Source: Peribacillus simplex
GTDB taxonomy: Bacteria > Bacillota > Bacilli > Bacillales > DSM-1321
Assembly (NCBI RefSeq): GCF_001578185.1
Contig: NZ_CP011008.1
Coordinates: forward strand, 1,206,001-1,270,000
DNA: 64,000 nt
Direction of reading: 5' to 3'
Position numbers and translations under genes: made by a program. How positions within the stretch are numbered: position 1 is the stretch's first letter; every line of letters begins with the position of its first letter. The notes beneath the pieces were generated by a model. It saw only the letters and a program-made list of their open reading frames with translations, ran no database searches and was not told the origin of the DNA. Of this stretch, positions 1 through 64,000 are shown one piece after another.

Positions 1-109
1 TAAAATAATAGAAAGTAAATCTAATTGGAAACAGAAACCTAGTCAAAAAGACGAAAGTATTTCTGGTATGATGAATCTAGATATTATGTTGTATAAGGGG
101 GAAAAAGAG

Positions 110-3100
110 ATGTCACTCCGTTTTTTACTGGGAAGATCGGGTGCAGGGAAAACTTCGAATATATTGGGCGAAATCCGCACCAAATTGGAAAAAAATCCCG
201 AAGGCAATCCAATTATCTACCTCGTTCCTGATCAGATGACGTTTCTATCTGAATATAAATTAATTAAAACACCAGGCCTTGCCGGAATGATCCGTACACA
301 GGTTTTCAGTTTTAGCAGGCTTGCTTGGCGCGTTCTTCAGGAAACTGGGGGAATGAGCCGGCTCCATTTGGACAGCGTTGGCGTTAATATGTTGATAAGG
401 AAAATCATGGAGGATAAAAAAGAAGAGTTAAAGATGTTTCGTCGATCTGCTGATAAGCAGGGGTTCATTGCACAGATGGAGCTTATGCTGGCTGAGTTCA
501 AGCAGTATTGCATCAAACCGGATGACATTCAAAACTATTTGACCGAAACATCACCCTCCGGCAGCGGCATTCAGGATAAACTTCATGACCTTGAATTGGT
601 CTATCAGGCGTTTGAGGATGAAATGGTTGGCAAATATTTAGATTCCGAAGACTATTTCACTTTGCTTATCGAGAAAATGTCTGAGTCTTCATATATAAGG
701 AATGCGGATATCTATATCGATGGTTTTTATAGCTTGACGCCACAGGAATTGTTGATTGTGGAAGAAATGATGAAGCTGTGCAGGAGTGTAACGGTCTCGC
801 TGACGTTAGATCAGTCCTACAGACAATATGCTCCGGATGATCTGCAATTGTTCAGGCAAACGGGAAATCTTTATCATAACCTTTATCAGGCTGGATTGAG
901 GAACGGTATACCCATTTCAGAAGACCGAATCTTAAAAGGGACGGAAAGGTTTGGAAAGAGTCCGGGCCTGAATCATCTGGAAACTTACTTTGCCATTCGT
1001 CCTGCACGGACGTTTGGGCAGTCACCTGATGTAACGATTGCCCAGGCAGTTAACCGCAGAGCTGAGATTGAAGGAGTTGCCCGGGACATCTTGACGCTTG
1101 TCAGAAAGAAACAGCACCGTTTCCGTGATATTGCGATTTTAGTCCGAAATGGAGAGGCATACACAGATATTTTACAAACCGTTTTTCGGGATTATCAAAT
1201 CCCCTTGTTCGTCGATTCCAAACGGACCATGCTGAATCATCCTCTGATTGAACTGATTCGTTCGACTTTGGAGATCATCAATGGATATTGGCGTTATGAG
1301 CCGGTATTTCGTGCAATCAAGACGGAGCTTCTATTTCCGCTGCAAAAAAATCACGATAGAATGCGCGAACAGGTTGATAAGCTGGAAAACTATGTGCTGG
1401 CCCGTGGAATTAAAGGAAGCAGGTGGACGTCCAAAGAGCGTTGGACCTACCGGCGTTTCCGCGGACTGGAACTAGAGGACCGAAACCAGACGGATAAAGA
1501 AATGAAGCTTGAGCAAGAGCTGAATGAGATGAAGCAATTATTTACCGAGCCCATCTTGAAGCTATCAAAACGTGTTAAAAAGGCAGCTAATGGCAGGGAA
1601 TTGTGTGAGGCCCTTTATCTATATCTTGAGGAATTGCATGTACCGGAAAAATTGGAAAAACTGAAACAGGAGGCAGAAGAAGCGGGTGATTTGGTATCGG
1701 CTAGAGAGCATGAGCAAACGTGGAATGCGGTTGTCGACTTACTAGACCAATTCGTTGAACTGCTGAGCGGGGAAGAGCTTTCCATGAAACAGTTTGCGGT
1801 AGTCATTGAAGCTGGTCTGGAGTCCCTTGAATATTCTTTGGTACCGCCGGCAATTGACCAAGTCCTAGTAGCTAATCTCGATTTATCCCGCCTGGATGAT
1901 GTGAGGACAGCTTTTGTCATCGGCTTGAATGAAGGGGTTTTGCCAGGAAAGGCTTTATCTGACGGAATATTTTCAGATAGTGATCGTGAGGTGCTGCTGG
2001 CTGGTGGACTTGATGTTGCTCCAAATTCAAAGGTGCGCCTCCTTGATGAGGAGTTTACTGCGTATAAAGCTTTTACTACACCTGCTGAGGCCCTTTATTT
2101 ATCATATCCGCTTGCCGATGAGGAAGGGAAGGCACTTTTACCCTCATCCTATTTGAAAAGGGTAAGGGACGTATTGCTTAACGTTTCCGATGTGTATTAT
2201 ATGAACGATCCATCCGATCTGACTGCTGAGGAACAGGTGAAATATGCGGCGAATTATGATGTGGCACTATCGTACCTCGCTGCCCAATTGCAGCTGAAAA
2301 AAAGGAACTATCCAATCCACTCACTTTGGTGGGATGTATATAATTCCATTTTGGAGGATGAAAAGGCCGGTCCTTCAGCAACCAAGGTTTTATCGAGCCT
2401 TTTTTATCAAAATGGAACAAAGAAATTATCAGAGGAAACAAGCAAGCAATTATATGGTGAGAGCATTCTTACGAGTGTATCCCGGATGGAAATGTTCAAT
2501 AGCTGCCCGTTTTCCCATTATGCCGCTCATGGCTTGAAATTGAGGGAAAGGCAAATTTTCCGTTTGGATGCACCAGATATTGGTGAGATGTTCCACGGAG
2601 CGTTGAAAATGATTTCGGATTACTTAAAGGAACATGATATTCCTTGGTCTGCTTTGACGAAGGAACAATGTTTGGAGTTGGCTAGAATTGCTGTGGAGAA
2701 ACTTGCTCCTAAACTTCAAAATCAGATTTTGTTAAGTACGAACCGCCATCACTATTTACGCAGGAAGCTGGAACACGTGATTGGACGGGCCTCAATCGTC
2801 TTAAGTGAACATGCAAAGATGAGCGGTTTTGCTCCAATTGGATTAGAACTCGGATTCGGAAAAAATGGAGAGCTGCCGCCACTTTCTTTCACATTGAAAA
2901 ACGGTACGAAGATGGAATTGATCGGGCGGATTGACCGTGTGGATAAAGCGGAAGAAGGTGAGGGTGTCTATTTGCGTGTGCTCGATTATAAGTCGAGTGA
3001 AAAGGAACTGAACATGAGTGAAGTATATTATGGACTTGCGCTGCAAATGTTGACATACCTTGATATCGTCGTCACCCATTCGAAGTCGCTAATAGGAAAG

Positions 3101-3607
3101 GAAGCTATTCCAGCCGGCGTTTTGTATTTTCATGTGCATAATCCTGTTGTCAAATCAAAGGGAATGCTCAGTTTGGATAAAATTGAAGAAGAAATTTATA
3201 AAAGTTTTAAAATGAATGGACTTGTACTGAATCATTCAAATGTCATTCAGATGATGGATACTTCGCTTGATATTGAAAATTCGGGTAAGTCGGATATTAT
3301 TCCAGCTGGATTTAAAAAGGATGGTTCGCTCCTGGCGGCTTCCAAAGTAGCCAGCAGGGAAGAGTTTTCGCTTCTGAATCATCATGTGCGCCGCGTGTAT
3401 CAGGAGGCTGGTGATCGAATGGTCGATGGTGATGTGGAAATAACGCCATATAAATTAAAGGAAAAAACGCCGTGCACCTTCTGTTCCTTTAAATCGGTAT
3501 GCCAATTCGACCAGTCACTCGAGGAGAATCAATTTAGGAATTTAGCACAGAAGAAACAAAATGATGTTCTTGAGCTATTAAGAGGGGAGGGGGAGAGCGA
3601 TGAGTAA
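110..3607 (+). CDS. addB: ATP-dependent helicase/deoxyribonuclease subunit B (AddB)
   Basis: AddB is one subunit of the AddAB (RecBCD-like) complex, which resects double-strand breaks up to a Chi site for RecA loading. The protein has 1165 residues, against about 1166 in B. subtilis. A Walker A motif (GRSGAGKT) lies near residues 8-15. Four cysteines, 799, 1122, 1125 and 1131, match the spacing of the 4Fe-4S cluster that pins the C-terminal nuclease domain. A nuclease motif DYKSS precedes the last three. I chose the ATG at 110 because a GGGGG-rich ribosome site lies just upstream and the protein then begins MSLRFLLG as in relatives; in-frame starts from 68 have no such site. A weak -10-like TATGAT lies at 67-72. 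The end overlaps addA by 8 bases. Confidence 0.96.
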   Translation: MSLRFLLGRSGAGKTSNILGEIRTKLEKNPEGNPIIYLVPDQMTFLSEYKLIKTPGLAGMIRTQVFSFSRLAWRVLQETGGMSRLHLDSVGVNMLIRKIMEDKKEELKMFRRSADKQGFIAQMELMLAEFKQYCIKPDDIQNYLTETSPSGSGIQDKLHDLELVYQAFEDEMVGKYLDSEDYFTLLIEKMSESSYIRNADIYIDGFYSLTPQELLIVEEMMKLCRSVTVSLTLDQSYRQYAPDDLQLFRQTGNLYHNLYQAGLRNGIPISEDRILKGTERFGKSPGLNHLETYFAIRPARTFGQSPDVTIAQAVNRRAEIEGVARDILTLVRKKQHRFRDIAILVRNGEAYTDILQTVFRDYQIPLFVDSKRTMLNHPLIELIRSTLEIINGYWRYEPVFRAIKTELLFPLQKNHDRMREQVDKLENYVLARGIKGSRWTSKERWTYRRFRGLELEDRNQTDKEMKLEQELNEMKQLFTEPILKLSKRVKKAANGRELCEALYLYLEELHVPEKLEKLKQEAEEAGDLVSAREHEQTWNAVVDLLDQFVELLSGEELSMKQFAVVIEAGLESLEYSLVPPAIDQVLVANLDLSRLDDVRTAFVIGLNEGVLPGKALSDGIFSDSDREVLLAGGLDVAPNSKVRLLDEEFTAYKAFTTPAEALYLSYPLADEEGKALLPSSYLKRVRDVLLNVSDVYYMNDPSDLTAEEQVKYAANYDVALSYLAAQLQLKKRNYPIHSLWWDVYNSILEDEKAGPSATKVLSSLFYQNGTKKLSEETSKQLYGESILTSVSRMEMFNSCPFSHYAAHGLKLRERQIFRLDAPDIGEMFHGALKMISDYLKEHDIPWSALTKEQCLELARIAVEKLAPKLQNQILLSTNRHHYLRRKLEHVIGRASIVLSEHAKMSGFAPIGLELGFGKNGELPPLSFTLKNGTKMELIGRIDRVDKAEEGEGVYLRVLDYKSSEKELNMSEVYYGLALQMLTYLDIVVTHSKSLIGKEAIPAGVLYFHVHNPVVKSKGMLSLDKIEEEIYKSFKMNGLVLNHSNVIQMMDTSLDIENSGKSDIIPAGFKKDGSLLAASKVASREEFSLLNHHVRRVYQEAGDRMVDGDVEITPYKLKEKTPCTFCSFKSVCQFDQSLEENQFRNLAQKKQNDVLELLRGEGESDE

Positions 3608-6600
3608 AATGAAAATCCCTGCTCTGCCAGGAGACGTGACCTGGACGGAAGATCAGTGGAAGGCGATATGGGCTAAAGATCAGGACATTCTGGTTGCGGC
3701 GGCTGCAGGTTCAGGGAAAACTGCGGTGCTGGTCAATCGGATCATCCAAAAAGTCATTTCAGAAGAAGATCTAATCGATGTTGATGAACTGCTCGTCGTT
3801 ACATTCACCAATGCTTCGGCTGCCGAGATGCGCCATAGGGTAAGCGAGGCATTAGAAAAAGCGATCAATGAAAATCCGCATTCACAGCATCTGCGGAAGC
3901 AGTTGAGCTTGATTAATCGCGCTTCGATTTCCACACTTCATTCCTTTTGTTTAGAGGTGATCCGGAAGTATTATTACCTGACGGAAATCGACCCAGGCTT
4001 CCGGATTGCAGACTCTACAGAGATCCAGCTACTCCGTGATGAAGTGATGGAAGAACTTTTCGAGGAACAGTATGGCCAAAATGATAATGATGAGTTCTTT
4101 AATTTGGTGGATGCTTTTACAAGCGATCGAAATGATGATGCACTTCAGAATATAGTTCGATCGCTGCATGACTTTTCGCAATCGAACCCTGACCCGGACA
4201 GATGGCTCGATGGTGCAGCAAGCATGTATGAATTGGCTGATGATGATGGGATTGATGATCTTTCGTTTATCGATTCATTGAAATTCGATATTGGTTTACA
4301 ACTGGACACTGCCAGGGATTTATTGGAACGGTCGCTTGCGTTGACAAAAGTCCCTGGGGGGCCGGCACCAAGGGCTGAGAATTATTTAGCCGATTTGACA
4401 TTGGTTGCAAAACTTTCGGAAGTGAAAGACCAATCCTGGAATTCTCTTTATGAAGAAATCCAAAACGTGAAATTTGGAACGGCAAAACGGCTTACTGGTG
4501 AAGATTTTATCAAGGAAGTATCGGATGAGGCTACCAAGTATCGCGATAAGGCAAAGAAGATCATCAAATCGTTACAGGAAGAGTTATTTTCCCGAAAACC
4601 GGAAAGTTATCTGCGCGATATAAGGGAGCTCAAGGGTTATGTCGATACACTTGTAATGCTTGTTAAACAGTTTGACGATCGATTCTTTGCTGCAAAAGCA
4701 GAAAAGAACTTAGTTGACTTTGCTGATTTGGAACATTATTGTCTTCGGATTTTGACAGGGGAGATTGTGGATGGCGAACGAAAACCTTCAGCGGCGGCCA
4801 TCGAATACAGGAATCAGTTCAAAGAGGTTCTCGTAGATGAGTATCAGGATACGAACCTTGTTCAGGAATCCATTTTAAAACTGGTGACGGCTGACGGCGA
4901 ATATAATGGGAATCTGTTTATGGTAGGCGATGTCAAGCAGTCCATTTACCGCTTCAGGCTTGCGGAACCGAATCTCTTCCTTGGAAAATACACACGTTTT
5001 ACCCATGATGGTGTTGAATCCGGACTTAAAATAGATTTAAACCGCAATTTCAGGAGCCGAAAGGAAGTTCTCGATGGGACGAACTTCTTGTTTCAACAGT
5101 TGATGGGCATTACAGTCGGTGAGATTGATTATGATGAAGATGCCCAATTGAAGAAAGGTGCCCCATATCCCGAAGACGATCCAAACCCAATTGAACTCCA
5201 TTTAATTGATGGAACAGCCGATTCGGGAACTCTTTCGGAAATGGAAGGATCGGATGGCGGGTTTGAGGCTGAGGAACTTGAAAAAGCGCAGCTTGAAGCA
5301 AGGCAAATGGCTAAGCTCATTAAAAAGGCTATAGGCGAAAAGCATCGGATATATGATACGAAAACCAAAAAGTACAGATCTGCCACATATCGTGACATGG
5401 TCATTCTTCTTCGCTCGATGCCATGGGCACCGCAAATCATGGAGGAATTTAAAAAGCAGGGGATTCCAGTCTATGCCAATTTGTCGACAGGGTATTTTGA
5501 AGCGACCGAAGTGGCCATCATGATTTCCTTATTGAAGGTGATTGATAATCCGCAGCAGGATATCCCATTGGCTTCCGTTCTCCGTTCACCTATAGTCGGG
5601 CTGGATGAAGAAGAAATGTCACAGGTGCGTTTATTCCATACAGGGAGCTACTACGAAGCATTAGCTGATTTTTACAGAAAGAGTGACCCGGAAGAACATC
5701 CCGGGCTTTATGAAAAAGCCTCAACTTTTTATAAAAAGCTAGTAAAGTGGAGGAAGCTTGCCAGGCAGGAAGCATTATCAGATTTGATCTGGCTTCTATA
5801 TCGCGAAACGCAGTTTTATGATTTTGCAGGAGGGATGCCAGGTGGCAAACAGCGCCAGGCCAATTTAAGAGCGCTGTATGACAGGGCAAGGCAATATGAA
5901 GCAAGTTCATTCCGCGGTCTGTTCCGTTTCCTGCGTTTCATAGAAAGGATGCAAGAACGTGGAGATGATCTAGGGGCAGCCCGGGCTTTAGGGGAACAGG
6001 AAGATGTAGTCCGCCTGATGACGATTCACTCGTCAAAGGGCCTTGAGTTCCCGATCGTGTTTCTTGCCGGTCTTTCCAAGCAATTCAATATGATGGATAT
6101 ACGCAAGCCGTATTTACTGGATAAGGATTATGGCTTTGCTGCTAAGTATGTGAATTCCGAATTACGGATAACTTATCCATCCCTCCCTCAATTGGCTTTT
6201 AAGAAAAAAAAGCAGCTTGAATTAATTGCCGAGGAGATGCGTGTCCTCTACGTGGCGCTTACTAGAGCTAAAGAAAAGCTTTATTTAATTGCCAGCATCA
6301 ATGATGCAGAAAAAACGCAGCAGAACTGGGAAAGTAATGCGGCACATGGAGATTGGCTTTTAAAGGACTATGTACGGGCAGGTGCAAAAAGCTATCTGGA
6401 TTGGATTGGTCCATCCCTTGTCCGGCATCGGGATTCCCTTGGTGCTGCAGGCCTTGGCTTGGAAATGGAGTCGCATCCATCGAATTGGTCCATTTCCGTC
6501 ATTCCTAGTGAAGAACTTGCTGTCCTGGATGAGGAAGAGGCACTGGTACAGGAGCAAATACTCGATCATGTCCAAAAATCAGAGAAGGTCGCGATGGTTT

Positions 6601-7334
6601 CCGAATTTTATGATGATATCAAAAAACAGCTCGAATGGGTGTACCCCGAGCATGAGGCGACGGTTTATCGTTCCAAACAATCCGTTTCTGAACTAAAACG
6701 TCAATATGAATTGAAGGACGAGCAAAGCTCCACGGAGTTGTTACGTAAATTTAAACGTCCCATCACGAAGCGTCCGACTTTCATGCAAGAAAAGTCACTG
6801 ACACCTGCTGAAAGGGGTACGATTACACATTTAGTCATGCAGCATATTGATCTATCTAAAGAGATTACCATTCAATCGATTCAGGAACTGATCGTTGACT
6901 TGATTCAACGTGAGTTGTTGACGGAGGAACAGAAAGAAGCTGTGGATCCGGAAACGATTGTCGATTTCTTTGACAGTGAAATCGGCCAAAGAATGCAAAA
7001 GGCCTTGAGTATTCGCCGTGAAGTGCCATTTACGATGTCGGTGCCTGCAAAAGAGGCTTACAGCGATTGGGCAACTGGCGATGAGGAGATCCTTATCCAA
7101 GGTGTGATTGATTGTATCTTTGAGGATGAACAAGGTCTTGTGCTACTCGATTATAAAACGGATACAATCACTGGCCGTTTTGCTAGCGGGTATGAAGGGG
7201 CTAAAGAAATCCTTGCCGATCGATACCGGATGCAGCTTCAGCTATATACGAGAGCTGTTGAAGGGATATTGAATAAGAAAGTAACCAGCCGTTACTTGTT
7301 TTTCTTTGACGGATCGCATTTATTGGAATTATAA
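3600..7334 (+). CDS. addA: ATP-dependent helicase/nuclease subunit A (AddA)
   Basis: AddA is the UvrD-type 3'-5' helicase and nuclease partner of AddB. The 1244-residue product has Walker A AGSGKT at 36-41, the Walker B box DEYQD from residue 413, superfamily 1 motifs through the middle, and a C-terminal RecB-type nuclease motif with Asp1184 and Lys1186 in DYK. Its start lies inside the end of addB (8-base overlap) after a GA-rich ribosome site, which indicates translational coupling. In B. subtilis the operon continues with sbcD-sbcC; here it stops at a hairpin and insertion-sequence debris. Function is secure from the family. Confidence 0.96.
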   Translation: MSKMKIPALPGDVTWTEDQWKAIWAKDQDILVAAAAGSGKTAVLVNRIIQKVISEEDLIDVDELLVVTFTNASAAEMRHRVSEALEKAINENPHSQHLRKQLSLINRASISTLHSFCLEVIRKYYYLTEIDPGFRIADSTEIQLLRDEVMEELFEEQYGQNDNDEFFNLVDAFTSDRNDDALQNIVRSLHDFSQSNPDPDRWLDGAASMYELADDDGIDDLSFIDSLKFDIGLQLDTARDLLERSLALTKVPGGPAPRAENYLADLTLVAKLSEVKDQSWNSLYEEIQNVKFGTAKRLTGEDFIKEVSDEATKYRDKAKKIIKSLQEELFSRKPESYLRDIRELKGYVDTLVMLVKQFDDRFFAAKAEKNLVDFADLEHYCLRILTGEIVDGERKPSAAAIEYRNQFKEVLVDEYQDTNLVQESILKLVTADGEYNGNLFMVGDVKQSIYRFRLAEPNLFLGKYTRFTHDGVESGLKIDLNRNFRSRKEVLDGTNFLFQQLMGITVGEIDYDEDAQLKKGAPYPEDDPNPIELHLIDGTADSGTLSEMEGSDGGFEAEELEKAQLEARQMAKLIKKAIGEKHRIYDTKTKKYRSATYRDMVILLRSMPWAPQIMEEFKKQGIPVYANLSTGYFEATEVAIMISLLKVIDNPQQDIPLASVLRSPIVGLDEEEMSQVRLFHTGSYYEALADFYRKSDPEEHPGLYEKASTFYKKLVKWRKLARQEALSDLIWLLYRETQFYDFAGGMPGGKQRQANLRALYDRARQYEASSFRGLFRFLRFIERMQERGDDLGAARALGEQEDVVRLMTIHSSKGLEFPIVFLAGLSKQFNMMDIRKPYLLDKDYGFAAKYVNSELRITYPSLPQLAFKKKKQLELIAEEMRVLYVALTRAKEKLYLIASINDAEKTQQNWESNAAHGDWLLKDYVRAGAKSYLDWIGPSLVRHRDSLGAAGLGLEMESHPSNWSISVIPSEELAVLDEEEALVQEQILDHVQKSEKVAMVSEFYDDIKKQLEWVYPEHEATVYRSKQSVSELKRQYELKDEQSSTELLRKFKRPITKRPTFMQEKSLTPAERGTITHLVMQHIDLSKEITIQSIQELIVDLIQRELLTEEQKEAVDPETIVDFFDSEIGQRMQKALSIRREVPFTMSVPAKEAYSDWATGDEEILIQGVIDCIFEDEQGLVLLDYKTDTITGRFASGYEGAKEILADRYRMQLQLYTRAVEGILNKKVTSRYLFFFDGSHLLEL

Positions 7335-7342
7335 GAGAGACA

Positions 7343-7368
7343 GAGTGTCCCATTTATGTGGGACACTC
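7343..7368 (+). terminator. Hairpin after addA
   Basis: A perfect 10-bp stem (GAGTGTCCCA / TGGGACACTC) with a six-base loop starts 9 bases after the addA stop. It lacks a strong T tract, but a second hairpin with a T run (7381-7418) follows within 15 bases, so the pair probably ends the addBA transcript. Confidence 0.55.
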
Positions 7369-8380
7369 AGTTTGTAGACAAAAGGGGTTCGGAATTAAAA
7401 CATTCCGAACCCCCTTTTGAAATTCCCTTTGAATTTTGCTCAATATTAAGGAATTGGATCTCTACGAGCCTACTATGTTAGGCGATTTTTGGACATGGCC
7501 ATGTCCAATTGGCCATCTTCTTTTTATTAATGGCAGCGAAAGTGAGCATCGCCTGCATCGACAATTTTTTAAGTCCCCTTAAAGTAGTCCAACGCATGCC
7601 ATGGTTTTCTTTTGCATTTGCGAAAACACGCTCAATCGTTTCATTACGTTTCGCATAGATAGGTTTTACATCTTGATGATGACGCAGATATAATCTTGCC
7701 AAATATGACGTGTCACTACTTTTTGATGGTCTTTACTTTGGGTACACTTTGATAAAAATGGGTTTTGGTAATTTGTACTCACGATAGCCCTCTTTATTCG
7801 TTGTTGTGTACTTTAATATCTCGCCCGATGGGCAAAGGTAACAATCAAAATGTTCATCGTAAACATAGTCATATTTGCAGAAGAATCCTTCTTTTGTTCG
7901 AGGACGTGTATACGGTAAAGCCGGTGTTATTTTATTACCAAATTGATAGCTTGTAATCGCCGGTGTTTTATAAGCTGCATCTGCGGCAAAAGCTTCTGGT
8001 TTCCCAACTTTTTCAATTACTTGTCCAACAAGTGGCTCTAAGATGTGACTATCATGCGTATTTCCAGGTGTTACAATTGTCCCCAGTACAAAACCGTTGC
8101 GGTCGGTAGCCACAAATGATAGGCAAACTGTTTTTTTCGTTCATCTTTGACATAGTAGCCACTCTCACGGTCAGTTGTACTTTGTTTAATTTCTTTGGTT
8201 TCTTCCTTATTAAGTTTATCCGGTGGAAAAGGTTTTTTATTATGGTTTTCATGGTCTTGATATATTTCTTCTTGAAGTCGTCCTTGATACGCACGTGTTT
8301 CCTTGCGAACGATTTTCTTTTCAAATTTCCGCTTATTCGCACTGGCGCATTTCAAATTGATCTCGCTGAATAAAATCATG
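7369..8380 (-). mobile_element. IS1182-family insertion sequence remnant (copy A)
   Basis: This is the decayed remains of an insertion sequence. The end next to addA holds a hairpin (7381-7418, GGGGTTCGGAAT / ATTCCGAACCCC) followed by a 100-base untranslated stretch and the 3' half of a transposase on the minus strand. The transposase start and one third to one half of its coding region are missing; a GC-rich repeat lies where the rest should be. The same end sequence recurs in inverted orientation at 28120-28255. Outer boundaries are approximate, because I found no clear target-site duplication. Confidence 0.8.
7478..8379 (-). pseudogene. IS1182-family transposase, truncated and frameshifted
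   Basis: Three consecutive minus-strand reading-frame segments together spell the C-terminal part of an IS1182-type DDE transposase. The first has the KRKFEKKIVRKETRAYQ linker and KKPFPPDK region (8071-8379). The second has DRNGFVLGTIVTPGNTHDSH, YKTPAITSYQ and a C-x-x-C segment (7733-8113). The third has the YAKRNETIERVFANAKENHG block that carries the last acidic active-site region (7478-7702). The breaks between them are frameshifts, near 8110 and near 7735. The N-terminal third is absent. It cannot make an active enzyme. Confidence 0.88.
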
Positions 8381-8423
8381 TTTAGAAAGCATCCTCATCA
8401 CCTTAAGTTTTAATACTCAAAGT

Positions 8424-8545
8424 TGATTGGAGCGGAAGGTACGAGACTCCTGCGGGAAAAGCGCGTCTAGGGGAAGACCCCACAGGCGCAAGCGAGGAGG
8501 CTCCCTGACCGCCCGCGGAAAGCGAGTGCCTGGATTGGAAATCAA
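8424..8545. repeat. GC-rich structured dispersed repeat
   Basis: About 120 bases are far more GC-rich than the surroundings and full of complementary blocks (GAGACTCCTGCGGG, CCCCACAGGCGC, GGAGGCTCCC, CGCCCGCGGAAAGCGAG). From general knowledge, very similar units are scattered through Bacillaceae chromosomes. A shortened, diverged form of its right half is seen at 28050-28100 on the opposite strand. The downstream flank (8546-8590, through TGTAGACAAACTCGATTTT) is also shared with that copy. No coding potential. Confidence 0.7.
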
Positions 8546-8611
8546 CGTTCAAATTGAACAAGCAAAAAAAACTGTAGACAAACTCGATTTTCACCAAATA
8601 AACAGAATAGT

Positions 8612-8641
8612 TTGAAAAAATATAAAAAATTACTATATACT
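8612..8641 (+). promoter_or_regulatory. Sigma-A promoter of trpB
   Basis: TTGAAA at 8612-8617 and TATACT at 8636-8641 are separated by 18 bases. This gives a leader of roughly 30 bases before the AAAGGAG ribosome site. The leader is too short for a T-box or TRAP-type attenuator. Confidence 0.6.
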
Positions 8642-8679
8642 AGAGGAGAAAAATACCTTTTAAAGGAGTAGAGAAGAGT

Positions 8680-9843
8680 ATGACGAGTGAGATCAAGAGC
8701 AGGGGATACTTTGGTGAGTTCGGTGGGAGCTTTGTACCGGGTGAACTACAGGAAGTTATGGATATTTTAGAAACGGAATTCCTGAAATATAAGGATGACC
8801 CGGAATTCATTGAGGAGTTTCAATATTATCTGAAAGAATATGTCGGGCGCGAAAACCCGTTGACCTATGCACAGAATTTAACGAAAAAGATTGGCGGGGC
8901 AAAAATATATTTGAAGCGTGAAGATCTGAATCATACAGGTGCTCACAAAATTAATAATGCGATCGGACAGATCCTGCTCGCTAAACGGATGGGTGCTAAC
9001 CGCATCATCGCAGAAACTGGCGCTGGACAGCATGGTGTAGCGACTGCAACAGCATGTGCGATGTTCGGCTTAGAGTGTGTAATCTATATGGGTAAGCTGG
9101 ATACGGAGAGGCAGGCATTGAATGTCTTTCGGATGGAATTGTTGGGGGCAAAAGTTGTAGCGGTCGAAAAGGGACAGGGGCGATTAAAGGATGCCGTTGA
9201 TGAGGCATTAAATGATTTGGTGCAAAACTATGAAAATACTTTTTACTTGCTTGGTTCAGCAGTGGGCCCGCATCCCTATCCAACGATCGTTAAGCATTTT
9301 CAGGCAATCATAAGTGAAGAATCAAAACGTCAGATCGTTGAAAAGGAAGGAAAGCTCCCAACTGCCATCATTGCTTGCGCAGGAGGGGGAAGCAATGCGA
9401 TTGGTGCTTTTGCACATTATATCAAAGAAGAAAATGTCCGTTTAATTGGTGTAGAACCAACTGAAGCCCCTAGTATTTCGCAAGGTGTCCCGGCAGTATT
9501 GCACGGATTCAAAAGTTTGACGTTAGTGGATGAGCATGGGCAGCCAAAACCGACATTTTCCATAGCGGCCGGCTTGGATTACCCAAGTGTTGGACCCGAG
9601 CATAGTTTTTTGAAAGATAGCGGACGAGCGGAGTATGTGACGGTAAAAGGGGAAGAAGCTCTTGAGGCTTTTCAGGTGTTATCCAAAACAGAGGGGATCA
9701 TCCCAGCTCTCGAAAGCTCGCATGCTCTAGTTTACGCCATGAAGTTAGCAAAAGAGTTAACAAGAGATGATATCCTGATCGTTAATTTATCAGGACGGGG
9801 TGATAAAGATGTGGAGCAAGTATTTAACATGATAGAAAAATAG
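8680..9843 (+). CDS. trpB: Tryptophan synthase beta subunit (orphan TrpB)
   Basis: TrpB is the PLP enzyme that condenses indole with serine. The 387-residue product has the PLP lysine in HTGAHKINN (Lys90), the catalytic glutamate in ETGAGQHG (Glu112), the phosphate loop GGGSNA, and [16 protein letters not shown], all typical of the TrpB1 type. The ATG follows AAAGGAG at suitable spacing. No trpA, trpC or other trp gene is adjacent, so it is either a second trpB working as a stand-alone or indole-salvage enzyme, or a relocated gene. It sits immediately downstream of mobile-element debris and has its own promoter and terminator. The family is certain; the physiological role is inference. Confidence 0.93.
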
Positions 9844-9852
9844 GCCAAATTT

Positions 9853-9885
9853 AAAAGCCTCCCGGATATGGGAGACTTTTTCTTT
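9853..9885 (+). terminator. Terminator of trpB
   Basis: A short stem CTCCC / GGGAG with a six-base loop is followed by ACTTTTTCTTT. It lies between trpB and the convergent gerPF. Confidence 0.65.
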
Positions 9886-9887
9886 GA

Positions 9888-10106
9888 CTAATTATTCCCT
9901 GCAATGGGTTGGTCGACCCCATTGACATCAAGGACATTGCTTCCATTCAGCCCATTGGCCGTAAAGACGATCGCACCAGTGTTAGATGAACCGGATCCGG
10001 TGACAGTTTTGTTGGAAGACTTCGGCGAAATGACGGCTGCATCCCCGAATAACAGGTTTCCATCCGCGACATTGAATATTTGGACTGGACCGACAATAGC
10101 TGGCAT
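9888..10106 (-). CDS. gerPF: Spore germination protein GerPF
   Basis: GerPF is the last gene of the six-gene gerP operon, whose products are needed for germinants to pass the spore coat. The 72-residue product begins MPAIVGPVQIFNV and shares the Gly/Ser/Asn-rich pattern ending in GVDQPIAG with GerPA, which marks the GerPA/GerPF family. The start was set at the ATG preceded by AAAGGAGG with seven-base spacing; an upstream in-frame ATG lies before that ribosome site. The protein is expected in the inner spore coat. Confidence 0.93.
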   Translation of the reverse strand: MPAIVGPVQIFNVADGNLLFGDAAVISPKSSNKTVTGSGSSNTGAIVFTANGLNGSNVLDVNGVDQPIAGNN

Positions 10107-10127
10107 ATAAATTCCTCCTTTTAACAT

Positions 10128-10535
10128 TTAAGGGGTGTGGGTTGAATCCTCAATTGGTGTCTTTTCGGTTTTTTTAGGAATCTCCCGAATGTGTTTCACT
10201 CTGGATTCCATACGTATATGACCGACATTCCCCACACCGACAACAGCTGAAGATGATACCCCGATTACGTCGATGTTGCCAACATGAATAAAAGGATTCG
10301 GATTTGAAAATCTTGATATGACGGGTTCATTCAATCTAGGGATATAAAATGGTTTCTTAAAAATGTCATAGTCTTCGAAATGAACATCCACTGAATCGAA
10401 AGTGTCGCTTTTCTTCTGGATTGCCAAGGCAAATGAGTTTCCGTCAATATAAGAACAGTCTCCAATCTGCATGGTGGAGCTAAAAAGGATTGTCTTGGCA
10501 GATAAAGACTTTACTTTTGATGTTCTTGAAAACAT
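10128..10535 (-). CDS. gerPE: Spore germination protein GerPE
   Basis: The 135-residue product contains the segment HVGNIDVIGVSSSAVVGVGN, a motif shared with GerPD and typical of GerPE. The operon position between gerPD and gerPF, with only a five-base gap after gerPD, agrees. It is a structural spore protein involved in permeability of the coat to nutrient germinants. It has no signal peptide or membrane segment. The charged C-terminal tail (KKTEKTPIED) is variable in the family. Confidence 0.9.
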   Translation of the reverse strand: MFSRTSKVKSLSAKTILFSSTMQIGDCSYIDGNSFALAIQKKSDTFDSVDVHFEDYDIFKKPFYIPRLNEPVISRFSNPNPFIHVGNIDVIGVSSSAVVGVGNVGHIRMESRVKHIREIPKKTEKTPIEDSTHTP

Positions 10536-10540
10536 CTCTT

Positions 10541-10720
10541 TTATCCTTTTGGAGCAAATGGGACGGTTGGTCCGATGATAAGGGATTCCGGAGGTGTATC
10601 GAATGCGGAAGATAGTTGGACCGTTTGCACATCCCCTATTAGAAATAAAGCAGAGCTTGATACACCGATAATTTTAATATCACCTACGCAAAGCTGGTGA
10701 TTGATTACATTAAACTCCAT
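10541..10720 (-). CDS. gerPD: Spore germination protein GerPD
   Basis: A 59-residue product reads MEFNVINHQLCVGDIKIIG at its start, then VSSSALFLIGD and a C-terminal DTPPESLIIGPTVPFAP. This is the characteristic GerPD sequence. The start codon overlaps the end of gerPC by 11 bases and has an in-gene ribosome site (GGAGGAAAT), consistent with coupled translation. Its role is within the gerP coat-permeability system. Confidence 0.9.
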   Translation of the reverse strand: MEFNVINHQLCVGDIKIIGVSSSALFLIGDVQTVQLSSAFDTPPESLIIGPTVPFAPKG

Positions 10721-11321
10721 TTGGATTTCCTCCTGTCTCGGTTTGTGAATGGGTAATGAATTGAAATAAAGCAGCTTGAATATCGGATTTTACCTTTTCC
10801 CTGACTTTTTCCTTGATATTATCCCGTTGCTCTGGTGCACGTTCCGCATAATTAAGATTATCGAAATACATATTGATTCGTTGATGAAGCTGGCGTTCGA
10901 CGTCCTGCTTAATGAAGTCATGATAAGATGGTTCCAATGATACTTTTAACTGGGTTTCCGCATCGTGGATCATATTTTCCAAGTCTGAAAGTATATCGTT
11001 GTGAATTTCCTGGACAACGATTTCTCTGCCTGGAAATAGGTTCGGTGCAGGTGGAACGGGTTGGTTGTTGACGGCAAATTCATCAATGTTGTTTAGATCA
11101 TTGGGGTTTAAGCCGATATTCAACGTTCCATCTAAAGATTCGACTTTTAACTGATCGAATTTATATTCAATTTTATCTACATGGATTGGCGGTTTGCTTT
11201 TCAGTTGGGCAAGTTCATCTGTCAGGCGTTTGAGTTCGCGTTCAAGTTTCATGATCCGTTTATCCTGGGCTTCAAGATAACACTGCATTTGGATGGAGTA
11301 CGAATATAGATCCTGATTCAC
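10710..11321 (-). CDS. gerPC: Spore germination protein GerPC
   Basis: The 203-residue product has an N-terminal coiled-coil segment (residues about 15-42, EAQDKRIMKLERELKRL), a central VDKIEYKFDQLKVESLDGTL block and a helical C-terminal region. This is the GerPC layout and it is the only large protein of the operon. GerPC is thought to act as an assembly or structural element of the gerP complex in the spore coat. It is the third gene, in the expected order A-B-C-D-E-F. Confidence 0.92.
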   Translation of the reverse strand: MNQDLYSYSIQMQCYLEAQDKRIMKLERELKRLTDELAQLKSKPPIHVDKIEYKFDQLKVESLDGTLNIGLNPNDLNNIDEFAVNNQPVPPAPNLFPGREIVVQEIHNDILSDLENMIHDAETQLKVSLEPSYHDFIKQDVERQLHQRINMYFDNLNYAERAPEQRDNIKEKVREKVKSDIQAALFQFITHSQTETGGNPNGV

Positions 11322-11397
11322 GATTCAACACCTCACCTTCACAATATGATAAATTCATTTATGACAGTATATGAAAAGTATGGAAATAGGTGAATGC

Positions 11398-11610
11398 CTA
11401 TGAATTAGGACGATTAAATGGGACGAAACTGGTTAATGGGGTTACATCAGCTTCAACTCCGGGAGCAGGCTCAGTGAATCCACCGGTATTGGCTAATGTG
11501 GAATATGGTTTAATCACCCCGGCACTTCCTATTTGAAAAACGGATGAATTGGCGATACTTTGAATTTTTATCATATTGATTTGTATGGTCTGGTGAATAT
11601 TAAAGATCAT
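11398..11610 (-). CDS. gerPB: Spore germination protein GerPB
   Basis: The 70-residue product starts MIFNIHQTIQINMIKIQSIAN and contains SVFQIGSAGVIKPYS, typical of GerPB. It lies second in the operon, 22 bases downstream of gerPA and 76 bases upstream of gerPC. Function follows from the family: part of the coat-located gerP set that lets nutrient germinants reach their receptors. Confidence 0.92.
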   Translation of the reverse strand: MIFNIHQTIQINMIKIQSIANSSVFQIGSAGVIKPYSTLANTGGFTEPAPGVEADVTPLTSFVPFNRPNS

Positions 11611-11632
11611 GCTGACTCCTTTCTTAAAAACA

Positions 11633-11854
11633 TTAGAGATTTAAGACCAGTGGCTGATCAATACCATCTGTATCATTTGTATTTGTGGTGCTATAGGCAT
11701 TATATAGTGATATGGATTCACCTGTATTGAACGAGCCAGCACCCGAAAAAGTTTTCGCAGTGGAATATGGACTAATTTTAAAGACGTCACCAACATGGAC
11801 AACTCCACTGTTACTGACATTGATGACTTGAACGATTCCTACGATGGCCGGCAA
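11633..11854 (-). CDS. gerPA: Spore germination protein GerPA
   Basis: First gene of the gerP operon. The 73-residue product begins MPAIVGIVQVINVSNSGVVHVGD and ends with GIDQPLV, the GerPA/GerPF family pattern. It is paralogous to gerPF at the other end of the operon. A sigma-K-like promoter is visible about 75 bases upstream, which would place expression in the mother cell late in sporulation, as known for gerP. Confidence 0.93.
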   Translation of the reverse strand: MPAIVGIVQVINVSNSGVVHVGDVFKISPYSTAKTFSGAGSFNTGESISLYNAYSTTNTNDTDGIDQPLVLNL

Positions 11855-11929
11855 GAAAAATCACCCTTTATTATTCTGGTTTTACCCTTAAATCAAGGCG
11901 ATGAGCCTACACTGAAGGGAGTATCAATG

Positions 11930-11957
11930 TATTGTATGTCAACTCAAGATTGATGTG
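11930..11957 (-). promoter_or_regulatory. Candidate sigma-K promoter of the gerP operon
   Basis: On the minus strand CATACAATA (11930-11938) fits the sigma-K -10 pattern CATAnnnTA. An AC dinucleotide sits 16 bases upstream at the -35 position. B. subtilis gerP is known to be transcribed in the mother cell by sigma-K. The match rests on few bases, so confidence is moderate. Confidence 0.5.
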
Positions 11958-12004
11958 ATTCATCTGCCTATCAATTTGTTGTTGTATAACAGGTAAGAGT
12001 GTCA

Positions 12005-12034
12005 TTGGATGAATGGGAACAGATATGGTAAAAT
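12005..12034 (+). promoter_or_regulatory. Candidate sigma-A promoter of the acyl-CoA ligase gene
   Basis: TTGGAT and TAAAAT are separated by 18 bases. The site lies within an upstream in-frame extension of the ligase reading frame, which argues that translation starts at the later ATG (12078). Confidence 0.45.
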
Positions 12035-12077
12035 GTTTACTAATTCAGAATTTTTAAATAAAATGAGGGGTGAGGAA

Positions 12078-13670
12078 ATGAACGTACCATTAGTATTATC
12101 GCATTTCTTAGATCGAGCAGCCTTACTATATGGCGATAAGAAAGCCATCATTGGAGATGACAAGGTTTTATCCTACTTAGAGTTGAACGGCCGTGTAAAC
12201 CAGCTTTCAAATGGTTTAAGGGATCTTGGAGTCAAAAAGGGTGATAGGGTGGCATATTTGGCACCTAACTCAATTGAAATGCTTGAAGGCTTTTATGGAG
12301 TATTTCAACTTGGGGCCGTAATCGTTCCATTGAATATCCGCTTGAAGCCTGCCGATTATTTATTCATTTTGAACCATAGTGAGTCCAAGGTTCTTTTCGT
12401 AGATCAGGAATTGTATCAACTAATTTATCCTGTCAAGGATGAACTTGAATCGGTGGAACACATAATTGTACATTATAAAGGTGAAGAGATAAATGAAATC
12501 GATTACAACTATTGGCTGGAAAGTTATGATAACAGGAGTTTTAATCGGGAGTCAGTGGATGAAAATGATGTTTCGAGCCTTCTTTATACAAGCGGGACCA
12601 CAGGAAATCCCAAAGGGGTGATGCTGACTCACCGCAACAATTACCTGCATGCCCTAGGTGCGATGCATCACTTCAGAGTCAATGACCGCGATACATATTT
12701 GCATGTACTGCCGATGTTCCACGTAAATGGTTGGGGTGCCCCATTTTATTATACGGCAAATGGTGCCACTCAAATTTGTTTGAGGAAAACCACACCCGAA
12801 ACAATATTTGATGCACTTGAAAAGCATAAGGTTTCCATTATGCATATGGCACCAACGGTTCTGAATTCTTTGTTTCAATATTATGAACGGAATGTTCCGG
12901 TGATTGATCAAGATATCCGAATCGTTGTTGCGGGTTCCGCTCCGCCCCCTGCATTCGTTACAAGGGTAGAAAAAGAGTTAGGTTGGGAATTCATTCAAAT
13001 TTATGGAATGACTGAATCAACACCGGTAACTTTGATATCGCTGATTCGTTCTGAATTCGATGATCTTTCGGAAAAGGAAAAATATAGAATGAAGGCGAAA
13101 GCCGGATATCCCATCATAGGCAGTGAGGTAAGGGTTGTACATGAAAATGGTGAGGAAGTAGCCCGTGATGGCGTGGATATCGGGGAGCTCATCGTCCGCA
13201 GTCATGGTGTGATGTTAGGTTATTGGAAAAATGAAGAAGCGACCAACCAGACACTGAGAAATGGATGGCTGCATACTGGGGATATGGCAACAATCGATGA
13301 AAATGGAAATGTTGATATCGTTGACCGCAAAAAGGATATAATCATAAGTGGCGGAGAAAATATCTCTTCCATAGAAGTGGAAGGAATACTCTATGAACAT
13401 CCGGACATTCTTGAAGCGGCAGTCATTGCCGTTCCGCATGAAAAGTGGGGAGAGACGCCGCATGCCTTCATTGTGCTAAAAAGGGGTGTGGAATTAACAG
13501 AGGATGATATAAAGACCTTCACACGAGAAAAAATGGCCCATTTTAAATCAGTCACCAGTGTGTCGTTCGTCGATGAGCTTCCAAAAACGGCATCGGGAAA
13601 AATCCAAAAAATCCATCTTCGTAACGATTACTGGGAATCTAAGGGGAAAACAGGCAGATTCGTCAATTGA
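12078..13670 (+). CDS. AMP-forming acyl-CoA ligase (medium/long-chain fatty acid type)
   Basis: The 530-residue enzyme belongs to the acyl-adenylate/thioester-forming family and should activate a carboxylic acid with ATP and CoA. Visible motifs are the P-loop YTSGTTGNPKGV, the QIYGMTES motif, GWLHTGD, the hinge DRKKDIIISGGENIS and the C-terminal catalytic lysine in KTASGKIQK. Overall architecture matches fatty-acyl-CoA synthetases that act on medium or long chains; the exact acid cannot be read from sequence. The ATG at 12078 follows a GAGGGGTGAGGA ribosome site. It is a single-gene unit with its own terminator. Confidence 0.88.
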   Translation: MNVPLVLSHFLDRAALLYGDKKAIIGDDKVLSYLELNGRVNQLSNGLRDLGVKKGDRVAYLAPNSIEMLEGFYGVFQLGAVIVPLNIRLKPADYLFILNHSESKVLFVDQELYQLIYPVKDELESVEHIIVHYKGEEINEIDYNYWLESYDNRSFNRESVDENDVSSLLYTSGTTGNPKGVMLTHRNNYLHALGAMHHFRVNDRDTYLHVLPMFHVNGWGAPFYYTANGATQICLRKTTPETIFDALEKHKVSIMHMAPTVLNSLFQYYERNVPVIDQDIRIVVAGSAPPPAFVTRVEKELGWEFIQIYGMTESTPVTLISLIRSEFDDLSEKEKYRMKAKAGYPIIGSEVRVVHENGEEVARDGVDIGELIVRSHGVMLGYWKNEEATNQTLRNGWLHTGDMATIDENGNVDIVDRKKDIIISGGENISSIEVEGILYEHPDILEAAVIAVPHEKWGETPHAFIVLKRGVELTEDDIKTFTREKMAHFKSVTSVSFVDELPKTASGKIQKIHLRNDYWESKGKTGRFVN

Positions 13671-13677
13671 GCTCGCT

Positions 13678-13706
13678 AACGCTGATCAGTAATGATCAGC
13701 GTTTTT
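13678..13706 (+). terminator. Terminator of the acyl-CoA ligase gene
   Basis: Perfect 11-bp stem AACGCTGATCA / TGATCAGCGTT with a four-base loop, running into TTT. Confidence 0.8.
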
Positions 13707-13983
13707 GTCCATTTGATCTGGTGTGATATGGACCTGACGGGAAATGAAGGTGGGGGGCTCCCTTTGACCATGATGAATGTCCACTTTCGTAATCACAGCC
13801 ACAGGAACTCATGCCATTGTTTGATAAAGGCCATCATAATCAAATCATTCATTTTGACTTTTTAAGATGATGAATGGAATTTGTTTCGATAAAAAAACTT
13901 CCTGTTTAACGATAAAGTGTTACTATTATAAAATATTTCAAATTATTATGATTTTTCTTTTTTTTGGATTGTGGGGGGGAACA

Positions 13984-15258
13984 TTGAAACGTATTCATTA
14001 TAGCTGGGTGATTCTAATCATTACATTTTTCTCGATTATTGTAGCCGGAATCGTTAGATCATCTTCAGGAGTATTCATCGTACCATTTGAAAATGAGTTC
14101 GGGTGGGACCGGTCCGTCATTTCTTTAGCCTTTGCTATAAGTCTTTTTCTTTATGGTTTATCGGGTCCATTCATGGCTGCTCTAATTGAAGTGCTTGGAT
14201 TAAAGAAAATGATGGTGTTGGCCATGTCCACTTTATTGATAGGGATTTTCCTCACTTTTTTCATGGATCATGAGTGGCAGCTCATTTTAATTTGGGGGAT
14301 TATCATTGGCTTGGGGTCTGGAGTGTTTTTAACGGTATTGAGCCCATATGTGGCAAATCGTTGGTTCGAGAGGAGGCGGGGGCTGGCAGTCGGGATACTA
14401 ACGGCAAGTACGGCAACAGGTCAGCTCATTTTACTTCCGGTTTTAGCAATCATCATTGAGAATTACTCTTTTAGATGGGCGATTGGTTTAATTTTGGTCC
14501 TTAGCTTAATCATGCTGGCAATCATCCTTTTATTCATGAAAAACGATCCGAAGGAAGCTGGGATTCTTCCATATGGATTAGCGGAGGAAATCCAAGAGGC
14601 TGTTCCAGTCCAAAAGAAGAACCCCATCGGTATGGCTTTTCAGTCGTTAATTGAATCAGTGAGAGTAAAGGAATTCTGGTTATTGGCAGGAAGTTTTTTT
14701 ATATGTGGACTTTCAACGAGCGGGCTGATCGGCACACATTTCATTTCTTACTGCATTAGTTTTGGATTACCGGTTGTTATGGCAGCGTCACTGTTATCTT
14801 TCATGGGGATCTTTGATTTGATTGGTACGACTGTATCGGGGTGGTTATCAGATCGTTTTGATAACCGTTGGTTGTTGTTTTGGTATTACGGTCTAAGAGG
14901 TGCTTCCCTCGTATTGCTCCCGTTTGCGCTAAATGAAGGCTCAATCGCGCTATTGATCACCTTCTCCGTTTTTTACGGCTTGGATTGGATAGCTACAGTG
15001 CCTCCGACCATAAGCATTTCAAGGCAAGTCTTTGGATTGGAGAAAAGCGGGATTGTATACGGTTGGATATTCGCGGCGCATCAGGCGGGTGCAGCAGTGG
15101 CGGCATATGGCGGGGGGCTTCTCTTCAAAATATTCAATTCCTATACATGGGCATTCTTCCTTGCAGGAATCTTTTGCTTATTGGGTAGCTTGTTTGTCAT
15201 ACTAATAAAAAAGCAAAAATCGGCAACAGTGGTTAAAGATGAAACAATGAGGTTATAG
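13984..15258 (+). CDS. MFS transporter
   Basis: The 424-residue protein has about twelve hydrophobic segments and the major facilitator signature between segments 2 and 3 (GLKKMM). The segment after the first helix (SSSGVFIVPFENEFGWDRS) is typical of the monocarboxylate/oxalate-formate type of facilitators. The substrate is unknown. I set the start at TTG 13984, which has a run of seven G residues just upstream as ribosome site and gives a normal short cytoplasmic N terminus (KRIHYSW). An upstream ATG at 13867 would add a 39-residue extension with no ribosome site. It may be co-transcribed with the DUF418 gene 40 bases downstream. Confidence 0.82.
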   Translation: MKRIHYSWVILIITFFSIIVAGIVRSSSGVFIVPFENEFGWDRSVISLAFAISLFLYGLSGPFMAALIEVLGLKKMMVLAMSTLLIGIFLTFFMDHEWQLILIWGIIIGLGSGVFLTVLSPYVANRWFERRRGLAVGILTASTATGQLILLPVLAIIIENYSFRWAIGLILVLSLIMLAIILLFMKNDPKEAGILPYGLAEEIQEAVPVQKKNPIGMAFQSLIESVRVKEFWLLAGSFFICGLSTSGLIGTHFISYCISFGLPVVMAASLLSFMGIFDLIGTTVSGWLSDRFDNRWLLFWYYGLRGASLVLLPFALNEGSIALLITFSVFYGLDWIATVPPTISISRQVFGLEKSGIVYGWIFAAHQAGAAVAAYGGGLLFKIFNSYTWAFFLAGIFCLLGSLFVILIKKQKSATVVKDETMRL

Positions 15259-15298
15259 AAGTGGTGTTAAATCTGTTATGGATGAGAGAGGTGAATCT

Positions 15299-16480
15299 AT
15301 GAAGGGCACGTTTGAACCTATACAGGAAAGTAAACGGATCGTAAGCATCGATATTTTACGTGGGTTAGCCATTTTAGGTATTTTTTTAGTGAATATGCCT
15401 TCTTTCCACTCCCCGCTCTTATACATAGATGGTGCTGAACGATGGTCCGAAGGATGGGACGGGATTTTGTACAGATTCAGTGATGTGGCCGCACAAGCCA
15501 GCTTTTATCCTTTATTTGCGTTCCTGTTCGGTTTCGGGGCCGTCATACTGGCTATTAAGAGTGAAGAAAAGGGCATTTCATTTCCTATACTATTTACGAA
15601 AAGGCTAGGTTTCCTACTGGTACTTGGGTGCATTCATGCCTTCTTCATCTGGCATGGGGACATCCTTATTAATTATGCTGTATTTGGGTTTGCATTTATG
15701 TTTTTTTATAAGATGAAGGGCAGGAATTTAATTCTGCTAGGCTCGGTTTGTTATGTTCTGCCTTTTGCTATATTGGGTTCATTATTTCTTATAATGGGCA
15801 TATTTGATAGGGAAGGAATGGAAGTGACGACTGATTCGGCGATGATGAAACAGTCTTTGAAAGTTTATCAATCTGGTACATTTACGGAAATAATGACTCA
15901 AAGGGCACTAGATTGGTATATGGTGAACAACCCTTTTAATGCCACTATCCTTTTTTTATCGATTTTTCCGTTTTTTTTAATTGGAGCAGGCGTTGCAAAG
16001 CAAGGCTTTCTCCAAAACATTAATCAATATAAACGACAGTTGAAAGCGATATTGATCGTAAGCTTGCTGTTGGGTTTGCCGATTAAGATCCTGCCATATG
16101 TGACGGTATACCATTTTGGTACGATATTCGTTCAGGATTATTTCGGCGGACCGCTATTTACGATTTTTTATATCACGGCAATCGCGCTTTTGGCGGAACA
16201 AGCAGGAGATTCCCGCCTGTTCCGGCCCCTTTCGTATATCGGAAGGATGTCGATGAGTAATTACTTATTCCAATCGATCGTATGTACGGCCATTTTTTAT
16301 TCATATGGCCTTGGTTTATATGGATCAGTCTCATATACGACTGGATTTGTTTTCCTTTTAGCCCTGTTTTGCCTGCAAATGCTGCTTTCCTTATTGTGGA
16401 TGAGTCTGTATAAATACGGACCGATTGAATATTTATGGCGTTTTGTTACATATGGTAAAAAACCGGTTATGCGTCGATGA
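15299..16480 (+). CDS. DUF418 family membrane protein
   Basis: The 393-residue integral membrane protein starts with the conserved cytoplasmic motif RIVSIDILRGLAILGI and has about ten hydrophobic segments; a GRMSMSNYLFQS block lies near the C terminus. Both are diagnostic of the DUF418 (YeiB-like) family, related to membrane acyltransferases. No function has been firmly assigned. The ATG at 15299 has an AGAGGTG ribosome site; an earlier ATG at 15278 lacks one. It lies 40 bases after the MFS gene in the same direction. Confidence 0.82.
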   Translation: MKGTFEPIQESKRIVSIDILRGLAILGIFLVNMPSFHSPLLYIDGAERWSEGWDGILYRFSDVAAQASFYPLFAFLFGFGAVILAIKSEEKGISFPILFTKRLGFLLVLGCIHAFFIWHGDILINYAVFGFAFMFFYKMKGRNLILLGSVCYVLPFAILGSLFLIMGIFDREGMEVTTDSAMMKQSLKVYQSGTFTEIMTQRALDWYMVNNPFNATILFLSIFPFFLIGAGVAKQGFLQNINQYKRQLKAILIVSLLLGLPIKILPYVTVYHFGTIFVQDYFGGPLFTIFYITAIALLAEQAGDSRLFRPLSYIGRMSMSNYLFQSIVCTAIFYSYGLGLYGSVSYTTGFVFLLALFCLQMLLSLLWMSLYKYGPIEYLWRFVTYGKKPVMRR

Positions 16481-16612
16481 TGACTAGATGAGAAGAAATG
16501 TAAATGATGTTCATTAAATTGTTGATTTTACCTATTCAGCTGAATCTTAGTTTTGTTTTTTTGTAAAAGCCTATGATATGATGAAATGGAAACTGAACGA
16601 GGGGGCAAAAAA

Positions 16613-16957
16613 ATGACTACACATATTCATATTACAGCTTGGGTTATCGGAATCATTCTTTTCTTTGTCACATATTCGATGCTTAAAAGCGGAAATCCGA
16701 AAGCAAAAATGCTACATATGATAACACGTTTATTCTATCTATTGATTTTCCTTACAGGCGGAATGCTGATCACGGATTTTGGTTTTTACGCAGTGAAAAT
16801 GATTGTCGGAATCATCGTGATTGCGGCGATGGAAATGGTGTTGGTCCGTACGAAAAAAGGGAAAAGCACAGGTGCCATGTGGATATTGTTCATCGTTGCG
16901 TTTGTATTCGTCCTTTATTTAGGGCTTTCCCTGCCACAGGGAATGGACTTTTTTTAA
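16613..16957 (+). CDS. yisL: YisL-family membrane protein (DUF1516)
   Basis: A 114-residue protein with four predicted membrane helices. The sequence start THIHITAWVIGIILFFV and the central MLHMITRLFYLLIFLTGGML identify the YisL/DUF1516 family, whose biochemical role is unknown. The ATG follows GAGGGGG. A promoter is suggested by TTGTTT (16553-16558) and TATGAT (16577-16582). The position next to yisN and asnO is as in B. subtilis. Confidence 0.88.
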   Translation: MTTHIHITAWVIGIILFFVTYSMLKSGNPKAKMLHMITRLFYLLIFLTGGMLITDFGFYAVKMIVGIIVIAAMEMVLVRTKKGKSTGAMWILFIVAFVFVLYLGLSLPQGMDFF

Positions 16958-16968
16958 TACAGAATGGA

Positions 16969-17006
16969 AACGGGTAAATGAGGAAATCTCATTTACCCGT
17001 TTTTTT
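16969..17006. terminator. Bidirectional terminator between yisL and yisN
   Basis: A 14-bp perfect stem (AACGGGTAAATGAG / CTCATTTACCCGTT) with a five-base loop and a T run on the plus strand lies between the two convergent genes. Confidence 0.85.
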
Positions 17007-17011
17007 ACAAG

Positions 17012-17578
17012 TTATTGTGAATTCACTTTCTCAATGACGATCCTTTTTCCAGTGTTAAGTGTGAATTCAAAACGATCGTGATCTTTTATACCATAAGAAA
17101 AATGGTGCTGAACGAGACATATTTGGCTCTCGTTATCAAAGGTGAAGAAATTCACGCCGGACTGGTTAGGGACTGCCCTTAAAAAAGTGAGCTGATTATA
17201 GCTATATATACAATCATAAATAGAAAAATCAAGTGAATTCAAGGTCGTTACAAATTGGAAAAAGGAATCGTCGTTCAATTCTTCCAATAAACGTTCAAAA
17301 GAGTAGAGCAGTTTTTTGCGAATCCGAATGGGCTCATTTTCCCTTAAGAAGGTGATTTCCCGGTGAAGCAGGATTTTTCCCTCTTCTTCAATAACTCCTT
17401 GCCGCCAGCGCCCACCCCTGTACACTTCAATGATGCTATCAACGTGGTCTTCAATGGAGCACGCCTCATCAGTTTCATCATCGAAAAAAATCCATTGTTG
17501 ATTGATATTTTCCACTGTTCCTTCGGTAAAGCCTCTTGTTTGCCTGTTCATTAACTTGATTCGTTGTTGCTGACTCAT
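17012..17578 (-). CDS. yisN: DUF2777 family protein (YisN-like)
   Basis: A 188-residue soluble protein of unknown function, recognisable as the DUF2777/YisN family from its beginning (MSQQQRIKLMNRQTRGFTEG), the central RIRKKLLYSFERLLEELND block and its place between yisL and asnO. No catalytic motif or membrane segment is evident; the first third is predicted mostly beta strand. The start has a clear GGAGGT ribosome site. It is convergent with yisL and divergent from asnO. Confidence 0.8.
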   Translation of the reverse strand: MSQQQRIKLMNRQTRGFTEGTVENINQQWIFFDDETDEACSIEDHVDSIIEVYRGGRWRQGVIEEEGKILLHREITFLRENEPIRIRKKLLYSFERLLEELNDDSFFQFVTTLNSLDFSIYDCIYSYNQLTFLRAVPNQSGVNFFTFDNESQICLVQHHFSYGIKDHDRFEFTLNTGKRIVIEKVNSQ

Positions 17579-17898
17579 ACATATACCTCCAATAGTGGAA
17601 TCCTCACCTACTTTTTAGTCAAAATCCAATGAAAATATAACTGTATATTTTAAAATATTATGGACAAATAACCATCTTTCCGTCTTTGCATAGGCTATGT
17701 TTAAACACGGGATACTTTGCTCAACAATTCATTAACAACGTCGGGCGTTGTGGCAGGGGGTCTTACGGAATGATGCTGATCGATACTTAAATCTTCTTTG
17801 CAATGGTCTTCGAATTTACAAATATGGAACTGTAAATCTTTTTAAGACAGGGAGCCAATATTTTTTTGATAGTCCGGATAGAAAGGATGAAATTTAAA
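17579..17898. other. Intergenic region yisN-asnO with an ORF-like remnant
   Basis: This 320-base gap holds no intact gene. On the minus strand 17701-17838 reads as 45 sense codons with protein-like composition (ends TTPDVVNELLSKVSRV) but has no usable start codon. It may be the tail of a lost small gene. I saw no riboswitch and no strong terminator. Confidence 0.3.
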
Positions 17899-19746
17899 AT
17901 GTGTGGGATAACAGGCTGGGTGCATTTTCAAAAAGATTTACGGACAAAAACGAAAACACTGGAAAACATGACAAAAACGTTGGCAAAGCGGGGGCCAGAC
18001 GAGGAAAATGTTTGGTGCGAAGCCCATGTTGCCTTTGGTCATAAACGGTTAACGGTTGTCGATGCGGAAGGCGGAAAACAGCCGATGACGAAATATCACG
18101 AAAACGGCAGGTATACGCTTTGTTATAACGGAGAGCTATATAACACCGAGGATATTCGTAAACAGCTATTATTAAAAGGATATTCCTTTAACGGTCATTC
18201 TGATACAGAAGTTTTACTAACTTCTTATATAGAATGGAAAGAAAAATGCATTGACTTGTTCAATGGGATTTTTGCGTTTGGGATTTGGGATGAAAAGGAA
18301 CAGAAATTATTCGTTGGAAGAGATCGGATGGGGGTAAAACCATTCTTTTACGCGGAAAGGGACGGCGGGTTCATTTTTGGATCGGAATTGAAGGCGATTC
18401 TAGCCCATCCCGAAGTTAAAACGGAGATCGACCGCAGTGGACTATCTGAAGTTTTTGGTGTTGGTCCATCCAGAAAGCCAGGTTCAGGCGTATTTCATAA
18501 TATCCAGGAGTTAAGGCCTGCCCATGCGCTTACCTTATCAAGGAAAGGCCTCCGGATTTGGAGATATTGGAATGTGAAAAGCGAAGAACATCGAGATACC
18601 CTTGATGAAACGGCCGAGAAGGTCCGCTTCCTTGTCGAGGACGCAGTGACGCGGCAACTGGTATCTGATGTTCCACTTTGTACTTTCTTGTCAGGAGGGC
18701 TTGACTCAAGCGCCATAACGGCCATTGCAGCAAACGTCTATCAAAAAGAAGGGAAAGGCCAGCTTCATACGTATTCCATTGATTATGAAGATAATGAACG
18801 CTATTTTAAGGCAAATGATTTTCAGCCTAACTCTGATGGGCATTGGATTAATAAGATGTCTGAAACTTTTAACACGGTTCACCATTCATCGATCATCACT
18901 CAAGAACAGTTAACGGATTATTTAACAGAGGCTGTCCTTGTAAGGGACCTTCCAGGCATGGCGGATGTCGATTCTTCTTTACTTTGGTTTTGTAAGGAAA
19001 TCAAGCAGGATTTTGTCGTAGGCCTGTCTGGCGAGTGTGCGGACGAAATTTTTGGCGGTTATCCTTGGTTTCATCGTGAGGATGATTTGAATCGTGCCGG
19101 CTTCCCATGGATGAGATCGACCAATGAGCGGGTGTCTTTATTGAAATCGGGATGGCGTGAGAAATTGAAGCTTGAGGAATATGCGCAGGAAGCCTATTTT
19201 ACCACCCTTGCCGAAACGCCCAAATTGGAAGGGGAAAATGGTGTGGCAGCAAAGCGGAGAGAGCTTTTCTATGTGAATTTATTATGGTTCATGACGACTC
19301 TTCTTGACCGGAAGGACCGGATGAGTATGGGGGCAAGTCTAGAGGTCCGCGTCCCATTTGCCGATCATCGCCTTGTTGAATATGCATGGAACATTCCTTG
19401 GGAAATGAAAATGGAAGGCAACCGTGAAAAGGGTATTCTGAGGAAAGCGTTGGAGGGGCTTTTACCTGATGAGGTATTGTATCGCAAAAAAAGTCCATAC
19501 CCAAAAACCCATAACCCTATATATACAGACCGTGTGCAGGCATTGTTGAAGGACTTGCTGACGGATAAAAATTCGGTCCTGCATGAGTTCTTTGATAAAC
19601 AGAAGCTCACGGATATAGTAGATTCCAAAGGTGCCGCTTTTAAAGTGCCATGGTTCGGGCAATTGATGTCAGGTCCACAGTTGCTCGCTCACTTGGCACA
19701 AACCCATGTATGGTTCAAAGAATATGATATCCAAATAATCGATTGA
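17899..19746 (+). CDS. asnO: Asparagine synthetase (glutamine-hydrolysing), AsnO type
   Basis: AsnB/AsnO family enzyme converting aspartate, glutamine and ATP to asparagine. The 615-residue protein (about 614 in B. subtilis AsnO) starts MCGITGWVHF, so the nucleophile Cys2 becomes N-terminal after Met removal. The N-terminal glutaminase domain contains RGPDE and YNGELYN; the synthetase domain has the pyrophosphate loop SGGLDSS (265-271). The start was placed at 17899 because Cys2 must follow the initiator; an upstream in-frame ATT-GTC extension has no role. B. subtilis asnO is known to be active in sporulation, and the synteny supports orthology. Confidence 0.93.
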   Translation: MCGITGWVHFQKDLRTKTKTLENMTKTLAKRGPDEENVWCEAHVAFGHKRLTVVDAEGGKQPMTKYHENGRYTLCYNGELYNTEDIRKQLLLKGYSFNGHSDTEVLLTSYIEWKEKCIDLFNGIFAFGIWDEKEQKLFVGRDRMGVKPFFYAERDGGFIFGSELKAILAHPEVKTEIDRSGLSEVFGVGPSRKPGSGVFHNIQELRPAHALTLSRKGLRIWRYWNVKSEEHRDTLDETAEKVRFLVEDAVTRQLVSDVPLCTFLSGGLDSSAITAIAANVYQKEGKGQLHTYSIDYEDNERYFKANDFQPNSDGHWINKMSETFNTVHHSSIITQEQLTDYLTEAVLVRDLPGMADVDSSLLWFCKEIKQDFVVGLSGECADEIFGGYPWFHREDDLNRAGFPWMRSTNERVSLLKSGWREKLKLEEYAQEAYFTTLAETPKLEGENGVAAKRRELFYVNLLWFMTTLLDRKDRMSMGASLEVRVPFADHRLVEYAWNIPWEMKMEGNREKGILRKALEGLLPDEVLYRKKSPYPKTHNPIYTDRVQALLKDLLTDKNSVLHEFFDKQKLTDIVDSKGAAFKVPWFGQLMSGPQLLAHLAQTHVWFKEYDIQIID

Positions 19747-19750
19747 AAAA

Positions 19751-19783
19751 AACGGGGCCGATGATTTTCATTGCCCCGTTTTC
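19751..19783. terminator. Bidirectional terminator asnO / neopullulanase
   Basis: Stem AACGGGGC / GCCCCGTT, T-rich on both sides (a run of seven T on the minus strand), between two convergent genes. Confidence 0.8.
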
Positions 19784-19789
19784 ATTGTC

Positions 19790-21820
<2,031 letters not shown>

Positions 21821-21914
21821 TTTAGGGACTTTGTTTGATTGGCTGAACTGAAAAACAGTATTATTTGGTGCTTTTGGACATGATAAAATAAACATTTTAA
21901 AAAGGAGAATGAAA

Positions 21915-23162
21915 ATGAAGAAGCTGATTTTTCATTTTTTCATGTCCATGTTCTTGATCGTTATTGTAAGTGCTTGTGGATCCAGTTCAGATTTGGAAAA
22001 TAAAGTAGTGACAGAAAATAAGAAAAACGAAGAAGCCAGTAATGAAGCGAAGCCGAAAAAATTGATCATTTGGGAGGAAAAAGGTAAAGCCGAGGCCCTA
22101 AAGCCAGTAATTGAGGCATTTGAAAAAGAATATGGAATCAAAGTTGAGCATAAAGAGCTGGAAATAGCTACCGAGATGTATCACCGGCTTCGTCGTGATG
22201 GGCCAATCGGAAACGGAAAAGCGCCGGATGTTGTTACTTTTTCCCATGACAAAGTCGGGCGTATCGTGAAGGAAGGCCTAATTCAGGAAGTGAAGATGAA
22301 TGAAGAAGTAATAAATGCCTTCATTGAATCTTCAATCAGGGGGGAAATGTATCAAGATAAGGTATTTGGATTGCCGAAATCCGTGAACACTACCGTTTTC
22401 ATTTATAATAAAAAATTGATGGCTAAAGCTCCTGAAACGATGGATGACCTATATAAAATGGCGAAGAAATCAAGAAAAGGGAAAGTGTATGGTTACTATG
22501 CCAAATGGAATGATTTCCATGATGCGTATGGAGTGATGGCTGGAATGGGAGGTTATGTATTTAGAGATAAGGATGGAAATCTGGACCCTTCGGACATTGG
22601 TTTGAATAATAAGAGTGCAATAAAAGGGGCTCGGTACATCCAAAAATGGTATAAAGCGGATCTGATTCCAAAAGGCGACGAGGCAGCAATCGGGAAGTTA
22701 TTTGATCAAGGGAATTTGGCTTCTTTCATGAGTGACGGTAACTCATTTTCCAAGAGAAAGGATACAGGAATTGCCCCTTTGCCAAAATTGCCAAATGGTC
22801 AGCCAATGAAAACGTTCATGGAAATCAAAGGCTGGCATGTAACAGCATTCACTAAACATCCTTACTGGTCTACGAAGTTAGTGGAATATTTGACAAACGA
22901 TGATAATGCAGTCCAGCGTTATGAAAAAACAGGGGAAATCCCCCCGAATAAGGCAATCAAACAAAACCCAGCAATCAATGAAGATAAAAGGGCACAAGCC
23001 TTAAGCATACAAATACAATACGCTGAACCTGTGCCGAATATTCCGGAAATGAATAAGGTATGGGGTCCGATGAATTCTGCCATGGATGATATATCCACTG
23101 AAAAAGCAAAACCAAAAAGGGCTTTGGATAAAGCTGTGAAAACGATAAAAAAAGAACGTTAA
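21915..23162 (+). CDS. Maltodextrin ABC transporter substrate-binding lipoprotein (MdxE-like)
   Basis: The 415-residue protein has a lipoprotein signal peptide with lipobox VSAC (Cys21), a Ser/Glu/Asn-rich linker, and a type 1 extracellular solute-binding fold (KLIIWEEKGKAEALKPVIEAFEKEYGIKVE). Later blocks (APDVVTFSHDKVGRI, GLPKSVNTTVFIYNK, GWHVTAF) are characteristic of maltose/maltodextrin binding proteins. It would capture maltodextrins at the outer face of the membrane. The second ATG (21915) is used because the first is only one base from the GGAG ribosome site. No membrane permease or ATPase gene follows, unlike the mdxEFG arrangement. Confidence 0.88.
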   Translation: MKKLIFHFFMSMFLIVIVSACGSSSDLENKVVTENKKNEEASNEAKPKKLIIWEEKGKAEALKPVIEAFEKEYGIKVEHKELEIATEMYHRLRRDGPIGNGKAPDVVTFSHDKVGRIVKEGLIQEVKMNEEVINAFIESSIRGEMYQDKVFGLPKSVNTTVFIYNKKLMAKAPETMDDLYKMAKKSRKGKVYGYYAKWNDFHDAYGVMAGMGGYVFRDKDGNLDPSDIGLNNKSAIKGARYIQKWYKADLIPKGDEAAIGKLFDQGNLASFMSDGNSFSKRKDTGIAPLPKLPNGQPMKTFMEIKGWHVTAFTKHPYWSTKLVEYLTNDDNAVQRYEKTGEIPPNKAIKQNPAINEDKRAQALSIQIQYAEPVPNIPEMNKVWGPMNSAMDDISTEKAKPKRALDKAVKTIKKER

Positions 23163-23211
23163 AATCGTGTTCTGCTTATTCCAGTCATTAAGCGTAACTA
23201 GTATCTCCAAA

Positions 23212-23241
23212 TTGTCCCTTTAGTGTAAAGTTTTTTATAAT
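23212..23241 (+). promoter_or_regulatory. Sigma-A promoter of the amylase-homologue gene
   Basis: TTGTCC and TATAAT with 18-base spacing lie 70 bases upstream of the start codon. This suggests expression separate from the binding-protein gene. Confidence 0.5.
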
Positions 23242-23312
23242 TTGGATTTGACGTTAAGGGGCCAAAAGGCTAATCTTAAAGGCGTAAAGAGATAGCTAGG
23301 AGGAGAGCGGAT

Positions 23313-24848
23313 ATGAGAAAAAGAGTGTTATCACTCGCTTTAATTCCGTTGCTTCTTTTTTACGCCATTCCAGTAGGAGCAGCTGAAAAAGAACAACGAA
23401 CTTGGAAGGATGAAATCGTATATTCATTATTAGTCGACCGATTTTTCGATGGTAATATACAAAATAATGGAGACGCGAATGTCAATGACCCTTCTGCGTT
23501 TAATGGTGGGGATTTTGAAGGTGTCACGAAGAAACTGAATTATTTAAAAGATATGGGTTTTACAGCTATCATCCTTTCACCGATTTTCGCTAATGATGAA
23601 AATGGTTATCATGGTGATTGGGTGACCGATTTTTATAAAACGGATAAACACTATGGGACGATTAAAGAGTTTAAAAAACTCGTGAATGAGGCACATAAAC
23701 GCGATATGAAGGTGATCATTGATTTTCAAGCTAATAATGTGGGTCCTGAATCATCATGGCTGACAGACCCTGAAAAACAAGGTTGGTTCCATGAAGAAAA
23801 AAAGATTTCCAAGGACGGAAATCAGGATGATTTGGAAACAGGATGGGTTGATGGTCTTCCGGATTTGAATCAAGACAATGATGAAACGCGGAAATATTTA
23901 CTTGATGCGGCCAAATGGTGGATTACGGAAACCGATATTGATGGATACCGTTTAAATAAAGTCCAATACGTAGCAAAAGATTTTTGGAAGGAATTTGTGG
24001 ATGCAGTCAAATCTGAAAAATCAAACTTCTATACAATAGGAGATGTACAAGGTGATGCCGATTTGATTTCAAGCTACAAGCAGACGGGTATCGATGCTTT
24101 TATGGCTTATCCGCAAAATGCCGAACTACGGAAAGCATTTGCTGCATCCGATAAAGAATTTAAACCTGTTTTTAATGCATTTGCGAAAAGTGAAGATGAA
24201 TTTGGGAGAAATGCTCCTCAGGCATTGTTCATGGACACTCAGGGAATGCCCCGATTTACCAAGGATGCAGCCGATCATAACGAAAATCCAGGTTCCAGAT
24301 GGAAAATGGCTCTGTCATATCTCTATACGGTGCCAGGAGTGCCAATCGTATTTTATGGATCGGAAATAGCCTTAAATGGCGATAGTGCCCCGGATAATCA
24401 TAAATTGATGAATTTTAAGACAGAACAGGAATTGGTCGAATATATAACAAAGCTTTCCGATCTCAGAGACATGTACCCAGCATTGATAAAAGGGGATTTG
24501 GAGCTTCTATATGAAAAAGGTGGAGCTTCGGTTTTCAAGCGTGTGTATGGTGATGAAACGATTGTCGTCGCTATGAACAATACGACTGAAACTCAAACGA
24601 TAAACCTTACTGAAAAGGAACTTGAAAAGAATAAAGAGTTGAGAGGTATGCTGAATGGGGATCTGGTCCGCAGTAAGGACAACAGCTACTCTATCGTAAT
24701 CGACAGGGAGACGACGGAAGTCTACACACTTTCACCTAAGTCGATTATTAATATTCCTTACCTGTTAGTTATAGGATTGGTTCTTCTTATTTTTGGTATA
24801 TTCATTGCTTTGGTTATTAAGCGTTCAAAACGGAACCAACCAAAATAA
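23313..24848 (+). CDS. Membrane-anchored GH13 amylase homologue with a degenerate active site
   Basis: The 511-residue protein has a secretion signal (about 1-23, cleavage near VGAAEK), a GH13 barrel and a C-terminal membrane helix (about 479-501, IPYLLVIGLVLLIFGIFIAL) followed by a positively charged tail, so the domain is displayed outside and anchored. The fold is clear (IVYSLLVDRFFDG, GDFEGVTKKLNYLKDMGFTA, PGVPIVFYGSE). The catalytic positions, however, are changed: nucleophile Asp to Asn215 (DGYRLNKV), acid/base Glu to Asp244 (IGDVQ), third Asp to Gly311 and its neighbouring His to Gln310 (MDTQGMPRF). The region I histidine is Asn142. Hydrolysis is therefore unlikely. A glycan-binding, presenting or sensing role is inference. 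Good ribosome site AGGAGGAG. Confidence 0.85.
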   Translation: MRKRVLSLALIPLLLFYAIPVGAAEKEQRTWKDEIVYSLLVDRFFDGNIQNNGDANVNDPSAFNGGDFEGVTKKLNYLKDMGFTAIILSPIFANDENGYHGDWVTDFYKTDKHYGTIKEFKKLVNEAHKRDMKVIIDFQANNVGPESSWLTDPEKQGWFHEEKKISKDGNQDDLETGWVDGLPDLNQDNDETRKYLLDAAKWWITETDIDGYRLNKVQYVAKDFWKEFVDAVKSEKSNFYTIGDVQGDADLISSYKQTGIDAFMAYPQNAELRKAFAASDKEFKPVFNAFAKSEDEFGRNAPQALFMDTQGMPRFTKDAADHNENPGSRWKMALSYLYTVPGVPIVFYGSEIALNGDSAPDNHKLMNFKTEQELVEYITKLSDLRDMYPALIKGDLELLYEKGGASVFKRVYGDETIVVAMNNTTETQTINLTEKELEKNKELRGMLNGDLVRSKDNSYSIVIDRETTEVYTLSPKSIINIPYLLVIGLVLLIFGIFIALVIKRSKRNQPK

Positions 24849-24926
24849 TCATATACCTCTCGATGTCGGTAGCTGCCAAACATTGTCCCTAAGGCTTTGT
24901 GGAAAACAGGATCGGGAGGGTACAGC

Positions 24927-26576
24927 ATGAATAAGACCTGGTGGAAAGAAGCGGTTTGCTATCAAATTTACCCGCGCAGTTTCATGGATAGTAATGGTGA
25001 TGGCGTCGGAGATATAAAAGGATTGATTTCAAAGCTCGATTATCTGCAGGATTTAGGGATAGATGTTATTTGGATTTGTCCATTTTACAAGTCCCCCAAT
25101 GCTGATAATGGCTATGATATTAGTGATTATCAGGCCGTATCCGATGAGTTCGGTTCAATCGAAGATATCGAACTGTTATTGAAAGATGTTCACGCACGTG
25201 GGATGAAGGTGATACTCGATCTTGTTTTGAACCATACAAGTGATGAGCACCCATGGTTCGTCGAGTCACGTTCGTCCCGCGATAATCCTAAACGGGATTG
25301 GTATATATGGAGGGATGGGCAGGACGGAAGGGAGCCTAATAATTGGGAAAGTATCTTTTCCGGAAGTGCCTGGAAGTTCGATGAAAGGACCAATCAATAC
25401 TATTTACATTTATTTGCCGAAAAACAGCCAGATTTAAACTGGAAAAATACTGATGTACGAAATGCATTGTATGAAATGGTAAATTGGTGGCTCGACAAGG
25501 GAATTGATGGCTTCCGGATTGATGCTATCACTCATATTCATAAGCGTGAGGGCTTGCCGGATATGCCCAATCCTTATTGGCATCAGTATGTACCTGCGTT
25601 TGAAATGCACACCAATCAGGATGGGATTCTGGATTACCTTCAGGAGTTGAAAGAAGAGACTTTCTCTAAGTATGATATCATGACGGTCGGTGAGGCCAAT
25701 GGCGTCAGGATTGAGCAGGCTGAAGATTGGGTTGGGGAATTGAATGGGAAATTCAATATGATATTTCAATTTGAACATCTTGGACTTTGGAATAGGGGAC
25801 AGAATCACGATGTTGATGTTCAGGGGTTAAAACGCACAATGACCAAATGGCAAAAAGTGATGAAAAACAAAGGCTGGAATGCTTTGTTTTTTGAAAACCA
25901 TGACCAGCCGAGAAGTGTCTCGACATGGGGAAATGATCATCAATATTGGTTGGAAAGCGCAAAAATGATTGGGGCTCTATACTTTTTCATGCAAGGGACA
26001 CCTTTTATTTATCAAGGTCAGGAAATAGGTATGACGAATGTCCAATTTGATTCTATTGATGATTATGATGATGTTGGAATGAAAAACTTTTACCGGATTG
26101 AGACCTCCAAAGGCCGTCCACATGATGAAATCATGAACATTATCTGGCATAGCGGCCGTGATAATTCACGAACCCCGATGCAATGGAATGAAAATGAAAA
26201 TGGTGGGTTCACGCACGGAAGACCTTGGATGAGGGTTAATTCCAATTATCGCGCCATTAATGTAGAACAGCAGAAGAATGACCCATCATCCATTTATCAT
26301 TTTTATAAAAAGATGATTGAACTTCGAAAAAAACATCAGGTCCTTGTTTATGGGGAATATGAATTATTATGGGAAGATCACCCTGAACTTTATATTTATA
26401 CAAGAAGTATGAATGAAAATTCAGTGATGGTAGTATGTAACTATAGTATGAATCACCACCAAATCAACCTTTCCCATTGGGGTAAGATGGAACTTTTACT
26501 AGCTAATTATGATGATTGCCCTGAAGGGTCCGTTATAGATTTACGGCCATATGAAACGAGGATTTATCGTTATTGA
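24927..26576 (+). CDS. GH13_31 alpha-glucosidase (MalL-like)
   Basis: Cytoplasmic 549-residue alpha-glucosidase of the oligo-1,6-glucosidase/exo-alpha-1,4-glucosidase group, releasing glucose from the non-reducing end of maltodextrins or isomalto-oligosaccharides. All catalytic residues are intact: Asp199 (GFRIDAITH), Glu256 (VGEANG) and Asp326 (ENHDQPR). Ala at position 200, rather than the Val of oligo-1,6-glucosidases, points to a preference for alpha-1,4 linkages (inference from known family members). The ATG at 24927 has a GGGAGGG ribosome site. It lies 78 bases after the amylase homologue and is probably in the same transcript. Confidence 0.9.
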   Translation: MNKTWWKEAVCYQIYPRSFMDSNGDGVGDIKGLISKLDYLQDLGIDVIWICPFYKSPNADNGYDISDYQAVSDEFGSIEDIELLLKDVHARGMKVILDLVLNHTSDEHPWFVESRSSRDNPKRDWYIWRDGQDGREPNNWESIFSGSAWKFDERTNQYYLHLFAEKQPDLNWKNTDVRNALYEMVNWWLDKGIDGFRIDAITHIHKREGLPDMPNPYWHQYVPAFEMHTNQDGILDYLQELKEETFSKYDIMTVGEANGVRIEQAEDWVGELNGKFNMIFQFEHLGLWNRGQNHDVDVQGLKRTMTKWQKVMKNKGWNALFFENHDQPRSVSTWGNDHQYWLESAKMIGALYFFMQGTPFIYQGQEIGMTNVQFDSIDDYDDVGMKNFYRIETSKGRPHDEIMNIIWHSGRDNSRTPMQWNENENGGFTHGRPWMRVNSNYRAINVEQQKNDPSSIYHFYKKMIELRKKHQVLVYGEYELLWEDHPELYIYTRSMNENSVMVVCNYSMNHHQINLSHWGKMELLLANYDDCPEGSVIDLRPYETRIYRY

Positions 26577-26664
26577 CCTTTAAATGACTTCTTGTATATT
26601 ACCTTAAAACCCTATGTGGTTAGTCGTCTGACTTCTTTCCTTCCAAAAGACTTGTCGTTTTTTT

Positions 26665-26694
26665 AGAAGCTGATCCAAAATCAGCTTCTTTTTA
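26665..26694 (+). terminator. Terminator of the maltodextrin gene set
   Basis: Perfect 10-bp stem AGAAGCTGAT / ATCAGCTTCT with a five-base loop, followed by TTTTTAATTTT. The rest of the 328-base gap up to the LacI gene shows only AT-rich sequence with possible -10 elements (TATAAT near 26815). Confidence 0.85.
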
Positions 26695-26904
26695 ATTTTA
26701 AAAAAAGGTTGGAAAAAACGGAAAATTCGGTATTTTCTGAAATGTGGACGAGTGGAAAAAAAAAGTATGGATATATCTGTTGGACTGAGTGTATTATGAA
26801 TACATACAAATGTATAATTATAAAATCTATTAGTGAAGTGTTTATTGGTATTCACCTTTTTTGGAATGAAATCAATAAAGGCTAAGAGGGGAGAGGGGAA
26901 ATGC

Positions 26905-27948
26905 ATGGCCATCACGATAAAAGATGTGGCACAGCTGGCGAATGTTGCTCCTTCAACAGTTTCTCGGGTGATTGCAAATAATCCTCGAATAAGTGAAAAA
27001 ACAAAGGTAAGGGTACGTAAGGCGATGAATAAATTAGGGTACCATCCAAATTTCATTGCACGTAGTCTTGCCAATCAATCAACCAGGATCATTGGCTTGG
27101 TCCTGCCAAGTTCGTCAAATGATTATTATCAAAATCCATTTTTTCCAACGATTCTCCAGGGTCTTAGTGAGGGAGCTCAGGAAAACCATTATTCCCTGTT
27201 GCTAGGCACGGGAAAAACCGAAGATGAAATCTACGAAGGAGTCGTAAACATGGTGCAGGGGGGGATGGTGGATGGAATAATCCTGATGTATTCCAGGATG
27301 AACGATCACATTCTGACCTATTTGAGGGCAAGGGATTTTCCTTTTGTCATCATTGGGAAACCCTATGATTTTCTCGATGAGATAACATATGTTGATAACG
27401 ATAATGTCTTGGCAGCCGAACAGGCAACAGATTATCTCATTCAGCTAGGACATGAAAGGATTGGATTCATCGGAGGCGATGTAACCCTTGTGATGACGCA
27501 TGATCGCCTATTAGGATATGAACGGGCTTTGAAGAGGGCTGGGATCGATCGAAGGAGGGAATATACCCTGCATGAAGACTTTTTGCATGAAGGTGGACAA
27601 GCAGCTGCAAAAAGATTGCTTGCCATTGATGAACCGCCAACTGCTTTGGTGGTCAGTGATGATCTTATGGCACTTGGCATCGTGCATTCACTTCGCGAGA
27701 TGGGTGTTCGCACTCCAGAAGAAATGTCCATCGTCAGCTTCAATAACGTTATTTTCTCTGAACTATCATTGCCTGCCCTGACTTCTGTAGATATTAATAT
27801 TTTCGATTTGGGATATCAGGCCGCTAAGGGTATCATTCAAAGGCTGCAAACTGGAGATACTCCTGTTGGGTCCATCATTCCACATCATTTCGTGGAAAGG
27901 CATTCCTGCAGACCAATCAAGCAAGGTGCGATGGCCTTGACTTATTAA
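26905..27948 (+). CDS. LacI-family transcriptional regulator of the maltodextrin locus
   Basis: A 347-residue repressor with an N-terminal LacI helix-turn-helix (ITIKDVAQLANVAPSTVSRVI, residues 3-22), hinge region (LGYHPNFIARSLA) and a periplasmic-binding-like sensor domain (IIGLVLPSS, GHERIGFIGGD, PTALVVSDDLMALGI). Position at the end of the maltodextrin genes suggests that it controls them in response to maltose or maltodextrin, as MalR/MdxR (YvdE) do; that assignment is by context. The start at 26905 follows AGGGGAGAGGGGA. Confidence 0.88.
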   Translation: MAITIKDVAQLANVAPSTVSRVIANNPRISEKTKVRVRKAMNKLGYHPNFIARSLANQSTRIIGLVLPSSSNDYYQNPFFPTILQGLSEGAQENHYSLLLGTGKTEDEIYEGVVNMVQGGMVDGIILMYSRMNDHILTYLRARDFPFVIIGKPYDFLDEITYVDNDNVLAAEQATDYLIQLGHERIGFIGGDVTLVMTHDRLLGYERALKRAGIDRRREYTLHEDFLHEGGQAAAKRLLAIDEPPTALVVSDDLMALGIVHSLREMGVRTPEEMSIVSFNNVIFSELSLPALTSVDINIFDLGYQAAKGIIQRLQTGDTPVGSIIPHHFVERHSCRPIKQGAMALTY

Positions 27949-27950
27949 AC

Positions 27951-27982
27951 GAAAGGGCATTACGTAAAAGTAATGCCCTTTC
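27951..27982 (+). terminator. Hairpin after the LacI-family gene
   Basis: Perfect 13-bp stem (GAAAGGGCATTAC / GTAATGCCCTTTC) starting three bases after the stop codon. The T tract is weak, but a second hairpin (TGTAGACAAAACTCGAT / ATCGAGTTTGTCTACA, ending in T7 near 28029) follows at once. Confidence 0.7.
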
Positions 27983-27986
27983 AGTC

Positions 27987-28255
27987 TGTAGACAAAACTC
28001 GATGAAAATCGAGTTTGTCTACAATTTTTTTATGGCTTGTACAATTTGAACGTTGATTGGAACGTAGGGCTCGCTTTCTGCGGGCAGTCCTCACTTTGGG
28101 CTGCCATGAATGTAAAGAAGATGGCCAATTGGACATGGCAAGGTCTAAAAATGGCCTAACATAGTGGGCTCGTATAGACCCAATTCCTTAATATTGAGCA
28201 AAATTCAAAGGGAATTTCAAAAGGGGTTCGGAATGTTAATTCCTAACCCCTTTTG
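27987..28255 (+). mobile_element. Internally deleted, inverted copy of the IS remnant (copy B)
   Basis: Reverse-complemented, this 270-base stretch aligns with both ends of the element at 7.4-8.6 kb. The part 28119-28255 corresponds to the hairpin end and the untranslated tail of copy A (CTCAATATTAAGGAATTGG, CCATGTCCAATTGGCCATC). The part 27987-28100 corresponds to the repeat-side end (CAACGTTCAAATTG, TGTAGACAAACTCGATTTT). Nearly 1 kb between them, including the transposase, is gone. The hairpin abuts the stop codon of the hydrolase pseudogene and may serve as its terminator. Confidence 0.78.
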
Positions 28256-29044
28256 CTAGAATTGCACGCTGAAACTTTTGAATGTATGTACACCGGTTCC
28301 GTGTCTGACTAAGTTATTATCTCTAAGATATTGAATGGCTTCGAGGACTTCCTCAAGAATCCTTGGTTCGAGGCCGAGCTTGTTGTGTCCGCCATAGATT
28401 TTGGAGACTTCCTGGAGCTTAGCGATTTTTTCTAACGAATGCACAAGGTCTTCAGGGCTTGTCGATGGGTAAAATGCATAAACTGGTGTATCTGAATAAA
28501 GCAGGTCACCAGTAAATAAATAACCTGTTTCATTATCCAAAATAGAAATGTGGCCAGGTGAATGCCCAGGCGTGTGATAAATGCCTAAACTGCGGTTCCC
28601 AAGATCAATGGTTTCCCCATCTGTTAAGAGCTTATCAGGGTACCCTTGGAATGGCTTGTATGTAATAGGGTCGAATGATTCCGGGACGGGTATGGTGATA
28701 TCCCGAGCCATTTCTTTTCTTATTTGTTCCAAAGACAAACCTTTAATGCCATTGATCAGCTAATCGGCATCATCACCATGAACATAAATTTTATCAAAAT
28801 CCCCATGACCGCCAATATGATCCGCATGCACATGTGTGGTCAGGACGATAATAGGAAGATCGGTAAGCTGGTTCGTAATTCGCTTAATCGAATCGATGCC
28901 TAACCCTGTATCGATTAACGCAGCCCTGGTCTCCCCAAGTAGTAAAAAGGAGTGGACGTTCTCCCAATGACCATATTCACTAATTGCGAACGTTTCTGAG
29001 TCCAATTCCTGAACGGTGAACCATGGATCTACAATATTTTTCAA
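28256..29044 (-). pseudogene. Metallo-beta-lactamase-fold hydrolase interrupted by an in-frame TAG
   Basis: A full-length MBL-fold hydrolase sequence is present: zinc motif THVHADHIGGH, then HTPGHSPGH, the GDLLYSD metal aspartate and a C-terminal GGHN. After the codons for DDAD, however, there is a TAG stop (28760-28762), and the same frame continues without any shift (LINGIKGLSLEQIRKE). A TGG tryptophan to TAG change explains it in one base. The truncated product would lack half of the metal ligands. The likely start is TTG 29044, which has an AGAAGGAG ribosome site; an ATG at 29068 lies before that site. Substrate unknown. The alternatives are a sequencing error or a recent mutation. Confidence 0.85.
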
Positions 29045-29108
29045 ATGGCACAACTCCTTCTCATACATATACTTCCGTTTAAACTGGAAATATCCTGCTT
29101 GAAAAAAG

Positions 29109-29149
29109 TAAAAGCAGCGGATTTCAATTTGCGAAGTCCACTGCTTTTA
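29109..29149 (-). terminator. Terminator of the SDR gene
   Basis: Read on the minus strand, a long imperfect stem (AAAAGCAGTGGACTT / AAATCCGCTGCTTTT) ends in TTTTACTTTTTT, between the SDR gene and the hydrolase pseudogene. Confidence 0.7.
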
Positions 29150-29169
29150 TCGCTAAGGAAGTTAAGGCC

Positions 29170-30045
29170 TTATCCATTTACAACGGTCCCGCCGTTTACA
29201 TGGATGACTTGTCCGCTGACATAAGATGAATCATCACTTGCCAAATATACATAGGCTGGTGCTAATTCCTCAGGCTGCCCTGCGCGACCCATTGGAGTAT
29301 CCTGACCGAATTTGGCAACATCCTCTTCACCGAATGAGGCAGGAATCAGTGGTGTCCAGATAGGGCCTGGCGCAACACCATTCACTCTGATGCCATCTTT
29401 AGAAATGGAGTTCGAAAGGGCTCTTGTAAATGCTAGAATTGCACCTTTCGTTGAAGAGTAATCGATTAGTTTTGGGTTTCCTTGATAAGCTGTGATAGAG
29501 GTTGTATTAATGATACTGCTTCCTTTATTAAGGTGCTTTAATGCAGCTTTTGTTAAGTGGAACATCGAGAAAATGTTAGTGCGGAACGTTTTTTCCAATT
29601 GTTCAGCAGAAATGTCAAGGATGCTTGTCTGCACATGCTGTTCTCCAGCGTTGTTGACTAGAATGTCCAAACCGCCGAATTCATCCACCGTTTTATTGAC
29701 GACATCCTGGCAGAAGGCTTCATCACCGATATCCCCGGAAATGAGTAAACATTTCTGTCCTTCTTTTTCAATCAATTCTTTTGTCGTTTTAGCATCCTCG
29801 TGTTCATCCAAGTATGCAACTGTCACATTTGCTCCTTCTTTAGCGTAATAAATGGCAACAGATTTACCTATTCCGCTGTCTCCTCCTGTTATGATTGCGG
29901 TTTTCCCTTTTAATTTACCGCTTCCTTTGTAGGCAGATTTAACTGAATCAGGGTTTGGTTCCATTTTTGTTTCCACTCCAGGCTGATGCTGTTGATGTTG
30001 AGGTGGAAATCCTTGTTTGTTTTGATTTTGGTTTTGACTAGTCAA
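29170..30045 (-). CDS. SDR family oxidoreductase (stress-type, YdaD/YhxC-like)
   Basis: The 291-residue NAD(P)-dependent short-chain dehydrogenase has a Gln/Asn/His-rich N-terminal extension of about 45 residues, the cofactor loop TGGDSGIGKS, NNAG, the catalytic Ser (NTTSITAYQG) and Tyr-x-x-x-Lys (YSSTK). The extension and the ending (YVSGQVIHVNGGTVVNG) are typical of the general-stress SDRs of Bacillus such as YdaD and YhxC. Substrate is unknown. Translation begins at TTG 30045, preceded by a strong GGAGG. A weak sigma-B-like pair (GTTTTG, GGAATA) lies upstream on the minus strand. Confidence 0.88.
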   Translation of the reverse strand: MTSQNQNQNKQGFPPQHQQHQPGVETKMEPNPDSVKSAYKGSGKLKGKTAIITGGDSGIGKSVAIYYAKEGANVTVAYLDEHEDAKTTKELIEKEGQKCLLISGDIGDEAFCQDVVNKTVDEFGGLDILVNNAGEQHVQTSILDISAEQLEKTFRTNIFSMFHLTKAALKHLNKGSSIINTTSITAYQGNPKLIDYSSTKGAILAFTRALSNSISKDGIRVNGVAPGPIWTPLIPASFGEEDVAKFGQDTPMGRAGQPEELAPAYVYLASDDSSYVSGQVIHVNGGTVVNG

Positions 30046-30257
30046 GATTAAAACGCCTCCTGTTTAAATATCTACACTATTTCTATTCCTTCTTTTTGGA
30101 AAAACAAAACATGTAAAAAATGGTTAAAATTGTCCTTGGGTATATTATTTAATGTTATAACTGAGGGGAACATGACTAGTCTTTCCATGTTCTATGAAGG
30201 AGATTCATTTGAGGGGAAAGAGGGTATTAACAAACAATAGAGGCAGCAGCTGCATAT

Positions 30258-30290
30258 AAAAAAAGGCCTACCTGAGCAGGCGAGGCCTTA
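30258..30290 (-). terminator. Terminator of yitK
   Basis: Minus-strand stem AAGGCCT / AGGCCTT with an internal GC-rich loop, followed by a run of seven T, three bases after the stop codon. Confidence 0.75.
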
Positions 30291-30293
30291 TTA

Positions 30294-30785
30294 CTACCGG
30301 TAATTTAAGAATTGTACATCAATGGACAGATCAGCGCCTCGTATCGCGGAAATAATTCCTTGCAGATCATCCCGGTTCTTGCCGGTAACCCGGATTTGAT
30401 CATCCTGGATTTGGCTTTTCACTTTAAGACCGCTATTTTTAATGATGGTATTGATCTTTTTTGCTTGTTCCTTATCGATGCCTTGAATTAACTTGGCCCG
30501 TTGTCGGACGGTTCCACCAGAAGCACCTTCTAGCTTACCATAGTCCAGATTCTTGATCGGTACGTCACGTTTAATGAGTTTACCAATGAGGACATCCTTC
30601 AACTGGTCAAGCTTATATTCATCGTCTGACACTAAAACCAGGTCTTCTTTTTCAATGGTGATACTGCTTATGCTGCCTTTAAAATCATAGCGGGTCTTTA
30701 TTTCCTTCATAGCCATGGTAACTGCATTCGTTACCTCTGAAAAGTCTACTTTCGAAACAATATCAAATGAATTTTCCTTTGCCAT
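30294..30785 (-). CDS. yitK: YajQ-family nucleotide-binding protein (UPF0234, YitK)
   Basis: The 163-residue protein has the two-ferredoxin-fold YajQ pattern: [16 protein letters not shown] at the start, [23 protein letters not shown] and a closing [17 protein letters not shown]. Members bind RNA, GTP or cyclic di-GMP depending on the organism; the role in Bacillus is not established. The start is the ATG 5 bases after GGAGGT; a GTG directly before it is not needed. B. subtilis has yitK in the same chromosomal neighbourhood as yitS-yitT. Confidence 0.92.
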
Positions 30786-30881
30786 CACTTACCTCCAGCA
30801 GGGTTTATTTCCTTTATTATAGAGAAAGTGTGATAGGAAGACAACTATATAAATCATATGGTAAAGCGGTGACAGCCTATT

Positions 30882-30909
30882 AAAAAAGCAAGGGGACTAG
30901 CCCCGCGCT
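30882..30909 (-). terminator. Terminator of the 43-residue gene
   Basis: On the minus strand AGCGCGGGG, a short loop and CCCCTTGCT are followed by TTTTTT, right after the stop codon of the small gene. This supports the idea that the small gene is real. Confidence 0.7.
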
Positions 30910-31041
30910 TCATTTATGGTCCGTTTTCTTCGAATAGGAATGCTTGCCTGCAGCGAGGTTTTCCTGAAATGCGCTATTTTTTTCAGCATTTATCGCTTGG
31001 TTATCTTTTGGCCTTTTATTGTTATCAGTTGTTTTTGACAA
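30910..31041 (-). CDS. Small hydrophilic protein of unknown function (43 aa)
   Basis: A reading frame of 43 residues starts at TTG (31041) eight bases after GGAAGGGAG and ends in front of a clear terminator. The product is very polar (Lys, Asn, Asp, Gln, Ser) with a central AINAEKNSAFQENLAAGKHS, resembling small spore or stress proteins in composition; I do not recognise the family. It lies downstream of yitS on the same strand. A 15-bp hairpin upstream pairs its ribosome site, so expression may depend on structure. Confidence 0.6.
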   Translation of the reverse strand: MSKTTDNNKRPKDNQAINAEKNSAFQENLAAGKHSYSKKTDHK

Positions 31042-31048
31042 AGTGAAA

Positions 31049-31102
31049 ACTCCCTTCCATTATCATGATCAATATATATTGTTCACAATAATGGAAGGGA
31101 GT
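31049..31102 (-). promoter_or_regulatory. Long hairpin that ends yitS and covers the next ribosome site
   Basis: Perfect 15-bp inverted repeat (ACTCCCTTCCATTAT / ATAATGGAAGGGAGT) with a 24-base AT-rich loop. On the minus strand the downstream arm contains the GGAAGGGAG ribosome site of the 43-residue gene and is followed by TTTTCACTTT. It can therefore act as terminator of yitS and as a translation mask. Confidence 0.7.
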
Positions 31103-31110
31103 ATGTATGT

Positions 31111-31977
31111 TTATGATTTCTCAGGGGTATCGTTTAAGAAGAAGAGGGCAATTGTACCAGGACCGGCATGTGCACCGATGACGGAGCCAATTGTATGGAT
31201 CATGAAATCGGTTGTCCCGAATTCATTTTGAATGGCTTCCTTCCATTCCAAGGCCGTTGCTTCATCATCACCATGACTGATGGCAATCGTTTGGGTTGTT
31301 AAATTTTTGCCTCTTTCATGCATTAATTCGATTACACGTTTAATCAATTTCTTTTTGCCGCGTATCTTTTCAAGCGGAACAAGCTTTCCGTCTTCAACAT
31401 GCAATAACGGTTTAATGTTTAATAAACCGCCTACAAGGGCAGAGGTCTTGGAGATGCGACCGCCACGCGCCAAATATTCAAGATTATCTACAGTGAATAG
31501 ATGCTCCATATGTCTGGTGCGTAATTCGATGTCAGCTAGGATTTCTTCTTTAGAGGCACCGTTTGCTGCTAGGTCGGCTGCTTTCTTTACAATTAAACCG
31601 ACTCCCATCGAAGCGCATTTGGTATTGACGATTTCTATGTCAAGATCAGGGTATTCTTCCTTCACCTGATTAAGAATCATCACTGCCGTTTGATAAGTTC
31701 CTGATAGCTCAGAGGAAAAGGCTATATATATTCCTTGTTTTTTCTCCTTAGCAAATTGTGTGAAGAGTTCTATAAAGTATTCTGGAGAAGCTTGCGATGT
31801 TTTCGGGGCTTTTCCCTCAATCATTGCCTGATAGACTTCGTGAGAATTAATAGTAAGTAAATCTTCATAATTTCTCCCATCAAGATGGACTTGTAAAGGG
31901 ATTAATGATACATTGTTTTCCTTATAGAAAGACAATGGCAAATCACATGCACTATCTGCAAGAATTGTGATAGCCAT
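31111..31977 (-). CDS. yitS: DegV-family fatty-acid-binding protein (YitS)
   Basis: The 288-residue protein is a DegV/FakB-type lipid-binding protein. The N-terminal ITILADSACDLP, the ligand loop (KTSQASPEYF), FSSELSGTYQTA and LEYLARGGRISK are all conserved positions contacting the fatty acid carboxylate and chain. FakB proteins present the fatty acid to the kinase FakA for phosphorylation; whether YitS does so is inference. It is divergently oriented to yitT, the same pairing as in B. subtilis. Confidence 0.9.
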   Translation of the reverse strand: MAITILADSACDLPLSFYKENNVSLIPLQVHLDGRNYEDLLTINSHEVYQAMIEGKAPKTSQASPEYFIELFTQFAKEKKQGIYIAFSSELSGTYQTAVMILNQVKEEYPDLDIEIVNTKCASMGVGLIVKKAADLAANGASKEEILADIELRTRHMEHLFTVDNLEYLARGGRISKTSALVGGLLNIKPLLHVEDGKLVPLEKIRGKKKLIKRVIELMHERGKNLTTQTIAISHGDDEATALEWKEAIQNEFGTTDFMIHTIGSVIGAHAGPGTIALFFLNDTPEKS

Positions 31978-32133
31978 AATACACCTGCTTTCTTTTTACA
32001 ATTTTTAGAAAATGAGTGACCACTCTACTTTTTAGTGTAGCACGTAACGGTAAAAATTCAATCTCTACGTAAATAGAATAAATAATTAAGGGTAAAAAGA
32101 TAATAGGATAAGGGTGAAATGGAGGTTTTTAGG

Positions 32134-32976
32134 ATGTACAGTGGTGAAATGAAGAAAATTATCATAGTTGTGGTCGGAGCATTACTAAATGCTATCGCGA
32201 TGAACTTTTTTCTAATACCGGCAAACGTATATGCAAGCGGCTTTACAGGAGTGGCTCAGCTACTATCGAGGATGATAGGTTCTTTTGCACCTTTTGATGT
32301 ATCGACAGGCATTCTATTGCTTTTATTGAACGTTCCAGTAACGATCATTGCTTGGCGAAAAGTTGGGAAGTCTTTTACCTTTTATAGTTTTCTCAGCGTT
32401 GTCTTGATGTCCTTTTTTATGGAAATCATTCCGATTACTCGCTGGTCACCTGACATATTATTGAATGCGGTGTTTGGCGGAGTCATAGCTGCAGTAGGTG
32501 TGGGAATCACCTTGAAGTACGGTGCATCGACTGGCGGAATGGACATTATCGCCATGCTTCTATCACGGAAGAAAGATAAACCTGTAGGTACTTATTTATT
32601 TCTGCTGAATGGCGTGATCATTGTTACGGCAGGCGCTGTTTATGGACCTGAAAAAGCTTTGTATACACTCGTTACCCTTTACACATCGACCCGTGTTGTT
32701 GACGCGATACATACTCGTCATGAAAAGCTTACAGCGATGATCATTACAAAGAAAAGCGAAGAACTTAAACAGGCAATCCACGCGCAGTTAGTCCGTGGAA
32801 TTACAAGGATTCCGGCAAAAGGGGCGTTTACTAACGAAAATAAGGAAATGTTATTGATTGTCATTACAAGGTATGAACTTTATGACCTTGAAAAGATCAT
32901 CAAGGAAGTGGATCCACACGCTTTCACAAACATAATGGAAACATCAGGCATCGTTGGTACCTTCCGCAGGGAATGA
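32134..32976 (+). CDS. yitT: YitT-family membrane protein (DUF161/DUF2179)
   Basis: The 280-residue protein has five to six hydrophobic helices in the first two thirds (ALLNAIAMNFFLIPANVYASG, TGILLLLLNVP, AVFGGVIAAVGVGITLKYGAS), then a soluble C-terminal domain with ITRIPAKGAFT and DPHAFTNI that belongs to DUF2179. This is the YitT/YqfU/YpjC architecture. Function is not known. The start at 32134 follows TGGAGG; an ATG at 32119 is part of that ribosome site. Confidence 0.9.
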   Translation: MYSGEMKKIIIVVVGALLNAIAMNFFLIPANVYASGFTGVAQLLSRMIGSFAPFDVSTGILLLLLNVPVTIIAWRKVGKSFTFYSFLSVVLMSFFMEIIPITRWSPDILLNAVFGGVIAAVGVGITLKYGASTGGMDIIAMLLSRKKDKPVGTYLFLLNGVIIVTAGAVYGPEKALYTLVTLYTSTRVVDAIHTRHEKLTAMIITKKSEELKQAIHAQLVRGITRIPAKGAFTNENKEMLLIVITRYELYDLEKIIKEVDPHAFTNIMETSGIVGTFRRE

Positions 32977-33108
32977 AATTAACAATTAAGGCCATTACAC
33001 TACTTTTACAAAAGGAAAGTTTTCGGCGTTTTAAGTTTATTGCGTGTACAAATCGGCTAAATTTTATATTGAAGCGCAAAATTAAAACCTTATGACGGAG
33101 TGATAAAA

Positions 33109-33239
33109 ATGGCTAACGTAGAAAAAATGAGAGACAAGAAGAAGGACGTAAAGGCGGGGAAGGACTATAAATCACTATGAGCCGGGAAATTGGACAAAAA
33201 GGCGGAAAGGAACAAAATAACAATTCACGTTTAACATAA
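33109..33239 (+). pseudogene. Decayed KGG-motif stress protein gene
   Basis: Two tiny frames overlap by ATGA: 23 codons (MANVEKMRDKKKDVKAGKDY...) preceded by GGAGTG, then 20 codons beginning at 33177 that read REIGQKGGKEQNNNS. The second part matches the usual C terminus of small KGG-repeat (YciG/Con-10-like) stress proteins, and the first resembles their N terminus. A single ancestral gene broken by a frameshift and internal losses explains both. Two coupled mini-genes are the alternative. Confidence 0.4.
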
Positions 33240-33240
33240 T

Positions 33241-33269
33241 GAAAGCCTCCAGGAATCCTGGAGGCTTTC
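33241..33269. terminator. Bidirectional terminator before the DUF3813 gene
   Basis: Perfect 13-bp stem GAAAGCCTCCAGG / CCTGGAGGCTTTC with a three-base loop between convergent genes. Confidence 0.75.
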
Positions 33270-33272
33270 ACT

Positions 33273-33464
33273 TTATTTCGAGTGGTTTTCCAGGTCATCC
33301 TGGAGTTCTCGCAGTTGTTCTTTTTCGGCCTCGGTCGTATTGGCAAAGGCCGATGAAAGAGCGTTTTTAGCGACATCCTCAGTCTTATGCTGGTCACCAT
33401 CATGCTCAGAGTGGAGAGCTTCTTCAACAAATTCTCTAGCTTTCTGGAATAATTTGTTTCCCAT
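33273..33464 (-). CDS. DUF3813 family protein
   Basis: A 63-residue helical, acidic protein (GNKLFQKAREFVEEALHS, then KNALSSAFANTTEAEKEQLRELQ) that fits the small DUF3813 family of Bacillaceae, function unknown. Its ATG shares a base with the TAA of the upstream small gene (TAATG), so the two are translated together. It ends next to a strong bidirectional hairpin. Confidence 0.8.
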   Translation of the reverse strand: MGNKLFQKAREFVEEALHSEHDGDQHKTEDVAKNALSSAFANTTEAEKEQLRELQDDLENHSK

Positions 33465-33616
33465 TAGAAGCCACCATAGCTTTGTTCAGACATAATTCTC
33501 AACCTGTCTTTTTCAGCTTCTTCAAACGTAGTGTGATAAGGGATTTTTTCGGCATGCCTGGCAACACTTTCTTTGCCCTGCTGTACAAATCGTTTAGATT
33601 TACTGCTTTTACCCAT
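33464..33616 (-). CDS. Small basic protein of unknown function (50 aa)
   Basis: A 50-residue frame begins at an ATG eight bases after GGAGG. It encodes a basic N terminus (GKSSKSKRFVQQGKES) and a C-terminal HTTFEEAEKDRLRIMSEQSYGGF. The stop overlaps the start of the DUF3813 gene, forming a two-gene unit. I do not recognise the family. The strong ribosome site and coupling argue that it is expressed. Confidence 0.75.
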   Translation of the reverse strand: MGKSSKSKRFVQQGKESVARHAEKIPYHTTFEEAEKDRLRIMSEQSYGGF

Positions 33617-33720
33617 ACTTATCTCCTCCGATTCTGAGCGTTGTCGACAACAGAAGGAAGCTGCTGTCCATATTAGTTTGAACTTGTAAGAGAGATATTA
33701 TGAAGGTAAAAAATGTCGTT

Positions 33721-34536
33721 TTACGGTTTTATATTGAATTTTTCTTCGAGGAAGACGGCTATGCCATCTTCTTCATTCGTCAATGTAGTTGTATTTGCTA
33801 CCGTTTTTACTGGTGAGATTGCATTCCCCATAGCAACCCCGGTTCCCGCGTAATCGAGCATTTCCAAATCATTATCTTCATCACCGAAAGCGATTATCCT
33901 GTTTTGAGGAATTTCCAGATAGTTGGATACCCGTTTTAGACCCACGGCTTTACTTAACCCGCTCTTAATGATTTCGATGATATGAAAAGGCTCTGCCCAG
34001 CGGCGATGATCGACCAATTCTGCATGGACATCGGATAAATGCTGGCGAATCTGGCCTACAAATTCACTATCTGTATGAATTAGCATCGAAGTTGGGGAAT
34101 CCTGAAGGAAATTGCGCAAGTCACCCGTCTTCATGTTGGGGTTTCCTACATTGAACATGTCCATCAACTTTTCATCATGATAATGGACATAAACGTCATC
34201 ACGGACTTCGGCGATGATGTTGTGATATTGAAAATGATCGCACGCTTCAACAATCTCTTTCGCAACATTTATATCCAATGGGGAGTGATACAGCCCCCAG
34301 CTTGTCAGCAATGGGTGATGGACGAAAGCGCCATTGAAATTAACGATGGGTGTAGTCAATCCCAATTCCCGGTAATAAAGTTCACTTGAGCGAAAGGGAC
34401 GACCGGTGGCGATCATAACTTCATGCCCATCTTTTTTTAGTTTCAGTAGTGTTTGTTTAGTCCTTGGAGAAATTGTTTTTTTATCTGTAAGTAAAGTACC
34501 ATCAAGATCCAAGACGATTAAATGTTTCTCAGTCAT
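33721..34536 (-). CDS. yitU: HAD-superfamily phosphatase YitU (Cof type)
   Basis: The 271-residue HAD hydrolase has motif I DLDGTLL (nucleophile and acid aspartates), motif II ATGRP, and motif IV GDEDNDLEML, with a C2B cap, the Cof subtype. B. subtilis YitU is reported to dephosphorylate 5-amino-6-(5-phosphoribitylamino)uracil in riboflavin synthesis, so that role is likely here (by orthology and synteny with yitV-yitW). The start at 34536 has a GAAGGTG ribosome site; the longer frame from 34617 lacks one. Confidence 0.88.
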   Translation of the reverse strand: MTEKHLIVLDLDGTLLTDKKTISPRTKQTLLKLKKDGHEVMIATGRPFRSSELYYRELGLTTPIVNFNGAFVHHPLLTSWGLYHSPLDINVAKEIVEACDHFQYHNIIAEVRDDVYVHYHDEKLMDMFNVGNPNMKTGDLRNFLQDSPTSMLIHTDSEFVGQIRQHLSDVHAELVDHRRWAEPFHIIEIIKSGLSKAVGLKRVSNYLEIPQNRIIAFGDEDNDLEMLDYAGTGVAMGNAISPVKTVANTTTLTNEEDGIAVFLEEKFNIKP

Positions 34537-34777
34537 GTAAACACCTTCTGTTCTTTTTATTTCATTATATGCGAATATTGTTAAGGCTATTTTAAAGTAA
34601 ATGTAAATCTTTTTCATTCTTTATGCATTCCTGTATGATATTACTATATGCAGGATTATAATACTTAAAGCGAAGTATAGGTTTAAAGGAATGGAATGAG
34701 GAAACCTAAGCCTTTTTGAGAAGGTAGTGAAACTTCTTTTAGGTAAAGATCGTAACAAAGCATCCGGAGGGGTTAAA

Positions 34778-35566
34778 TTGATAATAATTGAAAATGAGCA
34801 AATTGGACATATTCCTGTATTACACTTAAGTGAGCAAACCACTTTCCATCAGGAATTGCCGCTTATTATTTTTATACATGGTTATCAAAGTGCAAAGGAA
34901 CACAATCTTCACTATGCTTATTTATTGGCTGAGAAGGGGTTTCGTGTTCTTCTTCCCGATGTAATTCATCATGGGAAAAGGGGAGCTGGTTTGAGTGATT
35001 CTCAAATGATGCCCCGGTTTTGGGAAATGGTTTTACAAACCATCCAGGATATATCTTTGATGAAGGATGATTTATTATCCAGAAAATTAATTGATCCTGA
35101 CAGAATTGGTGTAGCGGGTACCTCCATGGGGGGAATAGTTACGAATGGGGCTCTGGCTGCTTATGAATGGATATCCGCCGGAGTAAGTTTAATGGGGAAC
35201 CCATCATATGTCGCGTATGCAGAGCTCCAAATGGAGGAGATTAAGAAAAGGAAAGCTAATTTCCCCGCTACTGATGAGGAAGTAGCCAAAGTGATTGAAC
35301 AGCTCAAGCCATATGATTTGAGTCTAAATCAAAATAAGCTTTCCAACCGCCCGCTTCTTTTTTGGCATGGAGCTAAGGATCCAGTTGTGCCTTATCAACA
35401 TGCATATCACTTTTATGAAGGGGTCAAAGCAGGGTATAATGATGCAAATGAAAGAATTGATTTTATCCTCGACCCTAATGCAGGACATAGGGTCAGTAGA
35501 GAAGGCGTGCTTATGACTGCAGACTGGTTCGCGAAATATTTGCTGCCAACAGTGCAAAAAGCTTAA
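34778..35566 (+). CDS. yitV: Alpha/beta hydrolase (esterase) YitV
   Basis: The 262-residue serine hydrolase of the prolyl-oligopeptidase/dienelactone-hydrolase type has an oxyanion segment FIHGYQS, nucleophile elbow GTSMGG, the catalytic aspartate in GAKDPVVP and histidine in NAGHRV. Substrate is unknown. Translation most likely begins at TTG 34778, which follows GGAGGGG; an ATG at 34727 would add 17 residues without a ribosome site. It is divergent from yitU, as in B. subtilis. Confidence 0.87.
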   Translation: MIIIENEQIGHIPVLHLSEQTTFHQELPLIIFIHGYQSAKEHNLHYAYLLAEKGFRVLLPDVIHHGKRGAGLSDSQMMPRFWEMVLQTIQDISLMKDDLLSRKLIDPDRIGVAGTSMGGIVTNGALAAYEWISAGVSLMGNPSYVAYAELQMEEIKKRKANFPATDEEVAKVIEQLKPYDLSLNQNKLSNRPLLFWHGAKDPVVPYQHAYHFYEGVKAGYNDANERIDFILDPNAGHRVSREGVLMTADWFAKYLLPTVQKA

Positions 35567-35672
35567 GTGCTCATTCAAAATCTGTTATGATTCTAATATG
35601 GAGATAGGTTAAGGTCCAAATGGACAACGACTATCTAAAACGGAAGAAATTTTCCATAAAGGAGTGATTGAA

Positions 35673-35981
35673 GTGGATCAAGATACAAAAGACATTATTT
35701 TTGGGGCTTTGGAGCAGGTAATTGACCCTGAGCTTGGTATAGATATCGTGAATTTAGGTTTGGTATATGATGTGGATATGGATGAGGAAGGTTTGACTAC
35801 AGTATCGATGACATTGACTTCAATGGGCTGTCCGCTTGCTGGGACGATTGTCGATCAAGTGAAATTGGTTCTGGAAGATATTCCAGAGGTCAAGGAAACG
35901 GATGTGAAGATCGTCTGGAGTCCGCCATGGTCGAAAGACATGATGTCCAGGTATGCTAAAATTGCATTAGGAATCAAATAA
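35673..35981 (+). CDS. yitW: DUF59/MIP18-family Fe-S assembly protein YitW
   Basis: The 102-residue single-domain protein contains QVIDPELGIDIVNLGLVY and the SMGCPLAG segment with the conserved reactive cysteine. These define the DUF59 (MIP18/SufT-like) family associated with iron-sulfur cluster maturation. The GTG at 35673 lies eight bases after AAAGGAG; another in-frame GTG at 35664 is inside that site. It is followed by a terminator. Confidence 0.9.
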   Translation: MDQDTKDIIFGALEQVIDPELGIDIVNLGLVYDVDMDEEGLTTVSMTLTSMGCPLAGTIVDQVKLVLEDIPEVKETDVKIVWSPPWSKDMMSRYAKIALGIK

Positions 35982-36005
35982 TGACCATGTTGTAATAGAA
36001 ATATA

Positions 36006-36067
36006 AAGCCAGTCAAAAAACAGTGAATCCATTCAATGGAGCCACTTTTTATGGTCTGGTTTTTTTC
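36006..36067 (+). terminator. Two-stem terminator of yitW
   Basis: Outer stem AAGCCAG / CTGGTTT encloses inner stems (AGTG / CACT, TCCAT / ATGGA) and runs into a T tract. Confidence 0.6.
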
Positions 36068-36093
36068 TAATACTTATGGCTAGGAGTGGTTAA

Positions 36094-37107
36094 TTGAACA
36101 GTCATATAAAAGATTCATTGGACAGGCCACTAAGGGATTTAAGAATTTCAGTCATAGATCGGTGTAACTTTCGCTGTCAGTATTGCATGCCAGCTGAAAT
36201 TTTTCATGAGAATTTTCAGTTCCTGCCTAAAAGTGAGCTTTTATCTTATGAGGAAATTGTAAGGCTTTCAAAGATATTTGCAAGCTTAGGAGTGAAAAAA
36301 CTAAGATTGACAGGCGGGGAACCATTACTCCGGAGAGATCTTGCCACACTGATTTCAGAGCTCATTAAAATTGAAGGTATTGAAGATATAGGATTGACCA
36401 CGAATGGTGTGTTCCTGAAAAAACATGCCGCGAATTTGAAGGCAGCTGGTTTACAGAGGGTGAATATCAGTTTAGACAGCCTTGATGATGAACTTTTTAA
36501 GAAGATGAACGGCAGAGATATCGGGATAAAGCCGGTTATTGAAGGCATAGCTGCTGCCAAAGAAGCAGGGCTTGGCGTTAAAGTGAATATGGTAGTGAAA
36601 AAAGAAGCCAATGAATCTCAAATCCTGCCGATGGCCCGTTTTTGTAAAGAAGAGGACGTCCAATTACGCTATATTGAATTCATGGATGTGGGACATACAA
36701 ATGGCTGGCAACTGAAGAATGTCATTACGAAAAAAGAACTCCTTGAGATGCTCCAAACCGAATTCGAGCTTGAACCGGTTGAAGAAGATTATTTCGGAGA
36801 AGTGGCAAAACGCTTTCGTTATAAGGGCACTACTGCAGAAGTGGGCTTCATAACATCCGTATCAGAGTCTTTTTGTTCCAGTTGTACACGTGCACGCCTT
36901 TCAGCTAATGGAAGTTTATATACATGCCTGTTCAATGGAAAGGGGCAAGACTTGAAGTCATTAATCCGTTCCGACATGACAGATGAAGAATTGACTGGAT
37001 TCATCATATCGCTTTGGAACCATAGGGACGACCGCTATTCAGATGAGCGTGAAGCCGGGACATTGAAGAAACATGCAAAAATCGAAATGTCATTCATTGG
37101 AGGGTAA
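36094..37107 (+). CDS. moaA: GTP 3',8-cyclase MoaA (molybdenum cofactor)
   Basis: MoaA catalyses the first step of molybdopterin synthesis with S-adenosylmethionine. The 337-residue protein has the radical SAM cysteines 24, 28 and 31 (CNFRCQYC), the GGEPLLR motif, a second Fe-S site near the C terminus ([18 protein letters not shown]) and the conserved terminal Gly-Gly. Start is TTG 36094 after TAGGAGTGG. No other moa/moe gene is adjacent, but an Fnr-type regulator follows on the opposite strand, suggesting a link to nitrate respiration (inference). Confidence 0.94.
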
Positions 37108-37144
37108 CAAAACAATAAGGACTTCCGTCTGAATGAATGTAAAA

Positions 37145-37179
37145 AAATGAAGGGATGGCACTATGCCATCCCTTCATTT
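37145..37179 (+). terminator. Terminator of moaA
   Basis: Near-perfect 15-bp stem (AAATGAAGGGATGGC / GCCATCCCTTCATTT) with a short loop, lying in the 266-base gap before fnr. The rest of that gap is AT-rich without recognisable features. Confidence 0.8.
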
Positions 37180-37373
37180 AATATGTATAGTCGATCTTAA
37201 AAGGATTTTTATGCTTATTTTATGCATTTTTAGATGATTGTGAAATTATTTTATTCGAATCCCATAATAATGAAAATAATTCAATGGTCCTAGGGATGAA
37301 TGAGCCTGAAAATTAATCCGATCATTTTAAGATCGTAAGGCATTATGTATTTCGCTGCTTATTATGGAAGGAT

Positions 37374-38063
37374 TTAATCGATGGTACAGTTTTCTATTGG
37401 ACAGTTTTCACAATCGATTTCCTGTTTCAAATAGTCTAAGTCAAGAATCGTAATGCGGCCCTTTTTAATGGAGATGACATTATTTTTCCTTAATTGAGCG
37501 AGCATCCGATTGACTACCTCACGGGATGTGCCGCAAAAATTGGCGAGTTCTTGATTTGTAAATGGAAGATTGATAACTTTACCGTCTTCAACTTCAGTTC
37601 CATGGCTATTTGATAAACGGATGAGGGTGGAGTATAATGCACCTTTCTTACCGTGCAGGAGCATATCGCGGAATTTAGCCTGGTTTTTACGGTTTTGAGC
37701 GGATAACCATGTCATCATTTCAACTGCAAGCTGGCTATCGGAGGCGATTTTCCCCTCTAATGCCTCTTTGGAAATAACCGCAACAGTTCCATCTTCCAAC
37801 ATTTTTGCATTCACCATATATTTAGGATTTGGAGAAAAAAGGACTGTTTCCCCAACCAAATCATTCTCCGAACAAATTCGTATAGTTAATTCCCGGCCGT
37901 CGGGAACAACCTTACTCAATTCTACTTTGCCTTTCAAAATATAATACAAATCACTTGCTGGGGTGCTTTCCTGAAAAAGGAAGCACCCTTTTTCCAAATG
38001 TTTAATTTGCTGTCTCTTATCTAAAATTGTATGCAGCCGATTAGATAACGAAAAACCATTCAT
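37374..38063 (-). CDS. fnr: Fnr-type oxygen-responsive regulator
   Basis: A 229-residue Crp/Fnr-family activator: cyclic-nucleotide-type beta roll (about 25-110), dimer helix, and a winged helix with recognition sequence TSREVVNRML. The C terminus carries Cys218, Cys221 and Cys226 (CENCPIENC), the C-x2-C-x4-C spacing of the 4Fe-4S ligands of B. subtilis Fnr; Asp133 is a candidate fourth ligand. It should activate anaerobic genes such as those for nitrate respiration. The ATG at 38063 follows AAAGGTGGT. A generic Crp-family regulator would lack the C-terminal cysteines. Confidence 0.87.
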   Translation of the reverse strand: MNGFSLSNRLHTILDKRQQIKHLEKGCFLFQESTPASDLYYILKGKVELSKVVPDGRELTIRICSENDLVGETVLFSPNPKYMVNAKMLEDGTVAVISKEALEGKIASDSQLAVEMMTWLSAQNRKNQAKFRDMLLHGKKGALYSTLIRLSNSHGTEVEDGKVINLPFTNQELANFCGTSREVVNRMLAQLRKNNVISIKKGRITILDLDYLKQEIDCENCPIENCTID

Positions 38064-38195
38064 GTGTATGACCACCTTTCAGATACCGTTATTACACTAC
38101 CTTTGATTTAAACGGAAAAAACACTAGTAGTCAACAACTTTGGATAATTATAGAAATTGAAATGGGTAATTTTTCTTTTGGAAGTTAAGTTTAGA

Positions 38196-38241
38196 AATTT
38201 ATAAAAATACATTTGATTTTATTTTTATTCAGTCATATAAT
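38196..38241 (+). promoter_or_regulatory. argC promoter with tandem ArgR-type boxes
   Basis: TTGATT (38213-38218) and TATAAT (38236-38241) are spaced by 17 bases. Two AT-rich Arg-box-like sequences flank and fill the promoter: 38196-38213 (ATTTATAAAAATACAT) and, reading the opposite strand, 38217-38234 (GAATAAAAAT core). Arginine-bound ArgR (AhrC) would block RNA polymerase here. Confidence 0.7.
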
Positions 38242-38288
38242 AGTATAATCAAAGAATGACAGGTACTTGAAATATAGGAGATGGTTTT

Positions 38289-39326
38289 ATGAACGTATCA
38301 ATAGTAGGTGCAACGGGTTATGGAGGAGTGGAACTAATAAGGTTTTTGAATAATCATCCGCAATTCAAGATAAAATCATTGCATACTTCATCCCAATTTG
38401 GTCGAAATTTATATGAAGAAAATGCACATTTAATGCATATGAAAGATAAATTAGAAGAAATTGATCCGGAAGCGATTGCAAAAAAATCCGATATTGTATT
38501 TCTTGCAACTCCTTCTGGTGTTTCCTCACAATTGATTTCGGAATTTTCGGACCTTGACATTAAAGTAATCGATCTATCAGGAGACCTGAGGCTTCAAACC
38601 CCAGGTGAATATGAACACTGGTATAAAAAAACAGCCGCGCCACAGCATATTATTGAAGAAGCCGTATACGGTTTGGCTGAATGGAATGCTGAAGCGATAA
38701 GGCAAGCGGCGATTGTTGCAAATCCAGGGTGCTACCCAACCGCATCACTTTTAGGCCTTGCCCCTCTATTCACAGAAGGATTGGCCGGAGCAGCTGCAGA
38801 AGTGATCATCGATGCAAAATCCGGGGTTTCAGGGGCGGGTAAATCACTTTCGGCCGTTACACATTATAGTGAAATGAATGAGAACTTTAAGATATATAAG
38901 GTAAATCAACATCAACATATACCGGAAATCGAACAACAGCTTGGACGATGGTCAGCGGATTTACAACCTATTACCTTTAATACCCATCTGGTACCAATGA
39001 CAAGAGGTATTATGGCGACGATGTATATAAAGGTAAATCGGGAAACCTCAAATGTTGAATTAAAGGATTTATACGAAACAGTATACGAGAACCATCCTTT
39101 TGTCCGGGTACAGCCGCTCGATCGCTTCCCATCCACGAAACAGGTATATGGATCGAACTTTTGCGACATTGGTGTCGCATATGATGAAAGAACAGGTAGG
39201 GTAACGGTAGTTTCGGTTATTGATAATTTAGTGAAGGGTGCTGCAGGGCAGGCCATTCAAAATGCAAATATATTAATGGGACTAGAAGAAACGGCAGGAC
39301 TATGGAACAGTCCGCTATATCCATAA
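38289..39326 (+). CDS. argC: N-acetyl-gamma-glutamyl-phosphate reductase
   Basis: ArgC reduces N-acetylglutamyl phosphate with NADPH, step 3 of ornithine synthesis. The 345-residue protein has the dinucleotide loop GATGYGGVELIR at residues 7-18 and the catalytic cysteine Cys148 in NPGCYPTA. It is the first gene of the argCJBD-carAB-argF operon, behind an ArgR-type promoter. The ATG has a TAGGAG ribosome site. Length and motifs match the family. Confidence 0.96.
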   Translation: MNVSIVGATGYGGVELIRFLNNHPQFKIKSLHTSSQFGRNLYEENAHLMHMKDKLEEIDPEAIAKKSDIVFLATPSGVSSQLISEFSDLDIKVIDLSGDLRLQTPGEYEHWYKKTAAPQHIIEEAVYGLAEWNAEAIRQAAIVANPGCYPTASLLGLAPLFTEGLAGAAAEVIIDAKSGVSGAGKSLSAVTHYSEMNENFKIYKVNQHQHIPEIEQQLGRWSADLQPITFNTHLVPMTRGIMATMYIKVNRETSNVELKDLYETVYENHPFVRVQPLDRFPSTKQVYGSNFCDIGVAYDERTGRVTVVSVIDNLVKGAAGQAIQNANILMGLEETAGLWNSPLYP

Positions 39327-39342
39327 ACTTTGGAGGGAAATA

Positions 39343-40575
39343 ATGAATACACTACAGCCAGTTGAAGAAATCAAACAAATTCAAGAAGGAAACATTTTAA
39401 TGCCTCAAGGATTCAAAGCGTCAGGTGTCCATGCAGGATTGCGCTACTCCAAAAAGGATGTTGGCATCATTTTTACCGATGTTCCAGCGTCGGCCGCCGC
39501 GGTTTATACACAAAACGTTGTTCAGGCCGCTCCAATCAATGTAACGAAAGATAGCATTGCCGCTTCTGGAAAACTTCACGGCATTGTAGTGAATAGTGCT
39601 TGTGCGAATGCTTGTACAGGAGTACAGGGTCTAAAAGATGCATATGAAATGAGGAAGCTTGCGGCTCAAAAGTTCGGTATGGAGGATCATTCATTTGCAG
39701 TGGCTTCTACCGGGGTAATAGGGGAATTCATGAAAATGGAAAAAGTTAGAAAAGGGATAGAGTCATTGCAGCCAGAAAATTCACCTGAAGCTGCCGATGA
39801 TTTTGGTACAGCCATTTTAACAACGGATATTGTAACGAAGAGCTGTGGTTATGTAACAATTATAGACGGTAAAACCGTGAAAATGGGAGGAGCAGCGAAG
39901 GGTTCGGGAATGATTCATCCAAACATGGCAACAATGCTCGGTTTCATTACAACGGATGCCGTCATCGAACCGAATGATTTACAGCAAGCACTATCTTCCA
40001 TAACCAACGATACATTCAATCAAATTACGGTTGATGGTGACTGTTCAACGAACGACATGGTGTTAGTGCTTGCGAATGGAGAAGCGAAAAATGAACCTTT
40101 GACAGCTAACCATCCAGAATGGTCTGTCTTCTTGGAATTATTAAAACAAACATCCGAAAATTTGGCAAAACAAATTGCGAAAGACGGAGAAGGTGCCACA
40201 AAACTGATAGAAGTGAATGTTCATGGCATGCCTACGAAGCAAGATTCACAGATGATGGCGAAGACGATCGTTGGATCAAATCTAGTGAAAACGGCAGCTT
40301 TTGGAGCGGATGCAAACTGGGGACGAATCATTGCGGCGATGGGAAGAAGCGGAGTGGGATTCAATCCGGATCAAACGACGATTGTTTTTGGTGATATTGT
40401 CGTACTTAAAGATGGTGAGCCAGTACTGTTTTCTGAGGAAGAAGCCAAAGCATATTTGGAAAATGAAAGTATCATCATTCATGTTTATTTGAAAAATGGC
40501 AATGAATCCGGAACGGCATGGGGCTGCGATTTAACCTATGATTATGTAAAAATAAACGGAAGCTATCGTTCGTAA
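39343..40575 (+). CDS. argJ: Bifunctional ornithine acetyltransferase / N-acetylglutamate synthase
   Basis: ArgJ transfers the acetyl group from N-acetylornithine to glutamate and so recycles it. The 410-residue precursor has the self-cleavage and nucleophile site in HPNMATMLGF (cleavage between Ala and Thr), the GGAAKGSGMI block before it, and TVDGDCSTNDM downstream. Its presence means that the pathway is cyclic. It starts 16 bases after argC with a TGGAGGG ribosome site. Confidence 0.95.
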   Translation: MNTLQPVEEIKQIQEGNILMPQGFKASGVHAGLRYSKKDVGIIFTDVPASAAAVYTQNVVQAAPINVTKDSIAASGKLHGIVVNSACANACTGVQGLKDAYEMRKLAAQKFGMEDHSFAVASTGVIGEFMKMEKVRKGIESLQPENSPEAADDFGTAILTTDIVTKSCGYVTIIDGKTVKMGGAAKGSGMIHPNMATMLGFITTDAVIEPNDLQQALSSITNDTFNQITVDGDCSTNDMVLVLANGEAKNEPLTANHPEWSVFLELLKQTSENLAKQIAKDGEGATKLIEVNVHGMPTKQDSQMMAKTIVGSNLVKTAAFGADANWGRIIAAMGRSGVGFNPDQTTIVFGDIVVLKDGEPVLFSEEEAKAYLENESIIIHVYLKNGNESGTAWGCDLTYDYVKINGSYRS

Positions 40576-40587
40576 GGGGGGGAAATA

Positions 40588-41361
40588 ATGAACATATTAG
40601 TCATAAAGTGCGGCGGCAGTATCATCAATGAGTTATCGGAGTCGTTTTTCAATAGTGTTATAGAGTTACAAAACCGCGGCTACCAAATTGTCTTTGTTCA
40701 TGGAGGCGGCCCTGATATAAATTCGATGCTTGAAAAATATGAAATTGAACCAGTCTTTGAAAATGGTTTAAGAAAAACGACCTCTGAAGTGATGGGAATT
40801 GTGGAACTTATGCTGGCAGGCAAATCTAACCGCAGTCTCGTTCATAAATTGGAAGCACACGGAATTAAGGCTGTCGGTTTAAGTGGTTCTGACGGCGGGA
40901 TTCTCACAGGTGAGTATATCGATGAACAGAAACTTGGAGCTGTAGGCGAGATACAAAAAGTCAATACTGAATTACTTGGGATATTATTCGAAAATGGTTA
41001 TTGTCCCGTATTGACGCCAATTTCAACTACCGAAGAAGGTACTAAATTAAATGTGAATGCTGATATAGCCGCTGGGTCTGTAGCGAAGGCGCTATCTGCA
41101 GACATGTGTTTATTTGTGACCGATGTTAAAGGGGTCTTAAAGAATGAACAGATCATTGAGGAATTGACTGAAACGGAAACGAAGGATTTGATAAAGGATG
41201 GAAGTATCCATGGAGGAATGATTCCGAAAGTCAATACTGCGTTATCGGTGCTGAATAAAGGGGTTGAAGAAGTGATGATCGTTAGTGGAAAAGATCATTT
41301 TTATCAAGGTGGACAATTCATCGGTACGAAATTTCTTCAGGAAGAAGGGGTATTTCAATGA
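40588..41361 (+). CDS. argB: Acetylglutamate kinase
   Basis: ArgB phosphorylates N-acetylglutamate. The 257-residue amino-acid kinase fold shows KCGGS (Lys8 region) at the start, VHGGGPDI, GLRKTTSEVMGIVEL, and the ADMCLFVTDVKGV nucleotide segment. It is of the short type without the N-terminal extension found in arginine-inhibited hexameric kinases, as is usual in Bacillus (known of the family). The ribosome site is AAGGGGGG; the gene overlaps argD by four bases. Confidence 0.95.
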   Translation: MNILVIKCGGSIINELSESFFNSVIELQNRGYQIVFVHGGGPDINSMLEKYEIEPVFENGLRKTTSEVMGIVELMLAGKSNRSLVHKLEAHGIKAVGLSGSDGGILTGEYIDEQKLGAVGEIQKVNTELLGILFENGYCPVLTPISTTEEGTKLNVNADIAAGSVAKALSADMCLFVTDVKGVLKNEQIIEELTETETKDLIKDGSIHGGMIPKVNTALSVLNKGVEEVMIVSGKDHFYQGGQFIGTKFLQEEGVFQ

Positions 41362-42509
41362 GTTCTTTATTTCCAACATATGCAAGGTGGAACATTGAGC
41401 CTAGAAAAGCGTCAGGAATGAAGATTACGAGTACAACAGGTAAAGAGTATCTGGATTTCACATCCGGAATCGGGGTTTTGAATCTTGGTCATTGTCACGA
41501 GTTGGTAAAAATGGCAGTCACCAAACAGCTTAATGAATATTGGCACGTATCGAACATGTTTCAAAGTTCCATACAGGAACGGACAGCACAAATGCTGGCA
41601 GATGCCTCCGGTTTAAGCCAGGTATTTTTTGCTAACAGTGGAGCCGAAGCGAATGAGGCAGCTATCAAACTAGCGCGTAAAGCTACTGGGAAAAGCAAAA
41701 TCGTCACATGTCTGCAGTCTTTCCACGGCCGTACGTTTGCAACGATGGCAGCAACGGGACAGGAAAAAATAAAGACTGGTTTCGGACCGATGCTTGCTTC
41801 ATTCGAGTATGTTCCATTTAATGATAATGATGCCATGACAGCAGCCATAGATGAAAATACGGCGGCTGTAATGATTGAAATAGTTCAAGGTGAGGGCGGC
41901 ATCCATGTTGTACAGCAATCCTATCTGGATGCGATTCAAACTCAATGCCAAGAACACGGAGCTCTTCTTATCATTGATGAAATTCAGACTGGGATAGGAC
42001 GTACAGGGAAACCATTTGCATTCCAGCATTTTAATATCCAACCCGACATCATCACTTCAGCAAAGGGGCTGGGAAATGGCCTGCCAATCGGCGCGATGAT
42101 TGGAAAGGAAAGGTTGTCGGATTTCTTTAACCCTGGAAGTCATGGATCCACATTTGGAGGTAATCCCATTAGTGTTGCAGCAGCAGAATCCGTTTTAAAG
42201 GAAATTTTCCAATCAGGGTTTTTAAAAGAGACCGTGAAAAAGGCTGAATACCTTGAGAGTGAATTGGCAAAAGCGTTAAAGGAATCGGAAGAAGTTAAAG
42301 AGATTCGCGGACTGGGGTTGATGGTCGGGATTGAATGCAAACAGGATGTTCAGGGGTTTTTAATGGAACTTCAAGAAGAGGGCTTACTTGTGTTGAGTGC
42401 AGGTCCTAAAGTGCTTCGTTTACTCCCATCTCTGACAGTTACTGAATCGGAAATCGATATGGCGATAAGTAAAATTGAAAAAATATTGGCAATAAAACAA
42501 ACTATTTAA
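41358..42509 (+). CDS. argD: Acetylornithine aminotransferase
   Basis: ArgD converts N-acetylglutamate semialdehyde to N-acetylornithine with PLP. The 383-residue class III aminotransferase has FANSGAEANEAAIKLAR, the cofactor-binding LLIIDEIQTG and the PLP lysine in TSAKGLGNGLPIGA. Its ATGA overlap with argB indicates translational coupling. Downstream, before carA, is an 81-base gap with further Arg-box-like sequences. Confidence 0.95.
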   Translation: MSSLFPTYARWNIEPRKASGMKITSTTGKEYLDFTSGIGVLNLGHCHELVKMAVTKQLNEYWHVSNMFQSSIQERTAQMLADASGLSQVFFANSGAEANEAAIKLARKATGKSKIVTCLQSFHGRTFATMAATGQEKIKTGFGPMLASFEYVPFNDNDAMTAAIDENTAAVMIEIVQGEGGIHVVQQSYLDAIQTQCQEHGALLIIDEIQTGIGRTGKPFAFQHFNIQPDIITSAKGLGNGLPIGAMIGKERLSDFFNPGSHGSTFGGNPISVAAAESVLKEIFQSGFLKETVKKAEYLESELAKALKESEEVKEIRGLGLMVGIECKQDVQGFLMELQEEGLLVLSAGPKVLRLLPSLTVTESEIDMAISKIEKILAIKQTI

Positions 42510-42513
42510 ATTT

Positions 42514-42547
42514 AATGAATTTTTATAGAACAAAATGAATAATTATG
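42514..42547 (+). promoter_or_regulatory. Arg-box-like pair upstream of carA
   Basis: Two AT-rich sequences with the ATGAAT core, AATGAATTTTTATAG (42514-42528) and AAATGAATAATTATG (42533-42547), lie in the argD-carA gap. They suggest a secondary ArgR-controlled promoter; the -10 (TATTCT near 42549) is plausible, but no good -35 is seen. Confidence 0.4.
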
Positions 42548-42590
42548 CTATTCTATATATAAATATACAGCATCTAAAGAGGTGAAGATC

Positions 42591-43673
42591 ATGAAAAACT
42601 TTCTATATTTAGAGAATGGTTCCGTCTTTGAAGGGGAACTGCTGACTAAATCGACTGAAAATGCAATCAATGGAGAGATTGTCTTTTTTACAGGGATGAC
42701 CGGATATCAAGAAGTATTGACAGATCCTTCATATAAGGACCAAATTGTCGTTTTCACATATCCTCTAATCGGAAATTATGGAATCAATGAAAATGATTTT
42801 GAGAGTAAGAGGCCACATGTTGCCGGTGTTATTGTATATGAAGGGAATATGAGCCATTCCCATTATCAAGCTAAATATTCACTTGGTGAATATTTAGACA
42901 AGTGGAACATTCCGCTTTTAAGCCATGTTGACACAAGAGCGGTCGTTAAAAATATAAGACAGGAAGGTTCCATGCAGGCTGTCATCACAGCCGAAGAAAA
43001 ATTTTCTATCAAACCTGGCCAGGTTTGTTTATCAGCCCATGTATCTGAGGTATCCACAAAGGTGGTCGAGAGCTTCGGAGAAGGCGACAAGCATGTGGTG
43101 ATGATTGATTTCGGTTATAAAAAATCCATATTGGATTCTTTGATTGACCAAGGCTGCCGAGTTTCAGTCGTTCCATTCGATACTGAGTTCGAACAAATCA
43201 AGGACTTGAAGCCGGATGGTATTTTGCTTTCAAATGGGCCTGGGGATCCAAAACAGCTTGAATACCTTTTAGGAAACATAAAGAAGGTCATTACGAATTT
43301 CCCAACGATGGGCATATGTCTCGGTCATCAATTAACGGCCCTAGCCTTTGGGGGAAATACAAAAAAAATGCTGTTTGGACATCGGGGTGCGAATCAGCCC
43401 GTGGTCGATTTGAAAACGAAACAGGTGTATATGAGTTCTCAAAATCATAGTTATGAGGTTGATGAACCGAGCTTACAAGGAACATCTCTTCAAGTGAGAT
43501 TCAGGAATGTGAATGATAGCACAGTTGAGGGGCTTATGCATGAAGACCTGCCAATATTCACTACCCAGTACCATCCGGAGGCTAATCCAGGACCCATCGA
43601 GAGTTCACTTCTTTTCAACGACTTTTTACAAATGATAAATGATTATAGCGGGAGAGAAAAAGCCTATGCCTAA
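42591..43673 (+). CDS. carA: Carbamoyl-phosphate synthase small subunit (arginine-specific)
   Basis: CarA is the glutaminase that feeds ammonia to CarB. The 360-residue protein has the N-terminal CPSase domain (LENGSVFEGE, FFTGMTGYQEVLTDPSY) and a class I glutamine amidotransferase domain with the nucleophile in GICLGHQL and the His/Glu pair in YHPEANPGP. The start is ATG 42591, after GAGGTG; a GTG at 42582 overlaps this site. Location inside the arg operon marks it as the arginine-specific form, separate from the pyrimidine-linked pyrAA. Confidence 0.95.
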   Translation: MKNFLYLENGSVFEGELLTKSTENAINGEIVFFTGMTGYQEVLTDPSYKDQIVVFTYPLIGNYGINENDFESKRPHVAGVIVYEGNMSHSHYQAKYSLGEYLDKWNIPLLSHVDTRAVVKNIRQEGSMQAVITAEEKFSIKPGQVCLSAHVSEVSTKVVESFGEGDKHVVMIDFGYKKSILDSLIDQGCRVSVVPFDTEFEQIKDLKPDGILLSNGPGDPKQLEYLLGNIKKVITNFPTMGICLGHQLTALAFGGNTKKMLFGHRGANQPVVDLKTKQVYMSSQNHSYEVDEPSLQGTSLQVRFRNVNDSTVEGLMHEDLPIFTTQYHPEANPGPIESSLLFNDFLQMINDYSGREKAYA

Positions 43674-46600
43674 GGACAACACGATACAGACCATTTTAGT
43701 GATTGGTTCGGGGCCAATTGTCATCGGGCAGGCCGCCGAATTTGATTATGCAGGTACACAGGCCTGCCTCGCTTTAAAAGAAGAAGGATATAAAGTCATA
43801 CTGGTCAACAACAATCCGGCAACAATCATGACTGATGATATGAATGCGGATGCTGTCTATTTCGAACCTTTAACAGTGGATGTACTGGAAAAGATCATTT
43901 CCAAAGAAAAGCCGGATGGCCTGCTGGCTACATTAGGCGGTCAAACAGGATTGAATCTTGCTTATCAATTGGATGATGCTGGAGTACTTGAAAAATATAA
44001 AGTCAAATTATTGGGAACTCCGATCGATTCCATCAAAAAAGGGGAGGATCGTGAACTGTTCCGTGAGCTGATGTTTGAAATAGGTGAACCCGTTCCCGAC
44101 AGTACAATTGTCCATACTCTTGAAGAAGCGATAGCTTTTGCCGAAAAAATCGGTTTCCCGATCATCGTTCGTCCCGCGTATACACTCGGCGGCACTGGCG
44201 GTGGGATTGCTGATTCATTGGATACCTTTAAGGAACTTGTCCGGGGCGGACTCCAAGAAAGCCCGATTACACAATGCTTGATTGAAAGAAGCATAGCTGG
44301 ATTTAAAGAAGTCGAATATGAAGTAATGCGAGATGGCATCAATACGTGCATCACTATCTGTAATATGGAAAATATCGATCCGGTAGGGATCCATACTGGT
44401 GATTCCATCGTTGTGGCACCATCACAGACCTTATCGGACGATGAGTTTCAGATGCTTCGTTCCGCTTCAATTAAAATCATTTCTGCTTTAGGTATCATAG
44501 GCGGCTGTAACATTCAATTCGCACTTGATCCGAAAAGCAAACAATATTATCTAATTGAAGTAAACCCACGCGTCAGCCGTTCATCGGCATTAGCTTCCAA
44601 AGCAACAGGCTATCCCATAGCACGCATAGCTGCAAAGCTTGCTGTTGGCTACCATTTATCGGAAATCGTCAATCCTGTAACGAAAAGCACATATTCAAGC
44701 TTTGAACCTGCTCTTGACTATGTAGCGGTGAAGTTCCCGAGGTGGCCATTCGATAAATTCAAGACCGCCAACCGCAAATTGGGAACACAAATGAAGGCGA
44801 CAGGTGAAGTGATGGCTTTACACCGCAGTTTTGAGGGGGGAGTCCAAAAGGCCGTCGATTCTTTGGAATTAAAAACGAATGGACTGCAGCTATCATCGCT
44901 GAAAAATAAAACCGTTCCTGAGCTTTGGGGGAAGCTTGCCGAAAAATCTGATGAGCGAATATTTGTCATTTTTGAAATGCTCAGAAAAGGCGTGACGATT
45001 GAAGAAATCCATGAAGCCACAACCATAGATTATTTCTTCCTTAAATCCTTTGATTCATTGATCCAAAACGAAATGAAGATTGAAGCTAGGAGAATCGATC
45101 AGGTAACAAAGGAAGAACTGCAGTCATATAAGGAAAAGGGCTTTTCAGACCGCTATCTTGCTTCCGTATGGAATGTAAGCGAGCTGGAAGTGAGGGCACA
45201 CCGGAAGTCACTTGGCCTTACGGCTGTATACAAAACGGTTGATACATGTGCAGCCGAGTTCGAATCACATACTAACTATCACTATTCAACATATTTCGGT
45301 GAGAACGAACAGAAAAAAACGGATAAAAAGAAAGTCTTGATGATTGGCAGCGGCCCGATCCGGATTGGACAGGGAATAGAATTTGATTACTGTTCCGTTC
45401 ACGGGGTTTATGCACTCCAGGATGAAAATGTTGAAACGATCATGATTAATAATAACCCGGAAACGGTAAGTACGGATTTTGCCACGGCAGACCGCCTTTA
45501 TTTCGAGCCGTTAACTCTGGAATACGTTCTTAATGTAATAGAAGCGGAAGGTATTGAAGATGTTATCGTCCAATTTGGTGGGCAGACTGCGATAAACCTG
45601 GCAAAAGGCCTGGAAGATTACGGTGTCAATTTGTTGGGGACTTCCTTCGATACACTCGATCAATTAGAAGACCGTGATCGTTTTTATCAGCTTCTTCAAA
45701 AACTGGATATTCCTCATGTACCGGGTTCGATGGCTAATGGTGAAGAACAATTAATTGACCGTGCAGAGGCTATCGGTTTTCCAGTACTCTTACGCCCATC
45801 ATATGTAATTGGCGGCCAAGGAATGGAAATAATCCGCTCCAAGGAAAGCTTATTGAATAGAATGGAAAATGGGAATGCACTTGCATACCCCGTATTGATC
45901 GATTCTTATATTCCAGGGAAAGAAGCCGAAATCGATTTGATTGCTGATGGAAATGATGTATATATTCCAATCATTGCGGAACATGTAGAAAAAGCAGGCG
46001 TCCATTCAGGGGATAGCATGGCATTACTGCCAGCCCAATCATTAACCAATGAAATCAAAGATAAAATGACCCTATATGCGAAAAAACTAGTAATCGAGCT
46101 TGGTTATAAAGGACTTATGAACATTCAATTCGTGATTGAAGGAAATAGTGTATATGTATTGGAAGTAAACCCTCGCGCCAGTCGGACAATTCCAATCATC
46201 AGTAAAGTCACCGATGTACCCTTGGTGCAAATAGCGACAAAAATATTGCTTGGGAAATATTCATTGTCGAATGTGTTCGAAAAAACGGGCTTAATGGAAG
46301 AAATTCCATATGCAGTCGTCAAATATCCAGTATTCTCTACATTTGCACTAAGCGGCCTTGATTCGAAGGTAGGTCCGGAAATGAAATCAACTGGTGAAGG
46401 AATCGCCATCGGAGTAACGGTAAAAGAAGCATTGACAAAAGTATTCCATGCTCAAAATGCTAATCATAATTCAGGTGTTTATCAATCCAAATCAGTCAAA
46501 TTAAGCGAAGATTTGCTAGTGCAAATCAGTGAAGCAGGTTTAACACTGGGGGATTCAAATTTTGATAAATGGTTAAATGAAGGGAATGCATCGGTTGTTT

Positions 46601-46785
46601 TGGCATATGGAACAACAGAAGAAGATAAGAAGCTAAGGCTAATGGCAGCAAAATATCGCCTTCTGGCATTTACGGAAGAAGAGACTTTCAAAGCCTATCT
46701 ACAATCGTTAGAAAATGCTGATCCAGGGGTTATCTCGCTTCAGGAATGGCTTGTATCATATTCGGAAGGAGTGTCACAAGTATGA
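43666..46785 (+). CDS. carB: Carbamoyl-phosphate synthase large subunit (arginine-specific)
   Basis: CarB is the synthetase that makes carbamoyl phosphate from bicarbonate, ammonia and two ATP. The 1039-residue protein shows the internal duplication of two ATP-grasp halves (VIGSGPIVIGQAAEFDYAG near residue 12 and MIGSGPIRIGQGIEFDY near 562), ending in a short C-terminal domain. The length is near the 1030 residues of the arginine-specific B. subtilis enzyme and shorter than the pyrimidine form (about 1071). Start ATG 43666 overlaps carA by 8 bases and has a GGGAGAG ribosome site. Confidence 0.95.
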   Translation: MPKDNTIQTILVIGSGPIVIGQAAEFDYAGTQACLALKEEGYKVILVNNNPATIMTDDMNADAVYFEPLTVDVLEKIISKEKPDGLLATLGGQTGLNLAYQLDDAGVLEKYKVKLLGTPIDSIKKGEDRELFRELMFEIGEPVPDSTIVHTLEEAIAFAEKIGFPIIVRPAYTLGGTGGGIADSLDTFKELVRGGLQESPITQCLIERSIAGFKEVEYEVMRDGINTCITICNMENIDPVGIHTGDSIVVAPSQTLSDDEFQMLRSASIKIISALGIIGGCNIQFALDPKSKQYYLIEVNPRVSRSSALASKATGYPIARIAAKLAVGYHLSEIVNPVTKSTYSSFEPALDYVAVKFPRWPFDKFKTANRKLGTQMKATGEVMALHRSFEGGVQKAVDSLELKTNGLQLSSLKNKTVPELWGKLAEKSDERIFVIFEMLRKGVTIEEIHEATTIDYFFLKSFDSLIQNEMKIEARRIDQVTKEELQSYKEKGFSDRYLASVWNVSELEVRAHRKSLGLTAVYKTVDTCAAEFESHTNYHYSTYFGENEQKKTDKKKVLMIGSGPIRIGQGIEFDYCSVHGVYALQDENVETIMINNNPETVSTDFATADRLYFEPLTLEYVLNVIEAEGIEDVIVQFGGQTAINLAKGLEDYGVNLLGTSFDTLDQLEDRDRFYQLLQKLDIPHVPGSMANGEEQLIDRAEAIGFPVLLRPSYVIGGQGMEIIRSKESLLNRMENGNALAYPVLIDSYIPGKEAEIDLIADGNDVYIPIIAEHVEKAGVHSGDSMALLPAQSLTNEIKDKMTLYAKKLVIELGYKGLMNIQFVIEGNSVYVLEVNPRASRTIPIISKVTDVPLVQIATKILLGKYSLSNVFEKTGLMEEIPYAVVKYPVFSTFALSGLDSKVGPEMKSTGEGIAIGVTVKEALTKVFHAQNANHNSGVYQSKSVKLSEDLLVQISEAGLTLGDSNFDKWLNEGNASVVLAYGTTEEDKKLRLMAAKYRLLAFTEEETFKAYLQSLENADPGVISLQEWLVSYSEGVSQV

Positions 46786-47741
46786 GTTCAATGACGACAC
46801 CGACACAGGCGAAGATTTTAAATGGAAAAGACTTTTTGACCATGAAGGAGTCAACACCCACTGCGATAGCGGATTTGTTAAAGCTGGCACAGACCATTAA
46901 AGGCAAATTGCAAGCTGGCGAGGAATATACACCTTTAAAAGGGAAAACGCTGGGGATGATCTTTGAAAAATCGTCTACCCGTACCCGTGTTTCTTTTGAA
47001 GTTGGCATGATGCAGCTTGGCGGACACGCTTTGTTCTTAAGTGGTAATGACTTGCAAATTGGACGCGGGGAAACTATTTCCGATACTGCAAAAGTCCTTT
47101 CCGAATATATTGATGGGATCATGATTCGTACCTTCGAGCATGAAAAAATCCTAGAGTTGTCGGAAAATGCTTCTATCCCAGTCATCAATGGGTTAACAGA
47201 CCTTGCACATCCTTGTCAGGTACTTGCTGACTTCTTGACGATCATCGAGATAAAAGGGCAGCTAAAAGGCCTGAAGATGAGTTATATCGGAGATGGCAAT
47301 AATGTTGCCAATTCATTGATGGTCGGCTGCGCAAAAATGGGAATGGATTTTTCCATTGGATGCCCTGAGGCCTACAAACCTGATGAAAAGGTCGTTGCCT
47401 ATGCTCAAAAAGTGGCAGAAGAGACTGGCAGTGAAATTGTGGTGACAACCTCAGCTTCAGAAGCTATAAAAGATGCGGATATCGTCTATTCCGATGTTTG
47501 GACCTCCATGGGGCAGGAAATCGAGAATAGTATTCGCTTAGAAGCCTTTAAAGATTATCAAATCAATAGTGAACTTGTGAAACATGCCAAAGAAGATTAT
47601 TTATTCATGCACTGCCTCCCTGCTCACAGGGAAGAAGAAGTAACAGCTGAAGTCATCGATGGACCGAATTCCGTCGTTTTCCACCAAGCAGGGAATCGTC
47701 TTCATGCCCAAAAGGCGGTTCTAGTGGATTTAATGTCTTAA
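46782..47741 (+). CDS. argF: Ornithine carbamoyltransferase
   Basis: ArgF joins carbamoyl phosphate and ornithine to citrulline. The 319-residue protein has the carbamoyl-phosphate motif SSTRTR, ALFLSGNDLQIGRGE, LAHPCQ, and the ornithine-binding DVWTSMGQE and HCLPAHR. The start ATG 46782 overlaps the carB stop (ATGA) and follows GGAAGGAG. It is the last gene of the operon; argG and argH are not in the window, so arginine completion is encoded elsewhere. Confidence 0.96.
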   Translation: MSSMTTPTQAKILNGKDFLTMKESTPTAIADLLKLAQTIKGKLQAGEEYTPLKGKTLGMIFEKSSTRTRVSFEVGMMQLGGHALFLSGNDLQIGRGETISDTAKVLSEYIDGIMIRTFEHEKILELSENASIPVINGLTDLAHPCQVLADFLTIIEIKGQLKGLKMSYIGDGNNVANSLMVGCAKMGMDFSIGCPEAYKPDEKVVAYAQKVAEETGSEIVVTTSASEAIKDADIVYSDVWTSMGQEIENSIRLEAFKDYQINSELVKHAKEDYLFMHCLPAHREEEVTAEVIDGPNSVVFHQAGNRLHAQKAVLVDLMS

Positions 47742-47787
47742 CCAAAAAAGTGTCTGCTCAGAGAGAAGTCGCTCAGTTTGTAGAAAA

Positions 47788-47825
47788 AAAGGTTTCGGAA
47801 TGGTCCCATTCCGAAACCTTTTTGA
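47788..47825 (+). terminator. Terminator of the arginine operon
   Basis: Perfect 16-bp stem (AAAGGTTTCGGAATGG / CCATTCCGAAACCTTT) with a two-base loop and T run. Sequence and flank (CTCAGTTTGTAGA just upstream) resemble the hairpin end of the IS remnant at 7366-7418. A second small hairpin (GTCTGCTCAGAGAACAGAC then T6) lies near 47893-47920. Confidence 0.85.
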
Positions 47826-48014
47826 TTTTATTTGTAGCAGTTAGAGAAATAATAACTGGATGGATCAATACTTGGGTCTACCAGTCTAAGTGTCTGCTCA
47901 GAGAACAGACGGTTTTTTAATTCAGCCGAATTTCCTGTATTCCTTAATTTTTCAGACATGAAAGAAAGTAACCTGGTAATAATAACAAGGAAAGCATGTA
48001 AAGGGGTGAAATCT

Positions 48015-48194
48015 ATGGGGCAAAATCGTCAATTTAAGCCAGGCCAGAAGGCACCTAATAATGGGACCTATGTAGAAATCGGTGAAACGGGCAGCACGGT
48101 AGTGAATCCGAAAATGGTTAAGCTTGATGCAGGGGATGCCTTTCCTGAAACGTCTAATCATAACCGGATATGGACATATCAGCGAAAGCCATGA
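48015..48194 (+). CDS. yjzC: YjzC-family small protein
   Basis: The 59-residue protein begins MGQNRQFKPGQKAPNNGTYVEIGETG and continues with the VKLDAGDAFPETSN motif, which is diagnostic for YjzC. Function is unknown. The ATG at 48015 follows AAAGGGGTG; a longer frame from 47958 lacks a ribosome site. In B. subtilis it also follows argF. Confidence 0.9.
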   Translation: MGQNRQFKPGQKAPNNGTYVEIGETGSTVVNPKMVKLDAGDAFPETSNHNRIWTYQRKP

Positions 48195-48200
48195 AAAATT

Positions 48201-48247
48201 AAAAAGCAGGAAAAAGGAATGATCGCCATCCTTTTTCCTGCTTTTTT
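48201..48247. terminator. Bidirectional terminator yjzC / IclR gene
   Basis: Long stem AAAAAGCAGGAAAAAGGA / TCCTTTTTCCTGCTTTTT between convergent genes, with T-rich sequence on both sides. Confidence 0.85.
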
Positions 48248-49006
48248 CTATTCAGCGGTAAAACCGAAAATTTTCGAAATTTCCAAATAGCTCTTTCTTA
48301 AATAATGGCTTAAGGGATCTTCGTAATGATCTGGAATGCTTTCAGTGAATCCAACGGCAGTGATCGCTCCCAATAATTCTGAATTATAATTAAAAACTGG
48401 AATGGACATGGAGGAAACAGATGGTACAAGAGGCTCTTTGGCAAAAGCTATTTTGTATTTCCGAATTTCATCATATTCATTTGTTTCTTTAAGGAACGAG
48501 CCTGTAACATGACGATCTTTTTCAATCCAGTCCGCTGTCAAGGAAGGATCCTGAAATACTGTGAATACTTTTCCTGAAGAGGATGATGGGGGGAGACGCG
48601 TACCTAACTGGGCCCCGATGTTTAAGTTTTGGTTGGAATTCCATATTTTTGCCGTGATTGGTCCATCGTATGTCCAGACGGAAAAAAGGACTGTGCAAGA
48701 GGTATGGTGACTGATTTCCTGTAAATAAGGGGTTATTCTGCTCGTGACGTCCTCATTTCCGATGGCTGCCATGCCGTATTGAATCAATTTGCTCCCAAGG
48801 TGATACATACCTGTTGTCTTATCACGATAAAGTAACTCGAGTTGAGTCAAAGTATTCAAATATTTATATAGATTACTCTTCGTTATTTCCGTTAATTCTT
48901 GAATATCAGAGAATCTTAAAGGATTTCTTTGGGAAGCAAGTAAATCTATAATGCCCATACCTATTTGTAATGATTGGATTGTCGAACCAGATTTTACGAT
49001 TTCCAT
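48248..49006 (-). CDS. IclR-family transcriptional regulator of the gentisate cluster
   Basis: The 252-residue regulator has an N-terminal winged helix (SLQIGMGIIDLLASQRNPLR, then ELTEITKSNLYKYLNTL as recognition region) and a C-terminal IclR effector domain with the conserved SSSSGKVF, SMSIPVFNYNSELLGAI pattern. It is transcribed divergently from the gentisate genes across a 405-base control region. Regulation of that cluster by an aromatic acid or pathway intermediate is inferred from position; IclR proteins commonly control aromatic catabolism. The start has a GGGAGA ribosome site. Confidence 0.87.
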   Translation of the reverse strand: MEIVKSGSTIQSLQIGMGIIDLLASQRNPLRFSDIQELTEITKSNLYKYLNTLTQLELLYRDKTTGMYHLGSKLIQYGMAAIGNEDVTSRITPYLQEISHHTSCTVLFSVWTYDGPITAKIWNSNQNLNIGAQLGTRLPPSSSSGKVFTVFQDPSLTADWIEKDRHVTGSFLKETNEYDEIRKYKIAFAKEPLVPSVSSMSIPVFNYNSELLGAITAVGFTESIPDHYEDPLSHYLRKSYLEISKIFGFTAE

Positions 49007-49272
49007 ATGTCAATCTCCCTAATCAGTTTAATTTAGGTCTAGTATATCAGAATCTTTAAAATTTAAATGAAATTTAGCAAGAAAAACCGGAGGCTGCTTG
49101 AAGCTATCAATATACTTTCCTTTTAAATAAATAACTTTAGCGGACCATTTTATTGATTCCGAAGTAGTCATAATGGTGTAGATGATAACATTTGCACAAA
49201 AATTTGCAATACTTTCTTGACAATATTCCGAAAATTAAGTTATCATTTATATAAATAGTGAACAATGTTATC
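49007..49272 (+). promoter_or_regulatory. Divergent control region with promoter and inverted operator pair
   Basis: In the 405-base gap (49007-49411), TTGACA at 49217-49222 and TATCAT at 49241-49246 (18-base spacing) form a strong promoter toward the catabolic genes. A nine-base sequence, GATAACATT (49184-49192), and its exact inverse, AATGTTATC (49264-49272), bracket that promoter. Between them, TTTGCACAAAAATTTGCAA (49191-49209) is a further repeat just upstream of the -35. These are candidate IclR-regulator sites. The remaining sequence up to the start codon (49273-49411) shows no other feature. Confidence 0.55.
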
Positions 49273-49411
49273 TATAAGTGAAATTTGTAGATGCACAGTC
49301 ATTCATATTCTTGTTTGTGAAGTAAATCTAAAAGAATTATCCCGCAAATTAGGATCGTGGCATCAAGAAGAGGTTTTTTAAAAAATCGAGATTAATAAAG
49401 GAGAATGAAAT

Positions 49412-50359
49412 ATGAGATTAGTAACTTTCAGCATTCAAGGATTTAAACGTATTGGTGCAATTTACCCGAATAATGTAGTAGTTGACTTGAACTATGCCTA
49501 TCAAGCGCTTCTGGAAAGCGAAGGGAAACTTCGCAGTGAACAAATCGCTGAGGCATATGTACCTGCAACAATGGAGGCATTTTTAGAGGGAGGGAATGAA
49601 AGCCTTTCCATCGCTAAAAAGGCTGCTGACTACGCAATTAACAATCGTGATTCATTCAGACATAAATTGATACATCCAATTGAAGATATAAAGCTTGAGG
49701 CACCTGTCCAAAAGCCAGGTAAAATTATTTGTGTAGGACATAACTACCGTGAGCACATTGCTGAAATGGGCCGCGAATTACCGCCATTCCCTGTGGTATT
49801 CGCAAAGTTCGCCAATGCAGTAATCGGTCCGCAGGATGACATTCCGTTTTTCCCGATTTCTGAACAACTGGATTATGAAGCGGAATTCGCTTTTGTAGTC
49901 GGACAAAAGGCACGTAATGTTTCACAAGAAGATGCACTTGATTATGTAGCGGGTTATACAATTGCCAATGATGTTACGTATCGTGATATCCAAAGGCGTA
50001 CACTTGAATGGCTTCAAGGGAAATCGGTTGAAGGAAGTGCTCCGATGGGTCCTTGGTTAGTCACATCCGATGAACTATCCGATCCATCTGGCTTAAATGT
50101 CCGATTAACTGTAAATGGTGAGGAACGCCAAAAAACGAATACATCCAACTTCGTATTCGATGTGAAATATTTAGTTGAATTCTTATCGAATTTAATGACG
50201 CTTGAACCTGGTGACATCGTTCTTACAGGAACACCTGGTGGGGTAGGAGTAGCCCGTGATCCACAAGTGTTCTTAAAAGATGGTGACGTTGTCAAAATCG
50301 AAATCGACAAAATAGGTTATCTTGAAAACCGTGTTCGACGTGTCGGGGAGGGAAAATAA
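49412..50359 (+). CDS. Fumarylpyruvate hydrolase (FAH family)
   Basis: The 315-residue protein belongs to the fumarylacetoacetate hydrolase family and should cleave fumarylpyruvate to fumarate and pyruvate, the last step of the gentisate route. Visible are KIICVGHNYREH, the metal-binding Glu156 and Glu158 in DYEAEF, Asp187 in IANDVTYRD, and LTGTPGGVG. The context (DinB protein, gentisate dioxygenase, hydroxylase in the same direction) selects this substrate from the several known in the family. It has a good ribosome site AAAGGAG. The first gene of the cluster. Confidence 0.87.
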   Translation: MRLVTFSIQGFKRIGAIYPNNVVVDLNYAYQALLESEGKLRSEQIAEAYVPATMEAFLEGGNESLSIAKKAADYAINNRDSFRHKLIHPIEDIKLEAPVQKPGKIICVGHNYREHIAEMGRELPPFPVVFAKFANAVIGPQDDIPFFPISEQLDYEAEFAFVVGQKARNVSQEDALDYVAGYTIANDVTYRDIQRRTLEWLQGKSVEGSAPMGPWLVTSDELSDPSGLNVRLTVNGEERQKTNTSNFVFDVKYLVEFLSNLMTLEPGDIVLTGTPGGVGVARDPQVFLKDGDVVKIEIDKIGYLENRVRRVGEGK

Positions 50360-50360
50360 A

Positions 50361-50852
50361 ATGGCTTATCAGGAGATCGGGACATCAATCCAATCGGTTC
50401 AACAATCAATCGACCACATTCTTGAGACAGCCGCAAACCTTCCGGAAGAGACGATCCGATTAAAGCCTACAGAGGAGGAATGGTCCATCATGCAGATACT
50501 TTCCCATTTAGCTGAAGCCATTCCTTATTGGTTAGGTGAAGTGGAAACGGTAATAGCAAAGCCTGGGGCCAAATGGGGGCGTGGATTGCAAGATCCAGCC
50601 CGATTGGCAGCAGTCGGTGATATTGACAAACTTGATGTTGATGATGTCTTGAAGCAAGTGGAGGAGCTTAAATATGAAGTGGAGAGCAGGCTTGGGAATT
50701 TAGAAGAAGAAGCACTCTCTAAAGAATCGCCACACCGGAATTTCGCTAAATTCGGAAACAAACCAGTTTCTTATATTGTGGAACACTTCATCGATGAGCA
50801 TGTTTCAGGACACTATGATCAAATCAAGCGAAATCTTTCTAAAATCCAGTGA
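50361..50852 (+). CDS. DinB-fold protein, candidate thiol-dependent maleylpyruvate isomerase
   Basis: The 163-residue four-helix protein has DinB-family hallmarks: a helix with His49 (QILSHLAEA) and a last-helix His147-x3-His151 (EHVSGH), together a plausible metal triad. The family contains mycothiol-dependent maleylpyruvate isomerases and bacillithiol transferases. In this cluster the hydrolase and dioxygenase flank it and no glutathione-type isomerase is present, so it is the natural candidate for isomerising maleylpyruvate, possibly with bacillithiol (inference). The ATG at 50361 is one base after the hydrolase stop and follows GGGGAGGG within that gene. Confidence 0.75.
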   Translation: MAYQEIGTSIQSVQQSIDHILETAANLPEETIRLKPTEEEWSIMQILSHLAEAIPYWLGEVETVIAKPGAKWGRGLQDPARLAAVGDIDKLDVDDVLKQVEELKYEVESRLGNLEEEALSKESPHRNFAKFGNKPVSYIVEHFIDEHVSGHYDQIKRNLSKIQ

Positions 50853-50882
50853 GGAAAGATAAAAAAGAAAGTAGGGATTAAT

Positions 50883-51995
50883 ATGGCTGAAAAATCGGAA
50901 TACATGAACAGTACAATCGTAAAAGATTTTACAAAGGATATCCAGCAGTATAACCTTGGGCCTTTGTGGGAAGCCATTCCTGCCCTGATGGACCATGAAC
51001 CTAAACCTCATGCCCATGCTTATTTATGGAAAGAAGAGCTTTTGACAAAAAAGTTGATGGAAGCAGCAGAAATCTTCACACCTGATCGAGGAGGGGAGCG
51101 CAGGGCCATTTATTTTCAAAACCCTGGCTTAACTTATCGTCAGCCATGGGGATGGGCTTCGACAACACAAACGCTTTATGCAGCGGTTCAGCTGTTGTTG
51201 CCAGGTGAAGTGGCTCCTTCCCACCGTCACTCTCAAAGTGCTCTTCGTTTCATTACGAATGGTGAAGGTGCCTACAGCATCGTGCAGGGAGAAAGGATCT
51301 TCATGGAAGAAGGAGATTTCTTGATCACGCCGAAAAACCTATGGCATGGTCATGGTCATGTTGGCGAAAAACCGATGATTTGGATGGACGCCCTTGATAT
51401 TCCAACTATCTATTCCATAGGCGGCACTTTCTTTGAACCATACCCAGACCGGATTGAAACGCCTAAACGGCCGGATAATTTTTCGGAGCTCCGTTATCAA
51501 GGCGGGATGGTTCGTCCAGTATCCGATCGTTATTCACAAGTGGCACCGCTTGCCAACTACAAGTGGAAAGGAACCAAAGCAGCGATAGAAGGGTTAATGA
51601 ACTTTGAACCAGATCCATATGAAGGTTTTGCAGTGGAATATATCAATCCTTCAAATGGACAAACGGCCAATCCGACGATGGGGGCATGGATGCAGAAACT
51701 TCCAAAAGGTTTCCATACCAAAGCACATCGCCATACCCATTCCACAATCTATCAAGTGCACCAAGGTTCAGGCTATTCGGTCATTAATGGAGTGCGTTTT
51801 GACTGGTCCAAGGGAGATTATTTCGTCGTTCCGAATTGGGCTTGGCATGAGCACATTGCAGAAGCGGATTCTTACTTATTCTCGGTAAACGACCTACCGA
51901 TAATGGAGAGATTCGATTTAGAACAGCAACAGGCATTTGACGCAAACAATGGTTACCAAAAGGTTGAAAGTGAATTCAGGCCGGTTTTGGTTTGA
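50883..51995 (+). CDS. Gentisate 1,2-dioxygenase
   Basis: The 370-residue bicupin opens the ring of gentisate to maleylpyruvate using Fe(II). The first cupin has the metal ligands His114 and His116 in PSHRHSQSALRF and a third near His155 (LWHGHGH). The second cupin retains HTKAHRHTHSTIYQV. Both features and the conserved RPVSDRYSQV and YKWKGT blocks match gentisate dioxygenases; 1-hydroxy-2-naphthoate dioxygenase is a related but less likely alternative. The ribosome site is weak (GTAGGGATT). It is the third gene of the cluster. Confidence 0.9.
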   Translation: MAEKSEYMNSTIVKDFTKDIQQYNLGPLWEAIPALMDHEPKPHAHAYLWKEELLTKKLMEAAEIFTPDRGGERRAIYFQNPGLTYRQPWGWASTTQTLYAAVQLLLPGEVAPSHRHSQSALRFITNGEGAYSIVQGERIFMEEGDFLITPKNLWHGHGHVGEKPMIWMDALDIPTIYSIGGTFFEPYPDRIETPKRPDNFSELRYQGGMVRPVSDRYSQVAPLANYKWKGTKAAIEGLMNFEPDPYEGFAVEYINPSNGQTANPTMGAWMQKLPKGFHTKAHRHTHSTIYQVHQGSGYSVINGVRFDWSKGDYFVVPNWAWHEHIAEADSYLFSVNDLPIMERFDLEQQQAFDANNGYQKVESEFRPVLV

Positions 51996-52050
51996 AAATA
52001 ATCTGTTTGCAGCTTTCATCTTGATCCTGATGAATATATATGCCAGTCGA

Positions 52051-52065
52051 ATGAAAACGCTTACT
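52051..52065 (+). promoter_or_regulatory. CcpA cre site upstream of the hydroxylase gene
   Basis: ATGAAAACGCTTACT fits the cre consensus (WTGnAAnCGnWnnCW) at every fixed position. It sits in the 125-base gap between the dioxygenase and hydroxylase genes, followed by a small hairpin (TTTCGC / GCGAAA, 52075-52093). Carbon catabolite repression of the hydroxylase is expected. Confidence 0.65.
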
Positions 52066-52120
52066 TATATATTGTTTCGCAACTTTGGCGAAAAAGCAAC
52101 TAATTTAGGGGGAATTGATG

Positions 52121-53320
52121 ATGAACACAGAAAAAAAACCATTCATCGTTATCGGTGGGGGAATTGGCGGATTGGCAACTGCTTTAGGAATCGCAGAAAC
52201 AAAACAGTATGTAAAAGTCTTGGAGCAAGCTCCCGAATTTGGTGAAATTGGTGCAGGGATTCAGCTTGCAGCAAATGCCACCAACGTTTTACAGCGTTTA
52301 GGCGTCATGGATAAAATCAATGAAATTGCAGTATTTCCAAAAAGATTGGTGCTGATGGATGCCTTTTCCGGCAAAGAGCTTTCCGCTTTGGATTTAGGTG
52401 ATGTTTATAAGGAAAGATATGGAGCACCGTATGTTGTTTTGCATCGTTCCGATTTGCATAAAGTACTGGCTGAAGCCTGTGAAAATAACCCGTATATCGA
52501 ACTGGTAACGAACCAAACGATTATTGATACAGTGGAAAATGAAGGGGAAGTGACGGTTACTTCTGCCAATGGGTCCCAACATTCAGGAACGGCTGTCATC
52601 GGAGCTGATGGATTATGGTCCAAAGCACGGAAACTTTTTGTCGAAGATCAACCGGTCTGCTCGCAATATGTTGCATACAGAGGAGCGATCCCGATGGAAG
52701 AGGTTACGAGCCATGGAGATTTAGATGATGTATATATGTGGATTGGACCAAACCTTCATCTTGTTCAGTACCCGGTTAGAAGGGGGGAACTATACAACCA
52801 AGTAGTCGTGTTCAAAAGTTCTCAATACACGGTAGAAAACGAAAAAACAGATCAATGGGGAACCCCGGAAGAAATGGACCGTATATTTGCCGGAACTTGT
52901 GAGCTTGTTCAGAATGCGATTTCATTTATTCAACGACAACGCCGCTGGCCGATGTATGACCGATTACCAATTGATAATTGGACAAAAGGAAGAATTACGC
53001 TTACGGGCGATGCTGCACACCCGATGCTTCAATACTTGGCACAAGGGGCTTGCCAGGCGTTAGAAGATGCAGCTTATTTGTCGGATATGCTTCATAAGCA
53101 TGGAAAGGACATTGAACAGGCATTTTTGGAATATCAAGAGGAACGCATTCCGCGTACGGCTAATGTTCAAACAAGCGCAAGAATGTGGGGGGAAATCATT
53201 CACAATACGACCGATGCAGGCATTCTGCTCCGAGATACGATTCTTACAGGTCGCACGGACAAGGATTTCCAATTCGTCGATCAATTTCATGGTTACAATA
53301 AAACGGCCGTGAAAGCATAA
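52121..53320 (+). CDS. FAD-dependent aromatic hydroxylase (probable 3-hydroxybenzoate 6-hydroxylase)
   Basis: The 399-residue class A flavoprotein monooxygenase has the FAD loop GGGIGG at 12-17, an IGADG segment (DG motif region) and GDAAHPMLQYLAQGACQALEDA contacting the flavin ribityl chain. Associated with gentisate dioxygenase, it most likely hydroxylates 3-hydroxybenzoate to gentisate with NADH; salicylate 5-hydroxylation is the alternative and cannot be excluded by sequence. ATG 52121 lies seven bases after AGGGGGA. The gene is last in the cluster and may have separate CcpA control. Confidence 0.83.
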   Translation: MNTEKKPFIVIGGGIGGLATALGIAETKQYVKVLEQAPEFGEIGAGIQLAANATNVLQRLGVMDKINEIAVFPKRLVLMDAFSGKELSALDLGDVYKERYGAPYVVLHRSDLHKVLAEACENNPYIELVTNQTIIDTVENEGEVTVTSANGSQHSGTAVIGADGLWSKARKLFVEDQPVCSQYVAYRGAIPMEEVTSHGDLDDVYMWIGPNLHLVQYPVRRGELYNQVVVFKSSQYTVENEKTDQWGTPEEMDRIFAGTCELVQNAISFIQRQRRWPMYDRLPIDNWTKGRITLTGDAAHPMLQYLAQGACQALEDAAYLSDMLHKHGKDIEQAFLEYQEERIPRTANVQTSARMWGEIIHNTTDAGILLRDTILTGRTDKDFQFVDQFHGYNKTAVKA

Positions 53321-53381
53321 TCCGTTTTGTTTCATCTAAATGCTGTGCTAAGGGATTTTATGCATTTTACAAATGGGTCTG

Positions 53382-53411
53382 CCTTTCTTCTATATGAAGA
53401 AAGGTTTTTTT
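53382..53411 (+). terminator. Terminator of the gentisate cluster
   Basis: Perfect 9-bp stem CCTTTCTTC / GAAGAAAGG with a five-base loop, followed by T7. Confidence 0.85.
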
Positions 53412-53452
53412 CGTTCATCCTCCATACCTCCCTGCATTTTTTATAACTTTCC

Positions 53453-53508
53453 TTTACATGGGGGAAATTAGAAGTATAATGAAAATATAAAGGTCAAAGT
53501 TGGTCAAA
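53453..53508 (+). promoter_or_regulatory. clpB promoter with CtsR operator
   Basis: TTTACA (53453-53458) and TATAAT (53475-53480, 16-base spacing) are followed by the tandem heptads GGTCAAA-GTT-GGTCAAA at 53492-53508. This is an exact CtsR binding site placed at the transcription start, indicating class III heat-shock control. Confidence 0.88.
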
Positions 53509-53554
53509 CCAAGTGTGAATTCGTTCATGATATAGATGAATGGGAGGTTTTAAG

Positions 53555-56146
53555 ATGGATATGAATAAAATGACGGAGAGAACCCAACAGGCATTCATTG
53601 GCGGCCAGGAACTAGCCAAAGATAGAGGGAATCCCGAGCTGACGGAGCTTCATTTATTAAAGGCCTTAATGGAACAGGACGAAAGTTTATTGATCAGGAT
53701 TTTATCGGAATCTGATAAACCGATGAATCAGTTTGATATAGGGCTTAATAGAGAATTGGATCGATTACCGGAAGTGAGTGGGAGTGTTTCCGAGGTTTAC
53801 ATGTCATCCTCCTTACAAAAAATTTTGACGGTTGCCGAAAAAGAAATGCAGAAGTGGGAAGATGAATATTTATCTGTGGAACATTTGCTGCTGGCGTCCT
53901 TGAAAGGCAATAACACGAATATAAACAGACTATTCTCATCACATGGAATCGATTACGAAAAAGCAAAACGGATTATACAAGATGTAAGGGGGAATCAGCG
54001 GGTGACTAGTCAAAATCCTGAAAGCACATATGAAGTACTGAAAAAATACGGCAGAGATCTTGTTGCTGAAGTTAAATCAGGGAAGGTCGATCCAGTCATC
54101 GGTCGTGATGCGGAAATCAGAAACGTCATCCGGATCCTATCACGTAAAACAAAAAATAACCCCGTATTAATTGGAGAACCTGGTGTTGGTAAGACAGCGA
54201 TTGTCGAAGGATTGGCGCAAAGGATCGTCAGGAAGGATGTCCCGGAAGGATTAAAGGACAAAACCGTTTTTTCACTAGATATGAGTGCACTTGTCGCAGG
54301 GGCAAAATTCCGCGGTGAATTTGAGGAACGTCTTAAAGCGGTATTAAATGAAATTAAGAAGAGTGATGGAAAAATTCTTTTATTCATCGATGAACTGCAT
54401 ACAATTGTCGGTGCTGGCAGAACGGATGGCGCACTTGATGCAGGGAATATGTTAAAGCCGATGCTTGCGCGTGGCGAGCTGCATTGTATCGGTGCAACAA
54501 CCCTTGATGAATATCGACAATATATTGAAAAAGATCCGGCTCTAGAACGTCGTTTCCAACAAGTTCTGGTTCCGGAACCAGATGTGGAGGATACGATTTC
54601 AATTTTGCGTGGGCTAAAAGAACGGTTTGAAATTCACCATGGTGTCAGGATTCATGATCGGGCAATCGTGGCTGCCTCTGTCCTTTCGAACCGATATATA
54701 ACGGAGCGATTTCTGCCGGATAAAGCAATAGATCTTGTGGATGAAGCCTGTGCGATGATCAGAATGGAAATCGATTCAATGCCATCTGAGTTGGATGAAA
54801 TCACGAGAAGGGTCATGCAACTTGAAATTGAAGAAGCGGCCTTGAAGAATGAGGAGGACCCTCAAAGCAAAGCTAGACTGGAAGTGCTTCAAAAAGAACT
54901 CTCAGAACTCAAGGATCAAGCGAATGGCATGAAAGCCAAGTGGCAAATGGAAAAGTCGGCGCTTCAAAAAGTGCAGGATCAACGTGAGGAACTTGAGAAG
55001 TTGCGTCATGAACTGGAACAGGCAGAGAATGACTATGACCTTAACCGAGCAGCGGAACTTCGGCACGGAAGGATTCCACAGCTTCAAAAAGAGTTGGATG
55101 CCATGGAAGATGAATTGGAAAAGGAAAAACAGGAATCACGGTTGCTTCGCCAAGAAGTGACGGAGGAGGAAATTGCCTCGATCGTTGCAAGGTGGACGGG
55201 GATTCCTGTAAGCAAGCTGGTGGAAAGTGAAAGGGAAAAGCTGCTTCGACTATCTGAGATCCTTCATGAACGCGTAATAGGTCAAGGGGAAGCGGTGGAA
55301 CTCGTATCCGATGCTGTATTAAGGGCAAGGGCGGGAATTAAAGATCCAAACAGACCGATTGGTTCATTCATTTTCCTGGGGCCGACGGGTGTGGGTAAAA
55401 CAGAACTCGTAAAAGCTTTGGCAGAAACGTTATTCGATAGTGAAGAACATATGATTCGTATCGATATGTCGGAATATATGGAGAAACATTCCGTGTCCCG
55501 TCTTGTTGGTGCACCCCCTGGATATGTTGGATTTGAGGAAGGAGGCCAACTAACGGAGGCAGTTAGGAGAAACCCCTACTCGGTCGTATTATTGGACGAA
55601 ATTGAAAAGGCGCATCCGGAAGTCTTCAATATTTTGCTGCAAATGTTGGATGACGGGAGGATAACAGACTCCCAAGGTAGAACCATAAACTGTAAAAATA
55701 CAGTGATCATCATGACTTCAAATATCGGTTCCCATTTCTTGTTGCAGTCCAACCGAGTGGATGGTGGAATTGAAGAAGAGATAAAAGATCAAGTCTTTAA
55801 AGAATTAAGAGGGCATTTCCGTCCGGAATTTTTGAATCGGGTAGATGATATTGTTTTATTCAAACCGCTTACTAAACAAGAAATCGTTGAAATCGTAGAA
55901 AAAATGGTTTTTCAATTACAGGTAAGGTTAACTGAACAAAATATAAACCTTAATGTCACTGAAGCGGCCAAGGAATTCATTGCGGACCAGGGATATGATC
56001 CTGTATATGGGGCCAGACCGTTGAAGCGATTCATCCAAAAGCATCTGGAAACGAAGATCGCCCGTAAAATCATAGCTGGCACAGTTGGACTGAATGAAGA
56101 AGGAATAACGATTGATTATGATGATGATGAATTGGTCCTCATATAA
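53555..56146 (+). CDS. clpB: ATP-dependent disaggregase ClpB
   Basis: ClpB is a ring-shaped AAA+ chaperone that rescues aggregated proteins with DnaK. The 863-residue protein has two N-terminal Clp repeats (about 1-150), a first ATPase domain with Walker A GEPGVGKT (from residue 207), a coiled-coil middle domain (about 405-525) that separates ClpB from ClpC and ClpA, and a second ATPase with GPTGVGKT (from 609). The start ATG 53555 follows GGGAGG. B. subtilis has no clpB, while B. cereus-type genomes carry it next to the same fabH-fabF neighbourhood. The CtsR box upstream gives heat-shock control. Confidence 0.95.
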
Positions 56147-56161
56147 AAAATTTGAAATGGA

Positions 56162-56216
56162 GTTTAACCGTAAGCAAAGTACGGTTAACAAAAAGGACAT
56201 CCTCAATGGATGTCCT
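56162..56216. terminator. Tandem hairpins between clpB and yjzD
   Basis: TTAACCGTA / TACGGTTAA, then AAGGACATCC / GGATGTCCT followed by CTTTTG; a bidirectional terminator for the convergent genes. Confidence 0.75.
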
Positions 56217-56226
56217 CTTTTGCTTC

Positions 56227-56418
56227 TTAATGTTGATGAGAGTCTTTTGCTGGCCCAGCAGGCAAAATAGCAGGGATGATGCAAATCAGGATAGCAGCAG
56301 CTAATCCTAAAATCGTTCCCTGTTTAGCATCGTATGAAACTCCGATCATGGAAGAAACAACATATACAGTCATATGCACTAATAAGAATGTCCAAAAAAT
56401 TGCCCAAGCATAACGCAT
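56227..56418 (-). CDS. yjzD: YjzD-like membrane protein (DUF2929)
   Basis: The 63-residue protein has two hydrophobic helices (WAIFWTFLLVHMTVYVVSSMIG and GTILGLAAAILICIIPAILP) and a short His-rich tail. Length, helix arrangement and location before yjaU match YjzD of B. subtilis (DUF2929). Function is unknown. The start has a weak AGGTG ribosome site. About 300 bases of AT-rich sequence without recognisable features separate it from divergent yjaU. Confidence 0.78.
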   Translation of the reverse strand: MRYAWAIFWTFLLVHMTVYVVSSMIGVSYDAKQGTILGLAAAILICIIPAILPAGPAKDSHQH

Positions 56419-56714
56419 CGAATTTCACCTCATTCCACTACATTCATTTTTATCTTACCATAATTAATATACAGTTAAAACGTGTTTTTAATAATAACCT
56501 TTAAATAATTCATACATTAAATCATAAGAGAACTTTTCAGGCACAGTCCAGTTGGTACCAAACGTCAAATGGAAAATCATAGGACCTAATATAAAACAAA
56601 ATCATCACTATTTGGTTAATTTGGGATAAGAAGTTAGGTATTTCCACTGACCCTTTCTATTTTTCGTCATAAATTAATATAGTAGTAGTAATATTCCTTA
56701 AAGGAGTTTGACCG

Positions 56715-57437
56715 ATGGAACAACGAACTTTTCAAATTGATGACCAATGGAATATCATCTATTATCCAGAGCGGCCCAGTGGTTTTTCCGTATTGGTAAT
56801 TGGAGACCGTAGTCATTTTGTCGAAAAAGACAGCAGCTTTTGGCTGCAGCATCCTGGCAGGTTGGAGATATTGGAATATTTAAAGGAATACGGATACACG
56901 CTATTTTCATCCAATTTTTACGGAGCCAACTGGGGAAGCCCAAAAGCATTGAACCTTTCCCTTAACCTATATATTCTCTTCATGAAAAAAGAAATAGTCA
57001 ATCAAAGGGTTCATATATTGGCAGAGGGGTCAGGAGCGCTCCTTGCCTTAAAGCTAATGAATGAACTTGGAAATAAAATACGTTCAGTTGTATTGATTGA
57101 TCCGGTTTTTTCCTTGAAAGCACAACTGGAGAAGGAAAAGGAAAATAAGTTCTTCTATAAAAAATGGCTGTCCGAGGTCGCTGCTGCATACGAGCTCGAT
57201 CCACCAGAATGTGAACAGCATATTATGGACACTGAAGATCCAGTGATTGCTGAGAAAATCCCCATGAAAGTGATTCAGGTTTTTGGAAGCATGCGGAAAG
57301 AGCAAGCCTCCCTTTATCGGCAAATCCAACTGGCTAGAAAAGCAGACTTGCAGCTGACGTATTTATTACCGGAAAAACGGTATAAAATCCCCTATCAAAT
57401 ACAGAAGTTTTTCAATGAGAATGAAGAGTCTTTATGA
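56715..57437 (+). CDS. yjaU: Alpha/beta-fold hydrolase-like protein YjaU
   Basis: The 240-residue protein has an alpha/beta hydrolase layout with a nucleophile-elbow-like AEGSGALLAL and a following LIDPVFS strand. A catalytic histidine is not obvious near the C terminus, so activity is uncertain. The neighbourhood (yjaV downstream, comZ and fabHA further on) identifies it as YjaU. The ATG lies after AAAGGAG. Confidence 0.75.
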   Translation: MEQRTFQIDDQWNIIYYPERPSGFSVLVIGDRSHFVEKDSSFWLQHPGRLEILEYLKEYGYTLFSSNFYGANWGSPKALNLSLNLYILFMKKEIVNQRVHILAEGSGALLALKLMNELGNKIRSVVLIDPVFSLKAQLEKEKENKFFYKKWLSEVAAAYELDPPECEQHIMDTEDPVIAEKIPMKVIQVFGSMRKEQASLYRQIQLARKADLQLTYLLPEKRYKIPYQIQKFFNENEESL

Positions 57438-57539
57438 GAATGGATATATTTCTACAATAGTTTGCATACGATACAGCATCTAAAAAAACTAGACGTGCCG
57501 GATGAAGAGGGCTGGATGGCATACGAGGGGGCTGTATTT

Positions 57540-58373
57540 ATGCAAACATACATTGTAATAGGCGCTTATCAATTTGTGGGATTCTATGTGGCTCAATACT
57601 TTTTGAACCAAGGGGAAGAAGTAATCGGAATTGATTGGACTGATTCCGAAGCAAGTAAATATATTATGGAAGAAAAGGAACTTGAAATAGGTAGAAGTTC
57701 AAATTATATTTACTTTCCGATAAATAAACTTAAATTATTGGATATTACAAAGCAGGACACTGTGTTCATATCTTGTTACGATATTCAAAGCGGAAAGATG
57801 GGTAAAATCGATTTTCTTATAGACGAAATCGTTTTCTTTATTGAGAAATGCAAAAAAAATGGCTCGAATGAAACGCCAAATTTTGTTGTTTTCATGCCAA
57901 TTGAAGAAGAGATCAGTATTTTTCAATCCATATTAAGCTCGATTCGTGGAATTGATTCTGCAAAAATCATATTTTTACCCACGATTTATGGACCTTGGCA
58001 ATCGGAAGGCATGAGCTTTGAAGCTGGGATCAATCAACTTGGTCAGTCTGATATCAAACCGGCGATTGCTAACGAATATACTGGGGATGCTCTCTTCATC
58101 ACTGATTTTGTGAATGCTTTGGAAGAAGTGCTTGCTTCCTCTTCCGATAGGGATATCCAATTGTGCAGCAGTATAGATGATCATTGGAATAAATGTGCAA
58201 AGTTAATATTTGGTGAAAGTTTGGGTTCATTCAATTCCCGATCAACAACTAAAATCAATAAAGGATCAATATTTGAGGTGCCTAGCAAAATAGATCCAGA
58301 AGAAGGCATTGCTTTACAAAGAAAACATAATAAACGATTAAACTTACTTAAAAAGTGGAGAAAGCGTGATTAA
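57540..58373 (+). CDS. yjaV: NAD-dependent epimerase-like protein YjaV
   Basis: The 277-residue protein resembles extended SDR/epimerases: a first strand YIVIGAYQFVGFYVAQYFL, and a later TIYGPWQSEGMSF segment typical of nucleotide-sugar epimerases. The glycine loop is degenerate (GAYQFVG) and the Tyr-x3-Lys pair is not visible, so it may not be an active oxidoreductase. The start at 57540 follows GAGGGGG; the longer frame from 57462 has none. Synteny supports YjaV. Confidence 0.72.
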   Translation: MQTYIVIGAYQFVGFYVAQYFLNQGEEVIGIDWTDSEASKYIMEEKELEIGRSSNYIYFPINKLKLLDITKQDTVFISCYDIQSGKMGKIDFLIDEIVFFIEKCKKNGSNETPNFVVFMPIEEEISIFQSILSSIRGIDSAKIIFLPTIYGPWQSEGMSFEAGINQLGQSDIKPAIANEYTGDALFITDFVNALEEVLASSSDRDIQLCSSIDDHWNKCAKLIFGESLGSFNSRSTTKINKGSIFEVPSKIDPEEGIALQRKHNKRLNLLKKWRKRD

Positions 58374-58646
58374 AGAGGGAATGGCTGGTTAATCCGGATA
58401 ATCAAATTTGAGGGCAATTATGAACAAAGAACATTCGAATCACAATTTTTTTGTGATCGAGAACTTTCGTTATTTAAGAAGGTCAAAACTGTATATTTGC
58501 CTCTACCTTATATGTTTTGTACTATAATGTTCAAGGACCGAAATTAATATCAAATGATATTCATGATTTTATATTTATGCCCTTTACGAAAGGGACATCT
58601 GGAATTATGATAATATTGATATTCAAATGATAGGGGGAAACACAAA

Positions 58647-58829
58647 ATGAGTTCAGATAAAACTCTTGAATTTATGGGGATCGCCATGAAGTACTTCCCT
58701 GAGGCTAAAGCGAAGCTTGAAGCAAACGGGATTCCATTCTCAATGGAGATGGCAGAGCCATTCATGGAGCTCTTTAAAAACGTAATGCAAGAAGCTTATG
58801 AGCTTGGGAAACAAGATGCTCAGCGTTAA
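58647..58829 (+). CDS. comZ: ComG operon repressor ComZ
   Basis: The 60-residue acidic helical protein (LEFMGIAMKYFPEAKAKLEANGIPFSMEMAEPF, then MQEAYELGKQ) matches ComZ, a small protein that lowers expression of the comG DNA-uptake operon in B. subtilis. The ATG follows AGGGGGA. The gene med, which precedes comZ in B. subtilis, is missing; the 273 bases in front (58374-58646) contain only a small hairpin near 58440 and a TATAAT at 58524. Confidence 0.88.
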   Translation: MSSDKTLEFMGIAMKYFPEAKAKLEANGIPFSMEMAEPFMELFKNVMQEAYELGKQDAQR

Positions 58830-58837
58830 TTAAACGT

Positions 58838-58873
58838 AGGCTGTCCAAATAAAAGGACAGCCTGCATTTTTTT
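58838..58873. terminator. Terminator of comZ
   Basis: Perfect 9-bp stem AGGCTGTCC / GGACAGCCT, followed by GCATTTTTTT; it also separates the convergent small gene. Confidence 0.85.
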
Positions 58874-59093
58874 ATTCTTTTTTCAAGAACTTGGCGATCA
58901 ATGGGTTCAGATTAATTTTATCAATGGCCGGTTTGTATTGACCGTATAAGCCCATCAATGTTTCAACGCTCTCCATCAATTGCATGTAATCAACATTCGA
59001 TTCCTCTTGTTGGGGTTCACTTTTCCTGCCAAACATCAAATTCGAAAAATGATCATCCTGGTTACTCCGGTTGCTGTGATTGAAGATGTCCAC
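58872..59093 (-). CDS. Small acidic protein between comZ and fabHA (YjzB-like position)
   Basis: A 73-residue protein with a polar, Asn/Gln/Ser-rich N-terminal half and a helical C-terminal half (DYMQLMESVETLMGLYGQYKPAIDKINLNPLIAKFLKK). It starts at GTG 59093, seven bases after AAAGGAGG. Its position opposite to comZ and fabHA corresponds to yjzB of B. subtilis; I could not confirm the family from sequence. A role in spores or envelope is not inferable. Confidence 0.75.
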   Translation of the reverse strand: MDIFNHSNRSNQDDHFSNLMFGRKSEPQQEESNVDYMQLMESVETLMGLYGQYKPAIDKINLNPLIAKFLKKE

Positions 59094-59206
59094 AATAATT
59101 CCTCCTTTTCTCCTTTTATTTATAATGTATGTCCCTAAAATCCCTTGGCATAGGCATTTGTCCGACTTCAGTAACGGAATCTTTTATCCTTTCAAACTGT
59201 TATCTC

Positions 59207-59251
59207 TTGCAAGGAGGTGTTTTTTTATATAAAATTAGTACCAGGTAATAA
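59207..59251 (+). promoter_or_regulatory. fabHA promoter with FapR operator
   Basis: TTGCAA (59207-59212) and TAAAAT (59230-59235) with 17-base spacing are followed by TTAGTACCAGGTAATAA (59235-59251), a 17-bp near-palindrome matching the FapR box. Malonyl-CoA-responsive repression of fabHA-fabF is expected. Confidence 0.85.
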
Positions 59252-59294
59252 TAGATGCTTATAATAACTCATTAAAATATAAGGGGATGGCAAA

Positions 59295-60230
59295 ATGAAC
59301 GCTGGAATACTAGGGCTTGGCCGCTACTTACCCGATAAAATCGTTACAAATGCGGATTTAGAGAAAATGATGGATACCTCTGACGAGTGGATCCGGACTA
59401 GGACAGGTATAGAGGAAAGAAGAATTGCCAATGATGACATTGAAACATCAGATATGGCTTATGAAGCCGCAAAAGCTGCATTGGCAAATGCAAAAATTTC
59501 GGCTGAAGAGATAGATTTAATTCTTGTAGCTACTGTTACACCGGATCAGTCGTTTCCTTCTGTCGCGTGTATGATTCAAGAGAAATTGGGAGCGAAAAGT
59601 GCAGCTGCAATGGATGTAAGTGCTGCATGCGCGGGTTTTATGTATGCAATGATCACTGCACAGCAGTTCATTAAGACAGGTGCATATAAGCATGTATTGA
59701 TTGTCGGTGTTGAAAAACTTTCGAAGGTAACCAATTGGGAAGACCGCAATACTGCTGTACTATTTGGTGACGGAGCGGGTGCAGCTGTACTTGGACCTGT
59801 TTCGGAAGGCAAAGGGATCCTTGCCTTTGAATTAGGCGCAGATGGAACTGGTGGGAAGCACTTATTACAGGATGGAGATTTCATTCATATGAATGGACGT
59901 GAAGTATTTAAATTTGCTGTCCGTCAGATGGGGGAATCCAGCCTAAGTGTGTTGGATAAAGCTGGATTAACAAAAGAAGATGTGGATTTGCTTGTACCGC
60001 ATCAAGCAAACATACGCATTATGGAATCCTCAAGGGAACGCTTGGGTCTCCCGATTGAAAAAATGACAAAAACGGTTCATAAATATGGAAATACTTCTTC
60101 AGCGTCCATTCCAATGGCCCTTGTGGAAGAAATGGAAGCAGGAAGAATCAAGGACAACGACCTAATTATCATGGTCGGTTTTGGTGGTGGCCTTACATGG
60201 GGCGCTATCGCTCTTAGATGGGGTAAATAA
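59295..60230 (+). CDS. fabHA: 3-oxoacyl-ACP synthase III (FabHA)
   Basis: FabH starts fatty acid chains by condensing a short acyl-CoA (branched primers in Bacillus) with malonyl-ACP. The 311-residue protein has the catalytic Cys112 in VSAACAGF, the His in HQANIRI and the Asn in GNTSSAS, the full thiolase-fold triad. It is first in the fabHA-fabF operon behind a FapR-controlled promoter; position identifies it as FabHA rather than the second paralogue. The start ATG follows AAGGGGATGG. Confidence 0.95.
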
Positions 60231-60283
60231 AAAAAGAAGAAGCAAAACATAAAAGCTTTAAAAAAAGGAAGGAGCCATTTCTA

Positions 60284-61522
60284 ATGACTAATCGTCGTGT
60301 AGTTGTAACAGGTATTGGAGCAATATCACCAGTTGGTAATGATGCAGAAACTGGATGGAAGAATATAATCGAGGGGAAATCAGGAATAGGTCCTTTAACT
60401 CGTTTGAATGCTGAAGAATTCCCTGTTAAAGTTGCTGCTGAAATCAAGGAGTTTGATATAGAGACATATATTAATCGTAAAGAAGCGCGTAAGATGGACC
60501 GTTTTACCCATTATGCAATTGCTGCGTCCGTTATGGCATATAATGATAGTAAGCTGGAAATAACGGATGAAAATGCAGCACGTGTCGGAGTCTGGATCGG
60601 TTCGGGTATCGGTGGGTTGGAGACACTTGAGACACAGCATGAAAACTTTTTAAACAGAGGGTATAAGCGGGTGAGCCCATTTTTCGTACCAATGATGATT
60701 CCGGACATGGCTGCTGGCCAGGTGTCTATCTTACTGGGTGCTAAAGGAATCAATTCATGTACGGTAACAGCCTGCGCAACAGGAACAAATTCAATTGGTG
60801 ACGCGTTTAAAGCCATTCAACGGGGCGACGCCGATGTGATGATCACAGGCGGAGCAGAAGCGCCAATCACAAAAATGTCGGTTGCGGGCTTCTGTGCAAA
60901 TACGGCTTTATCGACCAACCCTGATCCACAAACTGCTAGCCGTCCTTTTGATCTGAATCGTGATGGATTCGTAATCGGGGAAGGTGCAGGGATTATCGTT
61001 CTGGAAGATCTGGAACATGCATTGAATAGAGGGGCCAAGATTTATGCTGAAATAGCTGGGTATGGATCAACTGGAGATGCTTTCCATATAACGGCTCCGG
61101 CACCTGGTGGGGAAGGCGGGGCAAGGGCGATGAAAATTGCTATTGAGGATGCAGGTTTGAATCCGGAAGACATCCAATATGTGAATGCCCATGGAACGAG
61201 TACGCCATACAATGACAAATATGAAACAATGGCAGTCAAAGAAGTCTTTGGCGATCATGCTAATAAACTAGCATTAAGTTCAACTAAGTCCATGACAGGC
61301 CATATGTTAGGGGCAGCCGGTGGGGTCGAAGCAATATTCACGATTCAGGCAATCAGGGACAGCATATTGCCTCCAACGATCAATATTGAAACACCAGACC
61401 CTGAGTGTGATTTGGACTATGTTCCGAATAAAGCAAGGAAGTGCGAAATTAATGCCGCCATCAGCAATTCACTTGGATTCGGTGGACATAACGCTACTAT
61501 TCTTTTCAAAAAATATCAATAA
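60284..61522 (+). CDS. fabF: 3-oxoacyl-ACP synthase II (FabF)
   Basis: FabF elongates acyl-ACP by condensing it with malonyl-ACP. The 412-residue enzyme has Cys164 in TACATG and two histidines in [11 protein letters not shown] and [14 protein letters not shown]. The N-terminal [16 protein letters not shown] and the GFGGHNA terminus are typical. It follows fabHA by 53 bases and has an AAGGAAGGAG ribosome site. Same FapR-controlled transcript. Confidence 0.96.
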
Positions 61523-61536
61523 ATTAAATTGAAGGT

Positions 61537-61566
61537 AGAGCAGATCTCTTGGGATCTGCTCTTTTT
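61537..61566 (+). terminator. Terminator of fabHA-fabF
   Basis: Perfect 10-bp stem AGAGCAGATC / GATCTGCTCT followed by TTTTT. Confidence 0.85.
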
Positions 61567-61654
61567 GTGTTATAGAGGTTATGCAAGGGATATAAAAGTG
61601 TCAACCGCCTTTTTAAAATCATACGATAGTCTAAAGAAGCGGGGGTGTATAGAA

Positions 61655-62425
61655 ATGGGAGTTATTTTAACTGATGAGTGGATGAAAAAGGATTTCAACC
61701 GCCCTGTCCAGATGATGGAAAGACTTAAAAGTACATTCAACAATACCCTTGATGCGAATATGATTTATCATCATTTATTGAAGCATGGTATGTATTCGCC
61801 AAATAAAAAAACGAAACTCACATGGGAACATTTAAAAGAAAATAATGCATGGGAAAAAACACAAAGCCTGTTTACTTCTTATAAGAAACTGTGGGGAGGG
61901 CCTGATGTTCCCATATATATTTTTCCGCTCATGTCTTCAGGGATGTGGAATAAAATGGTTGAAACGAAGTCAGGATTGGCATTTAAAGATAAACTATTCC
62001 TTTTTTACGACAAGGGTATAGCTGAAAAGGAAATGGAGGCCATATTGATTCACGAATATCATCATGTCTGCCGATTACATCATTTGAAAAAGGATCAAAA
62101 AGAATTCACTCTTCTTGATACGATGATCATGGAAGGACTGGCGGAAAGAACGGTGGGTAAATATTTAGGAGCAAAATATTTAGCGAAATGGACTAAATTA
62201 TATCAGGAAGATAAACTGCGAGAATTTTGGAGCAAGCATTTACAAGAAAAGCACACAATAAAACGTACAGATCCTCTTCATGATGTCCTTCTGCTTGGAA
62301 TGAAAGGATACCCACATATGCTTGGATACTGTAGTGGTTATTACCTAGTGAGAAATTCTGAAAAACTCTCTGTGAAAAAATCATTCATTATTCAATCTGA
62401 AGAATTCTTATCGAAAAAGAACTAA
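61655..62425 (+). CDS. yjaZ: DUF2268 putative zinc protease YjaZ
   Basis: The 256-residue protein carries the metalloprotease motif HEYHH (in AILIHEYHHVCRLHH) and a downstream conserved glutamate (MEGLAER), typical of the DUF2268 family including YjaZ. No signal peptide is seen, so activity would be intracellular; the substrate is unknown. The start at 61655 follows GCGGGGGTG. A longer in-frame opening begins at 61529 but runs over the fabF terminator and has no ribosome site. Confidence 0.86.
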   Translation: MGVILTDEWMKKDFNRPVQMMERLKSTFNNTLDANMIYHHLLKHGMYSPNKKTKLTWEHLKENNAWEKTQSLFTSYKKLWGGPDVPIYIFPLMSSGMWNKMVETKSGLAFKDKLFLFYDKGIAEKEMEAILIHEYHHVCRLHHLKKDQKEFTLLDTMIMEGLAERTVGKYLGAKYLAKWTKLYQEDKLREFWSKHLQEKHTIKRTDPLHDVLLLGMKGYPHMLGYCSGYYLVRNSEKLSVKKSFIIQSEEFLSKKN

Positions 62426-62534
62426 TTATATACGTTCTTTTTTTCTTAATCTGTTTTCTGGAATAGGAATAAATTGTATGGTTCCTGCCTATACTGATTG
62501 ACAAACAGAAATTTGTTTAAGTGAGGGATGAATG

Positions 62535-63290
62535 ATGTTATATCTTCATGATGTATGGGTTAACTGGTTTGAAGGAGAAGAAAACGGCTATAATATTTGT
62601 CATTTTCATGAATGGAGGAAGGATGATGGGATCGAGCTACTAGATCAAGTTCCTTTGTTGAAAGTGTCATCAACATTGTTCCACTACATAGAAAACGACT
62701 TGTCAGAATTACCTAAGCCATTGCTGAATGATGTGTATCAAAAAGCATATGCAAGGAAAAATCATGAACGAATTCAGCTTGACTATTGTTTTATCGTGAC
62801 TGATGGAAATGGAATTTTAGCTGTTGATACGATAGGTTATCATATTCCGATTAGGAAAAGCAGAATAATTCCCCGGCAGGAACAAATTGTTTATGACATG
62901 ATAGAAAACCATGATGAGATGGATTACACCTTTACTGAAAAACCTACATCTGAGAAAGAATATCATATTTTATCGCCGTCTCCCTTATTCATGAATGGGT
63001 TGACAAGAAAAGAAAGACAGCTTAAGCAATTACTATTCATGGCCATGGACCAATTATTCACGGCGAAAAACACTGCTGAAATCCGCTATTGGTATACAGA
63101 ATGGGCTCCTGAAAAATATGAAAGCATTCAAGAAATGGATTTTCAGATAGCATGGCTTGAGTTATATGAAGAAATGAAGGAAGGCTGGTCAGAGAAGCAC
63201 CTTCAACTTTGTGAAAACTTGGTGAAGGGGCAGCCTTTTTTTGAAAAGCTTTGGCAAGTGGAGGCTGGCGATAGCCCATCGATATTATGA
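62535..63290 (+). CDS. yjbA: UPF0736/DUF3603 family protein YjbA
   Basis: The 251-residue soluble protein begins [20 protein letters not shown] and has the block [20 protein letters not shown], both diagnostic for YjbA (DUF3603). Function is unknown. Of two adjacent ATG codons I chose 62535, seven bases from GAGGG and agreeing with relatives. In B. subtilis the oligopeptide transporter app operon separates yjaZ and yjbA; it is absent here. Confidence 0.9.
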
Positions 63291-63292
63291 AC

Positions 63293-63325
63293 AAAAAAGA
63301 CGATCCGATGAGGATCGTCTTTTTT
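63293..63325. terminator. Bidirectional terminator yjbA / trpS
   Basis: Perfect 8-bp stem GACGATCC / GGATCGTC flanked by A6 and T8, between convergent genes. Confidence 0.85.

Positions 63326-64000
<675 letters not shown>

Follow-up and report, generated by a model that had tools for sequence, protein, structure and literature searches.

Repeated loss of the catalytic triad in membrane-tethered GH13_45 amylase homologues of the Bacillales suggests retention for a non-hydrolytic surface role

Homologues of GH13_45 amylases in which the whole catalytic triad is replaced have been noted before (Sarian 2017; PMC5347038). The accessible part of that paper describes an 'irregular' group (nos 28-34) whose entire triad is substituted with no obvious regularity, treats the irregular and BmaN1 proteins as amylases and contains no discussion of operon loss or retention (PMC5347038). 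More recently, a 2025 paper stated, in its available text, that conserved regions are incomplete in most GH13_45 sequences (PMC12695923). The C-terminal stretch of these proteins has been called a starch-binding motif, yet the same paper, in the portion available, predicts a membrane helix there (PMC11448133). BmaN1, whose catalytic positions hold Lys/Asp, Glu and His, is reported to be an active amylase, and the accessible text of the 2024 paper on this protein gives specific activities of 1.54 and 1.69 U/mg and a kcat of about 256 per second. By our own arithmetic, for a 56-kDa protein assayed with 20 mg/mL starch, where the Km is 62 mg/mL, 1.54 U/mg corresponds to about 1.4 per second, and the activities and the kcat as given there are hard to reconcile. 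Outside the bacteria, the SLC3 heavy chain 4F2hc is described, in the part of the source at hand, as a transporter subunit without the three catalytic residues (PMC8537225). For GH13_45, we found no account of operon erosion, of repeated loss with retention or of a retained promoter in the literature within our reach, which excludes most subscription journals. The class of proteins is already known; to judge from the literature searched, the pattern described below seems to be new, as does its reading.

The gene considered here lies in the window, the whole 64-kb stretch of DNA that was analysed, which is part of a 5.5 Mb genome. Named relatives with 93-94% protein identity come from Peribacillus frigoritolerans and P. 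simplex. The gene and its surroundings comprise the following features:

19790..21553, minus strand: neopullulanase-type GH13 protein, complete triad (read by eye)
21909..23162, plus strand: MdxE-like solute-binding lipoprotein (SBP_bac_8), with no mdxFG at the locus
23212..23241, plus strand: second promoter-like site, TTGTCC-N18-TATAAT
23248..23276, plus strand: promoter-like element, TTGACG-N17-TAATCT
23313..24848, plus strand: GH13_45 homologue, predicted to be secreted and C-terminally anchored, three carboxylate positions changed; signal sequence about 1-23 (by eye), barrel about 30-393, C-domain about 394-475, predicted membrane helix 481-507, then a KRSKR tail
24927..26576, plus strand: alpha-glucosidase-type GH13 protein, complete triad (read by eye)
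26905..27948, plus strand: LacI-family regulator (Pfam run from 26911)

The 511-residue product starts with ATG, just 5' of which stands AGGAGGAG. It matches the Pfam alpha-amylase catalytic domain PF00128 with 167.6 bits and the C-terminal domain PF22026 with 106.2 bits. Its nearest solved structures are 5a2b (533 bits), 5a2a (525) and 4e2o (515), followed at 187 bits by a member of another family; 5a2b and 5a2a are Anoxybacillus GH13_45 enzymes and 4e2o is Geobacillus GTA. An AlphaFold2 model built from 39 sequences (mean pLDDT 85.8, pTM 0.83) comprises a full barrel, the C-domain and the terminal helix 481-507. Foldseek ranks 5a2c, 4e2o and 5a2a as its top three matches, with a TM-score of 0.97 (target length), 50% identity and rmsd values of 1.4-1.6 A (1.4 A on superposition with 5a2c), in line with the original prediction of an intact GH13 fold. 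The C-terminal helix and surface anchoring that it proposed likewise hold as predictions, the signal peptide being called by a hydropathy rule and by eye. Two hallmarks of GH13_45 are present, namely the tryptophan pair (W202-W203) and the LPDlx motif in CSR-V (L182 P183 D184 L185 N186). The five C-terminal aromatics are not: only Y483, F494 and F497 follow residue 476, in a stretch that is the predicted helix. This finding bears on how the C-terminal stretch of the subfamily is to be read, as the starch-binding motif or as the membrane helix that are both put forward in the accessible portion of the same paper (PMC11448133). The window protein thus shares its fold, domain order, signal sequence and C-terminal hydrophobic region with BaqA, ASKA/TASKA and GTA, which have a complete triad, but differs from them in the three carboxylate positions, in most of the contacts at subsites -1 and -2 and in the absence of mdxFG from its locus. 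By description, it fits the irregular GH13_45 group, as characterized in the available text on that group, in having the whole triad substituted.

Residue-by-residue alignment with 5a2b, 5a2a and 4e2o bore out each of the replacements originally noted. N215 takes the position of the nucleophile Asp, D244 that of the acid/base Glu and G311 that of the third Asp, so that the Asp-Glu-Asp triad of active GH13 alpha-amylases is missing, and the positions of the conserved histidines hold N142 and Q310. The maltose contacts at subsites -1 and -2 of TASKA, as given in the accessible part of the source, are Y, W, Y, R, D, E, H, D and R (PMC4791539). Transferred to the window protein via structure-sequence alignment, they correspond to D102, W103, P145, R213, N215, D244, Q310, G311 and H363, meaning that W103 and R213 are kept (two of nine); among the seven that differ, P145 is matched by proline in many intact enzymes as well. 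H100 is also retained. The carboxylates D102 and D244 are found at pocket positions, and the latter is replaced by glycine in one close relative. We infer from these changes that the protein is catalytically inactive.

None of the 20 sequences in the clade of the window protein has D, E and D at the three triad places, and the changes are therefore no sequencing errors. Positions 215 (N/T), 244 (D/G), 310 (Q/E) and 311 (G/A/E/N/S) all vary within this clade, and D102, Q139, N142, K216, Q218 and H363 do not. Taken as a whole, the former conserved sequence regions vary less than the other parts of the barrel (15/70 versus 111/294 columns, p 0.012), whereas 15 positions lining the cleft are no less variable than the barrel (6/15 vary, p 1.0), indicating that the region is still constrained, but not for the old chemistry.

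The gene is maintained and not decaying, as had been proposed on the basis of its open frame. Nei-Gojobori counts, obtained with an in-house script, give a median dN/dS of 0.119 in the window clade (range 0.071-0.196; 186 of 190 pairs, 20 sequences), far from 1, which, together with the open frames, disfavours plain decay. Among 13 genomes (75 pairs), the value is 0.118 for the amylase homologue, 0.09 for the neopullulanase, 0.055 for the alpha-glucosidase, 0.057 for LacI and 0.049 for DegV; the MdxE-like binding protein, at 0.213, has the highest value of the nine genes compared. Elsewhere, other groups with altered triads give 0.076-0.233 and intact groups 0.040-0.218, once pairs outside dS 0.05-1.6 are removed, which cost one intact group each of its three pairs and family f40 two out of three.

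The loss of the triad is not confined to the window's lineage. At E <= 1e-90, 207 of 397 sampled genomes of the order contain a match, and the genus alone spans every stage from a complete to an absent triad (query and 108 loci aligned, some genomes being represented twice). A representative set of loci with less than 92% identity and at least 4.5 kb of upstream sequence comprised 152 entries, reduced to 151 after one broken copy (L134) was dropped. Of these, 83 genes encode D/E/D and 68 are altered, with one position changed in 16, two in 20 and three in 32 cases. A gene tree computed after removal of the active-site columns requires at least 11 changes and has 13 all-altered clades. Because long altered branches may be wrongly joined in that tree, a second one was derived from neighbouring genes (96 of 150 rows), which gives 16 changes and 24 all-altered clades. 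These figures are to be taken as ranges, not counts, with a long-branch warning attached to the gene tree; the triad is lost repeatedly, in 11-24 events depending on the method. The protein itself persists throughout whole families, with one match in each of the 43 genomes of the window's family (43/43, including a broken copy in G015 and one with an internal stop in G001), in 24/24 genomes of f40 and in 60/80 sampled genomes from 36/46 genera of f14, the remaining 20/80 having no match. Among 46 f14 sequences searched for the triad, none contained it. Additional signs of decay are an internal stop in the copy of G063 and a split second copy in G436.

Triad loss goes along with erosion of the surrounding operon. 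In intact relatives, the genes usually follow one another as neopullulanase, binding protein, MdxF, MdxG, amylase, (alpha-glucosidase/GH31/GH65) and LacI. The MdxF and MdxG clusters were labelled by Pfam as BPD_transp_1 (one member of each tested), and the first and second downstream clusters as GH31 and GH65, respectively (again one member each); a GH65 label for the first of them was rejected, since Pfam returns GH31. Both permease genes are found within 8 kb of 73/83 intact but only 8/68 altered genes. No recognised maltodextrin-type gene is present within 8 kb or the shorter flank in 34/68 altered versus 2/83 intact loci, and in 26/56 altered versus 1/42 intact loci when both flanks are required to span at least 6.5 kb, in counts that rest on blastp against clusters from these loci and would let very divergent genes escape. 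A recognised solute-binding protein gene is missing near 53/68 altered loci. Fisher's test on the table of triad versus permease state gives p 1.7e-22 but ignores kinship. Paired tests on the gene tree (eight pairs, 5.2 in the same and 0.0 in the opposite direction, median p 0.0625) and on the neighbour-gene tree (ten pairs, 5.8 versus 0.6, median p 0.07) are no more than suggestive of an association of triad loss with the loss of the permease. The correspondence has exceptions on both sides, as one or both permease genes are missing beside 10/83 intact genes (five of which encode all six residues HRDEHD), and f24 genomes have lost the triad and kept the permease. An MdxF homologue occurs in 11/43 genomes of the window's family (E <= 1e-60) and in 4/24 f40 genomes, all 24 of which have the amylase homologue. 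At two loci (L120 in G042 and L030 in G034), an altered gene remains at the old site and a different contig of the genome carries a close MdxF homologue (77%), a picture that would fit relocation of the transporter or its reacquisition without the amylase.

At the window locus, the genes for the binding protein, the neopullulanase, the alpha-glucosidase and the LacI regulator still adjoin the amylase homologue, and the two neighbouring GH13 enzymes do have the D/E/D motifs ascribed to them at the outset, as judged by eye. The locus has no mdxFG, and a search for a close MdxF across the genome returned none, the best match showing 31% identity over 287 residues. The MdxE-like protein could work with a different permease or function as a sensor. 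MdxFG cannot be a required partner of the amylase homologues at loci that lack them. The gene of BmaN1 itself probably stands without mdxFG as well, because the three loci with its catalytic pattern (L155, L156 and L158) are all devoid of mdxFG; the BmaN1 helix string, as it appears in the accessible text, is found in L156 and a one-residue variant of it in L158. The neighbours of L155 encode an amine-oxidase-type flavoprotein, a phytoene/squalene synthase, an ammonium transporter (assigned by Pfam) and a LacI protein.

A further trace of the ancestral operon is a promoter-like element upstream of the gene. The pattern TTGAC-N17..19-TAAYCT, represented in the window by the site at 23248..23276, precedes 30/67 permease-less genes (first-order shuffles predict 0.03) and 38/80 permease-bearing genes (five rows excluded from both counts: three with one permease gene, L134 and L172). 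In permease-bearing loci, it overlaps the last codons and the stop codon of mdxG, whose coding sequence alone could conserve it there. The mdxG coding tail is readable just 5' of the element in all 38 permease-bearing cases but in only 6/30 permease-less ones, and it is not readable before the element of the window. As the element is kept in permease-less loci, where mdxG coding cannot conserve it, selection on expression is the simplest reason for its persistence. Its promoter function is a prediction, since a consensus scan, which lists the site at 23212..23241, does not list the one at 23248..23276, whose second hexamer fits the consensus poorly; the pattern recurs once more in the 64-kb window, on the opposite strand. 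Of 11 sequences of the window clade, 10 agree in the first hexamer of the 23212..23241 site and eight in the second, the other three having TATAAA. In the same 11 sequences, the leader (23269..23312), comprising about 44 bases before the start codon, is nearly invariant. A described riboswitch was considered for this leader and rejected, as Rfam returned nothing above chance for it and no match at gathering scores for the whole window.

To see where constraint has gone, substitution rates were expressed as group medians relative to neighbouring proteins as a clock (with no usable f40 pairs and a single pair in one intact group). The 15 former cleft positions evolve at 0-0.33 in intact versus 1.55-3.11 in altered groups, the remaining barrel at 1.05-1.36 versus 1.50-3.27 and the C-domain at 1.32-2.15 (4.31 in one group) versus 1.70-2.63. 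Catalytic loss thus relaxed the barrel, freed the cleft and left the C-domain about as before. A tighter constraint on the C-domain of altered proteins was considered and dismissed, because the clock shows a relaxed barrel and an about unchanged C-domain rate. The predicted membrane helix is present in 68/68 altered and 82/82 intact rows (two rows dropped) and the signal sequence in 66/68 and 79/82, respectively, the five misses arising where our script placed the start codon past the signal.

The former pocket has followed different courses in different lineages. In f7, the other f1 sequences and f24, its positions vary more than the barrel (ratios of 1.41, 1.25 and 1.29), so that there is no common new site. 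In f14, 35 of 46 sequences, picked by the presence of K213 or H215, share E137, Y142, H215, A216, D218, Q219 and Q348, each conserved in at least 80%, and keep H100, Y102 and W103. These seven residues are among 31 conserved positions that differ from the intact consensus, with the pocket only mildly enriched, and the ratio of cleft to barrel variability is 1.0 over all 46 sequences and 0.82 in the chosen 35. A putative rebuilt pocket in f14 is thus a lead rather than a result. Many f14 homologues (L255-L294) carry a DG[FY]K-L-HA-D-Q-like signature at the former nucleophile region, possibly a new functional site.

On balance, we consider it probable that the window protein is a pseudoenzyme kept for a non-hydrolytic surface role that is independent of maltodextrin import. 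On this reading, it descends from a membrane-tethered amylase encoded in an mdxE-mdxF-mdxG-amylase operon for maltodextrin. The window's lineage no longer has the permease genes or the active-site carboxylates, but the fold, the predicted export and anchor and an upstream promoter-like element have been kept, and the protein is under purifying selection. The same has happened repeatedly across the Bacillales, in many cases with disappearance of the remaining operon. A second, non-hydrolytic role is the simplest explanation because the protein survives the loss first of the catalytic residues and then of the operon, remains anchored and is found across entire families. This role would be exerted at the outer face of the membrane and would already have existed in the ancestral enzyme. 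The anchored C-domain may hold the barrel beside a partner in the membrane or cell wall, with the barrel offering a surface for docking and its former sugar pocket either drifting or being remodelled, in the style of SLC3 heavy chains such as 4F2hc. Like the window protein, as predicted, 4F2hc and rBAT have a GH13-fold ectodomain on a single membrane helix; these vertebrate chains differ in having an N-terminal anchor and an SLC7 partner, going by the accessible part of the literature on them, whereas the predicted anchor of the window protein (481-507) is C-terminal. It is tempting to generalize that, in tethered GH13_45 amylases of the Bacillales, an old non-catalytic surface function has been the real reason for retention, such that the enzyme dies once import is lost, leaving a pseudoenzyme that is core to whole families and whose pocket was rebuilt in at least one large family (E137, Y142, H215, D218, Q219 and Q348), as a bacterial parallel to SLC3. 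We regard this broader proposal as tentative, and would not yet call it probable.

Several observations run counter to a pseudoenzyme and give some weight to other explanations. The original prediction envisaged a surface receptor that binds maltodextrin or starch and presents it to the binding protein or signals its presence; such a receptor would leave alpha-glucans uncut and concentrate them for the MdxE-like protein or sense them. The residue loss, maintenance and surface anchoring (as a prediction) that it proposed are borne out; as a general explanation, the receptor that feeds the binding protein is weakened, and we consider it unlikely. The four operon genes that still adjoin the window gene, the retention of H100, W103 and R213 and the lower variability of the former conserved regions (p 0.012) speak for it. 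They are opposed by the difference from TASKA, on the accessible description of its contacts, at seven of nine positions (one being the proline common among intact enzymes), by a cleft as variable as the barrel (p 1.0) with changes at 215, 244, 310 and 311, by the lack of mdxFG at the locus and of a close MdxF in the genome and by the persistence of the protein in the 34 altered loci without a recognised maltodextrin gene nearby. For the window's own lineage, a role in starch sensing is conceivable, given that the binding protein gene still adjoins the amylase homologue there. The pocket may instead have been rebuilt, lineage by lineage, for another substrate, yielding a new enzyme or a lectin. 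The distinct residue set of the 35 f14 sequences and the six residues fixed in the window clade would fit such a conversion, which nonetheless strikes us as quite unlikely, considering that those 35 were selected by K213 or H215, that the pocket provides only seven of the 31 changed f14 positions and the cleft is as variable as the barrel over all 46 sequences, and that it varies beyond the barrel in f7, other f1 and f24.

The reported activity of BmaN1 and the carboxylates D102 and D244 at pocket positions speak for residual amylase activity from an aberrant centre. BmaN1, however, retains the Glu and, directly after the nucleophile position, an Asp, where the window protein has D244 and K216, and its third residue, His, is G311 here; a rescue by the neighbouring Asp was accordingly rejected for the window protein. 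In view of these differences, of the D244-to-glycine change in a close relative and of the mismatch between the U/mg values and the kcat in the accessible text on BmaN1, a weakly active amylase appears very unlikely. Slow decay of a useless gene, finally, would produce broken copies such as those in G015, G001, G063 and G436 and could account for the 20 f14 genomes without a match, and the faster evolution of the barrel in altered groups (1.50-3.27 versus 1.05-1.36 times the clock) is what partial relaxation would give. With dN/dS values of about 0.07-0.23 in the altered groups measured, open frames, a maintained anchor and single copies over whole families, we find this explanation hardly credible. 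Retention for a non-hydrolytic surface role also has to accommodate the eight altered genes that still lie beside both permease genes, the ten intact ones without one or both of them and the operon remnant at the window locus itself.

The Bacillales thus offer a natural experiment in which one enzyme has lost its catalytic residues many times separately and the protein has been retained. Intact and altered versions can be compared within a single genus, making the function of a pseudoenzyme directly testable. There is also a consequence for annotation, in that many database proteins named as GH13_45 'alpha-amylases' may be no amylases at all. The organism itself retains another amylase, probably an intracellular one, since a second alpha-amylase gene in its genome (L007 865-2370, at about 5298000 of C1) encodes a protein with a complete triad, as read by eye, and no evident signal peptide.
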